Positions 1 to 41,199 of a DNA stretch of 41,199 bases are shown here, piece by piece (the stretch's first letter is position 1; the number at the start of each line of letters is the position of its first letter). A program made the translations under genes and the position numbers. Origin of the DNA: Flavobacteriales bacterium (GTDB lineage Bacteria > Bacteroidota > Bacteroidia > UBA10329). The DNA is taken from positions 1 through 41,199 of the forward strand of contig WGMW01000031.1 of assembly GCA_016124845.1 (NCBI GenBank). The letters run 5' to 3'. A model generated the notes under the pieces. The model was not told the origin of the DNA. It saw only the letters and a program-made list of their open reading frames with translations, and did not search any database.

Positions 1-13
1 CCTTACGGATATT

Positions 14-169
14 CTATGCCAGAAAGTAAAGGTCGATGATGACCAAGATGAAATAAGGCACCAACCCGCCCGCGCCTGAATAATCCTTGGCAATGCGCTG
101 CCCCAAAAAGAGGGTGGAAAGAGTGGTAGATACATACATAAACTGGCAGAGGGCTCGCCTTCTACCGTT
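14..169 (-). pseudogene. 3' remnant of an unidentified membrane protein gene
   Basis: On the minus strand an open stretch ends at a TAG at 14-16 and is closed upstream by an in-frame TAA at 170-172. The last 41 or so residues read like a real protein C-terminus: a polar stretch (LGQRIAKDYSGAGG) followed by a hydrophobic membrane-like segment (LVPYFILVIIDLYFLA). No upstream continuation is visible in any frame, so this is probably a broken gene. A short orphan reading frame is also possible. I do not recognise the family. Confidence 0.3.
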
Positions 170-283
170 TTAAGATGTCGATCCAGAGCTAACGGTAAAT
201 ACCCAACGCTTGTCGGATGCCAATTCGGAGCAAAGGATTGCCTCCCAACAGTTGTAGGATGGGAATCTGGACTGACGGATTGA

Positions 284-445
284 CACAGTTCATTGATCTT
301 CGAATCGAACGACAAGGATTACCATTGGGACGGCACCTTCAAAGGCAAGCAGGTAGAAATTGGTGTGTACGTCTATGATTTCACTATTGTGGATGTATAT
401 GGCGAAACGCACTTCTACCGCGGAGGCGTGAAGCTGATGCGTTAA
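284..445 (+). pseudogene. Remnant of a T9SS type B (gliding-motility CHU_C) sorting domain
   Basis: The frame is open from 284 (a TGA lies at 281-283) to a TAA at 443-445. It encodes about 50 residues that match the C-terminal half of the type B T9SS sorting domain: FESNDKDYHWDGTFKGK, then a GVYVY strand, then YRGGVKLMR at the very end. In intact proteins this domain (TIGR04131-like) closes large secreted adhesins. Here no cargo or start codon precedes it, so it is the tail of a deleted or rearranged gene. The spacer 170-283 shows no gene that I can identify. Confidence 0.55.
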
Positions 446-447
446 GA

Positions 448-502
448 CCTCCCCCAGCCCCTCCCTTCGACAAGCTCAGGACAGGCCTTGCAAGGAGGGG
501 AG
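448..502. repeat. Dispersed palindromic intergenic repeat
   Basis: This is a G/C-rich inverted element. CCCCTCCCTT at the left pairs with AAGGAGGGG at the right. Between them lies TTCGACAAGCTCAGGACAGG, a motif I know from intergenic repeat families in Bacteroidetes and other bacteria. It sits between the sorting-domain remnant and the 3' end of the holA-like gene and may act as a terminator-like hairpin. Only one copy is seen in this window. Confidence 0.5.
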
Positions 503-540
503 TTTGAACTTTACAAACGTTTACAGGTAGGAAAATGGGC

Positions 541-1578
541 TTAGTGAACGATCTTAAAAACGAGCTCTTTCATCAGGTCGCCTGGTTCAGTGCTTACGTT
601 GCCGATGCCTTTGCTTTTCAGGTCCACATCTCGCAAATAGCCCATAATGCTACGTAGCTTCTTGGCAGAGAACGTACGCGCACCCAATTCATAATCCTTT
701 ATAAAATAAGGGCTGACCCGCAGCACACGGGCCGCATCGCCTCCGCGTTGGTTCTGCTGCAACCATTGCAACAGCATGATCTTGTAGAAGTAGCCGTAGA
801 GCGTGGCCGTAAGCATGGGCAACGGATGCTCCTTTATGTTGTTTGCGAAATGGATGATGATGCGGTTGGCCTTGTTCACATCGCGCCTTAGCAGCGCATT
901 CTGCAACTCGAACACGTTGAAATCCTTGCTGATGCCGATGTTGCGCTCAATGAGTTCGGGGGTGATGGAGCCTCCTTTTTCGAGGTCGATGAAGAGTTTG
1001 CCCAACTCGTTGTCGATCTTGCCGAGGTCGTTGCCCAGATATTCGGCCAAAATGGTGGCCGTGCGCGGATCGATATGATATCCTTGCGCCTGTATGTGTT
1101 CAGAGATCCACGTTGGCAGCGTCCAATCTTTCACCTTTTCTGAAGTGAAGAACACCCCGTTCTTCTCGATGGCCGCTTTCAGGTCTTTGCCCACTTTTTT
1201 GCGCGCATCTATCTTCTTGTACTTATGGCAGAAAACAAGCACGGTTGTCGGCTGCGGGTTCTGCACGTAGGCCAGCAGTTCGCTCTTGGCATCATCGCCA
1301 CTTGGAATGAGGTTACGTAACCGCTGCGCCTCTTTCACAATGACCACCTGCCGCTGCGCCATCATCGGAAAGCGCTTGGCCTCGGAAACGATGGTGCCCA
1401 CATCCGTGTCCAAACCATACAGCACGGTTTGGTTAAAACTGCGCTCATCCTCCGTGAGTGCATGCTCCGCGATGTAATCCGAAATACGGTCGATGTAGAA
1501 CGGCTCCTCGCCTTGCAGGAAATAAACAGGCTTGTAATTGCCTGCTCTCAAATCAGCCAGAATATTTCGAATAGGCAT
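541..1578 (-). CDS. holA: DNA polymerase III delta subunit
   Basis: The 345-residue protein matches the delta subunit of the clamp loader, which opens the beta sliding clamp during DNA replication. The N-terminal AAA+-like region contains GNYKPVYFLQGEEPFYIDR, the family's degenerate nucleotide-site segment without a Walker lysine, as is usual for delta. It is followed by the RFPMMAQRQVVIVKEAQ and STTVLVF-type strands (here TTVLVFCHKYKKID). The C-terminal helical collar includes NDLGKIDNELGKL and the GISKDFNVFELQNALL region. Length and layout fit the family. The ATG at 1576-1578 directly abuts the stop codon of the upstream amn gene, so the two are probably cotranscribed. Assignment is confident; the symbol follows E. 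coli usage. Confidence 0.88.
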   Translation of the reverse strand: MPIRNILADLRAGNYKPVYFLQGEEPFYIDRISDYIAEHALTEDERSFNQTVLYGLDTDVGTIVSEAKRFPMMAQRQVVIVKEAQRLRNLIPSGDDAKSELLAYVQNPQPTTVLVFCHKYKKIDARKKVGKDLKAAIEKNGVFFTSEKVKDWTLPTWISEHIQAQGYHIDPRTATILAEYLGNDLGKIDNELGKLFIDLEKGGSITPELIERNIGISKDFNVFELQNALLRRDVNKANRIIIHFANNIKEHPLPMLTATLYGYFYKIMLLQWLQQNQRGGDAARVLRVSPYFIKDYELGARTFSAKKLRSIMGYLRDVDLKSKGIGNVSTEPGDLMKELVFKIVH

Positions 1579-2349
1579 CTAAAATCTCAGGTGTTTGACG
1601 GTGAGACCGTTGTTGATCAACTGCTCCAACGATCGGATGCCGATCTTCACGTGGCGGTCCACGAAATCGGCTGTGATCTTCTTGTCGCTTTCCTCGGTTT
1701 TCACGCCCGAAGGTATCATCGGCTGATCGGAGACCAAGAGCAATGCTCCTGTAGGAATCTCGTTGTAAAAACCCGTGATGAAAAGCGTGGCCGTTTCCAT
1801 ATCGATGCCCATGGCACGCACCTTTCGCAGCTTGCGTTTGAATTTATTGTCGTGTTCCCAAACCCTGCGGTTGGTGGTATAAATGGTTCCCGTCCAGTAG
1901 TCGTAACCGAAATCGCGCATGGTGGTAGAGACCGCCTTTTGTAATCCGAACGCAGGCAACGCAGGCACTTCTGGCGGCAGGTAGTCGTTGGAAGTTCCCT
2001 CGCCACGGATGGCCGCAATGGGAATAAGCAGGTCGCCCAAGGCATTCTTCTTTTTCAATCCGCCACACTTACCGAGAAACAGACATGCTTTGGGCGCCAC
2101 GGCCGTGAGCAGATCCATGATGGTGGCGGCATTGGCCGTGCCCATCCCGAAGTTGATGATGGTGATGTCGCCTGCCGTTGCCGATGGCATGGAGTTGTTC
2201 GTACCATCCACTTCCACTCCATTCATCTCCGCAAACTTTTCCACATAGTTCTGGAAGTTGGTGAGCAGGATGTATTTGCCGAACTTCTCCACTTCCACGC
2301 CTGTGTAGCGCGGCAGCCAATTCTGTACGATCTCTTCCTTGGATTTCAT
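1579..2349 (-). CDS. amn: AMP nucleosidase (short Bacteroidetes form)
   Basis: The 256-residue cytoplasmic enzyme belongs to the nucleoside phosphorylase/nucleosidase fold. By family it cleaves AMP to adenine and ribose 5-phosphate. Supporting motifs are the phosphate/ribose-site segment FGMGTANAATIMDLL, the FLGKCGGLKKK loop, the purine-site motif GIDMETATLFITGF and the conserved LLLVSDQPMIPSGVKT. It lacks the long N-terminal regulatory domain of E. coli Amn, which is normal for the Bacteroidetes form. The stop codon is immediately followed by the holA start, a zero-base junction. It is divergent from the secreted-protein array that starts at 2443; the shared upstream region has TACCTTCA about 13 bases before the ATG, an imperfect -7 element. 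A general nucleoside phosphorylase is the main alternative. Confidence 0.82.
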   Translation of the reverse strand: MKSKEEIVQNWLPRYTGVEVEKFGKYILLTNFQNYVEKFAEMNGVEVDGTNNSMPSATAGDITIINFGMGTANAATIMDLLTAVAPKACLFLGKCGGLKKKNALGDLLIPIAAIRGEGTSNDYLPPEVPALPAFGLQKAVSTTMRDFGYDYWTGTIYTTNRRVWEHDNKFKRKLRKVRAMGIDMETATLFITGFYNEIPTGALLLVSDQPMIPSGVKTEESDKKITADFVDRHVKIGIRSLEQLINNGLTVKHLRF

Positions 2350-2412
2350 GGGGTGGTGAAGGTACGGAAGATGCGAGGTCAGAAAAAGGATTGCTTCAAA
2401 ATCTAACTCAAA

Positions 2413-2419
2413 TACTTTG
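2413..2419 (+). promoter_or_regulatory. Putative -7 promoter element of the T9SS array
   Basis: TACTTTG at 2413-2419 is one base shorter than the Bacteroidetes consensus TAnnTTTG. It is the only such element I see before the five-gene array. Transcription would start close to the ATG at 2425, so the first cistron would have a very short or no leader. No clear -33 TTTG is visible. Confidence 0.4.
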
Positions 2420-2442
2420 TGAGAATGATTAACTTCGAAGGT

Positions 2443-3471
2443 ATGAAATGGATGTTCCCGCTTCTATTGCTTTGTTGGATATCGACCGTTAGCGGGCAGA
2501 CACCTTCCGACTGCTCCATTCCCACTTGGTTGGAAAACGAATATCATGATGATGTGCGGTTCTTGGCCATGAATCGGATCATCGCAACGAATGCTCCAGC
2601 GATGGACTCCCTCTTTGTTCCACTGGCCTATTTGGACACGGTTTGGGAAGGACTGGCCGCCATTTACAATGTTCAGAACATGCCCGAGCGGGACACGGTT
2701 TTCGACCTGTACTGCATTCATCAATATCTGGGTGGAGAAGCCACGGTCAATCTTTTCACCGTGTCTGTCGATACCACGTACGCATGGACAAATAACTGGC
2801 AGAATCTTACCACTCCGACCGGTGTTCCACAACTTGACAGCATCCTTTCCCTGACACAACTGAGCGTGGTCAATTTTTCGCCCTATTTCAATAACGCAAC
2901 TCTTCTTACCCCTCTCGACCTGAACAGTTCTGGTGTCCATTCCGCATTGCTCAACATCGATGGGATAACCGAAGTGGATGGTTGGGAGATCAATGGTGAT
3001 GGAAACTGGCTGACCTACTCCACCAGTGCTGGAATTCGGCACTATTCGTTTGAACTGGCCTGTGAAGATTGTCCCTCAGGCTGCATGGGTCACAGAATCT
3101 GGAACTTTAGCGTCACACCAACATGTGAAGTTTCGTTTGATGGCATGCAGGATTTTGGAGGCACCAGCTGTATCAATGATCCGGATTTGCAATGTGGATA
3201 TACCGCCATCGGCAACTCAGAGAAGGCTGAATTCCCCATTTATCCCAATCCGACCAACGGTGTTTTTCAGATGCAGCTTTCAGATTGGAACGGTGCGAAG
3301 GATTTGTCGGTGACCGTTTGTGATAAGCTTGGCCGCAGGATGGAAAGCCTCAAACCGCAAACTTCCACTATTGAGATCGATGCAAGTGCGTGGCCGAACG
3401 GTGTGTATTCGGTTTCGCTGATCAACCAAAGTGGCGCACAGCATACAGAACGGCTGGTGATGCAGCATTAA
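2443..3471 (+). CDS. Secreted protein with T9SS type A sorting domain (first of array)
   Basis: The protein has 342 residues if it starts at ATG 2443, which puts a compact signal peptide (MKWMFPLLLLCWISTVSGQ) at the N-terminus. GTG 2419 and ATG 2425 are in-frame alternatives. The mature region is Cys-rich (CEDCPSGCMGHRIW) and I recognise no domain in it. The last 75 or so residues are a type A sorting domain: IYPNPTNGVFQMQLSDW, then LSVTVCDKLGRRM, then WPNGVYSVSLINQSG and ERLVMQH. That domain is nearly identical to the ones in the four genes downstream, although the cargo is unrelated to theirs. The next gene starts 11 bases after the stop, so this is probably the first cistron of an operon. 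Confidence 0.75.
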   Translation: MKWMFPLLLLCWISTVSGQTPSDCSIPTWLENEYHDDVRFLAMNRIIATNAPAMDSLFVPLAYLDTVWEGLAAIYNVQNMPERDTVFDLYCIHQYLGGEATVNLFTVSVDTTYAWTNNWQNLTTPTGVPQLDSILSLTQLSVVNFSPYFNNATLLTPLDLNSSGVHSALLNIDGITEVDGWEINGDGNWLTYSTSAGIRHYSFELACEDCPSGCMGHRIWNFSVTPTCEVSFDGMQDFGGTSCINDPDLQCGYTAIGNSEKAEFPIYPNPTNGVFQMQLSDWNGAKDLSVTVCDKLGRRMESLKPQTSTIEIDASAWPNGVYSVSLINQSGAQHTERLVMQH

Positions 3472-3593
3472 CTTCCAAACTCATGAAAAAGACATTTACG
3501 CTTCTCTCTTTGCTCATGGTACTGACCGCATCAGATTTGTTGGCTCAGAATTACCAGCCCATCAACAGCCACTCGTTGCAGGTGTTTTATCAG
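3231..3593 (+). repeat. Array junction repeat, copy 1
   Basis: A block of about 360 bases covers the sorting domain of one gene, the spacer CTTCCAAACTC, and the signal peptide plus first mature residues of the next gene. Nearly the same DNA recurs at each gene junction of the array. Copy 1 begins at the FPIYPNP codons of the first gene. Confidence 0.7.
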
Positions 3594-5057
3594 GAAAACT
3601 CGTTTCCACTAAATTCCTTTAGCGGTGGCAACATGTGGGGGACGAAAATCGACTCGGTGGCGGTAACCACCCAAGGAGACAGCCTCTACTACAATTACAG
3701 GATCTATCGTGACACCTCAGCTTCGGGTTCTGGTTGCATTTGGTGGAATGCGCCCAACTGGAACGGCATCCAAACTAAAGTTGACACATTGGGATCTTCG
3801 TGGTTCTACAACCAATCTCAGGACAGCATCCGTATTTATCACCAAGGGCAGCTGAATGAAGAATGGCTTGCCTACACCTTTGATAACGGTGATTCGTTAC
3901 TGGCAAAGATCATATCAGTTGAGTGGATCGATGATGGATGGGTTGAAGACTCTGTAAAGACAATCCGGTTCAGTCGCGTTTCTAATGGTATTGAGGTTTC
4001 GGACCCATTGAATAATGCCAACTTGCAGGTTTATCAGAACCATGGTTTCAGAAAGACTATGGACTTTTTGAAATTTCCATTTGAGACTGATTCCATCATG
4101 CGCGTTGACCTGAATTCGATCAACGCCAATTCTCCCGGATATAAATCTGACAATGTTGTCGTTCCGTTCCCAAGTGTTGGTGATGGCTACCTTCAAACAA
4201 CCAATTGGCATACCGGATCTTGTTATGTAAATACCGATGTTTCTATCCTTGTAAATGATGTGCAACCCGATGGGAACAATGGTGACCTTCTGGTTTCAAT
4301 CATCAAGAATCAAGAACAAACGGGTCTCGGACACATTACCCCCGGCTGGGATATAATATCCTGCGATCCATCAGTCACATTCAACTCAAGCCACAACTAC
4401 AACCAATCATTAATTCTTCACTATCAGAAATTACCAGACACCATTAAACCTCTGATTCAAGACTCTGACGGGTTGCATTGCATGCCAAGAGAAAATGGAG
4501 CCGCTTACCTCTATTCCGTTGAATCAAATTGTGGTAATCCGACCATACGAACCGGAGGTGACTTAATAGACCCTGCTTACTATTATTATGACAGCATATC
4601 AGATCCGTGTCTGAATTTCTACCCTCCGGAATGTGAAAGCACGCCAGAAATGATATTCTCGCCATATCTGGGCTATATCGGTTCGTTTTCATACTCTGTT
4701 GATAGTTACTGTACAGCTGCTCTGTTTACTCACACCGATTACAGTTATTTGAAAGTCGGAGATTTTGTCTGCGGAGAATACGCCATGGTTGGCATCGAAG
4801 AAAACCAACGACCCAAATTTTCCATCTACCCCAATCCTACCAACGGTGTTTTTCAGATGCAGCTTTCAGATTGGACTGCCGCAAAGAATCTCTCTGTGAC
4901 CGTTTACGATATGCTTGGCCGCACGGTGGAAAGCCTCAAACCACAAACTTCCACTATTGAGATCGATGCAAGTGCGTGGCCCAATGGGGTTTATTCGATT
5001 TCGCTGGTCAACCAAAGTGGCGCACGGCATACAGAACGGCTGGTGATGCAGCATTAA
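3483..5057 (+). CDS. T9SS-secreted array paralogue 1
   Basis: The 524-residue protein has a signal peptide MKKTFTLLSLLMVLTASDLLAQ, and mature NYQPINSHSLQVFYQ is shared by all four array paralogues. The middle carries family landmarks: NMWGTKIDSVAV, CIWWNAPNWNG, EEWLAYTFDNGDSL, DDGWVEDSVKTI, HGFRKTMDFLKFPFET, VDLNSINANSPGY and CMPRENGAAYLYS. The C-terminus is VGIEENQRPKFSIYPNP plus a full type A sorting domain ending ERLVMQH. It is presumably exported by Sec, moved across the outer membrane by T9SS and then surface-anchored or released. The ATG is chosen because it gives the signal peptide; the frame is open further upstream only because it runs antiphase through the previous gene. I know no function for the central family. 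Confidence 0.8.
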   Translation: MKKTFTLLSLLMVLTASDLLAQNYQPINSHSLQVFYQENSFPLNSFSGGNMWGTKIDSVAVTTQGDSLYYNYRIYRDTSASGSGCIWWNAPNWNGIQTKVDTLGSSWFYNQSQDSIRIYHQGQLNEEWLAYTFDNGDSLLAKIISVEWIDDGWVEDSVKTIRFSRVSNGIEVSDPLNNANLQVYQNHGFRKTMDFLKFPFETDSIMRVDLNSINANSPGYKSDNVVVPFPSVGDGYLQTTNWHTGSCYVNTDVSILVNDVQPDGNNGDLLVSIIKNQEQTGLGHITPGWDIISCDPSVTFNSSHNYNQSLILHYQKLPDTIKPLIQDSDGLHCMPRENGAAYLYSVESNCGNPTIRTGGDLIDPAYYYYDSISDPCLNFYPPECESTPEMIFSPYLGYIGSFSYSVDSYCTAALFTHTDYSYLKVGDFVCGEYAMVGIEENQRPKFSIYPNPTNGVFQMQLSDWTAAKNLSVTVYDMLGRTVESLKPQTSTIEIDASAWPNGVYSISLVNQSGARHTERLVMQH

Positions 5058-5177
5058 CTTCCAAACTCATGAAAAAGACATTTACGCTTCTCTCTTTCCT
5101 CATGGTACTGAGCACATCAGATTCATCCGCTCAGAACTACCAGCCCATCAACAGCCACTCCTTGCAGGTGTTTTATC
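4746..5177 (+). repeat. Array junction repeat, copy 2
   Basis: Same block as copy 1, extended upstream to include YLKVGDFVCGEYAMVGIEENQ. Its first 119 bases (4746-4864) are identical to 7824-7942 in copy 4. Confidence 0.75.
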
Positions 5178-6532
5178 AAGAGACACCTTATTTCACTCCC
5201 TATAGCGGGCAGACTGATGCAAACATGTGGGGTACACGGATTGACTCCATAAGTGTCACCGCGAACAATGATACCATCTATTTCAATTATCCCATTGCTC
5301 GTGATACAGCTGCCGAGAATGGTCAATTCGGCAGTATATGGTGGGACGCCCCCAATTGGAGCGGAAAACAAACGAGAATCGAACCATCTGGTTCAACATG
5401 GTTTTACACTCACAATGACGATAGCGTAAAAATTGAGCCTTTGCTTTCTCTCAATCAGGAATGGTTGGCTTATACCTACCTCAACGGAGACTCTTTAGTA
5501 GGTAAAATAACAAATGTTACTTGGGAAGATGATGGATGGATAACCGACTCCGTAAAGACCATAACGTTTTCAAGATATTCAAGCGGGAACCTTATTTGGG
5601 AGGGTATGCCGATTGAACTTTACAAAGAAAACGGGTTTCGAAAAATGGTGGATTTTGTAAAGTTTCCCAATGATACTATTCCAATACATCGAGTTGACCG
5701 GAATACCATCAATCAATACTCTCCAGGTTATTTGGTAAACGGAACTATTCGCCCAGAACCAACAATAGGAGATGGATTTTACACTATCTCAAGCTGCCAG
5801 TCTTACGGTGTCTCATGCTACGGCAGTAACGGTTCATCGTCAGAATCGGTTTTGGGAGTAACCACTGATAGCATCAGCGGTCAAATCACAGCGAGTGTGA
5901 TGAGGAACACTTTATACAATTCAACCTTCCAATCATCAACCATTGACCTGATTTATGAACTCTTGCCTGACACTTTCGTACCCATATACAATGCCCAGTT
6001 CAACGAGGATTTGATGCCGAGAGAAGGAGGCTCCGCTTATTCCTTTAGTTGGTCTCATCTTGTAAATACGGATGATAGTTGCACTTACCCCTTGGTCACC
6101 ATACACTCCCTACCTGCAGAATGTACAGGAGTAGAATACCATTTTGCTCCATACATCGGAATTGTTTACAAATTCTGGAGCGAAGATGATTATTACTGTA
6201 CTGGGTGGGCGTACCATTACTTTTACTACTCTTATCTGAAAGTTGGCGACTTAGAATGTGGCGAGCAACTTGTGGTCGGAACTGAAGAAAACCAACGACC
6301 CGAATTCTCCATCTACCCGAATCCGACCAACGGTGTTTTTCAGATGCAGCTTTCAGATTGGAATGCCGCCAAGGATTTTTCTGTGACCGTTTATGATATG
6401 CTTGGCCGCAGGATGGAAAACCTCAACCCGCAAACTTCCACTATTGAGATCGATGCAAGCGCGTGGCCCAATGGGGTTTATTCGATTTCGCTGGTCAACC
6501 AAAGTGGGCACAACATACAGAACGGCTGGTGA
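5069..6532 (+). CDS. T9SS-secreted array paralogue 2, frameshifted at its C-terminus
   Basis: This is the second paralogue, 487 residues as read. It has the same signal peptide (MKKTFTLLSFLMVLSTSDSSAQ) and landmarks: NMWGTRIDSISV, SIWWDAPNWSG, NQEWLAYTYLNGDSL, DDGWITDSVKTI, NGFRKMVDFVKFPND, VDRNTINQYSPGY and LMPREGGSAYSFS. The sorting domain is intact up to YSISLVNQSG. After that one base is missing near 6508 compared with the sister genes (AGTGGGCAC here, AGTGGCGCAC there). The reading frame therefore ends HNIQNGW instead of the family ERLVMQH; the lost tail is still legible in the other frame up to 6543. The final strand of the sorting signal is absent, so secretion may fail. A sequencing error cannot be excluded. 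Confidence 0.72.
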   Translation: MKKTFTLLSFLMVLSTSDSSAQNYQPINSHSLQVFYQETPYFTPYSGQTDANMWGTRIDSISVTANNDTIYFNYPIARDTAAENGQFGSIWWDAPNWSGKQTRIEPSGSTWFYTHNDDSVKIEPLLSLNQEWLAYTYLNGDSLVGKITNVTWEDDGWITDSVKTITFSRYSSGNLIWEGMPIELYKENGFRKMVDFVKFPNDTIPIHRVDRNTINQYSPGYLVNGTIRPEPTIGDGFYTISSCQSYGVSCYGSNGSSSESVLGVTTDSISGQITASVMRNTLYNSTFQSSTIDLIYELLPDTFVPIYNAQFNEDLMPREGGSAYSFSWSHLVNTDDSCTYPLVTIHSLPAECTGVEYHFAPYIGIVYKFWSEDDYYCTGWAYHYFYYSYLKVGDLECGEQLVVGTEENQRPEFSIYPNPTNGVFQMQLSDWNAAKDFSVTVYDMLGRRMENLNPQTSTIEIDASAWPNGVYSISLVNQSGHNIQNGW

Positions 6533-6664
6533 TGCAGCATTAACTTCCAAACTCATGAAAAAGACATTTACGCTTCTCTCTTTGCTCATGGTACTGAGCA
6601 CATCGGATTCATCCGCACAGAACTACCAGCCCATCAACAGCCACTCGTTGCAGGTGTTTTATCA
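6232..6664 (+). repeat. Array junction repeat, copy 3 (with single-base deletion)
   Basis: Same block as the other copies. It contains the one-base loss near 6508 that shifts the end of the upstream gene's sorting domain. Confidence 0.7.
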
Positions 6665-8135
6665 GGAAAACAACTTTGCACAAGGCGAAGACTATAACAT
6701 GTGGGGAACCCGAATTGATTCGGTTTCTACATCATCGAATGGCGATACCATCTATTACAATTACCCCATTGTCAGAGACACCATAGTAGAATACGAGCTG
6801 TATGATGGTTCCTGCGCCTGGTGGAATGCACCGAACTGGAACGGTTACGAAACCCGAATAGACACGAATGGAAATGCTTATTTCCGCAATTCGTTCGGTG
6901 ACAGTCTCCTTATAAGGTTCAGCGAACAACTTTCGGGTTCATGGGAAGCTTATCGCTTTGCTAACGGTGATAGCCTTGTAGCTACGATTACGGATATAAC
7001 TTGGGTAGATGATGCTTGGATTTCAGACTCGGTGAAAACAATTGAATTCATCCGCTACTCTACAAACGGAATCGTCACAGATCCAATGAATCATGTAACC
7101 TTGGAGATATATCGGTCGCATGGCTTCCGAAGAATGATTGATTTCGTAAGATTCCCTGTACATGACGAACCCATCTATCAGGTAGACCCCAATTCTATCA
7201 ATGTCAACTCCGTTCCTTACAGAGTTGGAAACGAATATCGGGCAACCCCACATGTTGGCGATGGATATTTTGAATACTCTCGTTTAGACTATGTGTCATC
7301 GCCAGCATATCATGGTTCAAGCACTTCCCGATTAATCACGGATGTTTCGACCAACGGGCAAGGTCAAGTGGTAGTGTATTGGCAAGAAAACTCTCAGTCA
7401 TATAGTTTCGATCAGGTTCCAAGCAACATATCTCCGTACGGATACACGTATGAACTTCATACTTCCGATGTTCAGATTGTCACATATTCCGAGATCTATA
7501 CTTCAAACCCTGACAGCTCCTTCAAAACCCTGATGCGTAACTACGATGACATCAACATGATGCCTCGAGAAAAATGGACCGGGTATGTTTATAATCTGTC
7601 AGAGAGCGAAGAATGTCCGAATACAGTAACGACCTCGAATTGTTGGGGGCCGATTGGCTGGGAGCCTGATAATGGTGATTCTTGCCTGTGGGCACCCATA
7701 TTTTTCAAATGCAATGGTGGAAACAACCAAACATTTATGGCTTATGTTGGCGATTACGGAAGCTCAAGTTGGCAAACGGATTGGGGAGCATCAACCCAAT
7801 ACTCAGCTTACACAGGCTATAGCTATTTGAAAGTCGGAGATTTTGTCTGCGGAGAATACGCCATGGTTGGCATCGAAGAAAACCAACGACCCAAATTTTC
7901 CATCTACCCCAATCCTACCAACGGTGTTTTTCAGATGCAGCTCTCAGATTGGAACGGTGCGAAGGATTTTTCTGTGACCGTTTACGATATGCTTGGCCGC
8001 ATGGTGGAAAACCTCAACCCACAAACTTCCACTATTGAGATCGATGCAAGTGCGTGGCCCAATGGGTTTTATTCGGTTTCGCTGATCAACGAACGTAGCG
8101 CACAGTATTCAGAACGGCTGGTGGTGCAGCATTAA
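6555..8135 (+). CDS. T9SS-secreted array paralogue 3
   Basis: The 526-residue protein starts at the ATG 11 bases after the restored end of the previous unit, giving signal peptide MKKTFTLLSLLMVLSTSDSSAQ. Landmarks in order are YNMWGTRIDSVST, CAWWNAPNWNGYETRID, SGSWEAYRFANGDSL, DDAWISDSVKTI, HGFRRMIDFVRFPVHD, VDPNSINVNSVPY and MMPREKWTGYVYN. Four Cys fall in the ECPNTVTTSNCW...CLW...CNGG stretch, which differs from the sister proteins. The C-terminal part is VGIEENQRPKFSIYPNP followed by a type A sorting domain ending ERLVVQH. A 119-base tract in its 3' part is identical to the same part of the 3483-5057 gene. Function unknown; cell-surface or released. Confidence 0.8.
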   Translation: MKKTFTLLSLLMVLSTSDSSAQNYQPINSHSLQVFYQENNFAQGEDYNMWGTRIDSVSTSSNGDTIYYNYPIVRDTIVEYELYDGSCAWWNAPNWNGYETRIDTNGNAYFRNSFGDSLLIRFSEQLSGSWEAYRFANGDSLVATITDITWVDDAWISDSVKTIEFIRYSTNGIVTDPMNHVTLEIYRSHGFRRMIDFVRFPVHDEPIYQVDPNSINVNSVPYRVGNEYRATPHVGDGYFEYSRLDYVSSPAYHGSSTSRLITDVSTNGQGQVVVYWQENSQSYSFDQVPSNISPYGYTYELHTSDVQIVTYSEIYTSNPDSSFKTLMRNYDDINMMPREKWTGYVYNLSESEECPNTVTTSNCWGPIGWEPDNGDSCLWAPIFFKCNGGNNQTFMAYVGDYGSSSWQTDWGASTQYSAYTGYSYLKVGDFVCGEYAMVGIEENQRPKFSIYPNPTNGVFQMQLSDWNGAKDFSVTVYDMLGRMVENLNPQTSTIEIDASAWPNGFYSVSLINERSAQYSERLVVQH

Positions 8136-8257
8136 CTTCCAAACTCATGAAAAAGACATTTACGCTTCTCCCTTTACTCATGGTACTGAGCACATCAGAT
8201 TCATCCGCTCAGAACTACCAGCCCATCAACAGCCACTCGTTGCAGGTGTTTTATCAG
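7824..8257 (+). repeat. Array junction repeat, copy 4
   Basis: Same block. The tract 7824-7942 is identical to 4746-4864, whereas the central coding regions of the two genes have diverged strongly. Confidence 0.75.
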
Positions 8258-9742
8258 AGAAGTGCCTACAACTGGATGGCCAGTGCAAACATGTGGGGAA
8301 CTCGGATTGATTCCATTTCAGTATCGGGTCAGGACACACTCTATTACAATTATCCCATTGTCCGCGACACATCATTAGAAAACCCACTACCAGAATACTC
8401 ATGCGTTTATTGGAATGCACCTAATTGGAATGGAGCCGTAACAGGAATACTGCAAAGTGGACAAGCGTGGTTTTCGAATGAATTGGGAGACAGCGTGAAA
8501 ATTGACCATAGCCTACTTCCAAATCAAAATTGGTTGGCATACCAATATCCAAACGGAGACTCATTGATCGGGACGGTGGAATCGATTCAGATCATTGAGG
8601 ATGATTGGGTAACGGATTCTGTGAAGACAATTTCTTTCAAGCATATATCTCTCGGAGAAATAGTACCTGACCCGATAAATTTCATCACCATAGAATTATT
8701 CAAGGACCACGGTTTCAGAAAAATGGTTGATTTCTTGAAATTCCCATTCGACACAAATGCAATTCGCCAAGTTGACCCAAATTCGATAAACGTTTATGCC
8801 CCCGGATACATAGTTGGGAATGGTACAATACGAGGAGTCCCACATGAGGGCGATGGGTTCTTCAAAATTTGGAGGTACGACCACAACCCTCCTGGCAACA
8901 ATTGCTACCATGTGGAAACAACGAAAACCTCCGAGTTGATCACATCTGTGAGCACTCCAGACCAAAATGGTTCTATCCAAGTTGAATGCATCACAAATCA
9001 CCAAAGTCTGAACTCCATGACAACGGATTACGGCAATGATTGTGGTCCACCATTAATCGAAACAGCCTCTTCGGTAACTTCCAATCAGATAACCCGAACC
9101 TACACTCCGGTGACGGGGAATTATGAAACGCTCATTCAATTCGAAAACAGGAATCTGATGCCTCGCGAAAAGAATGCCGCCTACTCCTATTCGCCCTCCA
9201 ACCCAGACAACATTTGTCAATTTGCTTTTGTAGATATCTGCTCCTGCAATCCAATAGTCAATTGGGATTCCAATAATGTGGAAGACAGTTGTTTTGTTGT
9301 GGAACATCCGTACCACTTTCCGTACTTACGAAACCAAACCTTTGTTCCGAAATATGGTTGGTGGAGCGATGAAGAAAACTGGTATTATGAAATGCTTGGC
9401 GATGGTCCAAACAAATCAACCCACTATACATATTTGAAATTCGATGAGTGCGTCTTCGGAGAATACGCCATGGTAGGCATCGAAGAAAACCAACGCCCCG
9501 AATTCTCCATCTACCCCAATCCGACCAACGGTGTTTTTCAGATGCAGCTTTCAAATTGGAACGGTGCGAAGGATTTGTCGGTGACCGTTTACGATATGCT
9601 TGGCCGCACGGTGGAAAACCTCAACCCACAAACTTCCACTATTGAGATCGATGCAAGTGCGTGGCCGAACGGAGTGTATTCGGTTTCGCTGGTCAACGAA
9701 CGTGGCGTACGGCATACAGAACGGCTGGTGGTGCAGCATTAA
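8147..9742 (+). CDS. T9SS-secreted array paralogue 4 (last of array)
   Basis: The 531-residue protein has signal peptide MKKTFTLLPLLMVLSTSDSSAQ. Landmarks are NMWGTRIDSISV, CVYWNAPNWNGA, NQNWLAYQYPNGDSL, DDWVTDSVKTISF, HGFRKMVDFLKFPFDT, VDPNSINVYAPGY and LMPREKNAAYSYS. The region between about residues 240 and 420 is the most divergent part and has its own Cys pattern. The C-terminus is VGIEENQRPEFSIYPNP and a complete sorting domain ending ERLVVQH. It starts 11 bases after the preceding stop and is followed by a strong hairpin terminator at 9748-9779, so it closes the operon. The central family is not one I can name. Confidence 0.8.
   Translation: MKKTFTLLPLLMVLSTSDSSAQNYQPINSHSLQVFYQRSAYNWMASANMWGTRIDSISVSGQDTLYYNYPIVRDTSLENPLPEYSCVYWNAPNWNGAVTGILQSGQAWFSNELGDSVKIDHSLLPNQNWLAYQYPNGDSLIGTVESIQIIEDDWVTDSVKTISFKHISLGEIVPDPINFITIELFKDHGFRKMVDFLKFPFDTNAIRQVDPNSINVYAPGYIVGNGTIRGVPHEGDGFFKIWRYDHNPPGNNCYHVETTKTSELITSVSTPDQNGSIQVECITNHQSLNSMTTDYGNDCGPPLIETASSVTSNQITRTYTPVTGNYETLIQFENRNLMPREKNAAYSYSPSNPDNICQFAFVDICSCNPIVNWDSNNVEDSCFVVEHPYHFPYLRNQTFVPKYGWWSDEENWYYEMLGDGPNKSTHYTYLKFDECVFGEYAMVGIEENQRPEFSIYPNPTNGVFQMQLSNWNGAKDLSVTVYDMLGRTVENLNPQTSTIEIDASAWPNGVYSVSLVNERGVRHTERLVVQH
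9431..9742 (+). repeat. Array junction repeat, terminal half copy
   Basis: This is the sorting-domain half of the junction block at the end of the last array gene. The signal-peptide half is missing because no further paralogue follows; a terminator comes instead. Confidence 0.7.
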
Positions 9743-9747
9743 AAGTA

Positions 9748-9779
9748 AAAGGCCCCTCACATTGCTGCGAGGGGCCTTT
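9748..9779. terminator. Bidirectional terminator between the T9SS array and cspA
   Basis: AAAGGCCCCTC at 9748-9758 pairs with GAGGGGCCTTT at 9769-9779 around a 10-base loop. A/T-rich flanks suit both directions, so it can end the plus-strand array and the minus-strand cold-shock gene. Confidence 0.85.
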
Positions 9780-9803
9780 CATTTCATAGATATGTCGGAT
9801 GGA

Positions 9804-9995
9804 TTAAACCACTTTCACATTCGATGCACTTTGGCCTTTAGGTGTTTGCTCTACATCGTAGGTCACCTTGTCACCTTCTCTGACCTCGTCCTTCAATCCA
9901 CTTGTGTGAACGAAGACGTCTTTGCCTCCTTCATCAGGAGTAATGAATCCAAATCCTTTGGTCTCATTGAAAAATTTTACTGTACCGTTACTCAT
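9804..9995 (-). CDS. cspA: Cold-shock domain protein, CspA family
   Basis: This 63-residue single cold-shock domain is a cytoplasmic RNA/ssDNA-binding chaperone by family. The RNP1-type motif KGFGFI lies at residues 13-18 and the RNP2-type motif VFVH at 27-30, with the usual [11 protein letters not shown] start. The A/T-rich leader AACTATATATTA precedes the ATG on the minus strand. Further upstream TACATTG (10019-10025, minus) resembles a -7 promoter element, giving a leader of only about 20-25 bases. That is shorter than the long regulatory leaders of enterobacterial cspA. The 3' end shares the terminator at 9748-9779. Confidence 0.92.
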
Positions 9996-10069
9996 TAATA
10001 TATAGTTATGTGAAGCCGCAATGTACGCTTAATTAGATCGGAAATACGCTTGTGCACGATTTAGGTGAT

Positions 10070-10077
10070 TATATTCG
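10070..10077 (+). promoter_or_regulatory. Possible -7 element of the HsdR-N-like gene
   Basis: TATATTCG at 10070-10077 differs by one base from TAnnTTTG. It lies four bases before the preferred ATG at 10082, so the transcript would be nearly leaderless. No clear -33 element is visible. Confidence 0.3.
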
Positions 10078-10081
10078 ACCA

Positions 10082-10531
10082 ATGCTGCCCAAACTGAATC
10101 TACCGATGCATGCCCAACGCCTGAAACAGGAGAACGGCAAGCATTTCGTTTTCTGTCAGGTGCGGAAGAAGTTTCTGGTGCTGACGCCCGAAGAATGGGT
10201 AAGGCAACATTTAATCGCCTTCTTGAACAAAGATCTTGGCTACCCACTTTCGTTGATGAAGATTGAGCGCGAAGTGAAAGGCGGTCACCGCACCAAGCGG
10301 GCCGACCTGATCATCTGCAACCCGCAGGGAAAACCGCAACTGCTGGTGGAATGCAAAGCTCCGACCGAAACACTTGGGAAGGAAACTTTCTTTCAGTTGG
10401 GCAGGTACAATCGGCATATTGATGCTGCGCTGCTGCTGATAAGCAACGGATTGGAACACTACTGCTGCCACGTGACCGATGAAAATGAGTTCCAGTTTTT
10501 GGATGAGATTCCGAAATACGCGCAAGGCTGA
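10082..10531 (+). CDS. Stand-alone HsdR N-terminal-type nuclease-fold protein
   Basis: The 149-residue protein matches the 'type I restriction enzyme R protein N-terminal domain' family (HSDR_N_2) common as a single-domain protein in Bacteroidetes. MLPKLNLP at the start and LTPEEWVRQHLI are family hallmarks. A PD-(D/E)XK-like core is visible as RADLIICNPQGKPQLLVECKAP-type spacing: D in RADLII, then E and K in VECKAP. The helicase and specificity parts of a type I system are absent, so it is probably not a restriction enzyme; its cellular role is unknown. ATG 10082 is preferred because it gives the family start; a GTG at 10052 is in frame upstream. It is divergent from cspA. Confidence 0.7.
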   Translation: MLPKLNLPMHAQRLKQENGKHFVFCQVRKKFLVLTPEEWVRQHLIAFLNKDLGYPLSLMKIEREVKGGHRTKRADLIICNPQGKPQLLVECKAPTETLGKETFFQLGRYNRHIDAALLLISNGLEHYCCHVTDENEFQFLDEIPKYAQG

Positions 10532-10565
10532 TTTGACTAACTTGCAGTTCAGGACATGTTAACGC

Positions 10566-10641
10566 CACAGATTCACAGATGGACGCAGATTTCTCGGATA
10601 AGTTCTTTCTGTGCGAATCTGTGAAAACCAGTGAATCTGTG
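10566..10641. repeat. CACAGATTCACAGA-type dispersed inverted repeat
   Basis: CACAGATTCAC at 10566-10576 is the exact inverse of GTGAATCTGTG at 10631-10641. A further partial arm, TCTGTGCGAATCTGTG, lies at 10608-10623. The phrase CCACAGATTCACAGATGGACGCAG resembles an intergenic repeat I have seen in many Bacteroidetes genomes. It fills most of the 145-base gap between the HsdR-N-like gene and the subtilase gene. Confidence 0.55.
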
Positions 10642-10676
10642 ACCGATACATGTTCTTCATGATTTTTTGAAACGCG

Positions 10677-12281
10677 ATGAAACACATTTCCATTTTTCTA
10701 CTGCTCCTTCTTCCCTTTTCTCTTTTCGCACAGGAAAATGTGGTTCCTGACCTCATCATTGCAAAGGTGAAGGACACTGATGCCAGCACGTTCTCTGCTG
10801 AACTGAAAGAACACGCATCACTTGCAGGATTGCCCATCACGGAGGTGATACGGAAATATCCGCATGCGGAAAAACCAAGACCGCAACAGACAGATAATGC
10901 AGGAAATGCGTTCATCGACCTGACGAGGACCTACCGCATTGAACTGGAAGAAGGTTCGGATCTTACCGCCATCATTAAAAAACTGGAAGAAACGGGTGTT
11001 TTCGAATGGGTGGAACCGACCACGTATTCGCAATCGTTCTACATGCCGAACGACCCGCAAATAGGTTCGTTCGACCATCTGCTGCACGCCAATCTTTATG
11101 CCGCTTGGGACACGACCCAAGGTGATACGAACGTGGTGATGGGAATAACGGACACGAGTTTCGATCTGCTGCACGAAGACCTTCAGGGCAACCTGAAATA
11201 CAACTACGCTGATCCGATAAACGGAACAGATGACGACAATGACGGCTACATCGACAACTACAAGGGTTGGGATATTTGGGGCAACGACAATGGCGTTTTC
11301 TCCACCAACGATTGGCACGGAACGGGTGTTTTGGCAGTGGCCGCTGCCACCACCGATAATGGTGTGGGCATGTCGGGCGCGGGTTTCAAGTGCAAATACC
11401 TGCCCGTGAAAATTGCCAATGATGCCACCAACGGTAATACAACCATTGTTACGGCAGATGGCCACGATGCCATCACTTATTGCGCTGACCGCGATTGCAA
11501 GGTGATCAACTGCTCGTGGGGAACGCTGACCTACAGCAATGACGGGCAGGACGTGGTGAACTACGCCACTATTAATAAGGATGCGGTAGTGGTGGCCGCT
11601 TCAGGAAACACAAATGCAGAAGAGTTCCGTTATCCTGCTTCGTTCTACCGTGCTGTGAGCGTTACAGGCGTTCACAATTCTGATGAATTTGACAACGGAG
11701 TGAATGCCCCTTTCACGCGCAGCGATAGTGTGGATGTGTGTGCACAAGGATTTGATGTGATGGCCACGGCAACGGTCGGAGCTTCGGGGAGCACGGAAGT
11801 TTATCAGACTACGGGCGGAACGTCCATTGCCTCACCGATCGTTACAGGTGTGGTTGCCATGATCCGTTCGGCCTATCCGTGCCTTACTGCGTTAGAAACC
11901 ATGGACCTTTTGATCAGCACTGCGGTGGATATTGAAAGCGTTGGAACCAATTCTACCTACGCGGGAAAGATCGGGAAGCGGGTTGATGCGTATGCGGCCC
12001 TTCAGAACAATCCATGCCTGACGGTTGGCATTGAAGAGAATCAGTCACCGAAAGCAAGTGTTACGGTCTATCCGAATCCATCCAAAGGTGACGTGACATT
12101 TAAACTGAGTGAACCGGGTTCTTGGAATCTGCGAATAATGGATGCAAGCGGAAGAGTCGTTATCCGCCAAAAAGTGACCAGCAATTCGGTGATGCTTTCG
12201 GGCTTCCGACCAGGCATTTACGTTGCAGAATTCAGGAATAAAGATGCCGCGATCACCGAGAAATTCACGATTGTCAAGTAG
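10677..12281 (+). CDS. Subtilisin-like serine protease (S8) with T9SS sorting domain
   Basis: The 534-residue exported protease has signal peptide MKHISIFLLLLLPFSLFAQ. A propeptide-like region of about 100 residues ends near EETGVFEWVEP. The S8 domain has its catalytic triad visible: D159 (GITDTSFD), H214 (DWHGTGVLAV) and S383 (GGTSIASPIV), with the oxyanion Asn N311 (AASGNTN). An Asp-rich DDDNDGYIDN loop near residue 185 probably binds calcium. The C-terminal 80 or so residues are a type A T9SS sorting domain (VYPNPSKGDVTF, then IMDASGRVV, FRPGIYVAEF and ITEKFTIVK). The linker VGIEENQ matches the linker of the array proteins upstream. It probably acts on extracellular protein. It is monocistronic, with a terminator after it at 12329-12362. 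Confidence 0.88.
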   Translation: MKHISIFLLLLLPFSLFAQENVVPDLIIAKVKDTDASTFSAELKEHASLAGLPITEVIRKYPHAEKPRPQQTDNAGNAFIDLTRTYRIELEEGSDLTAIIKKLEETGVFEWVEPTTYSQSFYMPNDPQIGSFDHLLHANLYAAWDTTQGDTNVVMGITDTSFDLLHEDLQGNLKYNYADPINGTDDDNDGYIDNYKGWDIWGNDNGVFSTNDWHGTGVLAVAAATTDNGVGMSGAGFKCKYLPVKIANDATNGNTTIVTADGHDAITYCADRDCKVINCSWGTLTYSNDGQDVVNYATINKDAVVVAASGNTNAEEFRYPASFYRAVSVTGVHNSDEFDNGVNAPFTRSDSVDVCAQGFDVMATATVGASGSTEVYQTTGGTSIASPIVTGVVAMIRSAYPCLTALETMDLLISTAVDIESVGTNSTYAGKIGKRVDAYAALQNNPCLTVGIEENQSPKASVTVYPNPSKGDVTFKLSEPGSWNLRIMDASGRVVIRQKVTSNSVMLSGFRPGIYVAEFRNKDAAITEKFTIVK

Positions 12282-12287
12282 CGACCA

Positions 12288-12304
12288 AAGACCTCGCAGG
12301 TCTT
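12288..12304. repeat. Short palindrome, AAGACCT type
   Basis: AAGACCT-CGC-AGGTCTT is a perfect 7-base inverted repeat seven bases after the subtilase stop codon. It resembles dispersed 'AGACCT...AGGTCT' intergenic repeats of Bacteroidetes. Confidence 0.45.
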
Positions 12305-12328
12305 GAAAAACCGCTGGATTTAAAAATG

Positions 12329-12362
12329 CGAAGGCCCGATCAGCAAGCTGATCGGGCCTTCG
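12329..12362. terminator. Bidirectional terminator between subtilase and sppA
   Basis: CGAAGGCCCGATCAGC at 12329-12344 pairs perfectly over 16 bases with 12347-12362, leaving two unpaired bases at the centre. It lies between convergent genes and can serve both, though only short T-runs flank it. Confidence 0.7.
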
Positions 12363-12372
12363 GTTCTTTCAG

Positions 12373-12405
12373 AGACCTTCAAGGTTTTGAAAACCTTGAA
12401 GGTCT
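12373..12405. repeat. AGACCTTCAAGGTTTT inverted repeat
   Basis: AGACCTTCAAGGTTTT at 12373-12388 is exactly inverted at 12390-12405, with one base between. This is a dispersed repeat type of Bacteroidetes intergenic regions. It lies eight bases from the sppA stop codon and may double as a hairpin for that transcript. Confidence 0.55.
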
Positions 12406-12412
12406 ATCATTC

Positions 12413-14185
12413 TCAATCGATGTATATCTGATAAGGAAGTCGTGCTTGCACACCTTCCATTTTCATCAGGTCTTCCACATCTTTTACGTACTCGTAGTAA
12501 TGACCGAGACGATGCTGCAAAAGCGCTTCCTCGCCTTTTCCCGTAAAATCTTCAATCATCTTTTGCATTGGGTCTTTCTTGGCAGGATATTCCACTACAC
12601 GATAGTTCTCCAGCTCCGCCATGCGCGCAGCAATGGCAATGGCATCTTCAATTCCACCAAGTTTATCAACCAATCCGATCTGAAGCGCATCTTCCCCACT
12701 CCAAACTCGCCCTTGACCGATGCTATCCACCTGATCAGTGGTCATACCGCGACCTTCGGCCACTTTTGAGATGAACTCGAAGTAGATCTCGTTCACACCG
12801 TTCTGAACGATATCACGCTCAACTGGCGTTAGCGGACGCAATGGCGTTCCGAGGTCGGCAAAGCGGTTGGTTTTCACCGTATCAACGGTAATTCCCAACT
12901 TGTTGTTGATGAATTTCTGCGCGTTCATGAGCACACCGAAAACACCGATAGAACCTGTAATGGTGTTCGGCTGTGCCACAATACTGTCGGCTGCGCAAGA
13001 GATGTAGTAACCACCCGAAGCAGCCACATCGCCCATGGAAACAACAACAGGCTTTTCCGCTTTGGCGAGAACCACTTCTCTCCAAATGACGTCCGAAGCC
13101 AAGGCGCTTCCTCCAGGGCTGTTCACGCGAAGTACAATTGCTTTGATCTTGTCGTCTTTTCTTGCCTTGCGGATCTCTTCGGATATCTTTTCAGACCCGA
13201 TGGTCTCATCATTTCCCTGACCACCTTCGATGCTTCCTACCGCATAGACAACTGCGATCTTTTCCTTGTGCGAAGCTTTTTCATCGTCTCCTTTCACCTT
13301 AGGAGCATCTTTGTATTTGCCCAATCCGATAAAGTTGATCTTATCGTCTTCTTTCTCCAACTCAAGTCGTGTACGAAGGTTGGCAAGCACTTCATCTTTG
13401 AAAAGAAGCTCATCTACCAAACCGTTCTCCTTGGCATCTTTCGCGTTTTGGATGGTGGCATCCTGCGCCATCTTATCCAACTCAGCAGCAGACTTACCTC
13501 TTCCTTCGGCAATGCCGTTCACCATCTTGTTCCACAGATCAGACATGTAGGTCATGGTCTGCATGCGGTTGGCCTCGCTCATCTTGTCCAGCATCAATGG
13601 CTCAACAGCACTTTTGAACTTTCCGTAACGAATGATCTGTGGCTCCACTTCCAATTTCTCGAAAAGACCCTTCAGGAACATCATCTGCGACCCAAGACCT
13701 CTCCACTCCACCATTCCTTGCGGATTGAGCCAGATCTCGTCAGCAACAGAAGCTACGTAGTATGCTTTCTGCGTGTAGATCTCGCTGTAGGCAACGATCC
13801 ATTTTCCACTTTCCTTGAACTTGAGAAGAGCATTTCGGATCTCTTCAATCGTTGCCATTCCGGCAGGAATACTCGTTACATCAAGGTAAATGCCCTTGAT
13901 CTTTTCATCTTTTGCCGCATTTTCCAGACTGGCAATAATGTCGTTGAGGCCGATCGATCCCTTTTCGGCAAACGGCCCAATGTCCAGATTTCCAAAAGGA
14001 TTTTCGGAGCCGCGCTCTTTTACCTCTTGATCGAATTTGATGTGAAGTACGGATTTGTCCTTCACTTCTACGGTCTGTTTATCGCTCATAGAAGCTCCGA
14101 TACCTGCAAAAATCCCGAAAAGCAGGAAAATGCCAAGCACCAAACCAAAGGCGCTGGCAAACATGAACTTGAAGAATTGTTTCAT
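12413..14185 (-). CDS. sppA: Signal peptide peptidase SppA, 67-kDa type
   Basis: The 590-residue membrane-anchored serine protease degrades cleaved signal peptides. A single N-terminal membrane segment (about residues 5-28, MFASAFGLVLGIFLLFGIFAG) is followed by two tandem crotonase-like halves. The catalytic dyad is visible: K191 in GKFKSAVEP from the first half and S390 in GDVAASGGYYIS from the second. That 199-residue spacing fits the Lys209/Ser409 pair of E. coli. SPGGSALASD is also present. The start at 14185 is chosen because it places MKQFFKF before the membrane segment and lies downstream of a consensus -7 element at 14210-14217. The gene is convergent with the subtilase. Confidence 0.92.
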   Translation of the reverse strand: MKQFFKFMFASAFGLVLGIFLLFGIFAGIGASMSDKQTVEVKDKSVLHIKFDQEVKERGSENPFGNLDIGPFAEKGSIGLNDIIASLENAAKDEKIKGIYLDVTSIPAGMATIEEIRNALLKFKESGKWIVAYSEIYTQKAYYVASVADEIWLNPQGMVEWRGLGSQMMFLKGLFEKLEVEPQIIRYGKFKSAVEPLMLDKMSEANRMQTMTYMSDLWNKMVNGIAEGRGKSAAELDKMAQDATIQNAKDAKENGLVDELLFKDEVLANLRTRLELEKEDDKINFIGLGKYKDAPKVKGDDEKASHKEKIAVVYAVGSIEGGQGNDETIGSEKISEEIRKARKDDKIKAIVLRVNSPGGSALASDVIWREVVLAKAEKPVVVSMGDVAASGGYYISCAADSIVAQPNTITGSIGVFGVLMNAQKFINNKLGITVDTVKTNRFADLGTPLRPLTPVERDIVQNGVNEIYFEFISKVAEGRGMTTDQVDSIGQGRVWSGEDALQIGLVDKLGGIEDAIAIAARMAELENYRVVEYPAKKDPMQKMIEDFTGKGEEALLQHRLGHYYEYVKDVEDLMKMEGVQARLPYQIYID

Positions 14186-14209
14186 CGGTTGATAGTTTGA
14201 ATTAGGCCG

Positions 14210-14217
14210 CAAAGGTA
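14210..14217 (-). promoter_or_regulatory. -7 promoter element of sppA
   Basis: On the minus strand this reads TACCTTTG, an exact match to TAnnTTTG. Expected transcription start is about 14204, giving a leader of roughly 20 bases to the ATG at 14185. No good -33 TTTG is seen at the expected distance. Confidence 0.6.
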
Positions 14218-14295
14218 GCAACGCTATTATAAGGTGTATGCCGTGCCTGTTATCAAATGTTAAGAGAACTCATACCGCTCCTTTGAAGCATGGGC

Positions 14296-14303
14296 TATAT
14301 TTG
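14296..14303 (+). promoter_or_regulatory. -7 promoter element of folK
   Basis: TATATTTG matches TAnnTTTG exactly and ends six bases before the folK ATG at 14310. Transcription would therefore start at or next to the start codon (leaderless mRNA). It is divergent from the sppA promoter. Confidence 0.55.
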
Positions 14304-14309
14304 CGCCCG

Positions 14310-14813
14310 ATGTCTGATGGAATTAGAAAATACGTGCTTTTGACGGGCTCCGATCTGGGAGATCGTAAATCGGTCCTTGAACAGGCATCTGAACTTATTT
14401 CTGAGCGTATTGGGGTGATTCTTGACCGATCTGACATACTTGAAACCGAACCGTGGGGATTTGAGTCAGACACCACATTTCTGAATCAGGCCCTTCTTGT
14501 GGAAAGTGACAAAAAACCAGAGGAAGTGCTTTCCAGAATTTTAGGGATCGAACTGCAATTGGGGCGTAAACGCACCTGTGACCGATGGACGTCACGCACA
14601 ATAGACATCGATATTCTGTGTGCCGAGGAACTGATCCATCATTCAGATTCATTGACCATTCCCCACAGATTGCTGCACGAACGCGCATTTGCGCTCCAAC
14701 CGCTATGTCAACTCGTTCCAGGTTGGACGCATCCACTTCTACACAAAACGTATCATCAACTTCTGACGGAAGTCGGCACATCGCAATTCAAGGACGTTAA
14801 ATCCAATCCATGA
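14310..14813 (+). CDS. folK: 6-hydroxymethyl-7,8-dihydropterin pyrophosphokinase
   Basis: The 167-residue cytoplasmic enzyme of folate synthesis transfers pyrophosphate from ATP to 6-hydroxymethyl-7,8-dihydropterin. Family motifs are present in order: LLTGSDLGDR near the N-terminus, ETEPWGFESDTTFLNQALLVE, the ELQLGRKR arginine loop, and RTIDIDILC with its metal-binding Asp pair. IPHRLLHERAFALQPL follows, matching the family's P-H...R.F.L.PL signature. The ATG at 14310 fits the family length and lies just after a consensus -7 element. The stop overlaps the next start (ATGA), so the gene is coupled to the deoxynucleoside kinase. Confidence 0.93.
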   Translation: MSDGIRKYVLLTGSDLGDRKSVLEQASELISERIGVILDRSDILETEPWGFESDTTFLNQALLVESDKKPEEVLSRILGIELQLGRKRTCDRWTSRTIDIDILCAEELIHHSDSLTIPHRLLHERAFALQPLCQLVPGWTHPLLHKTYHQLLTEVGTSQFKDVKSNP

Positions 14814-15457
14814 GCCGTCCGAAGGAGTATGAGTACGTGGTGATCGAAGGCAACATCGGTTCAGGCAAGACCACACTTTCCAAGCTGCTGGCCGAGCGTT
14901 GGGGTTCGCGGTTGATGCTGGAAGAGTTCAAAGACAATCCGTTCCTGCCCAAATTCTACGAGAACCCGAAGCAACATGGATTTGCTTTGGAGCTGAGCTT
15001 TTTGGCGGAGCGCTACCACCAAAAACGGGATGAGCTCAATAAAACAGACCTGTTCAGACCAGGAATCGTGTGCGACTATTCATTCGCCAAATCGTTGGTT
15101 TTCGCCCGCATCAACCTCGACCCCGATGAGTTTGAGCTTTATCAGAATCTGTTTCACATCATCCATGGAAGGCTTCCAAAACCCGACCTTCTGGTGTTTC
15201 TTTACTGCAATCCGCAAAAATCATTGCGGCAGATAAAAAAGCGCGGCCGTGCTTACGAACAGGAGATCGGTCAGAATTATTTGGAGCAGATAAACAACGG
15301 TTACCTCGAGTTTTTCAGGCAGCAAACCGGAACACGAATCGTGATTTTGAACACAGATGAGATCGATTTTGTGGAATCGAGCGAACACCTCAACCAGGTT
15401 TTTAAGCGGATAGAAACCACCTATGAGTACGGAATCACCATTGTTGAAACCTGTTGA
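14810..15457 (+). CDS. Deoxynucleoside kinase (dGK/dAK-like)
   Basis: The 215-residue kinase of the deoxynucleoside kinase family phosphorylates deoxynucleosides for salvage. The P-loop GNIGSGKTT lies at residues 14-22. The substrate-site segment LEEFKDNPFLPKFYENP follows, then CDYSFAKSLVFA at the position of the usual D-R-S motif. The arginine-rich lid IKKRGRAYEQEI comes later, with TDEIDFVES near the end. The start overlaps the folK stop by four bases, so translation is probably coupled. Which deoxynucleoside is preferred cannot be told from the sequence. No terminator is obvious before the ompA promoter. Confidence 0.88.
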   Translation: MSRPKEYEYVVIEGNIGSGKTTLSKLLAERWGSRLMLEEFKDNPFLPKFYENPKQHGFALELSFLAERYHQKRDELNKTDLFRPGIVCDYSFAKSLVFARINLDPDEFELYQNLFHIIHGRLPKPDLLVFLYCNPQKSLRQIKKRGRAYEQEIGQNYLEQINNGYLEFFRQQTGTRIVILNTDEIDFVESSEHLNQVFKRIETTYEYGITIVETC

Positions 15458-15496
15458 TAACCTCCTCGTAAGCCCGCTTCAAAAAAAATGTGCAGC

Positions 15497-15526
15497 TTTG
15501 GTAATTGATAACATTGGTTAAATTTG
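15497..15526 (+). promoter_or_regulatory. Promoter of the OmpA-family gene
   Basis: A -33 TTTG at 15497-15500 and a perfect -7 TAAATTTG at 15519-15526 are separated by 18 bases. This is one of the best Bacteroidetes-type promoters in the window. Start is expected near 15532, giving a leader of about 67 bases that is A-rich just before the ATG. Confidence 0.8.
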
Positions 15527-15598
15527 CAGCGAGTTGATGTCGAAGCATTGACGTAATTTTATAGTCTTAGAAAACAAAACAACCAAATACAACCAAAC

Positions 15599-17095
15599 AT
15601 GAGAAAGGGTTTACTTTCAGTTGTTCTATCAATTTTATTTACCGGAGTTTGTCTGGCAGGAGACGGGAATGGAGATGGGAAAACGTCCTCTTCCACTACT
15701 TCTTCCAAGAGAAAATTCAACTACTTCACCGTAGGTCTGCATGGCGGATGGACCCAGTTTTATGGAGACCTGCGTCAGTACGATTTTGGTTACACGCAGG
15801 CCAAACATGACGTTAACAATGGTGGTGGTGGTCTCTTTGTAGACTACCAATTGAATTCCGTGATCGGGTTCAGAGCTAATCTTTTGGTCGGAACATTGGG
15901 TGGTTCGAAGCGAACAATCGGAAATGCAAATGCTGTTAATCAGAATGTGTATTTCAAGTCGATGTTCATTGATTACACGCTGAACACAACGGTCAACTTC
16001 GTTAACCTTATGTATTCTGACAGAACAAAAGATAGATTTTTCACGGCCTACGTAATTGGCGGAATCGGATTTACTTCGTTCAAATCAAATAAATACAGAC
16101 TGAATGGTCCTAATGCAGGTGAAATAGTTGGTAACTCCAGTAACCCCAGCGGTAAAAAAGAAGCCGATAAATTCACTACCGAACTGGTTATTCCTGCTGG
16201 CCTCGGTGTTAAGTTCAGACTCTCGAGAAGGTTCGACCTTGGGCTTGAATACACACAACGATTCTCACCTGCAGGCGACAAGCTTGACGCTACAGTTGGC
16301 GGGAAACGCGGGAGTGACGGATATGGTTATTTTAACGCATTTGTGGCAATCAAATTTGGTAAGCAAACACATTCTAAAGAGTGGGTAAACCCATTCCAAG
16401 CGTTGAATCAGAACATGGCAGACCTTCAAGCGAATGTTGATGGCCTTGCTAAAGATGCTGACGGTGACGGTGTTTCTGACATCTTCGACAAAGAAGAGAA
16501 TACGCCTGCCGATGTTGCTGTAGACGGAAGCGGCCGTGCATTGGATACAGATGGTGACGGTGTTCCAGATTACTTGGATGCCGACCCATTCACAAGCAAA
16601 GGTGCCCGTGTTGATGAGAACGGAAAAGAACTTGACTCTGACAACGATGGCGTTGCAGACAGCCAAGACATTGAGCCGAACACAGAAGCTGGCGCTTTGG
16701 TCAATTTCCAAGGAAAGACAATTACCCTTGAAAATGCAGGTGGCGAAACCAATGTAAGCGTATCAGGTGGTCTTCCATCAATCTACTTCAAGGTCAACAG
16801 CGCAAGAATCGATTACTGGTCAAGTTATGATCGATTGGCAGAAGTTGCTCAGTTAATGAAGGCTGACAAGTCAATCAAAATCAAAGTTGTTGGTAGCTGC
16901 GATAAGACAGGCACAGAAGATTACAACCAATCTCTTGGCGAAAAACGAGCTCAAGCAGCCGTTGACCACTTGGTGAAGATCTACGGAATTGATGCAGGTC
17001 GCTTCTCAATAGCAAGTGATGGCGAAGACAATCCGCTTTCAGTTAGCGATGAGGCGCTGAATGTGAACAGACGAGTTGATTTCATCATTCAGTAA
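15599..17095 (+). CDS. OmpA-family outer membrane protein with thrombospondin type 3 repeats
   Basis: The 498-residue outer membrane protein has signal peptide MRKGLLSVVLSILFTGVCLAG. A beta-barrel-like region of about residues 40-255 has alternating strands such as FTVGLHGGWTQFYGDL and GLEYTQRF. Three calcium-binding TSP3-type repeats start at about residue 286: DADGDGVSDIFDKEEN, DTDGDGVPDYLDADPF and DSDNDGVADSQDIEPN. The C-terminal OmpA domain runs from about residue 395 (IYFKVNSARID) through KVVGSCDKTG and the peptidoglycan-binding NRRVDFIIQ end. It links outer membrane and cell wall. The strong upstream promoter and strong terminator suggest abundant monocistronic expression, as is usual for the major porins of this phylum. 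Confidence 0.92.
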   Translation: MRKGLLSVVLSILFTGVCLAGDGNGDGKTSSSTTSSKRKFNYFTVGLHGGWTQFYGDLRQYDFGYTQAKHDVNNGGGGLFVDYQLNSVIGFRANLLVGTLGGSKRTIGNANAVNQNVYFKSMFIDYTLNTTVNFVNLMYSDRTKDRFFTAYVIGGIGFTSFKSNKYRLNGPNAGEIVGNSSNPSGKKEADKFTTELVIPAGLGVKFRLSRRFDLGLEYTQRFSPAGDKLDATVGGKRGSDGYGYFNAFVAIKFGKQTHSKEWVNPFQALNQNMADLQANVDGLAKDADGDGVSDIFDKEENTPADVAVDGSGRALDTDGDGVPDYLDADPFTSKGARVDENGKELDSDNDGVADSQDIEPNTEAGALVNFQGKTITLENAGGETNVSVSGGLPSIYFKVNSARIDYWSSYDRLAEVAQLMKADKSIKIKVVGSCDKTGTEDYNQSLGEKRAQAAVDHLVKIYGIDAGRFSIASDGEDNPLSVSDEALNVNRRVDFIIQ

Positions 17096-17120
17096 GAAGA
17101 AAGTCTGAATGAGACAAGAA

Positions 17121-17152
17121 GCCCCGCTCAAATTGAGCGGGGCTTTTTTTTT
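17121..17152 (+). terminator. Rho-independent terminator of the OmpA-family gene
   Basis: GCCCCGCTCAA at 17121-17131 pairs with TTGAGCGGGGC at 17133-17143 and is followed by nine T residues (17144-17152). The IS element begins only five bases later. Confidence 0.92.
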
Positions 17153-17156
17153 CAGC

Positions 17157-17189
17157 TGTCTCGTCCTGAAAAAAGCTGACTAAAAAATG
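17157..17189 (+). repeat. Left terminal inverted repeat of the IS
   Basis: This starts TGTCTCGTCCTGAAAAAAGC and continues TGACT. Against the reverse complement of 18468-18500 it matches at about 21 of 33 positions, including TCGTCCT and TTGACT/CTGACT. Confidence 0.7.
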
Positions 17190-17199
17190 TCAGCTTAAG

Positions 17200-17564
17200 A
17201 TGAAAGAAGAAGGGAAAAAGCGGAAGTACATCCCCCGAAGGACGTACAGCGACACGTTCAAACGGATGGTTGTTGCCGAATTTGAGAAGGGGATATTGAA
17301 CAAGGACCGGATACAGCAGAAGTATGGGATAGGAGGCAACTCGCGTGTGCTGACCTGGTGCAGAAAATTCGGTAAGTTGCACTATCCTGAGAAAGGACAG
17401 TTGGGACGTCCGATGAAAGATCCACAGAAACAGCGCATCAAGGAACTGGAGAAGCAGTTGGCCGATGAGAAGCTCAGGTGCTTGCCTATGAGAAGTTGAT
17501 CGCCATCACCGAGAAGGAGGAGAACATCGTCATCTTAAAAAAAGCGCAGCCGGACAATAAGTGA
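17200..17564 (+). pseudogene. IS3-family orfA (transposase DNA-binding subunit), frameshifted
   Basis: The N-terminal 90 or so residues are a normal OrfA: RTYSDTFKRMVVAEFEKG and NKDRIQQKYGIGGNSRVLTW form the helix-turn-helix. A heptad region, RIKELEKQLADEKLR, follows. After codon 93 one G appears missing near 17478, because AGGTGCTT would need AGGGTGCTT. The frame therefore stops at 17499. In the shifted frame the expected continuation LAYEKLIAITEKEENIVIL is fully legible up to a TGA at 17562-17564. An A-rich run at 17537-17543 (seven A) lies where IS3 elements often carry a frameshift signal. Confidence 0.75.
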
Positions 17565-18454
17565 GCTTGTACAGCAACATCCACGCAAGGTGAGCATGTT
17601 CTGTGAGTTGTTCGGCCATAGCAAACAGGCCTATTATAAAACACGCCAGAGCGTGAAAGACCGCTGTGATGAGAACAGACGTCTGACGGTCGGTGCTGGA
17701 GATACGCGCACAGATGTCGCGGTTGGGCACGAGGAAGTTGAAATTCATGATGGAACAGAACGGGACGATGGTGGGAAGGGACCGACTGTTCGACCTGCTC
17801 CGCCAAGAAGGCCTGTTGGTAGGCAAGCGCAGGAAATACACCGTTACCACCAACTCCAAACACTGGATGTTCAAATATCCCGACCTGAGAAAGGAACTCA
17901 GGGTACACCGCCCCGAGCAGCTCTGGGTGGCCGACATCACCTATCTGGATACATTGGGGACCAACAGCTATCTGCATCTGATAACCGATGCCTACTCCAA
18001 GAAAGTGATGGGATATGAACTGAGTGACAATATGGAGGCGGCCTCCACCCTCAAGGCCCTGAAGATGGCCATCGCTGCAAGACAATACCCCGAGGCCCAG
18101 CTGATGCACCATTCAGACAGGGGACTGCAATACTGCAGTCGGCTCTACACTGACCATCTCAAAGACAACAATATCACAATAAGCATGACCGAAAATGGAG
18201 ACCCCTATGAGAATGCCGTTGCAGAGCGCATCAATGGCATACTGAAAGATGAGTTCGGGCTTGGCGGACAGATGGAGGACATGAAACAGACGGGCAGACA
18301 GACCCGTCAGAGTATTGCAGCATATAATTCTTTGAGACCACACCTGAGTAACCATATGCTCACACCTGAACAGATGCACCGACAACAGAAGATGAAAATG
18401 AGAACATGGGGAAGAAGATCTCCAAAGCCCGATCGGGCTTTGGAGATCTCTTAG
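17563..18454 (+). pseudogene. IS3-family orfB (DDE transposase), frameshifted
   Basis: The first part reads ELVQQHPRKVSMFCELFGH, then SKQAYYKTRQSVKDR (GTG at 17590, or read from upstream). Near 17692 an extra G (GTCGGTGCTGGAG for GTCGTGCTGGAG) moves the rest into another frame. The downstream 253 residues contain the complete rve core: first Asp in VADITYL (17933), second Asp in HHSDRGLQY (18116) and Glu in AVAERING (18224). The last two have the D(35)E spacing typical of IS3. The C-terminal residues (RRSPKPDRALEIS) are encoded by a perfect palindrome at 18416-18449. Confidence 0.8.
18416..18449. terminator. Perfect 34-bp palindrome at the end of orfB
   Basis: AGATCTCCAAAGCCCGA at 18416-18432 is followed directly by its exact inverse at 18433-18449. 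A hairpin this strong at the end of the transposase gene probably terminates transcription leaving or entering the IS. It overlaps the last codons of orfB. Confidence 0.6.
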
Positions 18455-18467
18455 TTAATTGCAACCA

Positions 18468-18500
18468 CAATAAACAGTCAACCTATATTAGGACGACTCA
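18468..18500 (-). repeat. Right terminal inverted repeat of the IS
   Basis: Read on the minus strand it starts TGAGTCGTCCTAATATAGG. It overlaps the last codons and the stop codon (18488-18490) of the neighbouring membrane protein gene. Confidence 0.7.
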
Positions 18501-18943
18501 GTGATGCCGATCTTCAGGTTGAATCGGTGGAACTCTTCGATCATGGCACCGAAAAGCATCCAAAGTGGCAGGTAATCAAAGCGGATATAGCCACCAAAAT
18601 GCCAGCCGCTCTGGTACTCCCACGGACAACGCCCCGTGAACTGCTCCAGCATGAAACCCGTGATCAGTTCCACCAGAAGAATAACTGCGCCATAAATGAA
18701 ATAGCGCACCAATCGATTCAGATTCTTCAGTAGGTTGTAGCCGATCGGAAACAGGATGGAAGTGATGCCGTAAATGGGAAACATCCAAATGTAGCTCTGG
18801 CCTTTCAGCGAAAGATCATCCAAGTTTCCCGCATTGATGCGGTCCACAATGGCGGTGAAGAACACCTCGGTGGTCACACCCAATCCGCCATACAGCACAA
18901 ACGAGAAGACCCGCTCCTTAATTCCTATCTTCTTTTCCTTCAT
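18488..18943 (-). CDS. Putative CmpB-type (ABC type IV) integral membrane protein, 3' end supplied by IS
   Basis: The 151-residue multi-pass protein has about four membrane segments, for example FVLYGGLGVTTEVFFTAIV, YIWMFPIYGITSILFPIGYN and YFIYGAVILLVELITGFML. CPWEYQSGWHFGGYIRFDYLPLW is characteristic of the 'ABC_trans_CmpB'/putative ABC permease family, whose substrate is unknown. The start overlaps the 3' end of the rhomboid gene by 26 bases, so the two are cotranscribed. The last three residues (ESS) and the TAA stop at 18488-18490 lie inside the right inverted repeat of the IS. The original C-terminus has therefore been replaced, though little appears to be missing compared with what I recall of the family. 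Confidence 0.65.
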   Translation of the reverse strand: MKEKKIGIKERVFSFVLYGGLGVTTEVFFTAIVDRINAGNLDDLSLKGQSYIWMFPIYGITSILFPIGYNLLKNLNRLVRYFIYGAVILLVELITGFMLEQFTGRCPWEYQSGWHFGGYIRFDYLPLWMLFGAMIEEFHRFNLKIGITESS

Positions 18944-19661
18944 GCTTCTTGTAAATGTACTTTATGCTGATGGGCATTTCCGAAGTCTCTCTGGCTTTCT
19001 GCTCTTTCTCCAACTGCTTTTCAGCCTGTTCCCTTCTTATTCGTTCTGGGTCTGGAAACCACTCTGGAACTTCTTCCTCATCCACCAACTCCCACGAGTA
19101 TTTGGGACGCTGCGGTCCCTGCCTGCGGTAAACAAACGCCACCATCACGCCTGCCAAAAGCCCGAAAAGATGCCCTTCGTAAGAAATTTCATGATCGATG
19201 GGGAAAATGCCCCAGACCAGACTTCCGTACATGAAAACCACCAACATGGAAAGTGCCATCAGCTTCAGATGCTTGCGCAACAATCCGCTCATAAATAGGA
19301 AGCCGAAAAGGGCATATACGATTCCGCTTGCCCCGATATGGAAATTGGCCCTTCCTCCTATCCAAAGCCAAATACCGCTTAGCAGATACACCCAAAGCAA
19401 CGTTTTCGATGCCACCTGACGGTAGAAATAATAGAGCATTGTTCCGAGGATGAAAATGGCGGTGGAGTTATTGAAAAGGTGTTTCCAGTTGGCGTGAATG
19501 AACGGATAGGTGAGAATTCCGTAGAGCCGAGATACCTTTCTCGGGAAAATGCCATACTGCCCCAGATCGATGTCGAACACATGTTCCGCCATCATCACCA
19601 ACACCATGGCAATGACCAGAATTGTCGGTACGATCATGCTTGAGAACAGTCCCTTGACCAT
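18918..19661 (-). CDS. Rhomboid-family intramembrane serine protease
   Basis: The 247-residue protein (from ATG 19661) has six predicted membrane segments and the catalytic dyad of rhomboids: S112 in GASG (HIGASGIVYALFGFL) and H164 in EGHLFGLLAG. The conserved HANWKHLFNN loop (the H-x-x-H-L-x-N type motif) lies between segments 1 and 2. A charged, coiled-coil-prone cytosolic tail follows (PERIRREQAEKQLEKEQKAR). By family it cleaves membrane-protein substrates within the bilayer; the substrate is unknown. ATG 19661 is preferred over one at 19685 because a consensus -7 element lies between them. It heads a two-gene operon with the CmpB-like gene. Confidence 0.88.
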   Translation of the reverse strand: MVKGLFSSMIVPTILVIAMVLVMMAEHVFDIDLGQYGIFPRKVSRLYGILTYPFIHANWKHLFNNSTAIFILGTMLYYFYRQVASKTLLWVYLLSGIWLWIGGRANFHIGASGIVYALFGFLFMSGLLRKHLKLMALSMLVVFMYGSLVWGIFPIDHEISYEGHLFGLLAGVMVAFVYRRQGPQRPKYSWELVDEEEVPEWFPDPERIRREQAEKQLEKEQKARETSEMPISIKYIYKKHEGKEDRN

Positions 19662-19665
19662 ACTA

Positions 19666-19673
19666 CAAAAGTA
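19666..19673 (-). promoter_or_regulatory. -7 promoter element of the rhomboid gene
   Basis: On the minus strand this is TACTTTTG, an exact TAnnTTTG, four bases before the ATG at 19661. Transcription is predicted to start at the start codon. It also argues against the upstream ATG at 19685. Confidence 0.55.
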
Positions 19674-19742
19674 AGACCCCTCCAATTAATCGGAGAGGCC
19701 TTAAAGGGGTCGGATCGCAGGGGGAATGTACCCTATCCCTTG

Positions 19743-21854
19743 TTAACTTTTGATGTATCGGACAACCACACGGCTATCGGCAGCTTGAATGCGTAGGAAG
19801 TAAACCCCGTTTGCAAACTGGCTGATATCTACCGACTGGTTGAAATTGATGGTCTTGTTGATCTGAACCGCAGGCATCAACGCCTGTCCCAGCATGTTGG
19901 TCACTTGGATGGAAACATTCTCCGCACTTGGCAACTGACCACGAACGTTAATGAATCCTGAACCAGGGTTCGGATAGACATCCAAAGCATCGAAAACCCC
20001 CAATTCTTCAACTCCGGTCTGGAGCGTGAACTCCAAAGTAGTGGTAGTTGTTGGACAACCGTTCGGGCCGATGTACTGCACATAATAGTTTCCACTTTGG
20101 ATGGCATCATAGCTGATGTCGGTCGCCCCAGGGATCGGATCACCGTTCAAGAACCACTGATAACCGGTTCCCGGAGGATCCACAGTAAGTGTATTACCAT
20201 TAGCAATGATAGTGGACTGAATCATTGGAGTTACATCCAATGTGATCGTGTTGGAAACTCCTTGACATCCATACTGGTTGGTCACCGTAACGAAGTAATC
20301 TCCAGACTGTGTGGCAGCAGTGGTCGGATTTGTGCCACCGGTAATTGCCCACTCATACGTTCCTTGATTCGGAGCCGTGGAAAGAAGCACACTTTCTCCT
20401 TCACAGAAATTCAAAGACCCATTGGCCGAGATCACAGGGCTTGGAAGTGGCTGAACGGTAACGTTGGCTACGGCTGAAGTTCCAGTACAACCATTCGCAT
20501 CTGTAACTGTTACCGAATATTGTCCACCCGTACTGACCGTGATCGACTCGGTTTGATCTGTGGTGTTCCATTCGTAATCCACAAAACCCGAAGTTGCTAT
20601 GAGATCCATTGTCTCTCCCGCGCAGAGCTGTAACGCTCCATTATTACTTGAAGTGATCGTGACCAACGGTGCATCGGTAACTTCAATGGTGATCTCCGCA
20701 GTATTCTCACACCCAAATGGATTTGCATACACGTAAGAGATCACATGCTGTCCGGTACCCGCAAATGCCGGGTTGAACATGCCATTGCTTACTCCCGTAC
20801 CGTAGAACGAACCACCGGCAGGACTGGCATTCAATTGAACAGGATCGGCCTGCCCACACAACGTAGGTACAGCGTCAATGCTCACATCTGGCAGCGCATT
20901 GGCCAATGCAAATGCAGGTTGGCTGAAATCGCTCCAAGCAGGATTGGTGACCGTACTGTAACCACCAACCGTTCCAGCAACTTCATTCGTCATGTCCTCC
21001 CACTGAGGCGTTCCTTGCCAGTGCGCACCATTTTCCCAATCGCCATCATCTGCTGCAACGTAATACTGAGTAACGTCAGCCGCGTCAGTACCGGCAACCT
21101 GATCGATCTGGTAGTAAAATTGGTCGTTTACAAAGCAAAGAGCCGGGTCGAACTGGGTGACATCAAACCCATCGGTAGTTGCATCGACATTGGCAAAGCG
21201 CGCAGCAAATGTGTTGGCCGAGGTGGCATTCGGAGTAATGGCCAATGGACGGATCCGCAACGTTCCTACTGTACTTCCAAGCGGGAAAACGTAACTGTCA
21301 GTACTGTTCGTATTCCAAGAAAGGCGACCAGCCCCCGTACTGCTTACAAACCCTCCCGACTCTGTAACAGCCAAGGAAGATGGGTTGAGAACGTGAAGCG
21401 TATTGGAATTGGTTCTGAGTTCTCTGTCATTCAAACTGAGGTCACCGAGAACTTCGGCATCGATCTGCAGGCTTTTAAATCCGGAACCAAGCAAATTGAG
21501 GTTGAAGAAAGTTGTGACAGCAGATCCCATGACCTGTTGGTTGGCCCCGTTCAGATTCACCAAACTTTGATCTGCTGTAAAAACTGAATTGTTCTCCCAG
21601 TTTCCACTCACATTGAAAATTCCAGTATTGCTACCTGCACCCGTGATCTCATCATCGTTTGCAAGATTTCCATTCACCGTGATCCTTCCTGCATTATCGA
21701 TCGTTCCCGAACCATTGTCAAGATCACCGGTCTGGATGGTTACGATACAGCCAGAATTGACCGTTACATCAGCTCCGTTGTTGAAGACCACGAACTGCGC
21801 GGAAACTTCAGAAAAGAGCGTGAGCATCGTTCCGATCAGTAAATACTTCTTCAT
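19743..21854 (-). CDS. Large secreted protein with Ig-like repeats and T9SS sorting domain
   Basis: The 703-residue protein has signal peptide MKKYLLIGTMLTLFSEVSAQ. Its N-terminal third is Gly/Asn/Thr-rich with short repeats (GSGTIDNAGRITVNGNL, GIFNVSGNWENNS), suggesting a beta-helix. A non-repetitive domain follows. Three or four Ig-like/PKD-type domains come next, each with a Cys pair, for example LCAGETMDLIATSGFVDYEW to VTDANGCTG and FCEGESVLLSTAPNQGTYEW to VTNQYGCQG. The end is a type A sorting domain (VYPNPGSGFINV, TNMLGQALM, FANGVYFLRI, VVVRYIKS). It is probably a surface adhesin-like protein. It lies 41 bases after the small secreted protein gene and is the last gene of a minus-strand operon headed by the collagen-like gene. 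Confidence 0.82.
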   Translation of the reverse strand: MKKYLLIGTMLTLFSEVSAQFVVFNNGADVTVNSGCIVTIQTGDLDNGSGTIDNAGRITVNGNLANDDEITGAGSNTGIFNVSGNWENNSVFTADQSLVNLNGANQQVMGSAVTTFFNLNLLGSGFKSLQIDAEVLGDLSLNDRELRTNSNTLHVLNPSSLAVTESGGFVSSTGAGRLSWNTNSTDSYVFPLGSTVGTLRIRPLAITPNATSANTFAARFANVDATTDGFDVTQFDPALCFVNDQFYYQIDQVAGTDAADVTQYYVAADDGDWENGAHWQGTPQWEDMTNEVAGTVGGYSTVTNPAWSDFSQPAFALANALPDVSIDAVPTLCGQADPVQLNASPAGGSFYGTGVSNGMFNPAFAGTGQHVISYVYANPFGCENTAEITIEVTDAPLVTITSSNNGALQLCAGETMDLIATSGFVDYEWNTTDQTESITVSTGGQYSVTVTDANGCTGTSAVANVTVQPLPSPVISANGSLNFCEGESVLLSTAPNQGTYEWAITGGTNPTTAATQSGDYFVTVTNQYGCQGVSNTITLDVTPMIQSTIIANGNTLTVDPPGTGYQWFLNGDPIPGATDISYDAIQSGNYYVQYIGPNGCPTTTTTLEFTLQTGVEELGVFDALDVYPNPGSGFINVRGQLPSAENVSIQVTNMLGQALMPAVQINKTINFNQSVDISQFANGVYFLRIQAADSRVVVRYIKS

Positions 21855-21895
21855 CCTTTTTGATTTTGCATTCCGACTTCTCTTAATGGCTCAGG

Positions 21896-22354
21896 TCACT
21901 TAAGTACTTTTACCTTGATCACCTCTTTCCCTTTGCTGTCTTCCAAGGCAATGGCGTATCCGGTCTCATTTACAGAACATTTACCCAGTTTGCCATCCGA
22001 CACCGCCTTTAAAGCATCTCCCTTGGATATTGAACCGAACTGATCAGAAACCAATGCCTGAAAAATGTATTTGCTACCATCAGGAGATGCTGGCTTATTG
22101 AGTGTGATGTAAGGAACATTGGTGGCTATACCTGCAACCGTTTCTTCCACACTTCCAGAGCACAGAGTAAGTTTACCATTGGCATCTTCGCATACCAAAG
22201 ACCCCAAGCGAGCTCCTTCTACACTCCGTTCAGAATTACGTTTGTCGATTTCGTTATCAATTGATGTCTGTGCACTGGCTCCAAGGTGCATGAATCCAGA
22301 AAATACCAGCACAAAAAACAGTACCACAGCCGGTGTATATTTTGTCGATTTCAT
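21896..22354 (-). CDS. Small secreted protein of unknown function
   Basis: The 152-residue protein has a clear signal peptide (MKSTKYTPAVVLFFVLVFSG, cleaved near GASAQ). The mature part has two Cys in LVCEDANGKLTLCSGSVEE and another in GKCSVNETGYAIALEDS. The segment from FGSISKGDALKAVSDGKLG to GYAIALED resembles small beta-rich decoration or coat-stabilising modules, but that is only an impression. There is no sorting domain, so it may stay in the periplasm or bind its neighbours. It lies 29 bases after the collagen-like gene and 41 before the Ig-repeat gene, which implies a joint role at the cell surface. Confidence 0.6.
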   Translation of the reverse strand: MKSTKYTPAVVLFFVLVFSGFMHLGASAQTSIDNEIDKRNSERSVEGARLGSLVCEDANGKLTLCSGSVEETVAGIATNVPYITLNKPASPDGSKYIFQALVSDQFGSISKGDALKAVSDGKLGKCSVNETGYAIALEDSKGKEVIKVKVLK

Positions 22355-22383
22355 CTTCTATAAATTTTGTTCGTTGCTCTCAA

Positions 22384-23823
22384 TTATTCGTTTATCTCTA
22401 TGGCCTGCAGATAACCTTCCGTAATACCATTATATGTTGGAGAGTCGCTTACATAGAACTGTAGTGTATACGTATGGGAACCTGCACTTGGGGTAACATC
22501 CATACCCGTGATGGCGAAGTTCCATGTATTCTGACCACCCGAAATATAGTAGCCATCAGCGATCGAACCCGTAATGTGCGTAGCTCCATCTCTTAGAATT
22601 CTGTAACCACAATAATCCGCATAGATCACCGCACCACCCGAAGCCGCTACGTAGATGTCATTTCCGTGCGAATTTATAGTCACACTTGCGGCATTGAGCC
22701 AAGAACCACTTGAAGTGGGGTAGAATGTGTAATTGTAAAGACCCTGAGCAGCCTGATCGATCGGGCCTGCTGGACCCTGTGGACCTTGCGGTCCTTGAGG
22801 CCCCTGTGCTCCCTGTGCACCTGCTGGGCCTTGTGCACCTTGAGGACCTGCTGGTCCCTGTGGGCCCGCTGGTCCTTGCGCTCCTGCCACACCCGCAGGT
22901 CCCTGTGGGCCAGCAGGACCTTGTGGTCCAGGCAATCCTTGTGGGCCCTGCGGGCCATCAGCACCTTGAGGCCCGATTGGACCTGCAGCACCAGTAACTC
23001 CTTGAGGACCTTGAATTCCCTGTGGGCCCTGCGCTCCTGTTGCACCAGCTGCCCCAGTTGGACCCTGAGCTCCTTGAGGACCTGCAGGACCCTGAATGCC
23101 TTGAGGTCCCTGCGCTCCTGTTGCACCATCAGCACCTGCTGGGCCTTGTGGGCCCTGAGGACCGGTTGCGCCATCAGCACCTGCTGGACCTTGAGGTCCC
23201 TGCGCTCCTGTTGCACCGTCAGCACCCGCAGGCCCTTGTAATCCCTGAGGACCGGTCGCACCATCAGCACCCGCTGGGCCTTGAGGTCCCTGTGGACCAG
23301 TTGCACCGTCAGCACCCGTTGGCCCTTGCGGTCCCTGTGGGCCGGTCGCACCATCAGCACCCGCTGGCCCTTGTGGACCCTGTGGGCCGGTCGCGCCATC
23401 AGCACCCGCTGCGCCCTGTGTTCCTTGTGGGCCAGTTGCACCATCAGCCCCTGCCGGACCCTGTGGTCCCTGTACTCCTGGGGCACCATCAGCACCTGCC
23501 GGGCCTTGAGGGCCAGCTGGTCCAGCCGGTCCCTGAAGCCCTTGCGGCCCCTGTGGTCCAACCGCCTGAACCCATTGTGTTCCATCAAAATACCAGAACT
23601 GGTTATCATCAGTATCAAATACCAACAATCCGGTTGCAGGCTGAAATATCAGCGTACGCTGCTGAGTGGTCAATCTTGGCACCAGAAACCCTTTGTCTGA
23701 GGCACTGAGATCCAAAACCGCACTGGCATGTGGTGTTGATGTCCCAACCCCCATGTTGTCCTGCGCCTTAACAGCAACAGCATTGACACACAATAAAATC
23801 ACGAGAGGAAAAAGTCTTTTCAT
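22384..23823 (-). CDS. Collagen-like secreted protein
   Basis: The 479-residue protein has signal peptide [20 protein letters not shown]. Residues 24-85 are a module ([48 protein letters not shown]) also found in the protein at 37286-38758. About residues 89-354 are uninterrupted Gly-X-Y triplets (about 88) rich in [16 protein letters not shown], expected to form a collagen triple helix. The 125-residue C-terminal domain (from [15 protein letters not shown] to the end) is probably a beta-sandwich head that could trimerise the stalk. There is no T9SS sorting domain. ATG 23823 is chosen for the signal peptide. The gene has a strong promoter at 23887-23918 and heads a three-gene operon. Confidence 0.85.
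22762..23559 (-). repeat. Collagen-coding triplet region with about nine 45-bp tandem units
   Basis: The DNA for the Gly-X-Y region is built of 9-bp elements. Between about 23118 and 23505 it consists of about nine 45-bp units encoding [15 protein letters not shown]-like 15-mers. The units differ by a few bases each, so they could expand or contract by slippage or recombination. Because of the composition no stop codon occurs over long stretches in several frames on both strands. Confidence 0.8.
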
Positions 23824-23886
23824 TCCAAATATTCTTCGTTTAACTATTAGCTCAGAAGGACGAATCAATCATTTCCTTCGATGAAA

Positions 23887-23918
23887 CAAAAGTATAGACA
23901 GATATTACATATTTCAAA
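23887..23918 (-). promoter_or_regulatory. Promoter of the collagen-like operon
   Basis: On the minus strand a -33 TTTG (23918-23915) and a perfect -7 TACTTTTG (23894-23887) are separated by 20 bases. Transcription should start near 23881, leaving a leader of about 58 bases before ATG 23823. Confidence 0.78.
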
Positions 23919-24046
23919 ATTGTTAAGCCCTCATTTAGACCAACGACATCATTTCCCTTGTCATTTTCCTGACATTTGATGCTCAAAACGGAAGGTTTCA
24001 AAACAGAATAAGACCTATGTTGTTGACCATCTTGTAATCGAATACC

Positions 24047-25297
24047 ATGAATGCGCTTAGAATAATCCCGCTCCTTGTTCCCATATTACTGATCATCAGT
24101 ATCGATCTGTACTTTTTTCAGTTGGTGAAGACTGCAATCTCCGAATCGCCAGCGCGATTACGTACCATCATTTCTTGGGGATACTGGATTGTAAGCATAG
24201 GGCTCATCGTGGCGGTTTCGTGGGGAACAGTTCAACGCTCCATGCCAAACCATCAGCGGTATTTCCTATTCAGCATGCTTTTGGTGTTCCTTGTCCCGAA
24301 GATCATAGGCATTCTCTTTCTTATAGGTGAAGATCTGTTCCGTGTAGGAAATGGATTGATAGGAATGGCACGCTCAACAGATACGCCTTTTCTTGGCGAT
24401 CGCAGGCGCTTCATTGCCAACGCTGGCCTGATCACAGCAGCAATTCCGTTTGGGACGATGATCTATGGAATGGTGCGTACGGCTTACAATATTCAGATAC
24501 GTAAGAAGACGGTTTATTTCGATGACCTCCCTCCCGCTTTCGATGGTCTGACCATCGCACAGATTTCCGACATTCATTCGGGAAGTTTCGGTTCTTCCAG
24601 CTTCTTCCGCGAAGCGATTGATAAGATCCTGAATCTAAAACCTGATCTGATCTTCTTCACGGGCGACCTCGTGAACAACGAAGCAGTAGAAGCGGAACCT
24701 CACATCGAAGAATTCAAACGGCTGCATGCCCCGATGGGTGTTCATTCCATTTTGGGAAACCACGATTATGGCGATTACGGACCGTGGCCTTCAGAGGAGG
24801 CGAAAGCAGCCAACTTCGCCCGACTGAAACAGATCCATCGTGAAAATGGCTGGAATCTGCTTACTAATCAGAATCACACCATTGAAAAAGACGGAGAGAA
24901 ATTGGCCATCGTTGGCGTAGAGAACTGGGGTGCATCGATGCACTTTCCGAGATTGGGCGATCTGGACAAAGCAGTACAAGGTGTTGAAGAGATTCCTTTC
25001 AAAATCCTGCTTTCGCACGACCCAAGTCATTGGGATGCGCAGGTGAAAGACCATCCTCAAAAGTTCCAACTCACTCTTTCAGGCCATACGCACGGGGCTC
25101 AGTTCGGCATCGAAATTCCTGGAATAAAGTGGAGTCCTGCCAAGTATCTGTACAAGCAATGGGCAGGGCTTTACGAAGATGGTGAGCAGAAAATCTACGT
25201 GAATCGTGGCCTTGGATTCATCGGATATTTGGGAAGAATCGGCATTTCTCCAGAAATTACCCTGTTAGAGTTGAAATCGAAGAAGAAGATCGCTTAA
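24047..25297 (+). CDS. Membrane-anchored metallophosphoesterase
   Basis: The 416-residue protein has four N-terminal membrane segments (about residues 5-28, 39-60, 71-95 and 123-145). These are followed by a cytosolic or periplasmic calcineurin-like phosphoesterase domain. Its metal-binding motifs are all present: D175 and H177 (ISDIHSG), D207 (FFTGDLVNN), N238 and H239 (LGNHDYG), and H347 and H349 (LSGHTHGAQFG), with ILLSHDP between. The layout matches YaeI/YkuE-like phosphodiesterases, which hydrolyse phosphodiesters, possibly of UDP-sugars or lipids; the substrate is unknown. The gene is divergent from the collagen operon, and the first penicillin-acylase gene starts 36 bases downstream on the same strand. 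Confidence 0.87.
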   Translation: MNALRIIPLLVPILLIISIDLYFFQLVKTAISESPARLRTIISWGYWIVSIGLIVAVSWGTVQRSMPNHQRYFLFSMLLVFLVPKIIGILFLIGEDLFRVGNGLIGMARSTDTPFLGDRRRFIANAGLITAAIPFGTMIYGMVRTAYNIQIRKKTVYFDDLPPAFDGLTIAQISDIHSGSFGSSSFFREAIDKILNLKPDLIFFTGDLVNNEAVEAEPHIEEFKRLHAPMGVHSILGNHDYGDYGPWPSEEAKAANFARLKQIHRENGWNLLTNQNHTIEKDGEKLAIVGVENWGASMHFPRLGDLDKAVQGVEEIPFKILLSHDPSHWDAQVKDHPQKFQLTLSGHTHGAQFGIEIPGIKWSPAKYLYKQWAGLYEDGEQKIYVNRGLGFIGYLGRIGISPEITLLELKSKKKIA

Positions 25298-25333
25298 CTT
25301 TAGGGCGAGTCTAATTCCTCTCACTTTTTATTG

Positions 25334-27451
25334 ATGAAACATTTGATTGCCTGTCTTGCACTTGTTGCAGGGCTTAATTTCTCTGTGTCTGCCGATGGTA
25401 GCGGATACGACTATTCCATTACAGTAAATCCTGAAAATGTGACCATTGTCCGCGACAAGTGGGGCGTTCCGCACATTTACGGGAAAACCGATGCCGATGT
25501 GGCCTACGGACTGGCTTGGGCCAATGCCGAAGACGATTTCTACACCATGCAGGAGTTGGTCATTACTGGTAAAGGACTTGCAGGAAAAATGCTGGGCGTG
25601 GAAGGTGCAGAGCGTGATTTCTTCTCGCACGCGCTTGGCTACCGCGAAGTTGTTGAAAGGGAATTCGATCAGCTGTCTGATGATTACGTCAAGTATCTGG
25701 AAGGCTACTGCCAAGGCATCAATGCCTATGCAAAATCGCACAAGAAGGAAATCCGTGTAAAGGGAACATTCCCCGTAAACCCGAAAGATGTGGTTGGCTC
25801 GTACATGTTCGCGTTGAGCGCGTTGATCGGAACACCAGGCGCGGTGAGCCGAATTATGGATGGAACGTACGATAAGGACACGCCATCGGATCTTCCATAC
25901 GGATCGAACGCCTTTGCCTTCAACAGCAACAAGACACCAGATGGAAGTTCGATGCTCTGCATCAACCCGCACCAGCCCGTCACGGGGCCATTTTCATGGT
26001 ACGAGGCGCACTTGTGCAGCGAAGAAGGGCTGAACATTCACGGAGCGATGTTCCCAGGAAGCAACACGGTTTTCCTTGGAAATAATGAGCATTTGGGTTG
26101 GGCGCACACGTTCAATCACCTCGATCTTGTAGATGTTTTTCAACTTGAAATGCATCCCAAGAAAAAGCACGTGTACCGTTTTAATGGCGAGTGGTATAAA
26201 CTGGAAAAGCGACCAGTTTGGCTGAAAGTGAAATTGGCCAAAGGCATCGTTTTTCCTGTGAGAAGAATGACCTACTGGAGCAAGTTAGGTTCCACGTTGG
26301 AGTCGCCTGACGGAAATTTCTACGCGATAAAATTGCCTGGGAATGAGAAGGTTCGTGTAGGCGAGCAATGGTACCGCATGGACAAAGCATCTAATTTCTC
26401 TGAATTTTATGACGCGCTTCGCATGGAATCCATCTCCATGTTCAATGTGATCTATGCCGATGAGAATGACACCATCATGTACCTGAACAATGCGGTAGTT
26501 CCAAGACGACACGAAGGTGTGGATTACTCAAAGGTTGTGAAAAGCAATTCGGACAAGACGCTTTGGACGGATTTCCATGATGTGGAAGACCTGGTGCAGA
26601 CAAAAAACCCGCAATGCGGCTGGGTTTTCAATACGAACAACAATCCCGCACACGCCACATGTAGAGGTGAATGGCAAGACATCAACGATTGGCCAAGCTA
26701 TTTCGGATTTGGAAGTGACCTTGGCGAGAACAACCGTGCCGAACGTTTCTTGGAGTTGATGGATGAGCCTGCATCCGATAAGGTCTCTTTTGAGCGGATG
26801 AAGGCCATGAAATTCGATTACGAATTTCCGAGCACAAGTGCATTCCAAGAATCTCTACAAAACGTATTTGATATAAGTGGAGACGATTTCCCAGAATTGA
26901 AGCCGCTGATGACAGCCATCCAGAATTGGGACAAAAAGGCCAGCAAAGACAGTCGCGGAGCTGCTGCTTGGGTCATCACGTTCCAAAAGGTTTTCAGCAT
27001 GCTTGGCTTTGGAGATGGCGAGTTCAAACATGAGGTGAACGTTCCAGACACTACATATATTAAGGCGTTGCGGTGGGCAAAGAATCAGATTGACACTTAC
27101 TACGGAGGTAAGATTCCCAAATTGGGCGAGGTTCAGCGCCACGTTCGTGGAGATGTGAACCTTCCGCTGAGCGGTTTCCCCGATGCGTTGGCTGCCAACT
27201 ACAATGAAGAATGGAAAGATGGCCGCTACAAGCCTTGGGTTGCCGACTCGTATGTTCATTTTGTAAAATGGAAAGACGGCAAAGTGGAGCGCATGGAAAC
27301 GCTTCATCCGTTCGGAGCAAGTGGTCGTCCCGATTCGCCACACTACACGGATCAGATGCCACTCTACTCCAACCAACAGACCAAGGTGATGACCTTGAAC
27401 CGCGAGAAGATCTTTGCAGAGGCGGAAAAGATCTATCATCCGCAACCATGA
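25334..27451 (+). CDS. Penicillin-acylase-family (Ntn) hydrolase, copy 1
   Basis: The 705-residue exported enzyme has signal peptide MMKHLIACLALVAGLNFSVSA. It belongs to the penicillin amidase/acyl-homoserine-lactone acylase family, whose members autocleave into alpha and beta chains and hydrolyse amides. The alpha part has IVRDKWGVPHIYGKTDADVAYGLAW-type features. The beta chain would start at the nucleophile S191 in YGSNAFAFNSNKT. Later conserved motifs are INPHQPVTGPFSWYEAHL, NNEHLGWAHTFNHLDLVDVF, VIYADENDTIMYLNN and the C-terminal HPFGASGRPDSPHYTDQMPL. Substrate cannot be predicted: AHLs, N-acyl amino acids or beta-lactams are all possible. ATG 25334 is preferred. It lies 93 bases before its paralogue. 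Confidence 0.88.
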   Translation: MKHLIACLALVAGLNFSVSADGSGYDYSITVNPENVTIVRDKWGVPHIYGKTDADVAYGLAWANAEDDFYTMQELVITGKGLAGKMLGVEGAERDFFSHALGYREVVEREFDQLSDDYVKYLEGYCQGINAYAKSHKKEIRVKGTFPVNPKDVVGSYMFALSALIGTPGAVSRIMDGTYDKDTPSDLPYGSNAFAFNSNKTPDGSSMLCINPHQPVTGPFSWYEAHLCSEEGLNIHGAMFPGSNTVFLGNNEHLGWAHTFNHLDLVDVFQLEMHPKKKHVYRFNGEWYKLEKRPVWLKVKLAKGIVFPVRRMTYWSKLGSTLESPDGNFYAIKLPGNEKVRVGEQWYRMDKASNFSEFYDALRMESISMFNVIYADENDTIMYLNNAVVPRRHEGVDYSKVVKSNSDKTLWTDFHDVEDLVQTKNPQCGWVFNTNNNPAHATCRGEWQDINDWPSYFGFGSDLGENNRAERFLELMDEPASDKVSFERMKAMKFDYEFPSTSAFQESLQNVFDISGDDFPELKPLMTAIQNWDKKASKDSRGAAAWVITFQKVFSMLGFGDGEFKHEVNVPDTTYIKALRWAKNQIDTYYGGKIPKLGEVQRHVRGDVNLPLSGFPDALAANYNEEWKDGRYKPWVADSYVHFVKWKDGKVERMETLHPFGASGRPDSPHYTDQMPLYSNQQTKVMTLNREKIFAEAEKIYHPQP

Positions 27452-27544
27452 TTTCATAAGAGGTTGATACATAGGTGACAGCCAAAAGGGCTGATTGTCA
27501 GTAACTTCACGACAGTCTTAACCCTATAAACTGTTTACACCTCA

Positions 27545-29665
27545 ATGCCCCGAAAACTCCTTTTGCTTGTTGCCACAATTGCTGCAACCTCTGTACTGTT
27601 TGCTGCTAAACCGAAGCCAAATCCGAACCAAACAAACAGTACTGGTTCCCAATTTGAAAAGGTCGATGTGACCAAGATTCAGATAGTACGCGACCAATGG
27701 GGCGTTCCGCACATTTTTGCCGATCAGGATCACGAAGTGGCCTACGGATTGGCTTGGGCAAATGCCGAAGATGATTTCGAGACCATGCAACAAATGCTCA
27801 TTGCTGGTCAGGGAAAATCTGGCCAGTTGATGGGAAAAGATGGTGCCAAACGCGACTTTCTTTTGGAGACTTTCGACATCCAACAAATAGTGGATGCGAA
27901 GTTCGATTCAGTTTTTTCGGACGAGTACAAACAATACTTGGACGGTTACGCGCAAGGGCTGAATGCCTACGCTGCCGCCTATCCTGATGAAATACTGTTG
28001 CACGGCATTTTCCCCGTTTCGGGGAAAGACCTTGTATATGGAAATGTGTTCGCAGCATGCATCGTTTCGGGCGCGCACAAGGAAGTTGCCAGCATCATTA
28101 AAGGAGATTATGATGGCGGGCGCACATGGCTTGGCTCCAACGCCATGGCATTCAATGCAAACAAAACGGCTGATGGCAGCACCATTCTGGTCATCAATCC
28201 GCATCAACCCATGGAAGGTCCATTCTCGTGGTATGAGGCACATCTGTGCAGCAACGAAGGGTTGAACATCATTGGCGGACTTTTCCCAGGCGGGCCATCC
28301 GTTTTTCTTGGAACCAATGAAAATCTCGGTTGGGCGCACACCGTCAATAAACTCGACCTCGTTGATGTGTACAAGCTGCGCATGAGCGATGACAAAAGGC
28401 GGATGTACCGATTGGATGGCGAATGGTACGAACTGGACAGGCGGCTAACATTCCTAAAGGTGAAATTGAGCAATATTCTCACCGTCCCTATTCCAAAAAT
28501 GATGTATTGGAGCAAGTATGGTGCAACGGTAAAATCGAAGGATGGTGGTTTCTATGCGGTGCGATTGGCGGCCAATCAGCGAATCAATACCATTGAGGAG
28601 ATCTACCGCATGAACAAGGCCAAGAACTTCGATGAGTTCTATGAGGCGTTGAGCATGGAAGCGCATCCACGCTACAACGTGATCTATGCTGACCGCGAAG
28701 GCAATATCATGTACCTCAACAATGGGCTGATCCCGAAAAGGAATGAAGATTACAACTGGTCAGGCGTACTGCCTGGGGATACTTCTGCCACGCTTTGGAC
28801 AGAGTTTCATTCAATTCAGGAGCGACCGCAGGTCATTAATCCGAACTGCGGGTATGTTTTCAATACAAACAATACTCCGTTCAATGCAACGTGCGAAAGC
28901 GAGAACCTGAACCCGATGGACTACCCTGCCTATTTTGGTTTTGAAACGGGCGACAATAACCGCAGCACGCGCCTCATGCAATTGTTGGAGGAGTACGACC
29001 GCGTGACCTTGGAAGACGCCAAACGCATGAAATTCGACTGTCAATTGCCTGATTCAAGCACGTTCTTCTGCTCAATAGATAACTTCATGCAATTGGATCC
29101 GAACTGTTTCCCAGATGTGACGGAGAGCATTGTGAAAATGCAGAACTGGGACAGACGCGCAGACAAGGACAGCGAGGCGGCAGGAATGTACCTGCTGACC
29201 TACGACTATATTTTCAACAAACTCGGTCTGGGAACGGAAGCCTTCATTGAAGGAATGGATGTGGAGGACAACCTGTTCATTGAAGCGGTGACATACGCCC
29301 GTGATCACCTACTGGAGTATTTCAAAACCTTGGATGTGACCTTGGGAGAACTTCAAGTACACGTTCGTGGAGATAAGGAATATGGCGTCAGCGGCTTTGC
29401 AGATGCCTTGGCCGCCAACTACAACATGCCTTACACCAACGGCCGTTTCAAAACGTTTGTGGCCGATTCATACGTTCAGTTTGCGCAATGGAAAGATGGC
29501 AAGCAGAGTATCGAATCATTGCATCCGTATGGTGCCAGCAACCGCGAATGGTCCAAACATTACAACGACCAAATGGAACTCTACGTGAACCAGCAGACCA
29601 AGAAAATGACGCTGAACCGCGAGGAGATCTTTGCCAACGCAGAGAAGATCTATCATCCGAAGTGA
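27545..29665 (+). CDS. Penicillin-acylase-family (Ntn) hydrolase, copy 2
   Basis: The 706-residue paralogue of the preceding gene has signal peptide MPRKLLLLVATIAATSVLFA. The landmarks are the same: IVRDQWGVPHIFADQDHEVA, nucleophile S198 in LGSNAMAFNANKT, INPHQPMEGPFSWYEAHL, TNENLGWAHTVNKLDLVDVY, VIYADREGNIMYLNNG and HPYGASNREWSKHYNDQMEL. The two proteins share a common frame throughout, yet differ enough to suggest an old duplication and possibly different substrates. A terminator follows at 29688-29710. The 93-base gap holds no clear -7 element, so the pair is probably cotranscribed. It acts in the periplasm or outside the cell. Confidence 0.88.
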   Translation: MPRKLLLLVATIAATSVLFAAKPKPNPNQTNSTGSQFEKVDVTKIQIVRDQWGVPHIFADQDHEVAYGLAWANAEDDFETMQQMLIAGQGKSGQLMGKDGAKRDFLLETFDIQQIVDAKFDSVFSDEYKQYLDGYAQGLNAYAAAYPDEILLHGIFPVSGKDLVYGNVFAACIVSGAHKEVASIIKGDYDGGRTWLGSNAMAFNANKTADGSTILVINPHQPMEGPFSWYEAHLCSNEGLNIIGGLFPGGPSVFLGTNENLGWAHTVNKLDLVDVYKLRMSDDKRRMYRLDGEWYELDRRLTFLKVKLSNILTVPIPKMMYWSKYGATVKSKDGGFYAVRLAANQRINTIEEIYRMNKAKNFDEFYEALSMEAHPRYNVIYADREGNIMYLNNGLIPKRNEDYNWSGVLPGDTSATLWTEFHSIQERPQVINPNCGYVFNTNNTPFNATCESENLNPMDYPAYFGFETGDNNRSTRLMQLLEEYDRVTLEDAKRMKFDCQLPDSSTFFCSIDNFMQLDPNCFPDVTESIVKMQNWDRRADKDSEAAGMYLLTYDYIFNKLGLGTEAFIEGMDVEDNLFIEAVTYARDHLLEYFKTLDVTLGELQVHVRGDKEYGVSGFADALAANYNMPYTNGRFKTFVADSYVQFAQWKDGKQSIESLHPYGASNREWSKHYNDQMELYVNQQTKKMTLNREEIFANAEKIYHPK

Positions 29666-29687
29666 CCCAAGAAATTTGATCTAAAGA

Positions 29688-29710
29688 AAAAGGCCCGTTT
29701 CGGGCCTTTT
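29688..29710. terminator. Bidirectional terminator between acylase 2 and the CTP gene
   Basis: AAAAGGCCCG at 29688-29697 and CGGGCCTTTT at 29701-29710 form a 10-bp stem around TTT, with A-rich and T-rich flanks. It serves both convergent genes. Confidence 0.88.
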
Positions 29711-29715
29711 CTGTA

Positions 29716-31419
29716 TTAATTGTAGGAGAGTTTCATCCTCCTGAAGGTCTTGTCGTCAATGGATTCGAGTGCTTTTGAAACCGCATCATCCTCCGAGTTC
29801 ATGACCCGATAGAAAGCTTCGGTCTGCCAAAGCGTTCTGGCCAACAGTGCCTTCAATCGCAATCGAATAATGTGGCCTGAGGTTTCCATACCTTCTTCCT
29901 TGCGTGTAGCGAAGTCTTTCTTCTCCTCTATTGCTTTTACCGCGTCAACAACTGCTTCCTCAGCCGATTCATCGTCAGAAACATCAGCAATCTCTTCATC
30001 AACGTCTTTCTTCTTAGGTGCCAAATTCTTCTCTGCAAAAGCAAAGAAATCATCCAAGAATTTTCCATCCACTTTGAAATCGCCATCGAATGTTTCGAAA
30101 TCAGGATATTTTGAATTCAATTCTTCGCGGTTGGCATCCACGTATTCGTTGATGTACTGGTAGAACAATCCGTTTCGCAGAAGCTCCATCAGAAAATCTG
30201 AATTCTCCGATGTGTCGAGCGGAACGAAGATGTCTGGAAGAATACCTCCGCCTCCATAAACCTTCCGCTTGTTGTCGGTAAGAAACTCTTCCTGATCATT
30301 GACATGAATGCTGTCTGCGCTGAACAACTCGCCATTGTCGCGTCTGCGCTTTCCTTCATTGCGGTACTCGTCATTGCCTTCATCATACGGACGCTGAATA
30401 CATCTTCCAGAAGGCGTGTAATATCTGGCCGTGGTCAGTTTCAACGTAGAGCCATCGCGTAGCTTGAACGGGCGCTGCACCAACCCTTTGCCGAAGGATC
30501 TGCGTCCAACGATCAACCCGCGATCATGATCTTGAATGGCACCAGAGACAATTTCGCTTGCAGATGCCGATCCTTCATCGATGAGCACCACCAATTTTCC
30601 CTTCTCAAATTTCCCTCGTGGTGTAGCGAAATGCTCCCGCTTCGGACTCGAAATACCTTCGGTATAAACGATCAATTCCTTATCGGATAAAAACTCATCC
30701 GACAGCTGAATAGCCGTATTCAGGTAACCTCCCGAATTACCTCGCAGGTCCAGCACCAGATGCTTCATTCCTTTGGGTTGCAATTCGGCTATTGCCTCAT
30801 CGAACTCATCCATGGTTGTCTGGGCAAAACGGTTCAGTTTGATGTAGCCGACATCTTCATTGAGCATGTAGGAAGCATCGCAACTGAAAATCGGAATCTT
30901 GTCGCGGACGATCGTGTACTCGATAAGATCTTTCACGCCTCTGCGGTAGATCTTAACGCGCACTTTGGTGCCTTTGTCGCCTCGTAGTTTGTTGATCACA
31001 TCGCGGTTGGTGATGCCAATTCCTGCAACCACCGTATCCTCGATCACCACGATCTTGTCTCCCGAACGGATCCCAAGTCGCTCTGACGGTCCGCCTGCGA
31101 TGGGAGAAACCACCGCGATCGTGTCTTTAATAATGTTGAACTGAACTCCGATCCCTTCGAAGTTACCGCTCAACGGTTCGCTCATTTTCTGGTACTCCTC
31201 TGCGGTCATGTACTCGCTGTGCGGATCCAGATCTTTGACCATTCCAACGATGGCCTCATCCACCAACTTATCGTAATCGGGATGGTCTACATATTTGGTT
31301 TCGATGAGGTTGAGTACATCATCGAATTTCAGTTTGTATTCTTCTTTGATAGTGCGCTGCGCCCAGACGTTCGGCACAGTAAAAAGCAGCATCAACGCTG
31401 CAACGATCAGTCTTCTCAT
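29716..31419 (-). CDS. C-terminal processing peptidase (S41 family)
   Basis: The 567-residue periplasmic protease has signal peptide MRRLIVAALMLLFTVPNVWAQ. An N-terminal helical region (VDHPDYDKLVDEAIVGMVKD, LDPHSEYMT) is followed by a PDZ domain (about residues 85-175, GIGVQFNIIKDTIAVVSPIA). The S41 core follows. Catalytic Ser S286 (GSASASEIVSGA) and Lys K311 (SFGKGLVQRP) show the 25-residue spacing of the Prc/CtpA dyad. YYTPSGRCIQRPY is also typical. A charged segment of about residues 460-520 (KKKDVDEEIADVSDDESAEE) and a helical tail are extra. The class trims or degrades envelope proteins after recognising C-termini. It is divergent from the TPR lipoprotein gene. Confidence 0.92.
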   Translation of the reverse strand: MRRLIVAALMLLFTVPNVWAQRTIKEEYKLKFDDVLNLIETKYVDHPDYDKLVDEAIVGMVKDLDPHSEYMTAEEYQKMSEPLSGNFEGIGVQFNIIKDTIAVVSPIAGGPSERLGIRSGDKIVVIEDTVVAGIGITNRDVINKLRGDKGTKVRVKIYRRGVKDLIEYTIVRDKIPIFSCDASYMLNEDVGYIKLNRFAQTTMDEFDEAIAELQPKGMKHLVLDLRGNSGGYLNTAIQLSDEFLSDKELIVYTEGISSPKREHFATPRGKFEKGKLVVLIDEGSASASEIVSGAIQDHDRGLIVGRRSFGKGLVQRPFKLRDGSTLKLTTARYYTPSGRCIQRPYDEGNDEYRNEGKRRRDNGELFSADSIHVNDQEEFLTDNKRKVYGGGGILPDIFVPLDTSENSDFLMELLRNGLFYQYINEYVDANREELNSKYPDFETFDGDFKVDGKFLDDFFAFAEKNLAPKKKDVDEEIADVSDDESAEEAVVDAVKAIEEKKDFATRKEEGMETSGHIIRLRLKALLARTLWQTEAFYRVMNSEDDAVSKALESIDDKTFRRMKLSYN

Positions 31420-31576
31420 ATCCTCAATTTTCCTTCAATGGAACGCTAAAGTCGCCAAAATGGTGCCAACTGCAAGTCCGAACTTTCTTAAATCTTGTGA
31501 ATCCTTCAGATTGCGAAGAGATTGCATTGAACTGGCAATTCCTAATTTCGCCACTCGGAAACCTAAACGTACCGCT

Positions 31577-32266
31577 ATGAATAAAGTTCTGTTCCCAACG
31601 CTTATGCTTGCTGCATTGTTCCTTTCATCTTGCGATAACTCCAAAAAAATGGTGGAAAACGAGTGGAAAGTGTACGATTCGGTGATTGAAAACGGGGATG
31701 TCATTTCGGCCATTGTCACCCTGAACAGAATTGTGGCCATTGACAGATACAATGCGGATGCGTTGGACACGCTTGCCATCCTTTATCTCAAAAGTGGTTC
31801 GAATGAGGCTGCATCAAAAATTGCGTTTCGTGCCTTGAACGTTCGTGAAAGCGATGCGTTGGTGCGCGTTCTGGCAAAAGCCAATAAGGGTCTGGGCAAG
31901 AACGATATTGCTTTGGAAAACTTCAGCAAACTGCTGGCAAAAGACCCGCAGAACCTTGAATATCAGTACGAGGTGGCCTATGCTTACATCAACCAGAAAC
32001 GACTCAATGATGCCGTTCCATTGATCCAATCCATCATTCAGAATCCGAATTCAGGAAGCGAAGTGATGAAGGAATTCTTCGATGGAGGAAGTCAATTGCT
32101 TCCTTACCGTGCGGTGGCTTTCAACATGCTCGGTTTCATTCAGTCGCAAGCAGGACAGACCGATGCGGCCATCAAAAGCTATCAAACAGCATTGCAGATC
32201 TTCCCACGCTATTACTTGGCAAGCAATAACCTGAAACTCACTCAGGAACAGTTGAAAAAGAAGTGA
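31577..32266 (+). CDS. TPR-repeat lipoprotein
   Basis: The 229-residue protein starts at ATG 31577 with a lipoprotein signal peptide MNKVLFPTLMLAALFLSSC; the lipidated residue would be the Cys at 19. The mature part is built of TPR-like helical pairs: NADALDTLAILYLKSGSNEA, KNDIALENFSKLLAKDP, NLEYQYEVAYAYINQKRLND and AAIKSYQTALQIFPRYYLA. Such proteins scaffold envelope complexes; no specific partner can be named. Its stop TGA (32264-32266) is directly followed by the stop of the convergent lepB gene, with no spacer and no terminator between them. Confidence 0.8.
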   Translation: MNKVLFPTLMLAALFLSSCDNSKKMVENEWKVYDSVIENGDVISAIVTLNRIVAIDRYNADALDTLAILYLKSGSNEAASKIAFRALNVRESDALVRVLAKANKGLGKNDIALENFSKLLAKDPQNLEYQYEVAYAYINQKRLNDAVPLIQSIIQNPNSGSEVMKEFFDGGSQLLPYRAVAFNMLGFIQSQAGQTDAAIKSYQTALQIFPRYYLASNNLKLTQEQLKKK

Positions 32267-33388
32267 TCAGTGGATCAGGCGGAACAATCGGTTCCAACGG
32301 ATCTTCTCTGAAAGTTTGGTCGCAGCCTGATCGATGGAAAGCCAAATGAAAACGGCCTTTCCTACGATGTGATCTTCTGGAACAAAACCCCAGAAACGGC
32401 TATCGGCCGAGTTGTGGCGGTTGTCTCCCATCATAAAGTAGTAATCCATTTTGAACGTGTAGGAATCAGCTTCCTTGCCGTTGATGTAGATGGTCGTTTC
32501 TTCGATTTTCAGGTCGTTGCCTTCGTAAAAGCCGATGATGCGCTCATAGATCGGCAAGTTGTCAATGGTGAGTTCAACCGTTTCTCCCTTTTTCGGGATG
32601 TTGATCGGGCCGAAATTGTCCACATTCCAGAAGAACTTTTTGTGAGCTGTTGATCTGAGTTCAGGATCTGAGTTCGGGAAAATATACTCCGCGTACGTTC
32701 CTTTCTCTGCGATGATCGGCTGTACCGACTGAACGTTATTCAGCTCCGCGATATGATCTTTCGCCTCATTGGTCATCGTCAGCGTAAAATCTCCATTGTT
32801 GGAAACACGACCACCTTCGGTAATGTCATACTTGCGCAGCACCAACTGATTGAAACCCGTGCCGTTGGTCTTTACCGCGTACGAGGTCTGCATCTTCTCA
32901 GGTCTGAAGGCTTCTTCACCATTGATGTACAGCACACTTTCGCGAACTTCCAACTCATCCCCAGGAATGCCCACGCAACGCTTGATGTAGTTCTCGCGCT
33001 TGTCCACAGGACGGAAACTTTCCATCGGATAATTGAACACGACCACATCGTTGTTTTTGATCTTCCCGAACCCTGGCAAACGATAGTAAGGCAGCTTTAT
33101 CCACTCCAAATAGGCTTTAGTGTTGATGACTGGAATGGTGTGATGCGCAAATGGAAACGCCAGCGGAGTGATCGGTGTCCGCGGCCCGTAACTCACTTTG
33201 CTCACAAAGAGGAAATCTCCGATGAGCAGCGATTTCTCCATCGAAGACGTGGGAATGGTGTACGCCTCAATGAGGAACAATCGGATGATGGTTGCAGCAA
33301 TGACCGCAAATACGATAGCATCTGCCCACTCACGTACAAAGCCTTTCTTTTTGGCAGGCTTCTCTTTCTTCCAAAATTTCCAATTCAT
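32267..33388 (-). CDS. lepB: Signal peptidase I
   Basis: The 373-residue inner-membrane protease removes Sec signal peptides. The membrane anchor is WADAIVFAVIAATIIRLFLI. Box B catalytic Ser S49 lies in PTSSMEKSLLIGDFLFV. The catalytic Lys K136 lies in YIKRCVGIPGDELEV, with the preceding motif NDVVVFNYP. Box E is MMGDNRHNSADSRFWG. An insertion of about 120 residues between boxes D and E is common in Bacteroidetes. It starts 27 bases after dapB in the same direction and is the end of the parA-parB-DUF5683-dapB-lepB cluster. It is essential for the many exported proteins of this window. Confidence 0.94.
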   Translation of the reverse strand: MNWKFWKKEKPAKKKGFVREWADAIVFAVIAATIIRLFLIEAYTIPTSSMEKSLLIGDFLFVSKVSYGPRTPITPLAFPFAHHTIPVINTKAYLEWIKLPYYRLPGFGKIKNNDVVVFNYPMESFRPVDKRENYIKRCVGIPGDELEVRESVLYINGEEAFRPEKMQTSYAVKTNGTGFNQLVLRKYDITEGGRVSNNGDFTLTMTNEAKDHIAELNNVQSVQPIIAEKGTYAEYIFPNSDPELRSTAHKKFFWNVDNFGPINIPKKGETVELTIDNLPIYERIIGFYEGNDLKIEETTIYINGKEADSYTFKMDYYFMMGDNRHNSADSRFWGFVPEDHIVGKAVFIWLSIDQAATKLSEKIRWNRLFRLIH

Positions 33389-33415
33389 GCCCGAAGTAAC
33401 TGAACTAATGTTGAT

Positions 33416-34156
33416 CTATTTGGCAAACCCCTCGAACTTAACATCCTTTAAGAGGTCACTCATGGTGAACACACCTTTTTTATCTGCGAGCCATTCGGCC
33501 GCAATGACCGCTCCTTTTGCAAAACCGACACGACTTTTTGCGGTGTGCATAATTTGAATCTGATCGATGTCGCAATCGTAGCTCACCACATGCGTTCCTG
33601 GAACGTTCTCCACGCGGTGCGAGATGACCTCCAACTCGTAATCTTTATCCGTTGGGTCATTCACCCAAACGTCTTTTCTGCTGAGATTGTCAATGATGTC
33701 GTTGGCCAGTTTGATGGCCGTTCCGCTTGGCGAATCGACCTTACCTGTGTGGTGCGTCTCATCAACTTTCACTGTGTATTCCTCATGGTCGTTCATCAGG
33801 CGCGCCAAAATGCGGTTCACCTCAAAGAACAGATTGACACCTACGCTGAAATTGGAGGCGTATAGAATTGAACGGTTGTGCTCGTGGCACACGTCTTTCA
33901 CATGATCCAGCTGCCCGAACCAACCTGTGGTTCCCACCACAACTGGAACATTGGCATCAAAACATTTGAAAATGTTACTGACCACGCTGTGCGGCATCGA
34001 GAACTCAATGGCCACATCGGCCTGACGAAGAATGTCATCTTTCCCCACCCAATCATCAGGATCATTGAACTTGACAATGATCTCGTGCCCTCGTTGCAAA
34101 GCGATCTGCTCGATCTCTTTGCCCATTTTACCGTATCCAGAAAGGGCGATTTTCAT
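33416..34156 (-). CDS. dapB: 4-hydroxy-tetrahydrodipicolinate reductase
   Basis: The 246-residue cytoplasmic enzyme of the diaminopimelate/lysine pathway reduces hydroxy-tetrahydrodipicolinate with NAD(P)H. The nucleotide site is ALSGYGKMGKEIEQIA at the N-terminus. VVGTTGWFGQL and ASNFSVGVNLF follow. The substrate motif ETHHTGKVDSPSGTA contains the catalytic His pair and Lys. The Bacteroidetes form is slightly shorter than that of E. coli. The start at 34156 is supported by a consensus -7 element at 34175-34182 and by the N-terminus of the family. Gene order parA-parB-DUF5683-dapB-lepB is conserved in the phylum. Confidence 0.93.
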   Translation of the reverse strand: MKIALSGYGKMGKEIEQIALQRGHEIIVKFNDPDDWVGKDDILRQADVAIEFSMPHSVVSNIFKCFDANVPVVVGTTGWFGQLDHVKDVCHEHNRSILYASNFSVGVNLFFEVNRILARLMNDHEEYTVKVDETHHTGKVDSPSGTAIKLANDIIDNLSRKDVWVNDPTDKDYELEVISHRVENVPGTHVVSYDCDIDQIQIMHTAKSRVGFAKGAVIAAEWLADKKGVFTMSDLLKDVKFEGFAK

Positions 34157-34174
34157 TTTTAGGTGGGTTGAGGG

Positions 34175-34182
34175 CAAATTTA
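34175..34182 (-). promoter_or_regulatory. -7 promoter element of dapB
   Basis: TAAATTTG on the minus strand matches TAnnTTTG exactly. It lies 18 bases before the ATG, in the 31-base gap after the DUF5683 gene. dapB-lepB may thus be transcribed separately as well as from the parA promoter. Confidence 0.55.
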
Positions 34183-34187
34183 GCCTT

Positions 34188-34793
34188 TTATCTGAGTCTC
34201 AATGTTAACGCCAGAACAGGTGTTGGCATACCATTGGGGCCAACCTGCTGAAAGGAGGGTCTCACTTTGAATGAGAGGTCATCGCTCACATCAAAATTTT
34301 TCAGGTGTGCATCTACCGCAGCATCAATGATGTTCAATGCATAGAACGCTCCCGTAAAGATGAGCGACAGATCGCGGTTACGCTGATACTTATCGACCAA
34401 CTGACGGAGGTTGGCATCCGAATATTTCCCCACAAACTGGTCGGTTGTGTTCGGGTCATCATCAATGCGTATCAGATACGCTTGCTTGTAGGTACGGCAT
34501 CTCATATCATTGAAAACCGCGCTGTAGATCAGCCCACCGAATGCTCCGTAAATGATCGGCACTTTCCACCATTTGCCATTGTAAACCTGTCCGAGACCTG
34601 GCAAGGCTGCGCTCATAATGGTCGCCTTCTTGGGCGAATGTTTCTTTTTGATGATCGTTGAATCGGCCAGTTCCGTCTTTGCCACCGCAAGGGTGTCCTT
34701 TTTCTGGGCAAAGCTCTCCGATACCGATAAGATCGTGATAAGAAAAAATGGTATGAGATACCGATTCAAAAAACGCGTGTTGGTTACGGCCAA
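34188..34793 (-). CDS. DUF5683 family membrane-associated protein
   Basis: The protein has 201 residues if it starts at a TTG (34793) that overlaps the parB stop region by 10 bases; no ATG is available upstream of the hydrophobic segment. It has an N-terminal hydrophobic segment (YLIPFFLITILSVSESFAQ) that looks like a signal peptide. The conserved body is SPKKATIMSAALPGLGQVYNG, then KWWKVPIIYGAFGGLIYSAV and LSLIFTGAFYALNIIDAAVDAHL. This is the DUF5683 family, found next to parB and dapB across Bacteroidetes; function unknown, probably in the envelope. The start is uncertain: another TTG lies seven codons downstream. Confidence 0.72.
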   Translation of the reverse strand: MAVTNTRFLNRYLIPFFLITILSVSESFAQKKDTLAVAKTELADSTIIKKKHSPKKATIMSAALPGLGQVYNGKWWKVPIIYGAFGGLIYSAVFNDMRCRTYKQAYLIRIDDDPNTTDQFVGKYSDANLRQLVDKYQRNRDLSLIFTGAFYALNIIDAAVDAHLKNFDVSDDLSFKVRPSFQQVGPNGMPTPVLALTLRLR

Positions 34794-35662
34794 AGGTCCA
34801 AAATGGAGAGAACGCGCTTTAGCTCCTTTTCATTGTCGAACGGGATGGAAATTGTTCCTTTTCCCTTCGCATTCACCCTCAAACCGACCTCTGTGTTCAG
34901 TTGCTGACGGATGTTGTCCTTGATGCGTTGGAACTCAATCGGCAGCTCTTTCTTCTCCGTCTTTCCAGACTGTTTCACACGCTTGGAAGCCTCTTCAGTT
35001 GCACGAACCGAAAGTCCACCTTTCACAATCTCTTTGAAAAGCTCCAACTGTTCGTTCTCATCATCAATGTTGATGATGGCACGCGCATGTCCCATCGTCA
35101 GCACCTTATCCATAAGGGCTTTCTGGATCTGCGCTGGCAGTTTTAGCAAACGCAGATAGTTGGTGATGGTGGAACGGTTCTTCCCTACTCTCTCGCCCAA
35201 CGCCTCTTGCGTCAGGTTGCATTCATCGATCAAACGCTGATAGGAGATCGCCACTTCAATGGCATCGAGGTCATCTCGCTGGATGTTCTCCACCAGCGCC
35301 ATTTCGAGCATGGTCTGGTCGTTGGCCACACGAACGTATGCAGGTACTTGCGTCAATCCGGCCAATTGTGAAGCGCGGAATCTCCGCTCACCAGAGATCA
35401 ATTGGTATTTGTTCGGGCGCACCTTGCGAACCGTTAACGGTTGAATGATGCCCAACTGACTGATGGAAGCAGCCAGCTCATCCAGTTTCTCCTGATCGAA
35501 ACGGGTACGCGGCTGAAACGGATTCGCCTCAATTTCCGCAACTGGAATCTCGCTGATGGAACCCGTAGGAACTTCTCCCGAAACCGAACGCTCCAATTTG
35601 TCCGCACCGCTGTTCTCCAGCAGCGCACCTAAGCCTCTACCCAACGCACTCTTCTTCGCCAT
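34784..35662 (-). CDS. parB: Chromosome partitioning protein ParB
   Basis: The 292-residue DNA-binding CTP-switch protein is the partner of ParA in chromosome segregation and binds parS sites. AKKSALGRGLGALLEN opens the protein. IPVAEIEANPFQPRTRFDQE and the nucleotide-site motif SGERRFRASQLAGL follow. The helix-turn-helix region is LTQEALGERVGKNRSTITNY. The C-terminal dimerisation part includes KKELPIEFQRIKDNI. The ATG overlaps the parA stop by one base, so the genes are translationally coupled. No parS consensus was found in the window. Confidence 0.94.
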   Translation of the reverse strand: MAKKSALGRGLGALLENSGADKLERSVSGEVPTGSISEIPVAEIEANPFQPRTRFDQEKLDELAASISQLGIIQPLTVRKVRPNKYQLISGERRFRASQLAGLTQVPAYVRVANDQTMLEMALVENIQRDDLDAIEVAISYQRLIDECNLTQEALGERVGKNRSTITNYLRLLKLPAQIQKALMDKVLTMGHARAIINIDDENEQLELFKEIVKGGLSVRATEEASKRVKQSGKTEKKELPIEFQRIKDNIRQQLNTEVGLRVNAKGKGTISIPFDNEKELKRVLSILDLWP

Positions 35663-36462
35663 CAGTTCAGAATTTTCTCACTTTCCTTCAAACGGGTCAT
35701 GCCGTTCTTCTGCAGAATCTCTCTTGCCAAGTTCAGGTAATTGCTTGCTCCTTTCGAAGCCGCATCGTGCATAATGATGGTCTTGCCGTGGCTTGGCGCT
35801 TCGCCCAACTTGGTGTTTCGCGCAATTACGGTATCGAACACCAACTGCTGAAAGTGCATCTTCACTTCTTCCACCACTTGATTGGCCAAGCGCAAACGCT
35901 GATCGTACATGGTCAGCAGCAGCCCTTCCATCTCCAGATCGGGGTTCAAACGTGCCTGAACGATCTTGACCGTATTGAGCAATTTGCCCAATCCTTCCAA
36001 CGCAAAGTATTCGCATTGGATTGGAATGAGCACGCTATCGGCCGCGGTCAGACAGTTCACAGTGATCAGCCCCAAACTGGGCGAACAATCAATGATGATG
36101 AAATCGTAATCGTTCTTCACCTTGTTCAGCGCCAGCTTCACCATCATTTCACGGTTCGGTAGACTGATCATCTCGATCTCTGCTCCTACCAGATCGATGT
36201 GCGCTGGAAGAATATCCAGATTCGGTGTTTCGGTGCGCAGAATGATGTCTTTCGGTTCGGCCTCGCCAATAATGCACTCGTAAATGCTGGTTTTGATGTT
36301 GCGTGGGTCGAAACCTACGCCTGAGGTTGAATTGGCCTGCGGGTCGGCATCCACCAACAGCACCTTGTATTCCAACACGGCCAAACTGGCTGCAAGATTG
36401 ATGGCCGTGGTCGTTTTCCCTACTCCTCCTTTCTGATTGGCTATCGCTATGATCTTACTCAT
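35662..36462 (-). CDS. parA: Chromosome partitioning ATPase ParA
   Basis: The 266-residue Soj-type ATPase moves ParB-parS complexes over the nucleoid. The deviant Walker A is NQKGGVGKTTTAINLAASLA near residues 8-27. VLLVDADPQANST is the A' region. The Walker B equivalent is YDFIIIDCSPSLGLIT. The C-terminal part has AKN-type NTKLGEAPSHGKTI. The gene is first in the parAB operon, with a -33/-7 promoter at 36485-36513 giving a leader of about 16-20 bases. Length and motifs are standard. Confidence 0.95.
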   Translation of the reverse strand: MSKIIAIANQKGGVGKTTTAINLAASLAVLEYKVLLVDADPQANSTSGVGFDPRNIKTSIYECIIGEAEPKDIILRTETPNLDILPAHIDLVGAEIEMISLPNREMMVKLALNKVKNDYDFIIIDCSPSLGLITVNCLTAADSVLIPIQCEYFALEGLGKLLNTVKIVQARLNPDLEMEGLLLTMYDQRLRLANQVVEEVKMHFQQLVFDTVIARNTKLGEAPSHGKTIIMHDAASKGASNYLNLAREILQKNGMTRLKESEKILN

Positions 36463-36484
36463 CCTTGGTCAATTTTTCTGTTTG

Positions 36485-36513
36485 CAAAGTTAGCCCATCG
36501 GGTAACGGGCAAA
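36485..36513 (-). promoter_or_regulatory. Promoter of parA
   Basis: On the minus strand a TTTG (36513-36510) lies 17 bases upstream of TAACTTTG (36492-36485), an exact TAnnTTTG. The ATG of parA at 36462 is 22 bases downstream. Confidence 0.7.
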
Positions 36514-36561
36514 AACGCATCTTTTTAACAAAAGACCACGCTTACTAACACTTTTACCTGT

Positions 36562-36984
36562 TCATAGCGTGAATTTCCGCAGGGTAATTGCCCTGATGAT
36601 CAGGTAGCTCAGCAGTCCGATCGGCCCTGCAAAAAGCGTGAGTATCAAACTCGGAATGATTGCGATATGCAGGATGCCATTCTTGGTCGCATCTCGCGTC
36701 ATCCAAGCACCGATGAACAGGTCGAAAACCAAGTAATGCACCCAGCCCAGAACAAGGATCTCATCCCGCGAAAAGGACACTTTCAGATGCTCCAGCGTGT
36801 CCATTCCGCCATCACCACCTAATGAAGAGAACAAGAGATGGAGATACAAGGAACCTAACAATAACGGATAGAGATAGGAGTGTACCACCACTTTGGTGAG
36901 TTTGCTCTTGGGAGCCAAAATCAACAGCAACCAACCGGGAAGCACCGAAAGGTTTGCGATCTTGAAAAGCAGCGGGTAACTCAT
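36562..36984 (-). CDS. ABA4-like (DUF4281) integral membrane protein
   Basis: The 140-residue protein has four membrane segments. Conserved features are LLFKIANLSVLPGWLLLILAPKSK at the start, GWVHYLVFDLFIGAWMTRDA in the middle, and IPSLILTLFAGPIGLLSYLIIRA at the end. The combination of the H-Y-L-x-F-D-L-F-x-G-x-W motif and the FGPIG-like turn marks the ABA4-like family, named after a plant neoxanthin factor. The bacterial role is not known, though links to carotenoids are possible. The ATG overlaps the stop of the upstream dehydratase gene (ATGA), so they are coupled. Confidence 0.8.
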   Translation of the reverse strand: MSYPLLFKIANLSVLPGWLLLILAPKSKLTKVVVHSYLYPLLLGSLYLHLLFSSLGGDGGMDTLEHLKVSFSRDEILVLGWVHYLVFDLFIGAWMTRDATKNGILHIAIIPSLILTLFAGPIGLLSYLIIRAITLRKFTL

Positions 36985-37217
36985 TTGTGGTAGATGCTTT
37001 CGATGATGGAGGCCAGTTCGCGATCCTTGGTGGTCACCACATCGCCCGCATCGTGCGTGCACAAGCGGATCTCAACCTTATTGTATATGTTGGTCCAATT
37101 GGGATGATGGTCCATTTTTTCGGCCACCAACGCCACTTCTGTCATAAAGGCGAACGCCTGAATGAAATCTCGGAACTCGAAGGTGCCGATGAGTTGGTTG
37201 TCTTTCTCTATCCACAT
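36981..37217 (-). CDS. Pterin-4a-carbinolamine dehydratase
   Basis: The 78-residue small enzyme dehydrates 4a-hydroxytetrahydrobiopterin (family PCD/DCoH). The signature EKMDHHPNWTNIYNKVEI contains the H-H-P-x-W active-site segment. It is followed by LCTHDAGDVVTTKDRELA, the family's conserved C-terminal half. ATG 37217 (MWIEKDNQ) fits homologue N-termini; a TTG at 37235 is the only upstream alternative. TATCTTCA (37224-37231, minus) is an imperfect -7 element. It is cotranscribed with the ABA4-like gene. No aromatic amino acid hydroxylase is seen in the window. Confidence 0.85.
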   Translation of the reverse strand: MWIEKDNQLIGTFEFRDFIQAFAFMTEVALVAEKMDHHPNWTNIYNKVEIRLCTHDAGDVVTTKDRELASIIESIYHK

Positions 37218-37238
37218 ACGGGTTTGAAGATACAAAAA

Positions 37239-37261
37239 GGGCGAACCGAAATGGTTCGCCC
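37239..37261 (-). terminator. Terminator of the GIGT-repeat surface protein gene
   Basis: On the minus strand GGGCGAACC-ATTTC-GGTTCGCCC forms a 9-bp stem, followed by TTTTTGTA. It stands 24 bases after the stop of the 37286-38758 gene and just before the dehydratase gene. Confidence 0.82.
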
Positions 37262-37285
37262 AAAAAATTCCGAATTCAATCCACT

Positions 37286-38758
37286 TCAGTTAGTTGCCTG
37301 AATAGACATGGCGCGGTTTCCAACCGTTATGCCTGAACCACCTGGAATCTTCTTACAACGAACCTCAATCGTTCCAGAAGACGACAGGGTCACCTTACCC
37401 ATCAATTGATATTGTGAAGTTCCGCTGGAAGAAAGCTGAAATGTTCGCTCCGTATCCGAATCGTCACTATTACCAGCCCTGACAATGCACTTGCATGATG
37501 AGCTGCCGTTCCTATCGATGTCTGCGTTAAAGTTGACCAAGTAAGTTCCAGCTGAAACGCTTGAGATGGACATTCCCGAAACCGAGGTGTAGCTTGAAGA
37601 ATTGATATTCTGACTTGAACTTGACTCGACCGTTGTTGGAGATGAACCCGATGAAGGCAACGCTTGTGTAGAAATATCGCCATTCGCATCGGCCACAACC
37701 ATCCGTGTTCCGCTTCCTGCAAGGTTCGAAATGCGAGCTCCTCCATTCACATGCAATTTCGCGCTTGGCGAATTGGTACCGATACCGATGTTGCCTGACG
37801 AGCCGCTGATGAAGATGCTGTTCTCCGAGCTGTTGCGCGTTAGCACAAAATCGTGGTTGTAACTGTTCATGTATGCCCGGTTGGTAAAAATGCCGGTGGT
37901 GCCGGAGTTGGCGAATCCGAAGGTTGCGCCCAGCGAACCGGAATTATTAAGGAAGTCAATGCTGCTCCAACCACTGGTTGTGGTGTTTCTCACAGAAATA
38001 ACATTCAAACCAGAAGCACTGGTAACCACATCCAATGCCTTTGAAGGCGAAGTAGTACCGATACCGACCTTTCCGTCATGGGTAATGGTCATACGCTCTA
38101 TGGCAGCACTACTGTATAAGGTTCCATTGGGCTTGGTAAGAAAACTCAGGTTTCCGCCTTTGTTGCTGTTTCCCTGATTCTCAGAAGCTGTACCACGAAT
38201 AACTGCACTTCCTCCATTTGTAGAAGGAGAAGTATCGTCCGTACTGTCAAAGATGATCTGACCCAACAGATCTCCGTTCTGGGTAGAAGCATCCTCTCGC
38301 GTCAGCAGAACCTCCGCGCCTGATGCTGCCCCCACGTTCAGTAATCGGTCCGGGGTTGATGTTCCTATTCCCACATTACCATTGTCAAGTATGCGAATGC
38401 CCTCACTTCCTCCATCATTGGTAAGCCAATGGTCGTTCAGTTGGATATTTGCTGTTGCTATGTGATCGCCAAAGTTGTCTGCCGCTCCACCGAACTCCGT
38501 CCAAGCAGAACCGTTGTAGTACTTGAATCCTTTTGTTCCGTTGGTCTGATAGACGATCAGTCCTTCCGTTGGACCAACGATGGCATTCATCTGTGCCTGC
38601 GTCATCTTAGGAAGCAGGAATCCTGAAGTGGTGGAACGCAGTTCCAGCAAGGCATCATCATTCGGAGTGAAACTGGTGGCTCCGATACCGACATTCTGCG
38701 AAAAGCCGACAGATGCCAACCCCAGTGCAATAACGGTAAATACAAGTTTTTTCATCAT
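37286..38758 (-). CDS. Secreted fibre-like protein with 'VGIGT-SP' repeats
   Basis: The 490-residue protein has signal peptide MMKKLVFTVIALGLASVGFS (38758, or ATG 38755). It starts with the module NVGIGATSFTPNDDALLELRS, GFLLPKMTQAQMNAI and GLIVYQTNGTKGFKYYNGSAW, related to the N-terminus of the collagen-like protein. Fibre-like repeats follow, each led by GNVGIGTSTPDRLLNV, GKVGIGTTSPSKALDV or GNIGIGTNSPSAKLHV. This pattern resembles phage tail-fibre and bacterial surface proteins with beta-helical stalks. The C-terminal 110 residues are Ser-rich (TTVESSSSQNINSSS), then a beta domain ending AMSIQATN. No T9SS sorting motif is visible. Function is unknown; adhesion or attachment is plausible. 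It is monocistronic, with a terminator. Confidence 0.75.
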   Translation of the reverse strand: MMKKLVFTVIALGLASVGFSQNVGIGATSFTPNDDALLELRSTTSGFLLPKMTQAQMNAIVGPTEGLIVYQTNGTKGFKYYNGSAWTEFGGAADNFGDHIATANIQLNDHWLTNDGGSEGIRILDNGNVGIGTSTPDRLLNVGAASGAEVLLTREDASTQNGDLLGQIIFDSTDDTSPSTNGGSAVIRGTASENQGNSNKGGNLSFLTKPNGTLYSSAAIERMTITHDGKVGIGTTSPSKALDVVTSASGLNVISVRNTTTSGWSSIDFLNNSGSLGATFGFANSGTTGIFTNRAYMNSYNHDFVLTRNSSENSIFISGSSGNIGIGTNSPSAKLHVNGGARISNLAGSGTRMVVADANGDISTQALPSSGSSPTTVESSSSQNINSSSYTSVSGMSISSVSAGTYLVNFNADIDRNGSSSCKCIVRAGNSDDSDTERTFQLSSSGTSQYQLMGKVTLSSSGTIEVRCKKIPGGSGITVGNRAMSIQATN

Positions 38759-38901
38759 CTTGAGTTTCTGGTCTCGGCTCGGTTTAACGCCATTTGAAAG
38801 CATCTGGTTATTATTTTGTGAAGTTTATCGATAAGCGACACCCGTGTTTTGGACAAGATGATGGTTAGCTTCGACCAATTGAAAGTTCATTCGGATAAAA
38901 C

Positions 38902-40332
38902 TTGCAAACACCCAAAGCAGCATACGACACGCTCATCGGCAACCTACCTTTCAGCCCAACGGTGGGCCAGCAGGGGTTCGTTTACCGTCTGTCGGAGTTC
39001 CTCACCGAAAAGCATGTTGGAAAAGTGTTTCTGCTGCGCGGGTATGCCGGAACGGGAAAGACCTCCATGGTCATCAGCGTGGTAAAGACCCTCAAGGCCA
39101 TGAACCGCAAATACGCCCTCCTCGCCCCTACAGGAAGGGCGGCCAAAGTTCTGGCAGCCTACACGCAGCAGCGGGCGTTCACCATCCACAAGTTCATATA
39201 CCAGATAACTACCGATGAACCCGGCAACATTCGCTTTGCGCTGCGCCACAACCGTGGCAAGAATGCGGTGATCATTGTTGATGAGGCCTCCATGATCTCG
39301 CTGGCGCGGGACGCAGGCTCGGGCAAGATCCAGTCGAAGAATCTCCTCTCCGACCTCATGAAATTTTTGGAAGACGGCAAGGACTGCAAACTCATTCTGA
39401 TAGGCGACACGGCCCAGCTTCCGCCCGTGGGCGCACTCGATAGCCCCGCGCTGGACGGCAAGGTGCTGAAGGCCAATTTCGATTTTACACCCGAGATGCA
39501 GGACGAACTGCGCGAGGTGGTGCGACAGGATGCCGATTCGGGTATCCTCTACAATGCCACCGCGCTGCGAAACCTGCTGCTGGAGGGCAGCACTGACATC
39601 CGACTGAAGGTCGATTTCCCCGACATCAAGGTCATTGACATGCTGGAACTGGAGGACGAACTGGGCCAGGCATACGGTTTCTATGGCGAGGATGCGGCCA
39701 TGGTCATCACTCGGTCCAACAAGAGCGCCAACCAGTTCAACCAGCAGATACGTGTGCGCATCAAGTACATGGATGATGAGATTGCCACGGGCGACAAGCT
39801 GATGGTGGTGCGCAACAACTATTTCTGGCTGCCCAAAGATTCGGGCGCGGGGTTCATTGCCAATGGCGATCTGGTGGAGATCATGCGGCTGGGCGCGCTC
39901 GAAGTGGCCCACGGGTTCCGCTTTGCCAACGCCACCATCCGCCTGATGGATTACCCCAACGAGGATTCGCTGGATGTGAAGCTGCTGCTGAACACATTGA
40001 CGGCCGAAGCCCCCGCCCTGCCCGATGCGGACATGGATCAGCTCTACCAGTCGGTCGGCTTCCATTATGCCGACATCACCTCGCCTTCCGAACGTGCCAA
40101 GAAGATAGCGGAAGACCCGTACCTCAACGCGCTGCAGGTCAAGTTCGGGTATGCCATAACGTGCCATAAGGCGCAGGGCGGACAATGGCCAGCCGTGTTT
40201 GTAGACCAAGGTTACCTCACGGCCGAAATGCTCGGCACCGACTACGTGCGCTGGCTCTATACCGCCATTACCCGCGCCTCCGAAAAACTCTTCCTCGTCA
40301 ACTTCAACGAGCAGTTTATTGATGGCTTTTAG
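38902..40332 (+). CDS. RecD-like ATP-dependent DNA helicase (SF1)
   Basis: The protein has 476 residues if translation starts at TTG 38902; an in-frame stop at 38896-38898 excludes anything further upstream. Walker A GYAGTGKTS lies at residues 47-55, ALLAPTGRAAKVLAAYT (motif Ia) follows, then the Walker B box IIVDEASMIS and motif III LILIGDTAQLPPVG. The C-terminal motifs are FGYAITCHKAQGGQWPAVFVD and LYTAITRASEKLFLVNF (motif VI). This is a stand-alone RecD/Pif1-like helicase as found in many Bacteroidetes; role in repair or recombination inferred. GC content is visibly higher than in neighbouring genes, which also produces long spurious frames on the other strand. Confidence 0.88.
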   Translation: MQTPKAAYDTLIGNLPFSPTVGQQGFVYRLSEFLTEKHVGKVFLLRGYAGTGKTSMVISVVKTLKAMNRKYALLAPTGRAAKVLAAYTQQRAFTIHKFIYQITTDEPGNIRFALRHNRGKNAVIIVDEASMISLARDAGSGKIQSKNLLSDLMKFLEDGKDCKLILIGDTAQLPPVGALDSPALDGKVLKANFDFTPEMQDELREVVRQDADSGILYNATALRNLLLEGSTDIRLKVDFPDIKVIDMLELEDELGQAYGFYGEDAAMVITRSNKSANQFNQQIRVRIKYMDDEIATGDKLMVVRNNYFWLPKDSGAGFIANGDLVEIMRLGALEVAHGFRFANATIRLMDYPNEDSLDVKLLLNTLTAEAPALPDADMDQLYQSVGFHYADITSPSERAKKIAEDPYLNALQVKFGYAITCHKAQGGQWPAVFVDQGYLTAEMLGTDYVRWLYTAITRASEKLFLVNFNEQFIDGF

Positions 40333-40415
40333 CTTTTGGCCATTAGCTATTGGCTGTACTTGCCCATTTAGAGGCCATTATAGCTGAAACTTTAGCCTTT
40401 AAGGCTCAATTTTCA

Positions 40416-40447
40416 GACCAGAGGTCTGAAGTTTCAGACCTCTGGTC
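40416..40447. repeat. Perfect 15-bp inverted repeat
   Basis: GACCAGAGGTCTGAA at 40416-40430 is exactly inverted at 40433-40447, with GT between. It lies in the 228-base gap between the helicase and HTH genes and could form a stable hairpin or be a protein-binding site. Confidence 0.7.
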
Positions 40448-40457
40448 GGGTCGATTT

Positions 40458-40500
40458 GCTTCTTTAGCTGAACGACCCGCTTCTTTAGCTGGTCGTTCAG
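40458..40500. repeat. Direct repeat nested with a 10-bp hairpin
   Basis: GCTTCTTTAGCTG occurs at 40458-40470 and again at 40479-40491. In addition CTGAACGACC (40468-40477) is exactly inverted as GGTCGTTCAG (40491-40500). The surrounding spacer repeats 'TTTAGC' several times. No promoter consensus is obvious here. Confidence 0.65.
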
Positions 40501-40560
40501 CCTTTGAGTCTGAAATTTTGGCTTTTTTAGCTAAATTTTCAGCCTTAAATAGGCATCAAC

Positions 40561-40920
40561 ATGAAAGGACCAAGAGGAAATCAGATCCAGGGACTGGATG
40601 TAGGGCTTCAGGTAAGAAAGCACCTACGGGAAAAACGCATCAGCCACGCGGTATTGGCAAGGCGGCTCAAACGCAACCAATCAGTGGTCAAACGCATGCT
40701 TTACAACTCATCCATACAGACCTACCTTGTGTGGGAGCTGAGCCAAGTGCTCGGCTACAACTTCTTTACCGACCTGGCCCAGCAACTGGACCAGGCCACA
40801 GAAGGCAAACTGCAACAACAGCAGACCGAATTGGAAGAACTTAAAAAGGAGCATGAACGCCTGAAGGAGGAACACGCCTACCTGAAAAAGGCCATCGACC
40901 TCTTGAGCCATAAGGGATGA
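40561..40920 (+). CDS. Small helix-turn-helix protein with C-terminal coiled coil
   Basis: The 119-residue protein has an N-terminal DNA-binding-like region. VGLQVRKHLREKRISHAVLA and RRLKRNQSVVKRMLYNSS look like an XRE/Cro-type HTH. TYLVWELSQVLGYNFFTDLAQQL follows, a tail typical of a Bacteroidetes family of small regulators ('L.IS.VL.YNFF'). Residues 80-115 form a heptad-rich coiled coil (LEELKKEHERLKEEHAYLKK), probably for dimerisation. The gene stands alone after a hairpin-rich spacer, which could hold its own operators. Target genes are unknown. The ATG at 40561 is the only good start. Confidence 0.65.
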   Translation: MKGPRGNQIQGLDVGLQVRKHLREKRISHAVLARRLKRNQSVVKRMLYNSSIQTYLVWELSQVLGYNFFTDLAQQLDQATEGKLQQQQTELEELKKEHERLKEEHAYLKKAIDLLSHKG

Positions 40921-40977
40921 CCGAAAGGGCGGATTCATCTTTCTGCACCCCTCAACATTACAACACCTCCATTACCC

Positions 40978-41001
40978 TTAGCCCCGTATATTTAGGGCTA
41001 A
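40978..41001. repeat. TTAGCCC inverted repeat downstream of the HTH gene
   Basis: TTAGCCC (40978-40984) and GGGCTAA (40995-41001) form a 7-bp stem with a 10-base A/T loop. There is no T-run, so a role as terminator is weak. The rest of 40921-41086 shows no gene. Confidence 0.35.
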
Positions 41002-41086
41002 ATACACCAAACAGGCACCGACAGAATTGGCTAACGATAACGAGTTAACTTTAGCCATAAGTTGTAATTCATTCCGATTGTCGGTC

Positions 41087-41199
41087 TCAGTGGTTATCTG
41101 ACGGGTGAGGTGTCAGCTTGGAAACTTTCAATTCTTTTCGCGGTATTTGGTCTTTAAACGCGGACAGGTCTTCGCCCTGCGACAGCTCGGCAAGGCGCG
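41087..41199 (-). CDS. 3' end of an unidentified gene running off the right edge
   Basis: On the minus strand an uninterrupted frame enters from the right edge and ends at a TGA at 41087-41089. The last 36 or so residues are well formed: RLAELSQGEDLSAFKDQ, then IPRKELKVSKLTPHPSDNH. The composition and charge pattern look like a genuine cytoplasmic protein C-terminus. I cannot name the family from this fragment. It is convergent with the HTH gene. Confidence 0.5.
   Translation of the reverse strand, partial: RLAELSQGEDLSAFKDQIPRKELKVSKLTPHPSDNH

Follow-up and report, generated by a model that had tools for sequence, protein, structure and literature searches.

Near-identical ends on long-diverged centres in a five-gene T9SS cargo array suggest recombination between neighbouring junction blocks

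How do neighbouring genes come to share nearly identical DNA at both ends when the centres of the encoded proteins have diverged so strongly? The question is raised by five consecutive + strand genes, g0–g4, which span positions 2443–9742 of the window, that is, the whole of contig C31 (41,199 nucleotides) of a 4.36-Mb, 65-contig, 98.9% complete Bacteroidota genome (Table 1). The original prediction described them as an array of T9SS cargo with fixed ends and divergent middles, headed by a gene with the same sorting domain on a different cargo. Both statements are borne out: all five products score above the curated cut-offs for the T9SS type A sorting domain (PF18962, 41.9–52.0 bits with a cut-off of 27; TIGR04183, 34–48 with a cut-off of 23), the end DNA is nearly identical, and g0 carries the same sorting-domain DNA as g1–g4 despite its unrelated cargo. 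The 11-bp spacers and the terminator-like hairpin suggest a single operon, with its probable end at that hairpin (9746–9781), and the products are probably secreted by the T9SS, displayed on the surface or released, and rich in beta structure. Tandem Repeats Finder reported no array, as the units of ~1.6 kb exceed the tool's 500-bp period limit. Elsewhere in the window are a stand-alone 159-aa HSDR_N_2 protein (type I restriction R N-terminal; 10052–10531), a 494-aa protein with collagen-like triple-helix repeats (22384–23868), two tandem penicillin-amidase-family genes of 706 aa each (25331–27451 and 27545–29665) and a 505-aa open reading frame with no Pfam match (37286–38803).

Table 1. Positions of the array genes, junction blocks and associated features in the window
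Feature	Position	Strand	Description
g0	2443–3471	+	342 aa; T9SS type A cargo unrelated to g1–g4; sorting-domain DNA common to g1–g4
g1	3483–5057	+	524-aa paralogue
g2	5069–6532	+	487-aa paralogue; frameshift near 6508 removes sorting-domain end
g3	6555–8135	+	526-aa paralogue
g4	8147–9742	+	531-aa paralogue
Junction block J0	3238–3593	+	g0 sorting domain, stop, spacer, g1 signal peptide and first mature residues
Junction block J1	4824–5179	+	g1 to g2
Junction block J2	6311–6665	+	g2 to g3
Junction block J3	7902–8257	+	g3 to g4
Terminal half block	9509–9742	+	g4 sorting domain without a following signal peptide
11-bp spacer CTTCCAAACTC	3472–3482, 5058–5068, 6544–6554, 8136–8146	+	
119-bp tract, g1	4746–4864	+	Identical to g3 tract; reaches upstream of sorting domain
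119-bp tract, g3	7824–7942	+	Partner of g1 tract
Divergent centre, g1	3549–4796	+	
Divergent centre, g2	5135–6283	+	
Divergent centre, g3	6621–7874	+	
Divergent centre, g4	8213–9481	+	
Terminator-like hairpin	9746–9781		Between g4 and opposing gene

The N-termini of g1–g4 all begin MKKTFTLL... and share NYQPINSHSLQVFYQ; they are hydrophobic and end in AQ (the signal peptide was judged by eye), with Q22 invariant. The predicted sharing of the N-terminus and of the first mature residues thus holds, with a correction to the cleavage site: since Gln22 is invariant and fits the Bacteroidetes Q-rule (PMC5837995), the mature proteins probably start at Q22 and not at N23. The C-termini end LVMQH or LVVQH, or are frameshifted, as in g2. 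Compared with the other copies, this gene is short of one base near 6508, and the resulting shift of frame removes or replaces the ~13 residues with which the sorting domain ends and places the stop at 6530–6532, 11 bp before the ancestral TAA. The spacer that had been described as identical is found as a sequence at all four junctions, but at the g2–g3 junction the actual distance from stop to ATG is 22 bp owing to the frameshift, which may be genuine or an assembly error.

A Nei-Gojobori comparison of the four paralogues g1–g4 separates the ends from the centres. In codons 1–37, a stretch on which the estimates are rough, dS is about 0.09–0.22, and in the 72-codon sorting domain it is 0.11–0.34, whereas from codon ~38 to ~430 synonymous sites are saturated, with windowed pS mostly at 0.7–0.97; the transition is abrupt at both boundaries. 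The likeness of the ends is seen in the DNA itself, with synonymous and non-coding sites included: complete junctions are 92–97% identical across the stop, the non-coding spacer and the first 111 coding bases, and near-identical DNA reaches the first ~15 mature codons of the next gene at every junction. The whole block of ~395 bp, comprising sorting domain, stop, spacer, signal peptide and first mature residues, has strong matches (90–92%) only within the array, other matches in the 4.36-Mb genome being short and weak. This points to a recent common origin of the ends' DNA and not merely to a constrained protein.

The centres of g1–g3 are 40–45% identical to that of g4, the centres of g1, g2, g3 and g4 have 9, 6, 6 and 9 Cys residues, and divergence, indels and changes of Cys pattern are strongest in residues 215–415. 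The landmarks NMWGTRIDS, WNAPNWNG, DSVKTI and HGFRK are nevertheless kept as amino acids although their silent sites are saturated, which shows long-lasting purifying selection. The strong central divergence, its concentration in residues 215–415 and the absence of the family from eight same-genus genomes could also be expected if the genes had been duplicated in tandem recently and positive selection in an arms race had then driven their middles apart very fast. However, saturation of central synonymous sites even at the conserved landmarks means that the middles are old, which largely refutes this scenario. Moreover, whole-gene duplication followed by divergence cannot place the same ends on unrelated cargo, as is found for g0 and for a gene pair on contig C33 described below, and we regard it as improbable. 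Given the low dS of the ends and the saturated middles, the contrast between them seems to stem mainly from recently homogenised ends joined to old middles. Of the original description as a diversifying family, the tandem cargo family with divergent centres stands, whereas the term diversifying is not supported in that form, the contrast coming mainly from the homogenised ends and the landmarks being under purifying selection. The proposed calculation of dN/dS along the paralogues cannot reveal positive selection with central synonymous sites saturated.

Signs of exchange are found within the array. The non-adjacent genes g1 and g3 have in common an exact 119-bp tract, whose start lies upstream of the sorting domain in a stretch that is different in g2 and g4. 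Their longest shared run covers 29 polymorphic sites, compared with at most 11 for the other pairs (global permutation p=0.0002, the smallest value attainable with 5,000 shuffles, under an assumption of exchangeable sites that is partly violated by the dense upstream polymorphism). Tract boundaries vary between pairs, with that of g1/g3 reaching further. In the tree, g1–g4 form one clade with support 1.0 and long, near-star branches whose internal order is almost unresolved; they are a lineage-specific clade of old paralogues. We propose that homologous recombination (gene conversion, possibly unequal crossing-over) acts between neighbouring junction blocks and keeps homogenising the ends, which would serve Sec and the T9SS as an address label; the cargo centres of the five-gene operon would meanwhile evolve independently. 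As each block runs from the end of one gene into the start of its successor, recombination between two blocks would leave reading frame and export signals intact while copying, deleting or duplicating a complete cargo. Recombination is here deduced from the sequences of an array known from one 65-contig assembly, and we consider this explanation likely. Young ends on old or unrelated middles, as in g0 and the C33 pair, would likewise result if cargo had been inserted between existing junctions, or if the sorting domain had been copied once per cargo at its birth, with no continuing conversion. The centres of g1–g4, however, are one homologous clade, and the pair-specific tract boundaries, longer in g1/g3, favour repeated exchange; we therefore hold one-time insertion or copying to be unlikely, though it is the alternative to which we give most weight.

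The T9SS cargo of a Bacteroidia genome can number 150 proteins or more. This genome has at least 150 sorting domains, 105 of which were compared pairwise for nucleotide identity. The 5,419 non-neighbour pairs have a mean identity of 0.572 (sd 0.031), and only two exceed 0.70, namely the array's own g0/g4 and the pair G000:C4:98811-99035 / G000:C15:55774-55998 (0.77). Same-strand neighbours within 5 kb exceed 0.70 in 17 of 35 cases, opposite-strand neighbours in none of six. The array accounts for nine of the 17 pairs, and the remaining eight lie in six other clusters (a C10 trio, two C33 pairs, C37, C15 and C29), so that same-strand neighbours share sorting-domain DNA in several clusters elsewhere in the genome at 72–99% identity; the cargo of these clusters includes LamG-like and unrelated proteins. 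In the pair C33:39749/41542, cargo identity is at random level while the sorting-domain regions are 82–93% identical, and C33:53663/54790 (830 and 337 aa) resembles it. In the C10 pairs, too, the boundary is sharp and lies at the sorting domain or within it. Some clusters, C15 for example, are homologous along the entire gene, and ordinary duplication therefore contributes there. Just downstream of the array and on the same strand, a subtilase (S8) gene at 10677–12281 has its own T9SS sorting domain, which is not homogenised with those of the array (identity about 0.56).

These comparisons also bear on selection at the DNA or RNA level, for instance on the secretion signal, codon use or translation signals, which might conserve the ends without recombination. 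The ends do carry the Sec and T9SS signals, and the spacer is identical. However, the genome's other sorting domains, about 100 in number, vary freely (mean 57% nucleotide identity), and such selection predicts a likeness that is independent of distance, whereas the test found only neighbours alike; the likeness of g1 and g3 also extends upstream of the sorting domain. We consider this explanation very improbable.

Homogenised neighbours are also found in other genomes. In G291, a genome from another family assembled as one contig, three T9SS cargo paralogues have homogenised DNA at both ends and saturated middles, and another pair is almost exactly alike over the last ~300 residues; these cases lie at loci L169 (G291:C1:3052000-3065000) and L162 (G291:C1:1640700-1649200). 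In G053, two homologues of the window family separated by about 10 bp are 97% identical over the last ~50 sorting-domain codons and near 50% over the rest, and G158 provides one weaker case (0.80). A homologue pair in G147 does not have homogenised ends, and in every genome compared there are many neighbour pairs with nothing unusual in common. Neighbour-dependent homogenisation of sorting domains thus recurs in this and other Bacteroidia genomes, without being universal. These cases also bear on whether the array is an artefact of collapsed or chimeric repeats, to which 65 contigs, repeats of ~395 bp and a possibly erroneous g2 frameshift might lend some colour. The block copies, however, differ from one another by about 8–10% with distinct substitutions, and the pattern is present in the one-contig G291 as well as in several separate clusters, which makes an artefact very improbable.

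What the array carries appears to be an uncharacterised beta-rich family of secreted proteins of about 500 residues. As originally stated, no described sequence family covers the centre of g1–g4: searches of Pfam, NCBIfam and PDB sequences gave matches only on the sorting domain, and the known enzyme family with a conserved active site that was looked for as a refutation did not appear among them. Across 35 homologues, only Gly and Asp residues and one Cys are nearly invariant in the centre, and they do not form an obvious catalytic set. The AlphaFold model obtained for g1 from 35 sequences is almost all beta (mean pLDDT 75.9, pTM 0.62), an earlier one with 12 sequences having been poor (pLDDT 54.6); PDB fold matches of the full model fall on residues 440–524, that is, on the sorting domain. 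Since the proteins are predicted to be secreted and beta-rich, with neither an enzyme-family match nor an obvious catalytic set, the most likely guess as to their role is binding of a ligand or surface; the roles first suggested, as adhesins, toxins, bait or recognition factors, are likewise conjectural.

Within its genome the family occurs only in this array. A scan of genome contigs with a profile of the centre returned no relatives. Relatives of full length, about 500 aa long and ~20% identical, are present in at least about 29 of 395 Bacteroidia genomes, a lower bound, as three candidates per genome were scored. In four genomes from two families (G336, G176, G083 and G147; loci L079, L083, L088 and L075), the homologue adjoins a DUF3108 gene, with a Trp_dioxygenase-family gene coming next, a neighbourhood not seen beside the array in the window; profile comparison shows no relation between DUF3108 and the family. 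Synteny with the same-genus genome G004 revealed a different gene adjoining the AMP nucleosidase and no clean empty site.

By score, g0–g4 belong to the T9SS type A cargo (PF18962, TIGR04183), although the centre of g1–g4 has no Pfam or NCBIfam model. Closest to the array among described systems are the KLIKK proteases of Tannerella forsythia, clustered T9SS cargo whose virtually identical sorting domains were called unusual and of open origin (PMC4404884). In both systems, one cluster combines different cargo with near-identical sorting domains. In contrast, the KLIKK proteases consist of protease cargo with unique N-terminal profragments and end in KLIKK, whereas g0–g4 lack a Pfam or NCBIfam protease domain, do not end in this motif, and have the signal peptide and spacer in common too. 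Rearrangement of domains, exchange between alleles and gene conversion have been proposed for the gingipain and haemagglutinin genes of Porphyromonas gingivalis (PMC5266723). That exchange concerns adhesin modules and strain alleles, whereas in the array old whole cargo centres are retained and only the ends are shared. Clustered paralogues among the major ampullate silk genes of Argiope reportedly both diversify and homogenise (PMC9779670), a similar concerted evolution, but of eukaryotic silk and not of secretion labels in an operon. Polymorphic toxins combine a variable C-terminal toxin with an adjacent immunity gene, whereas the array has variable centres, a fixed C-terminus and no gene between the cargo genes, and this assignment was rejected. 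Silent-cassette antigenic variation of the pilS or vls type was likewise discarded, g1, g3 and g4 being complete with both signals. No report of genome-wide, neighbour-dependent homogenisation of sorting domains was found in the open-access literature. Concerted evolution of clustered genes thus gains a new example in the array, and in the genome-wide pattern a form of its own.

In summary, the array combines recently homogenised ends with old middles, and probably owes this to recombination between neighbouring junction blocks. A wider reading, which we advance tentatively and with some doubt, would make junction blocks recurrent recombination sites and T9SS cargo clusters modular cassette arrays for gaining, losing and swapping cargo in frame, with neighbour-dependent homogenisation general in the phylum. 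If neighbours exchange sorting domains, phylogenies and classifications based on these domains partly reflect gene position and not cargo ancestry, and it becomes possible to test how near-identical domains like those of the KLIKK proteases arose. The array defines an uncharacterised family of secreted proteins of about 500 residues, and, if such exchange takes place, cargo clusters would be a candidate route for changing the secreted repertoire.
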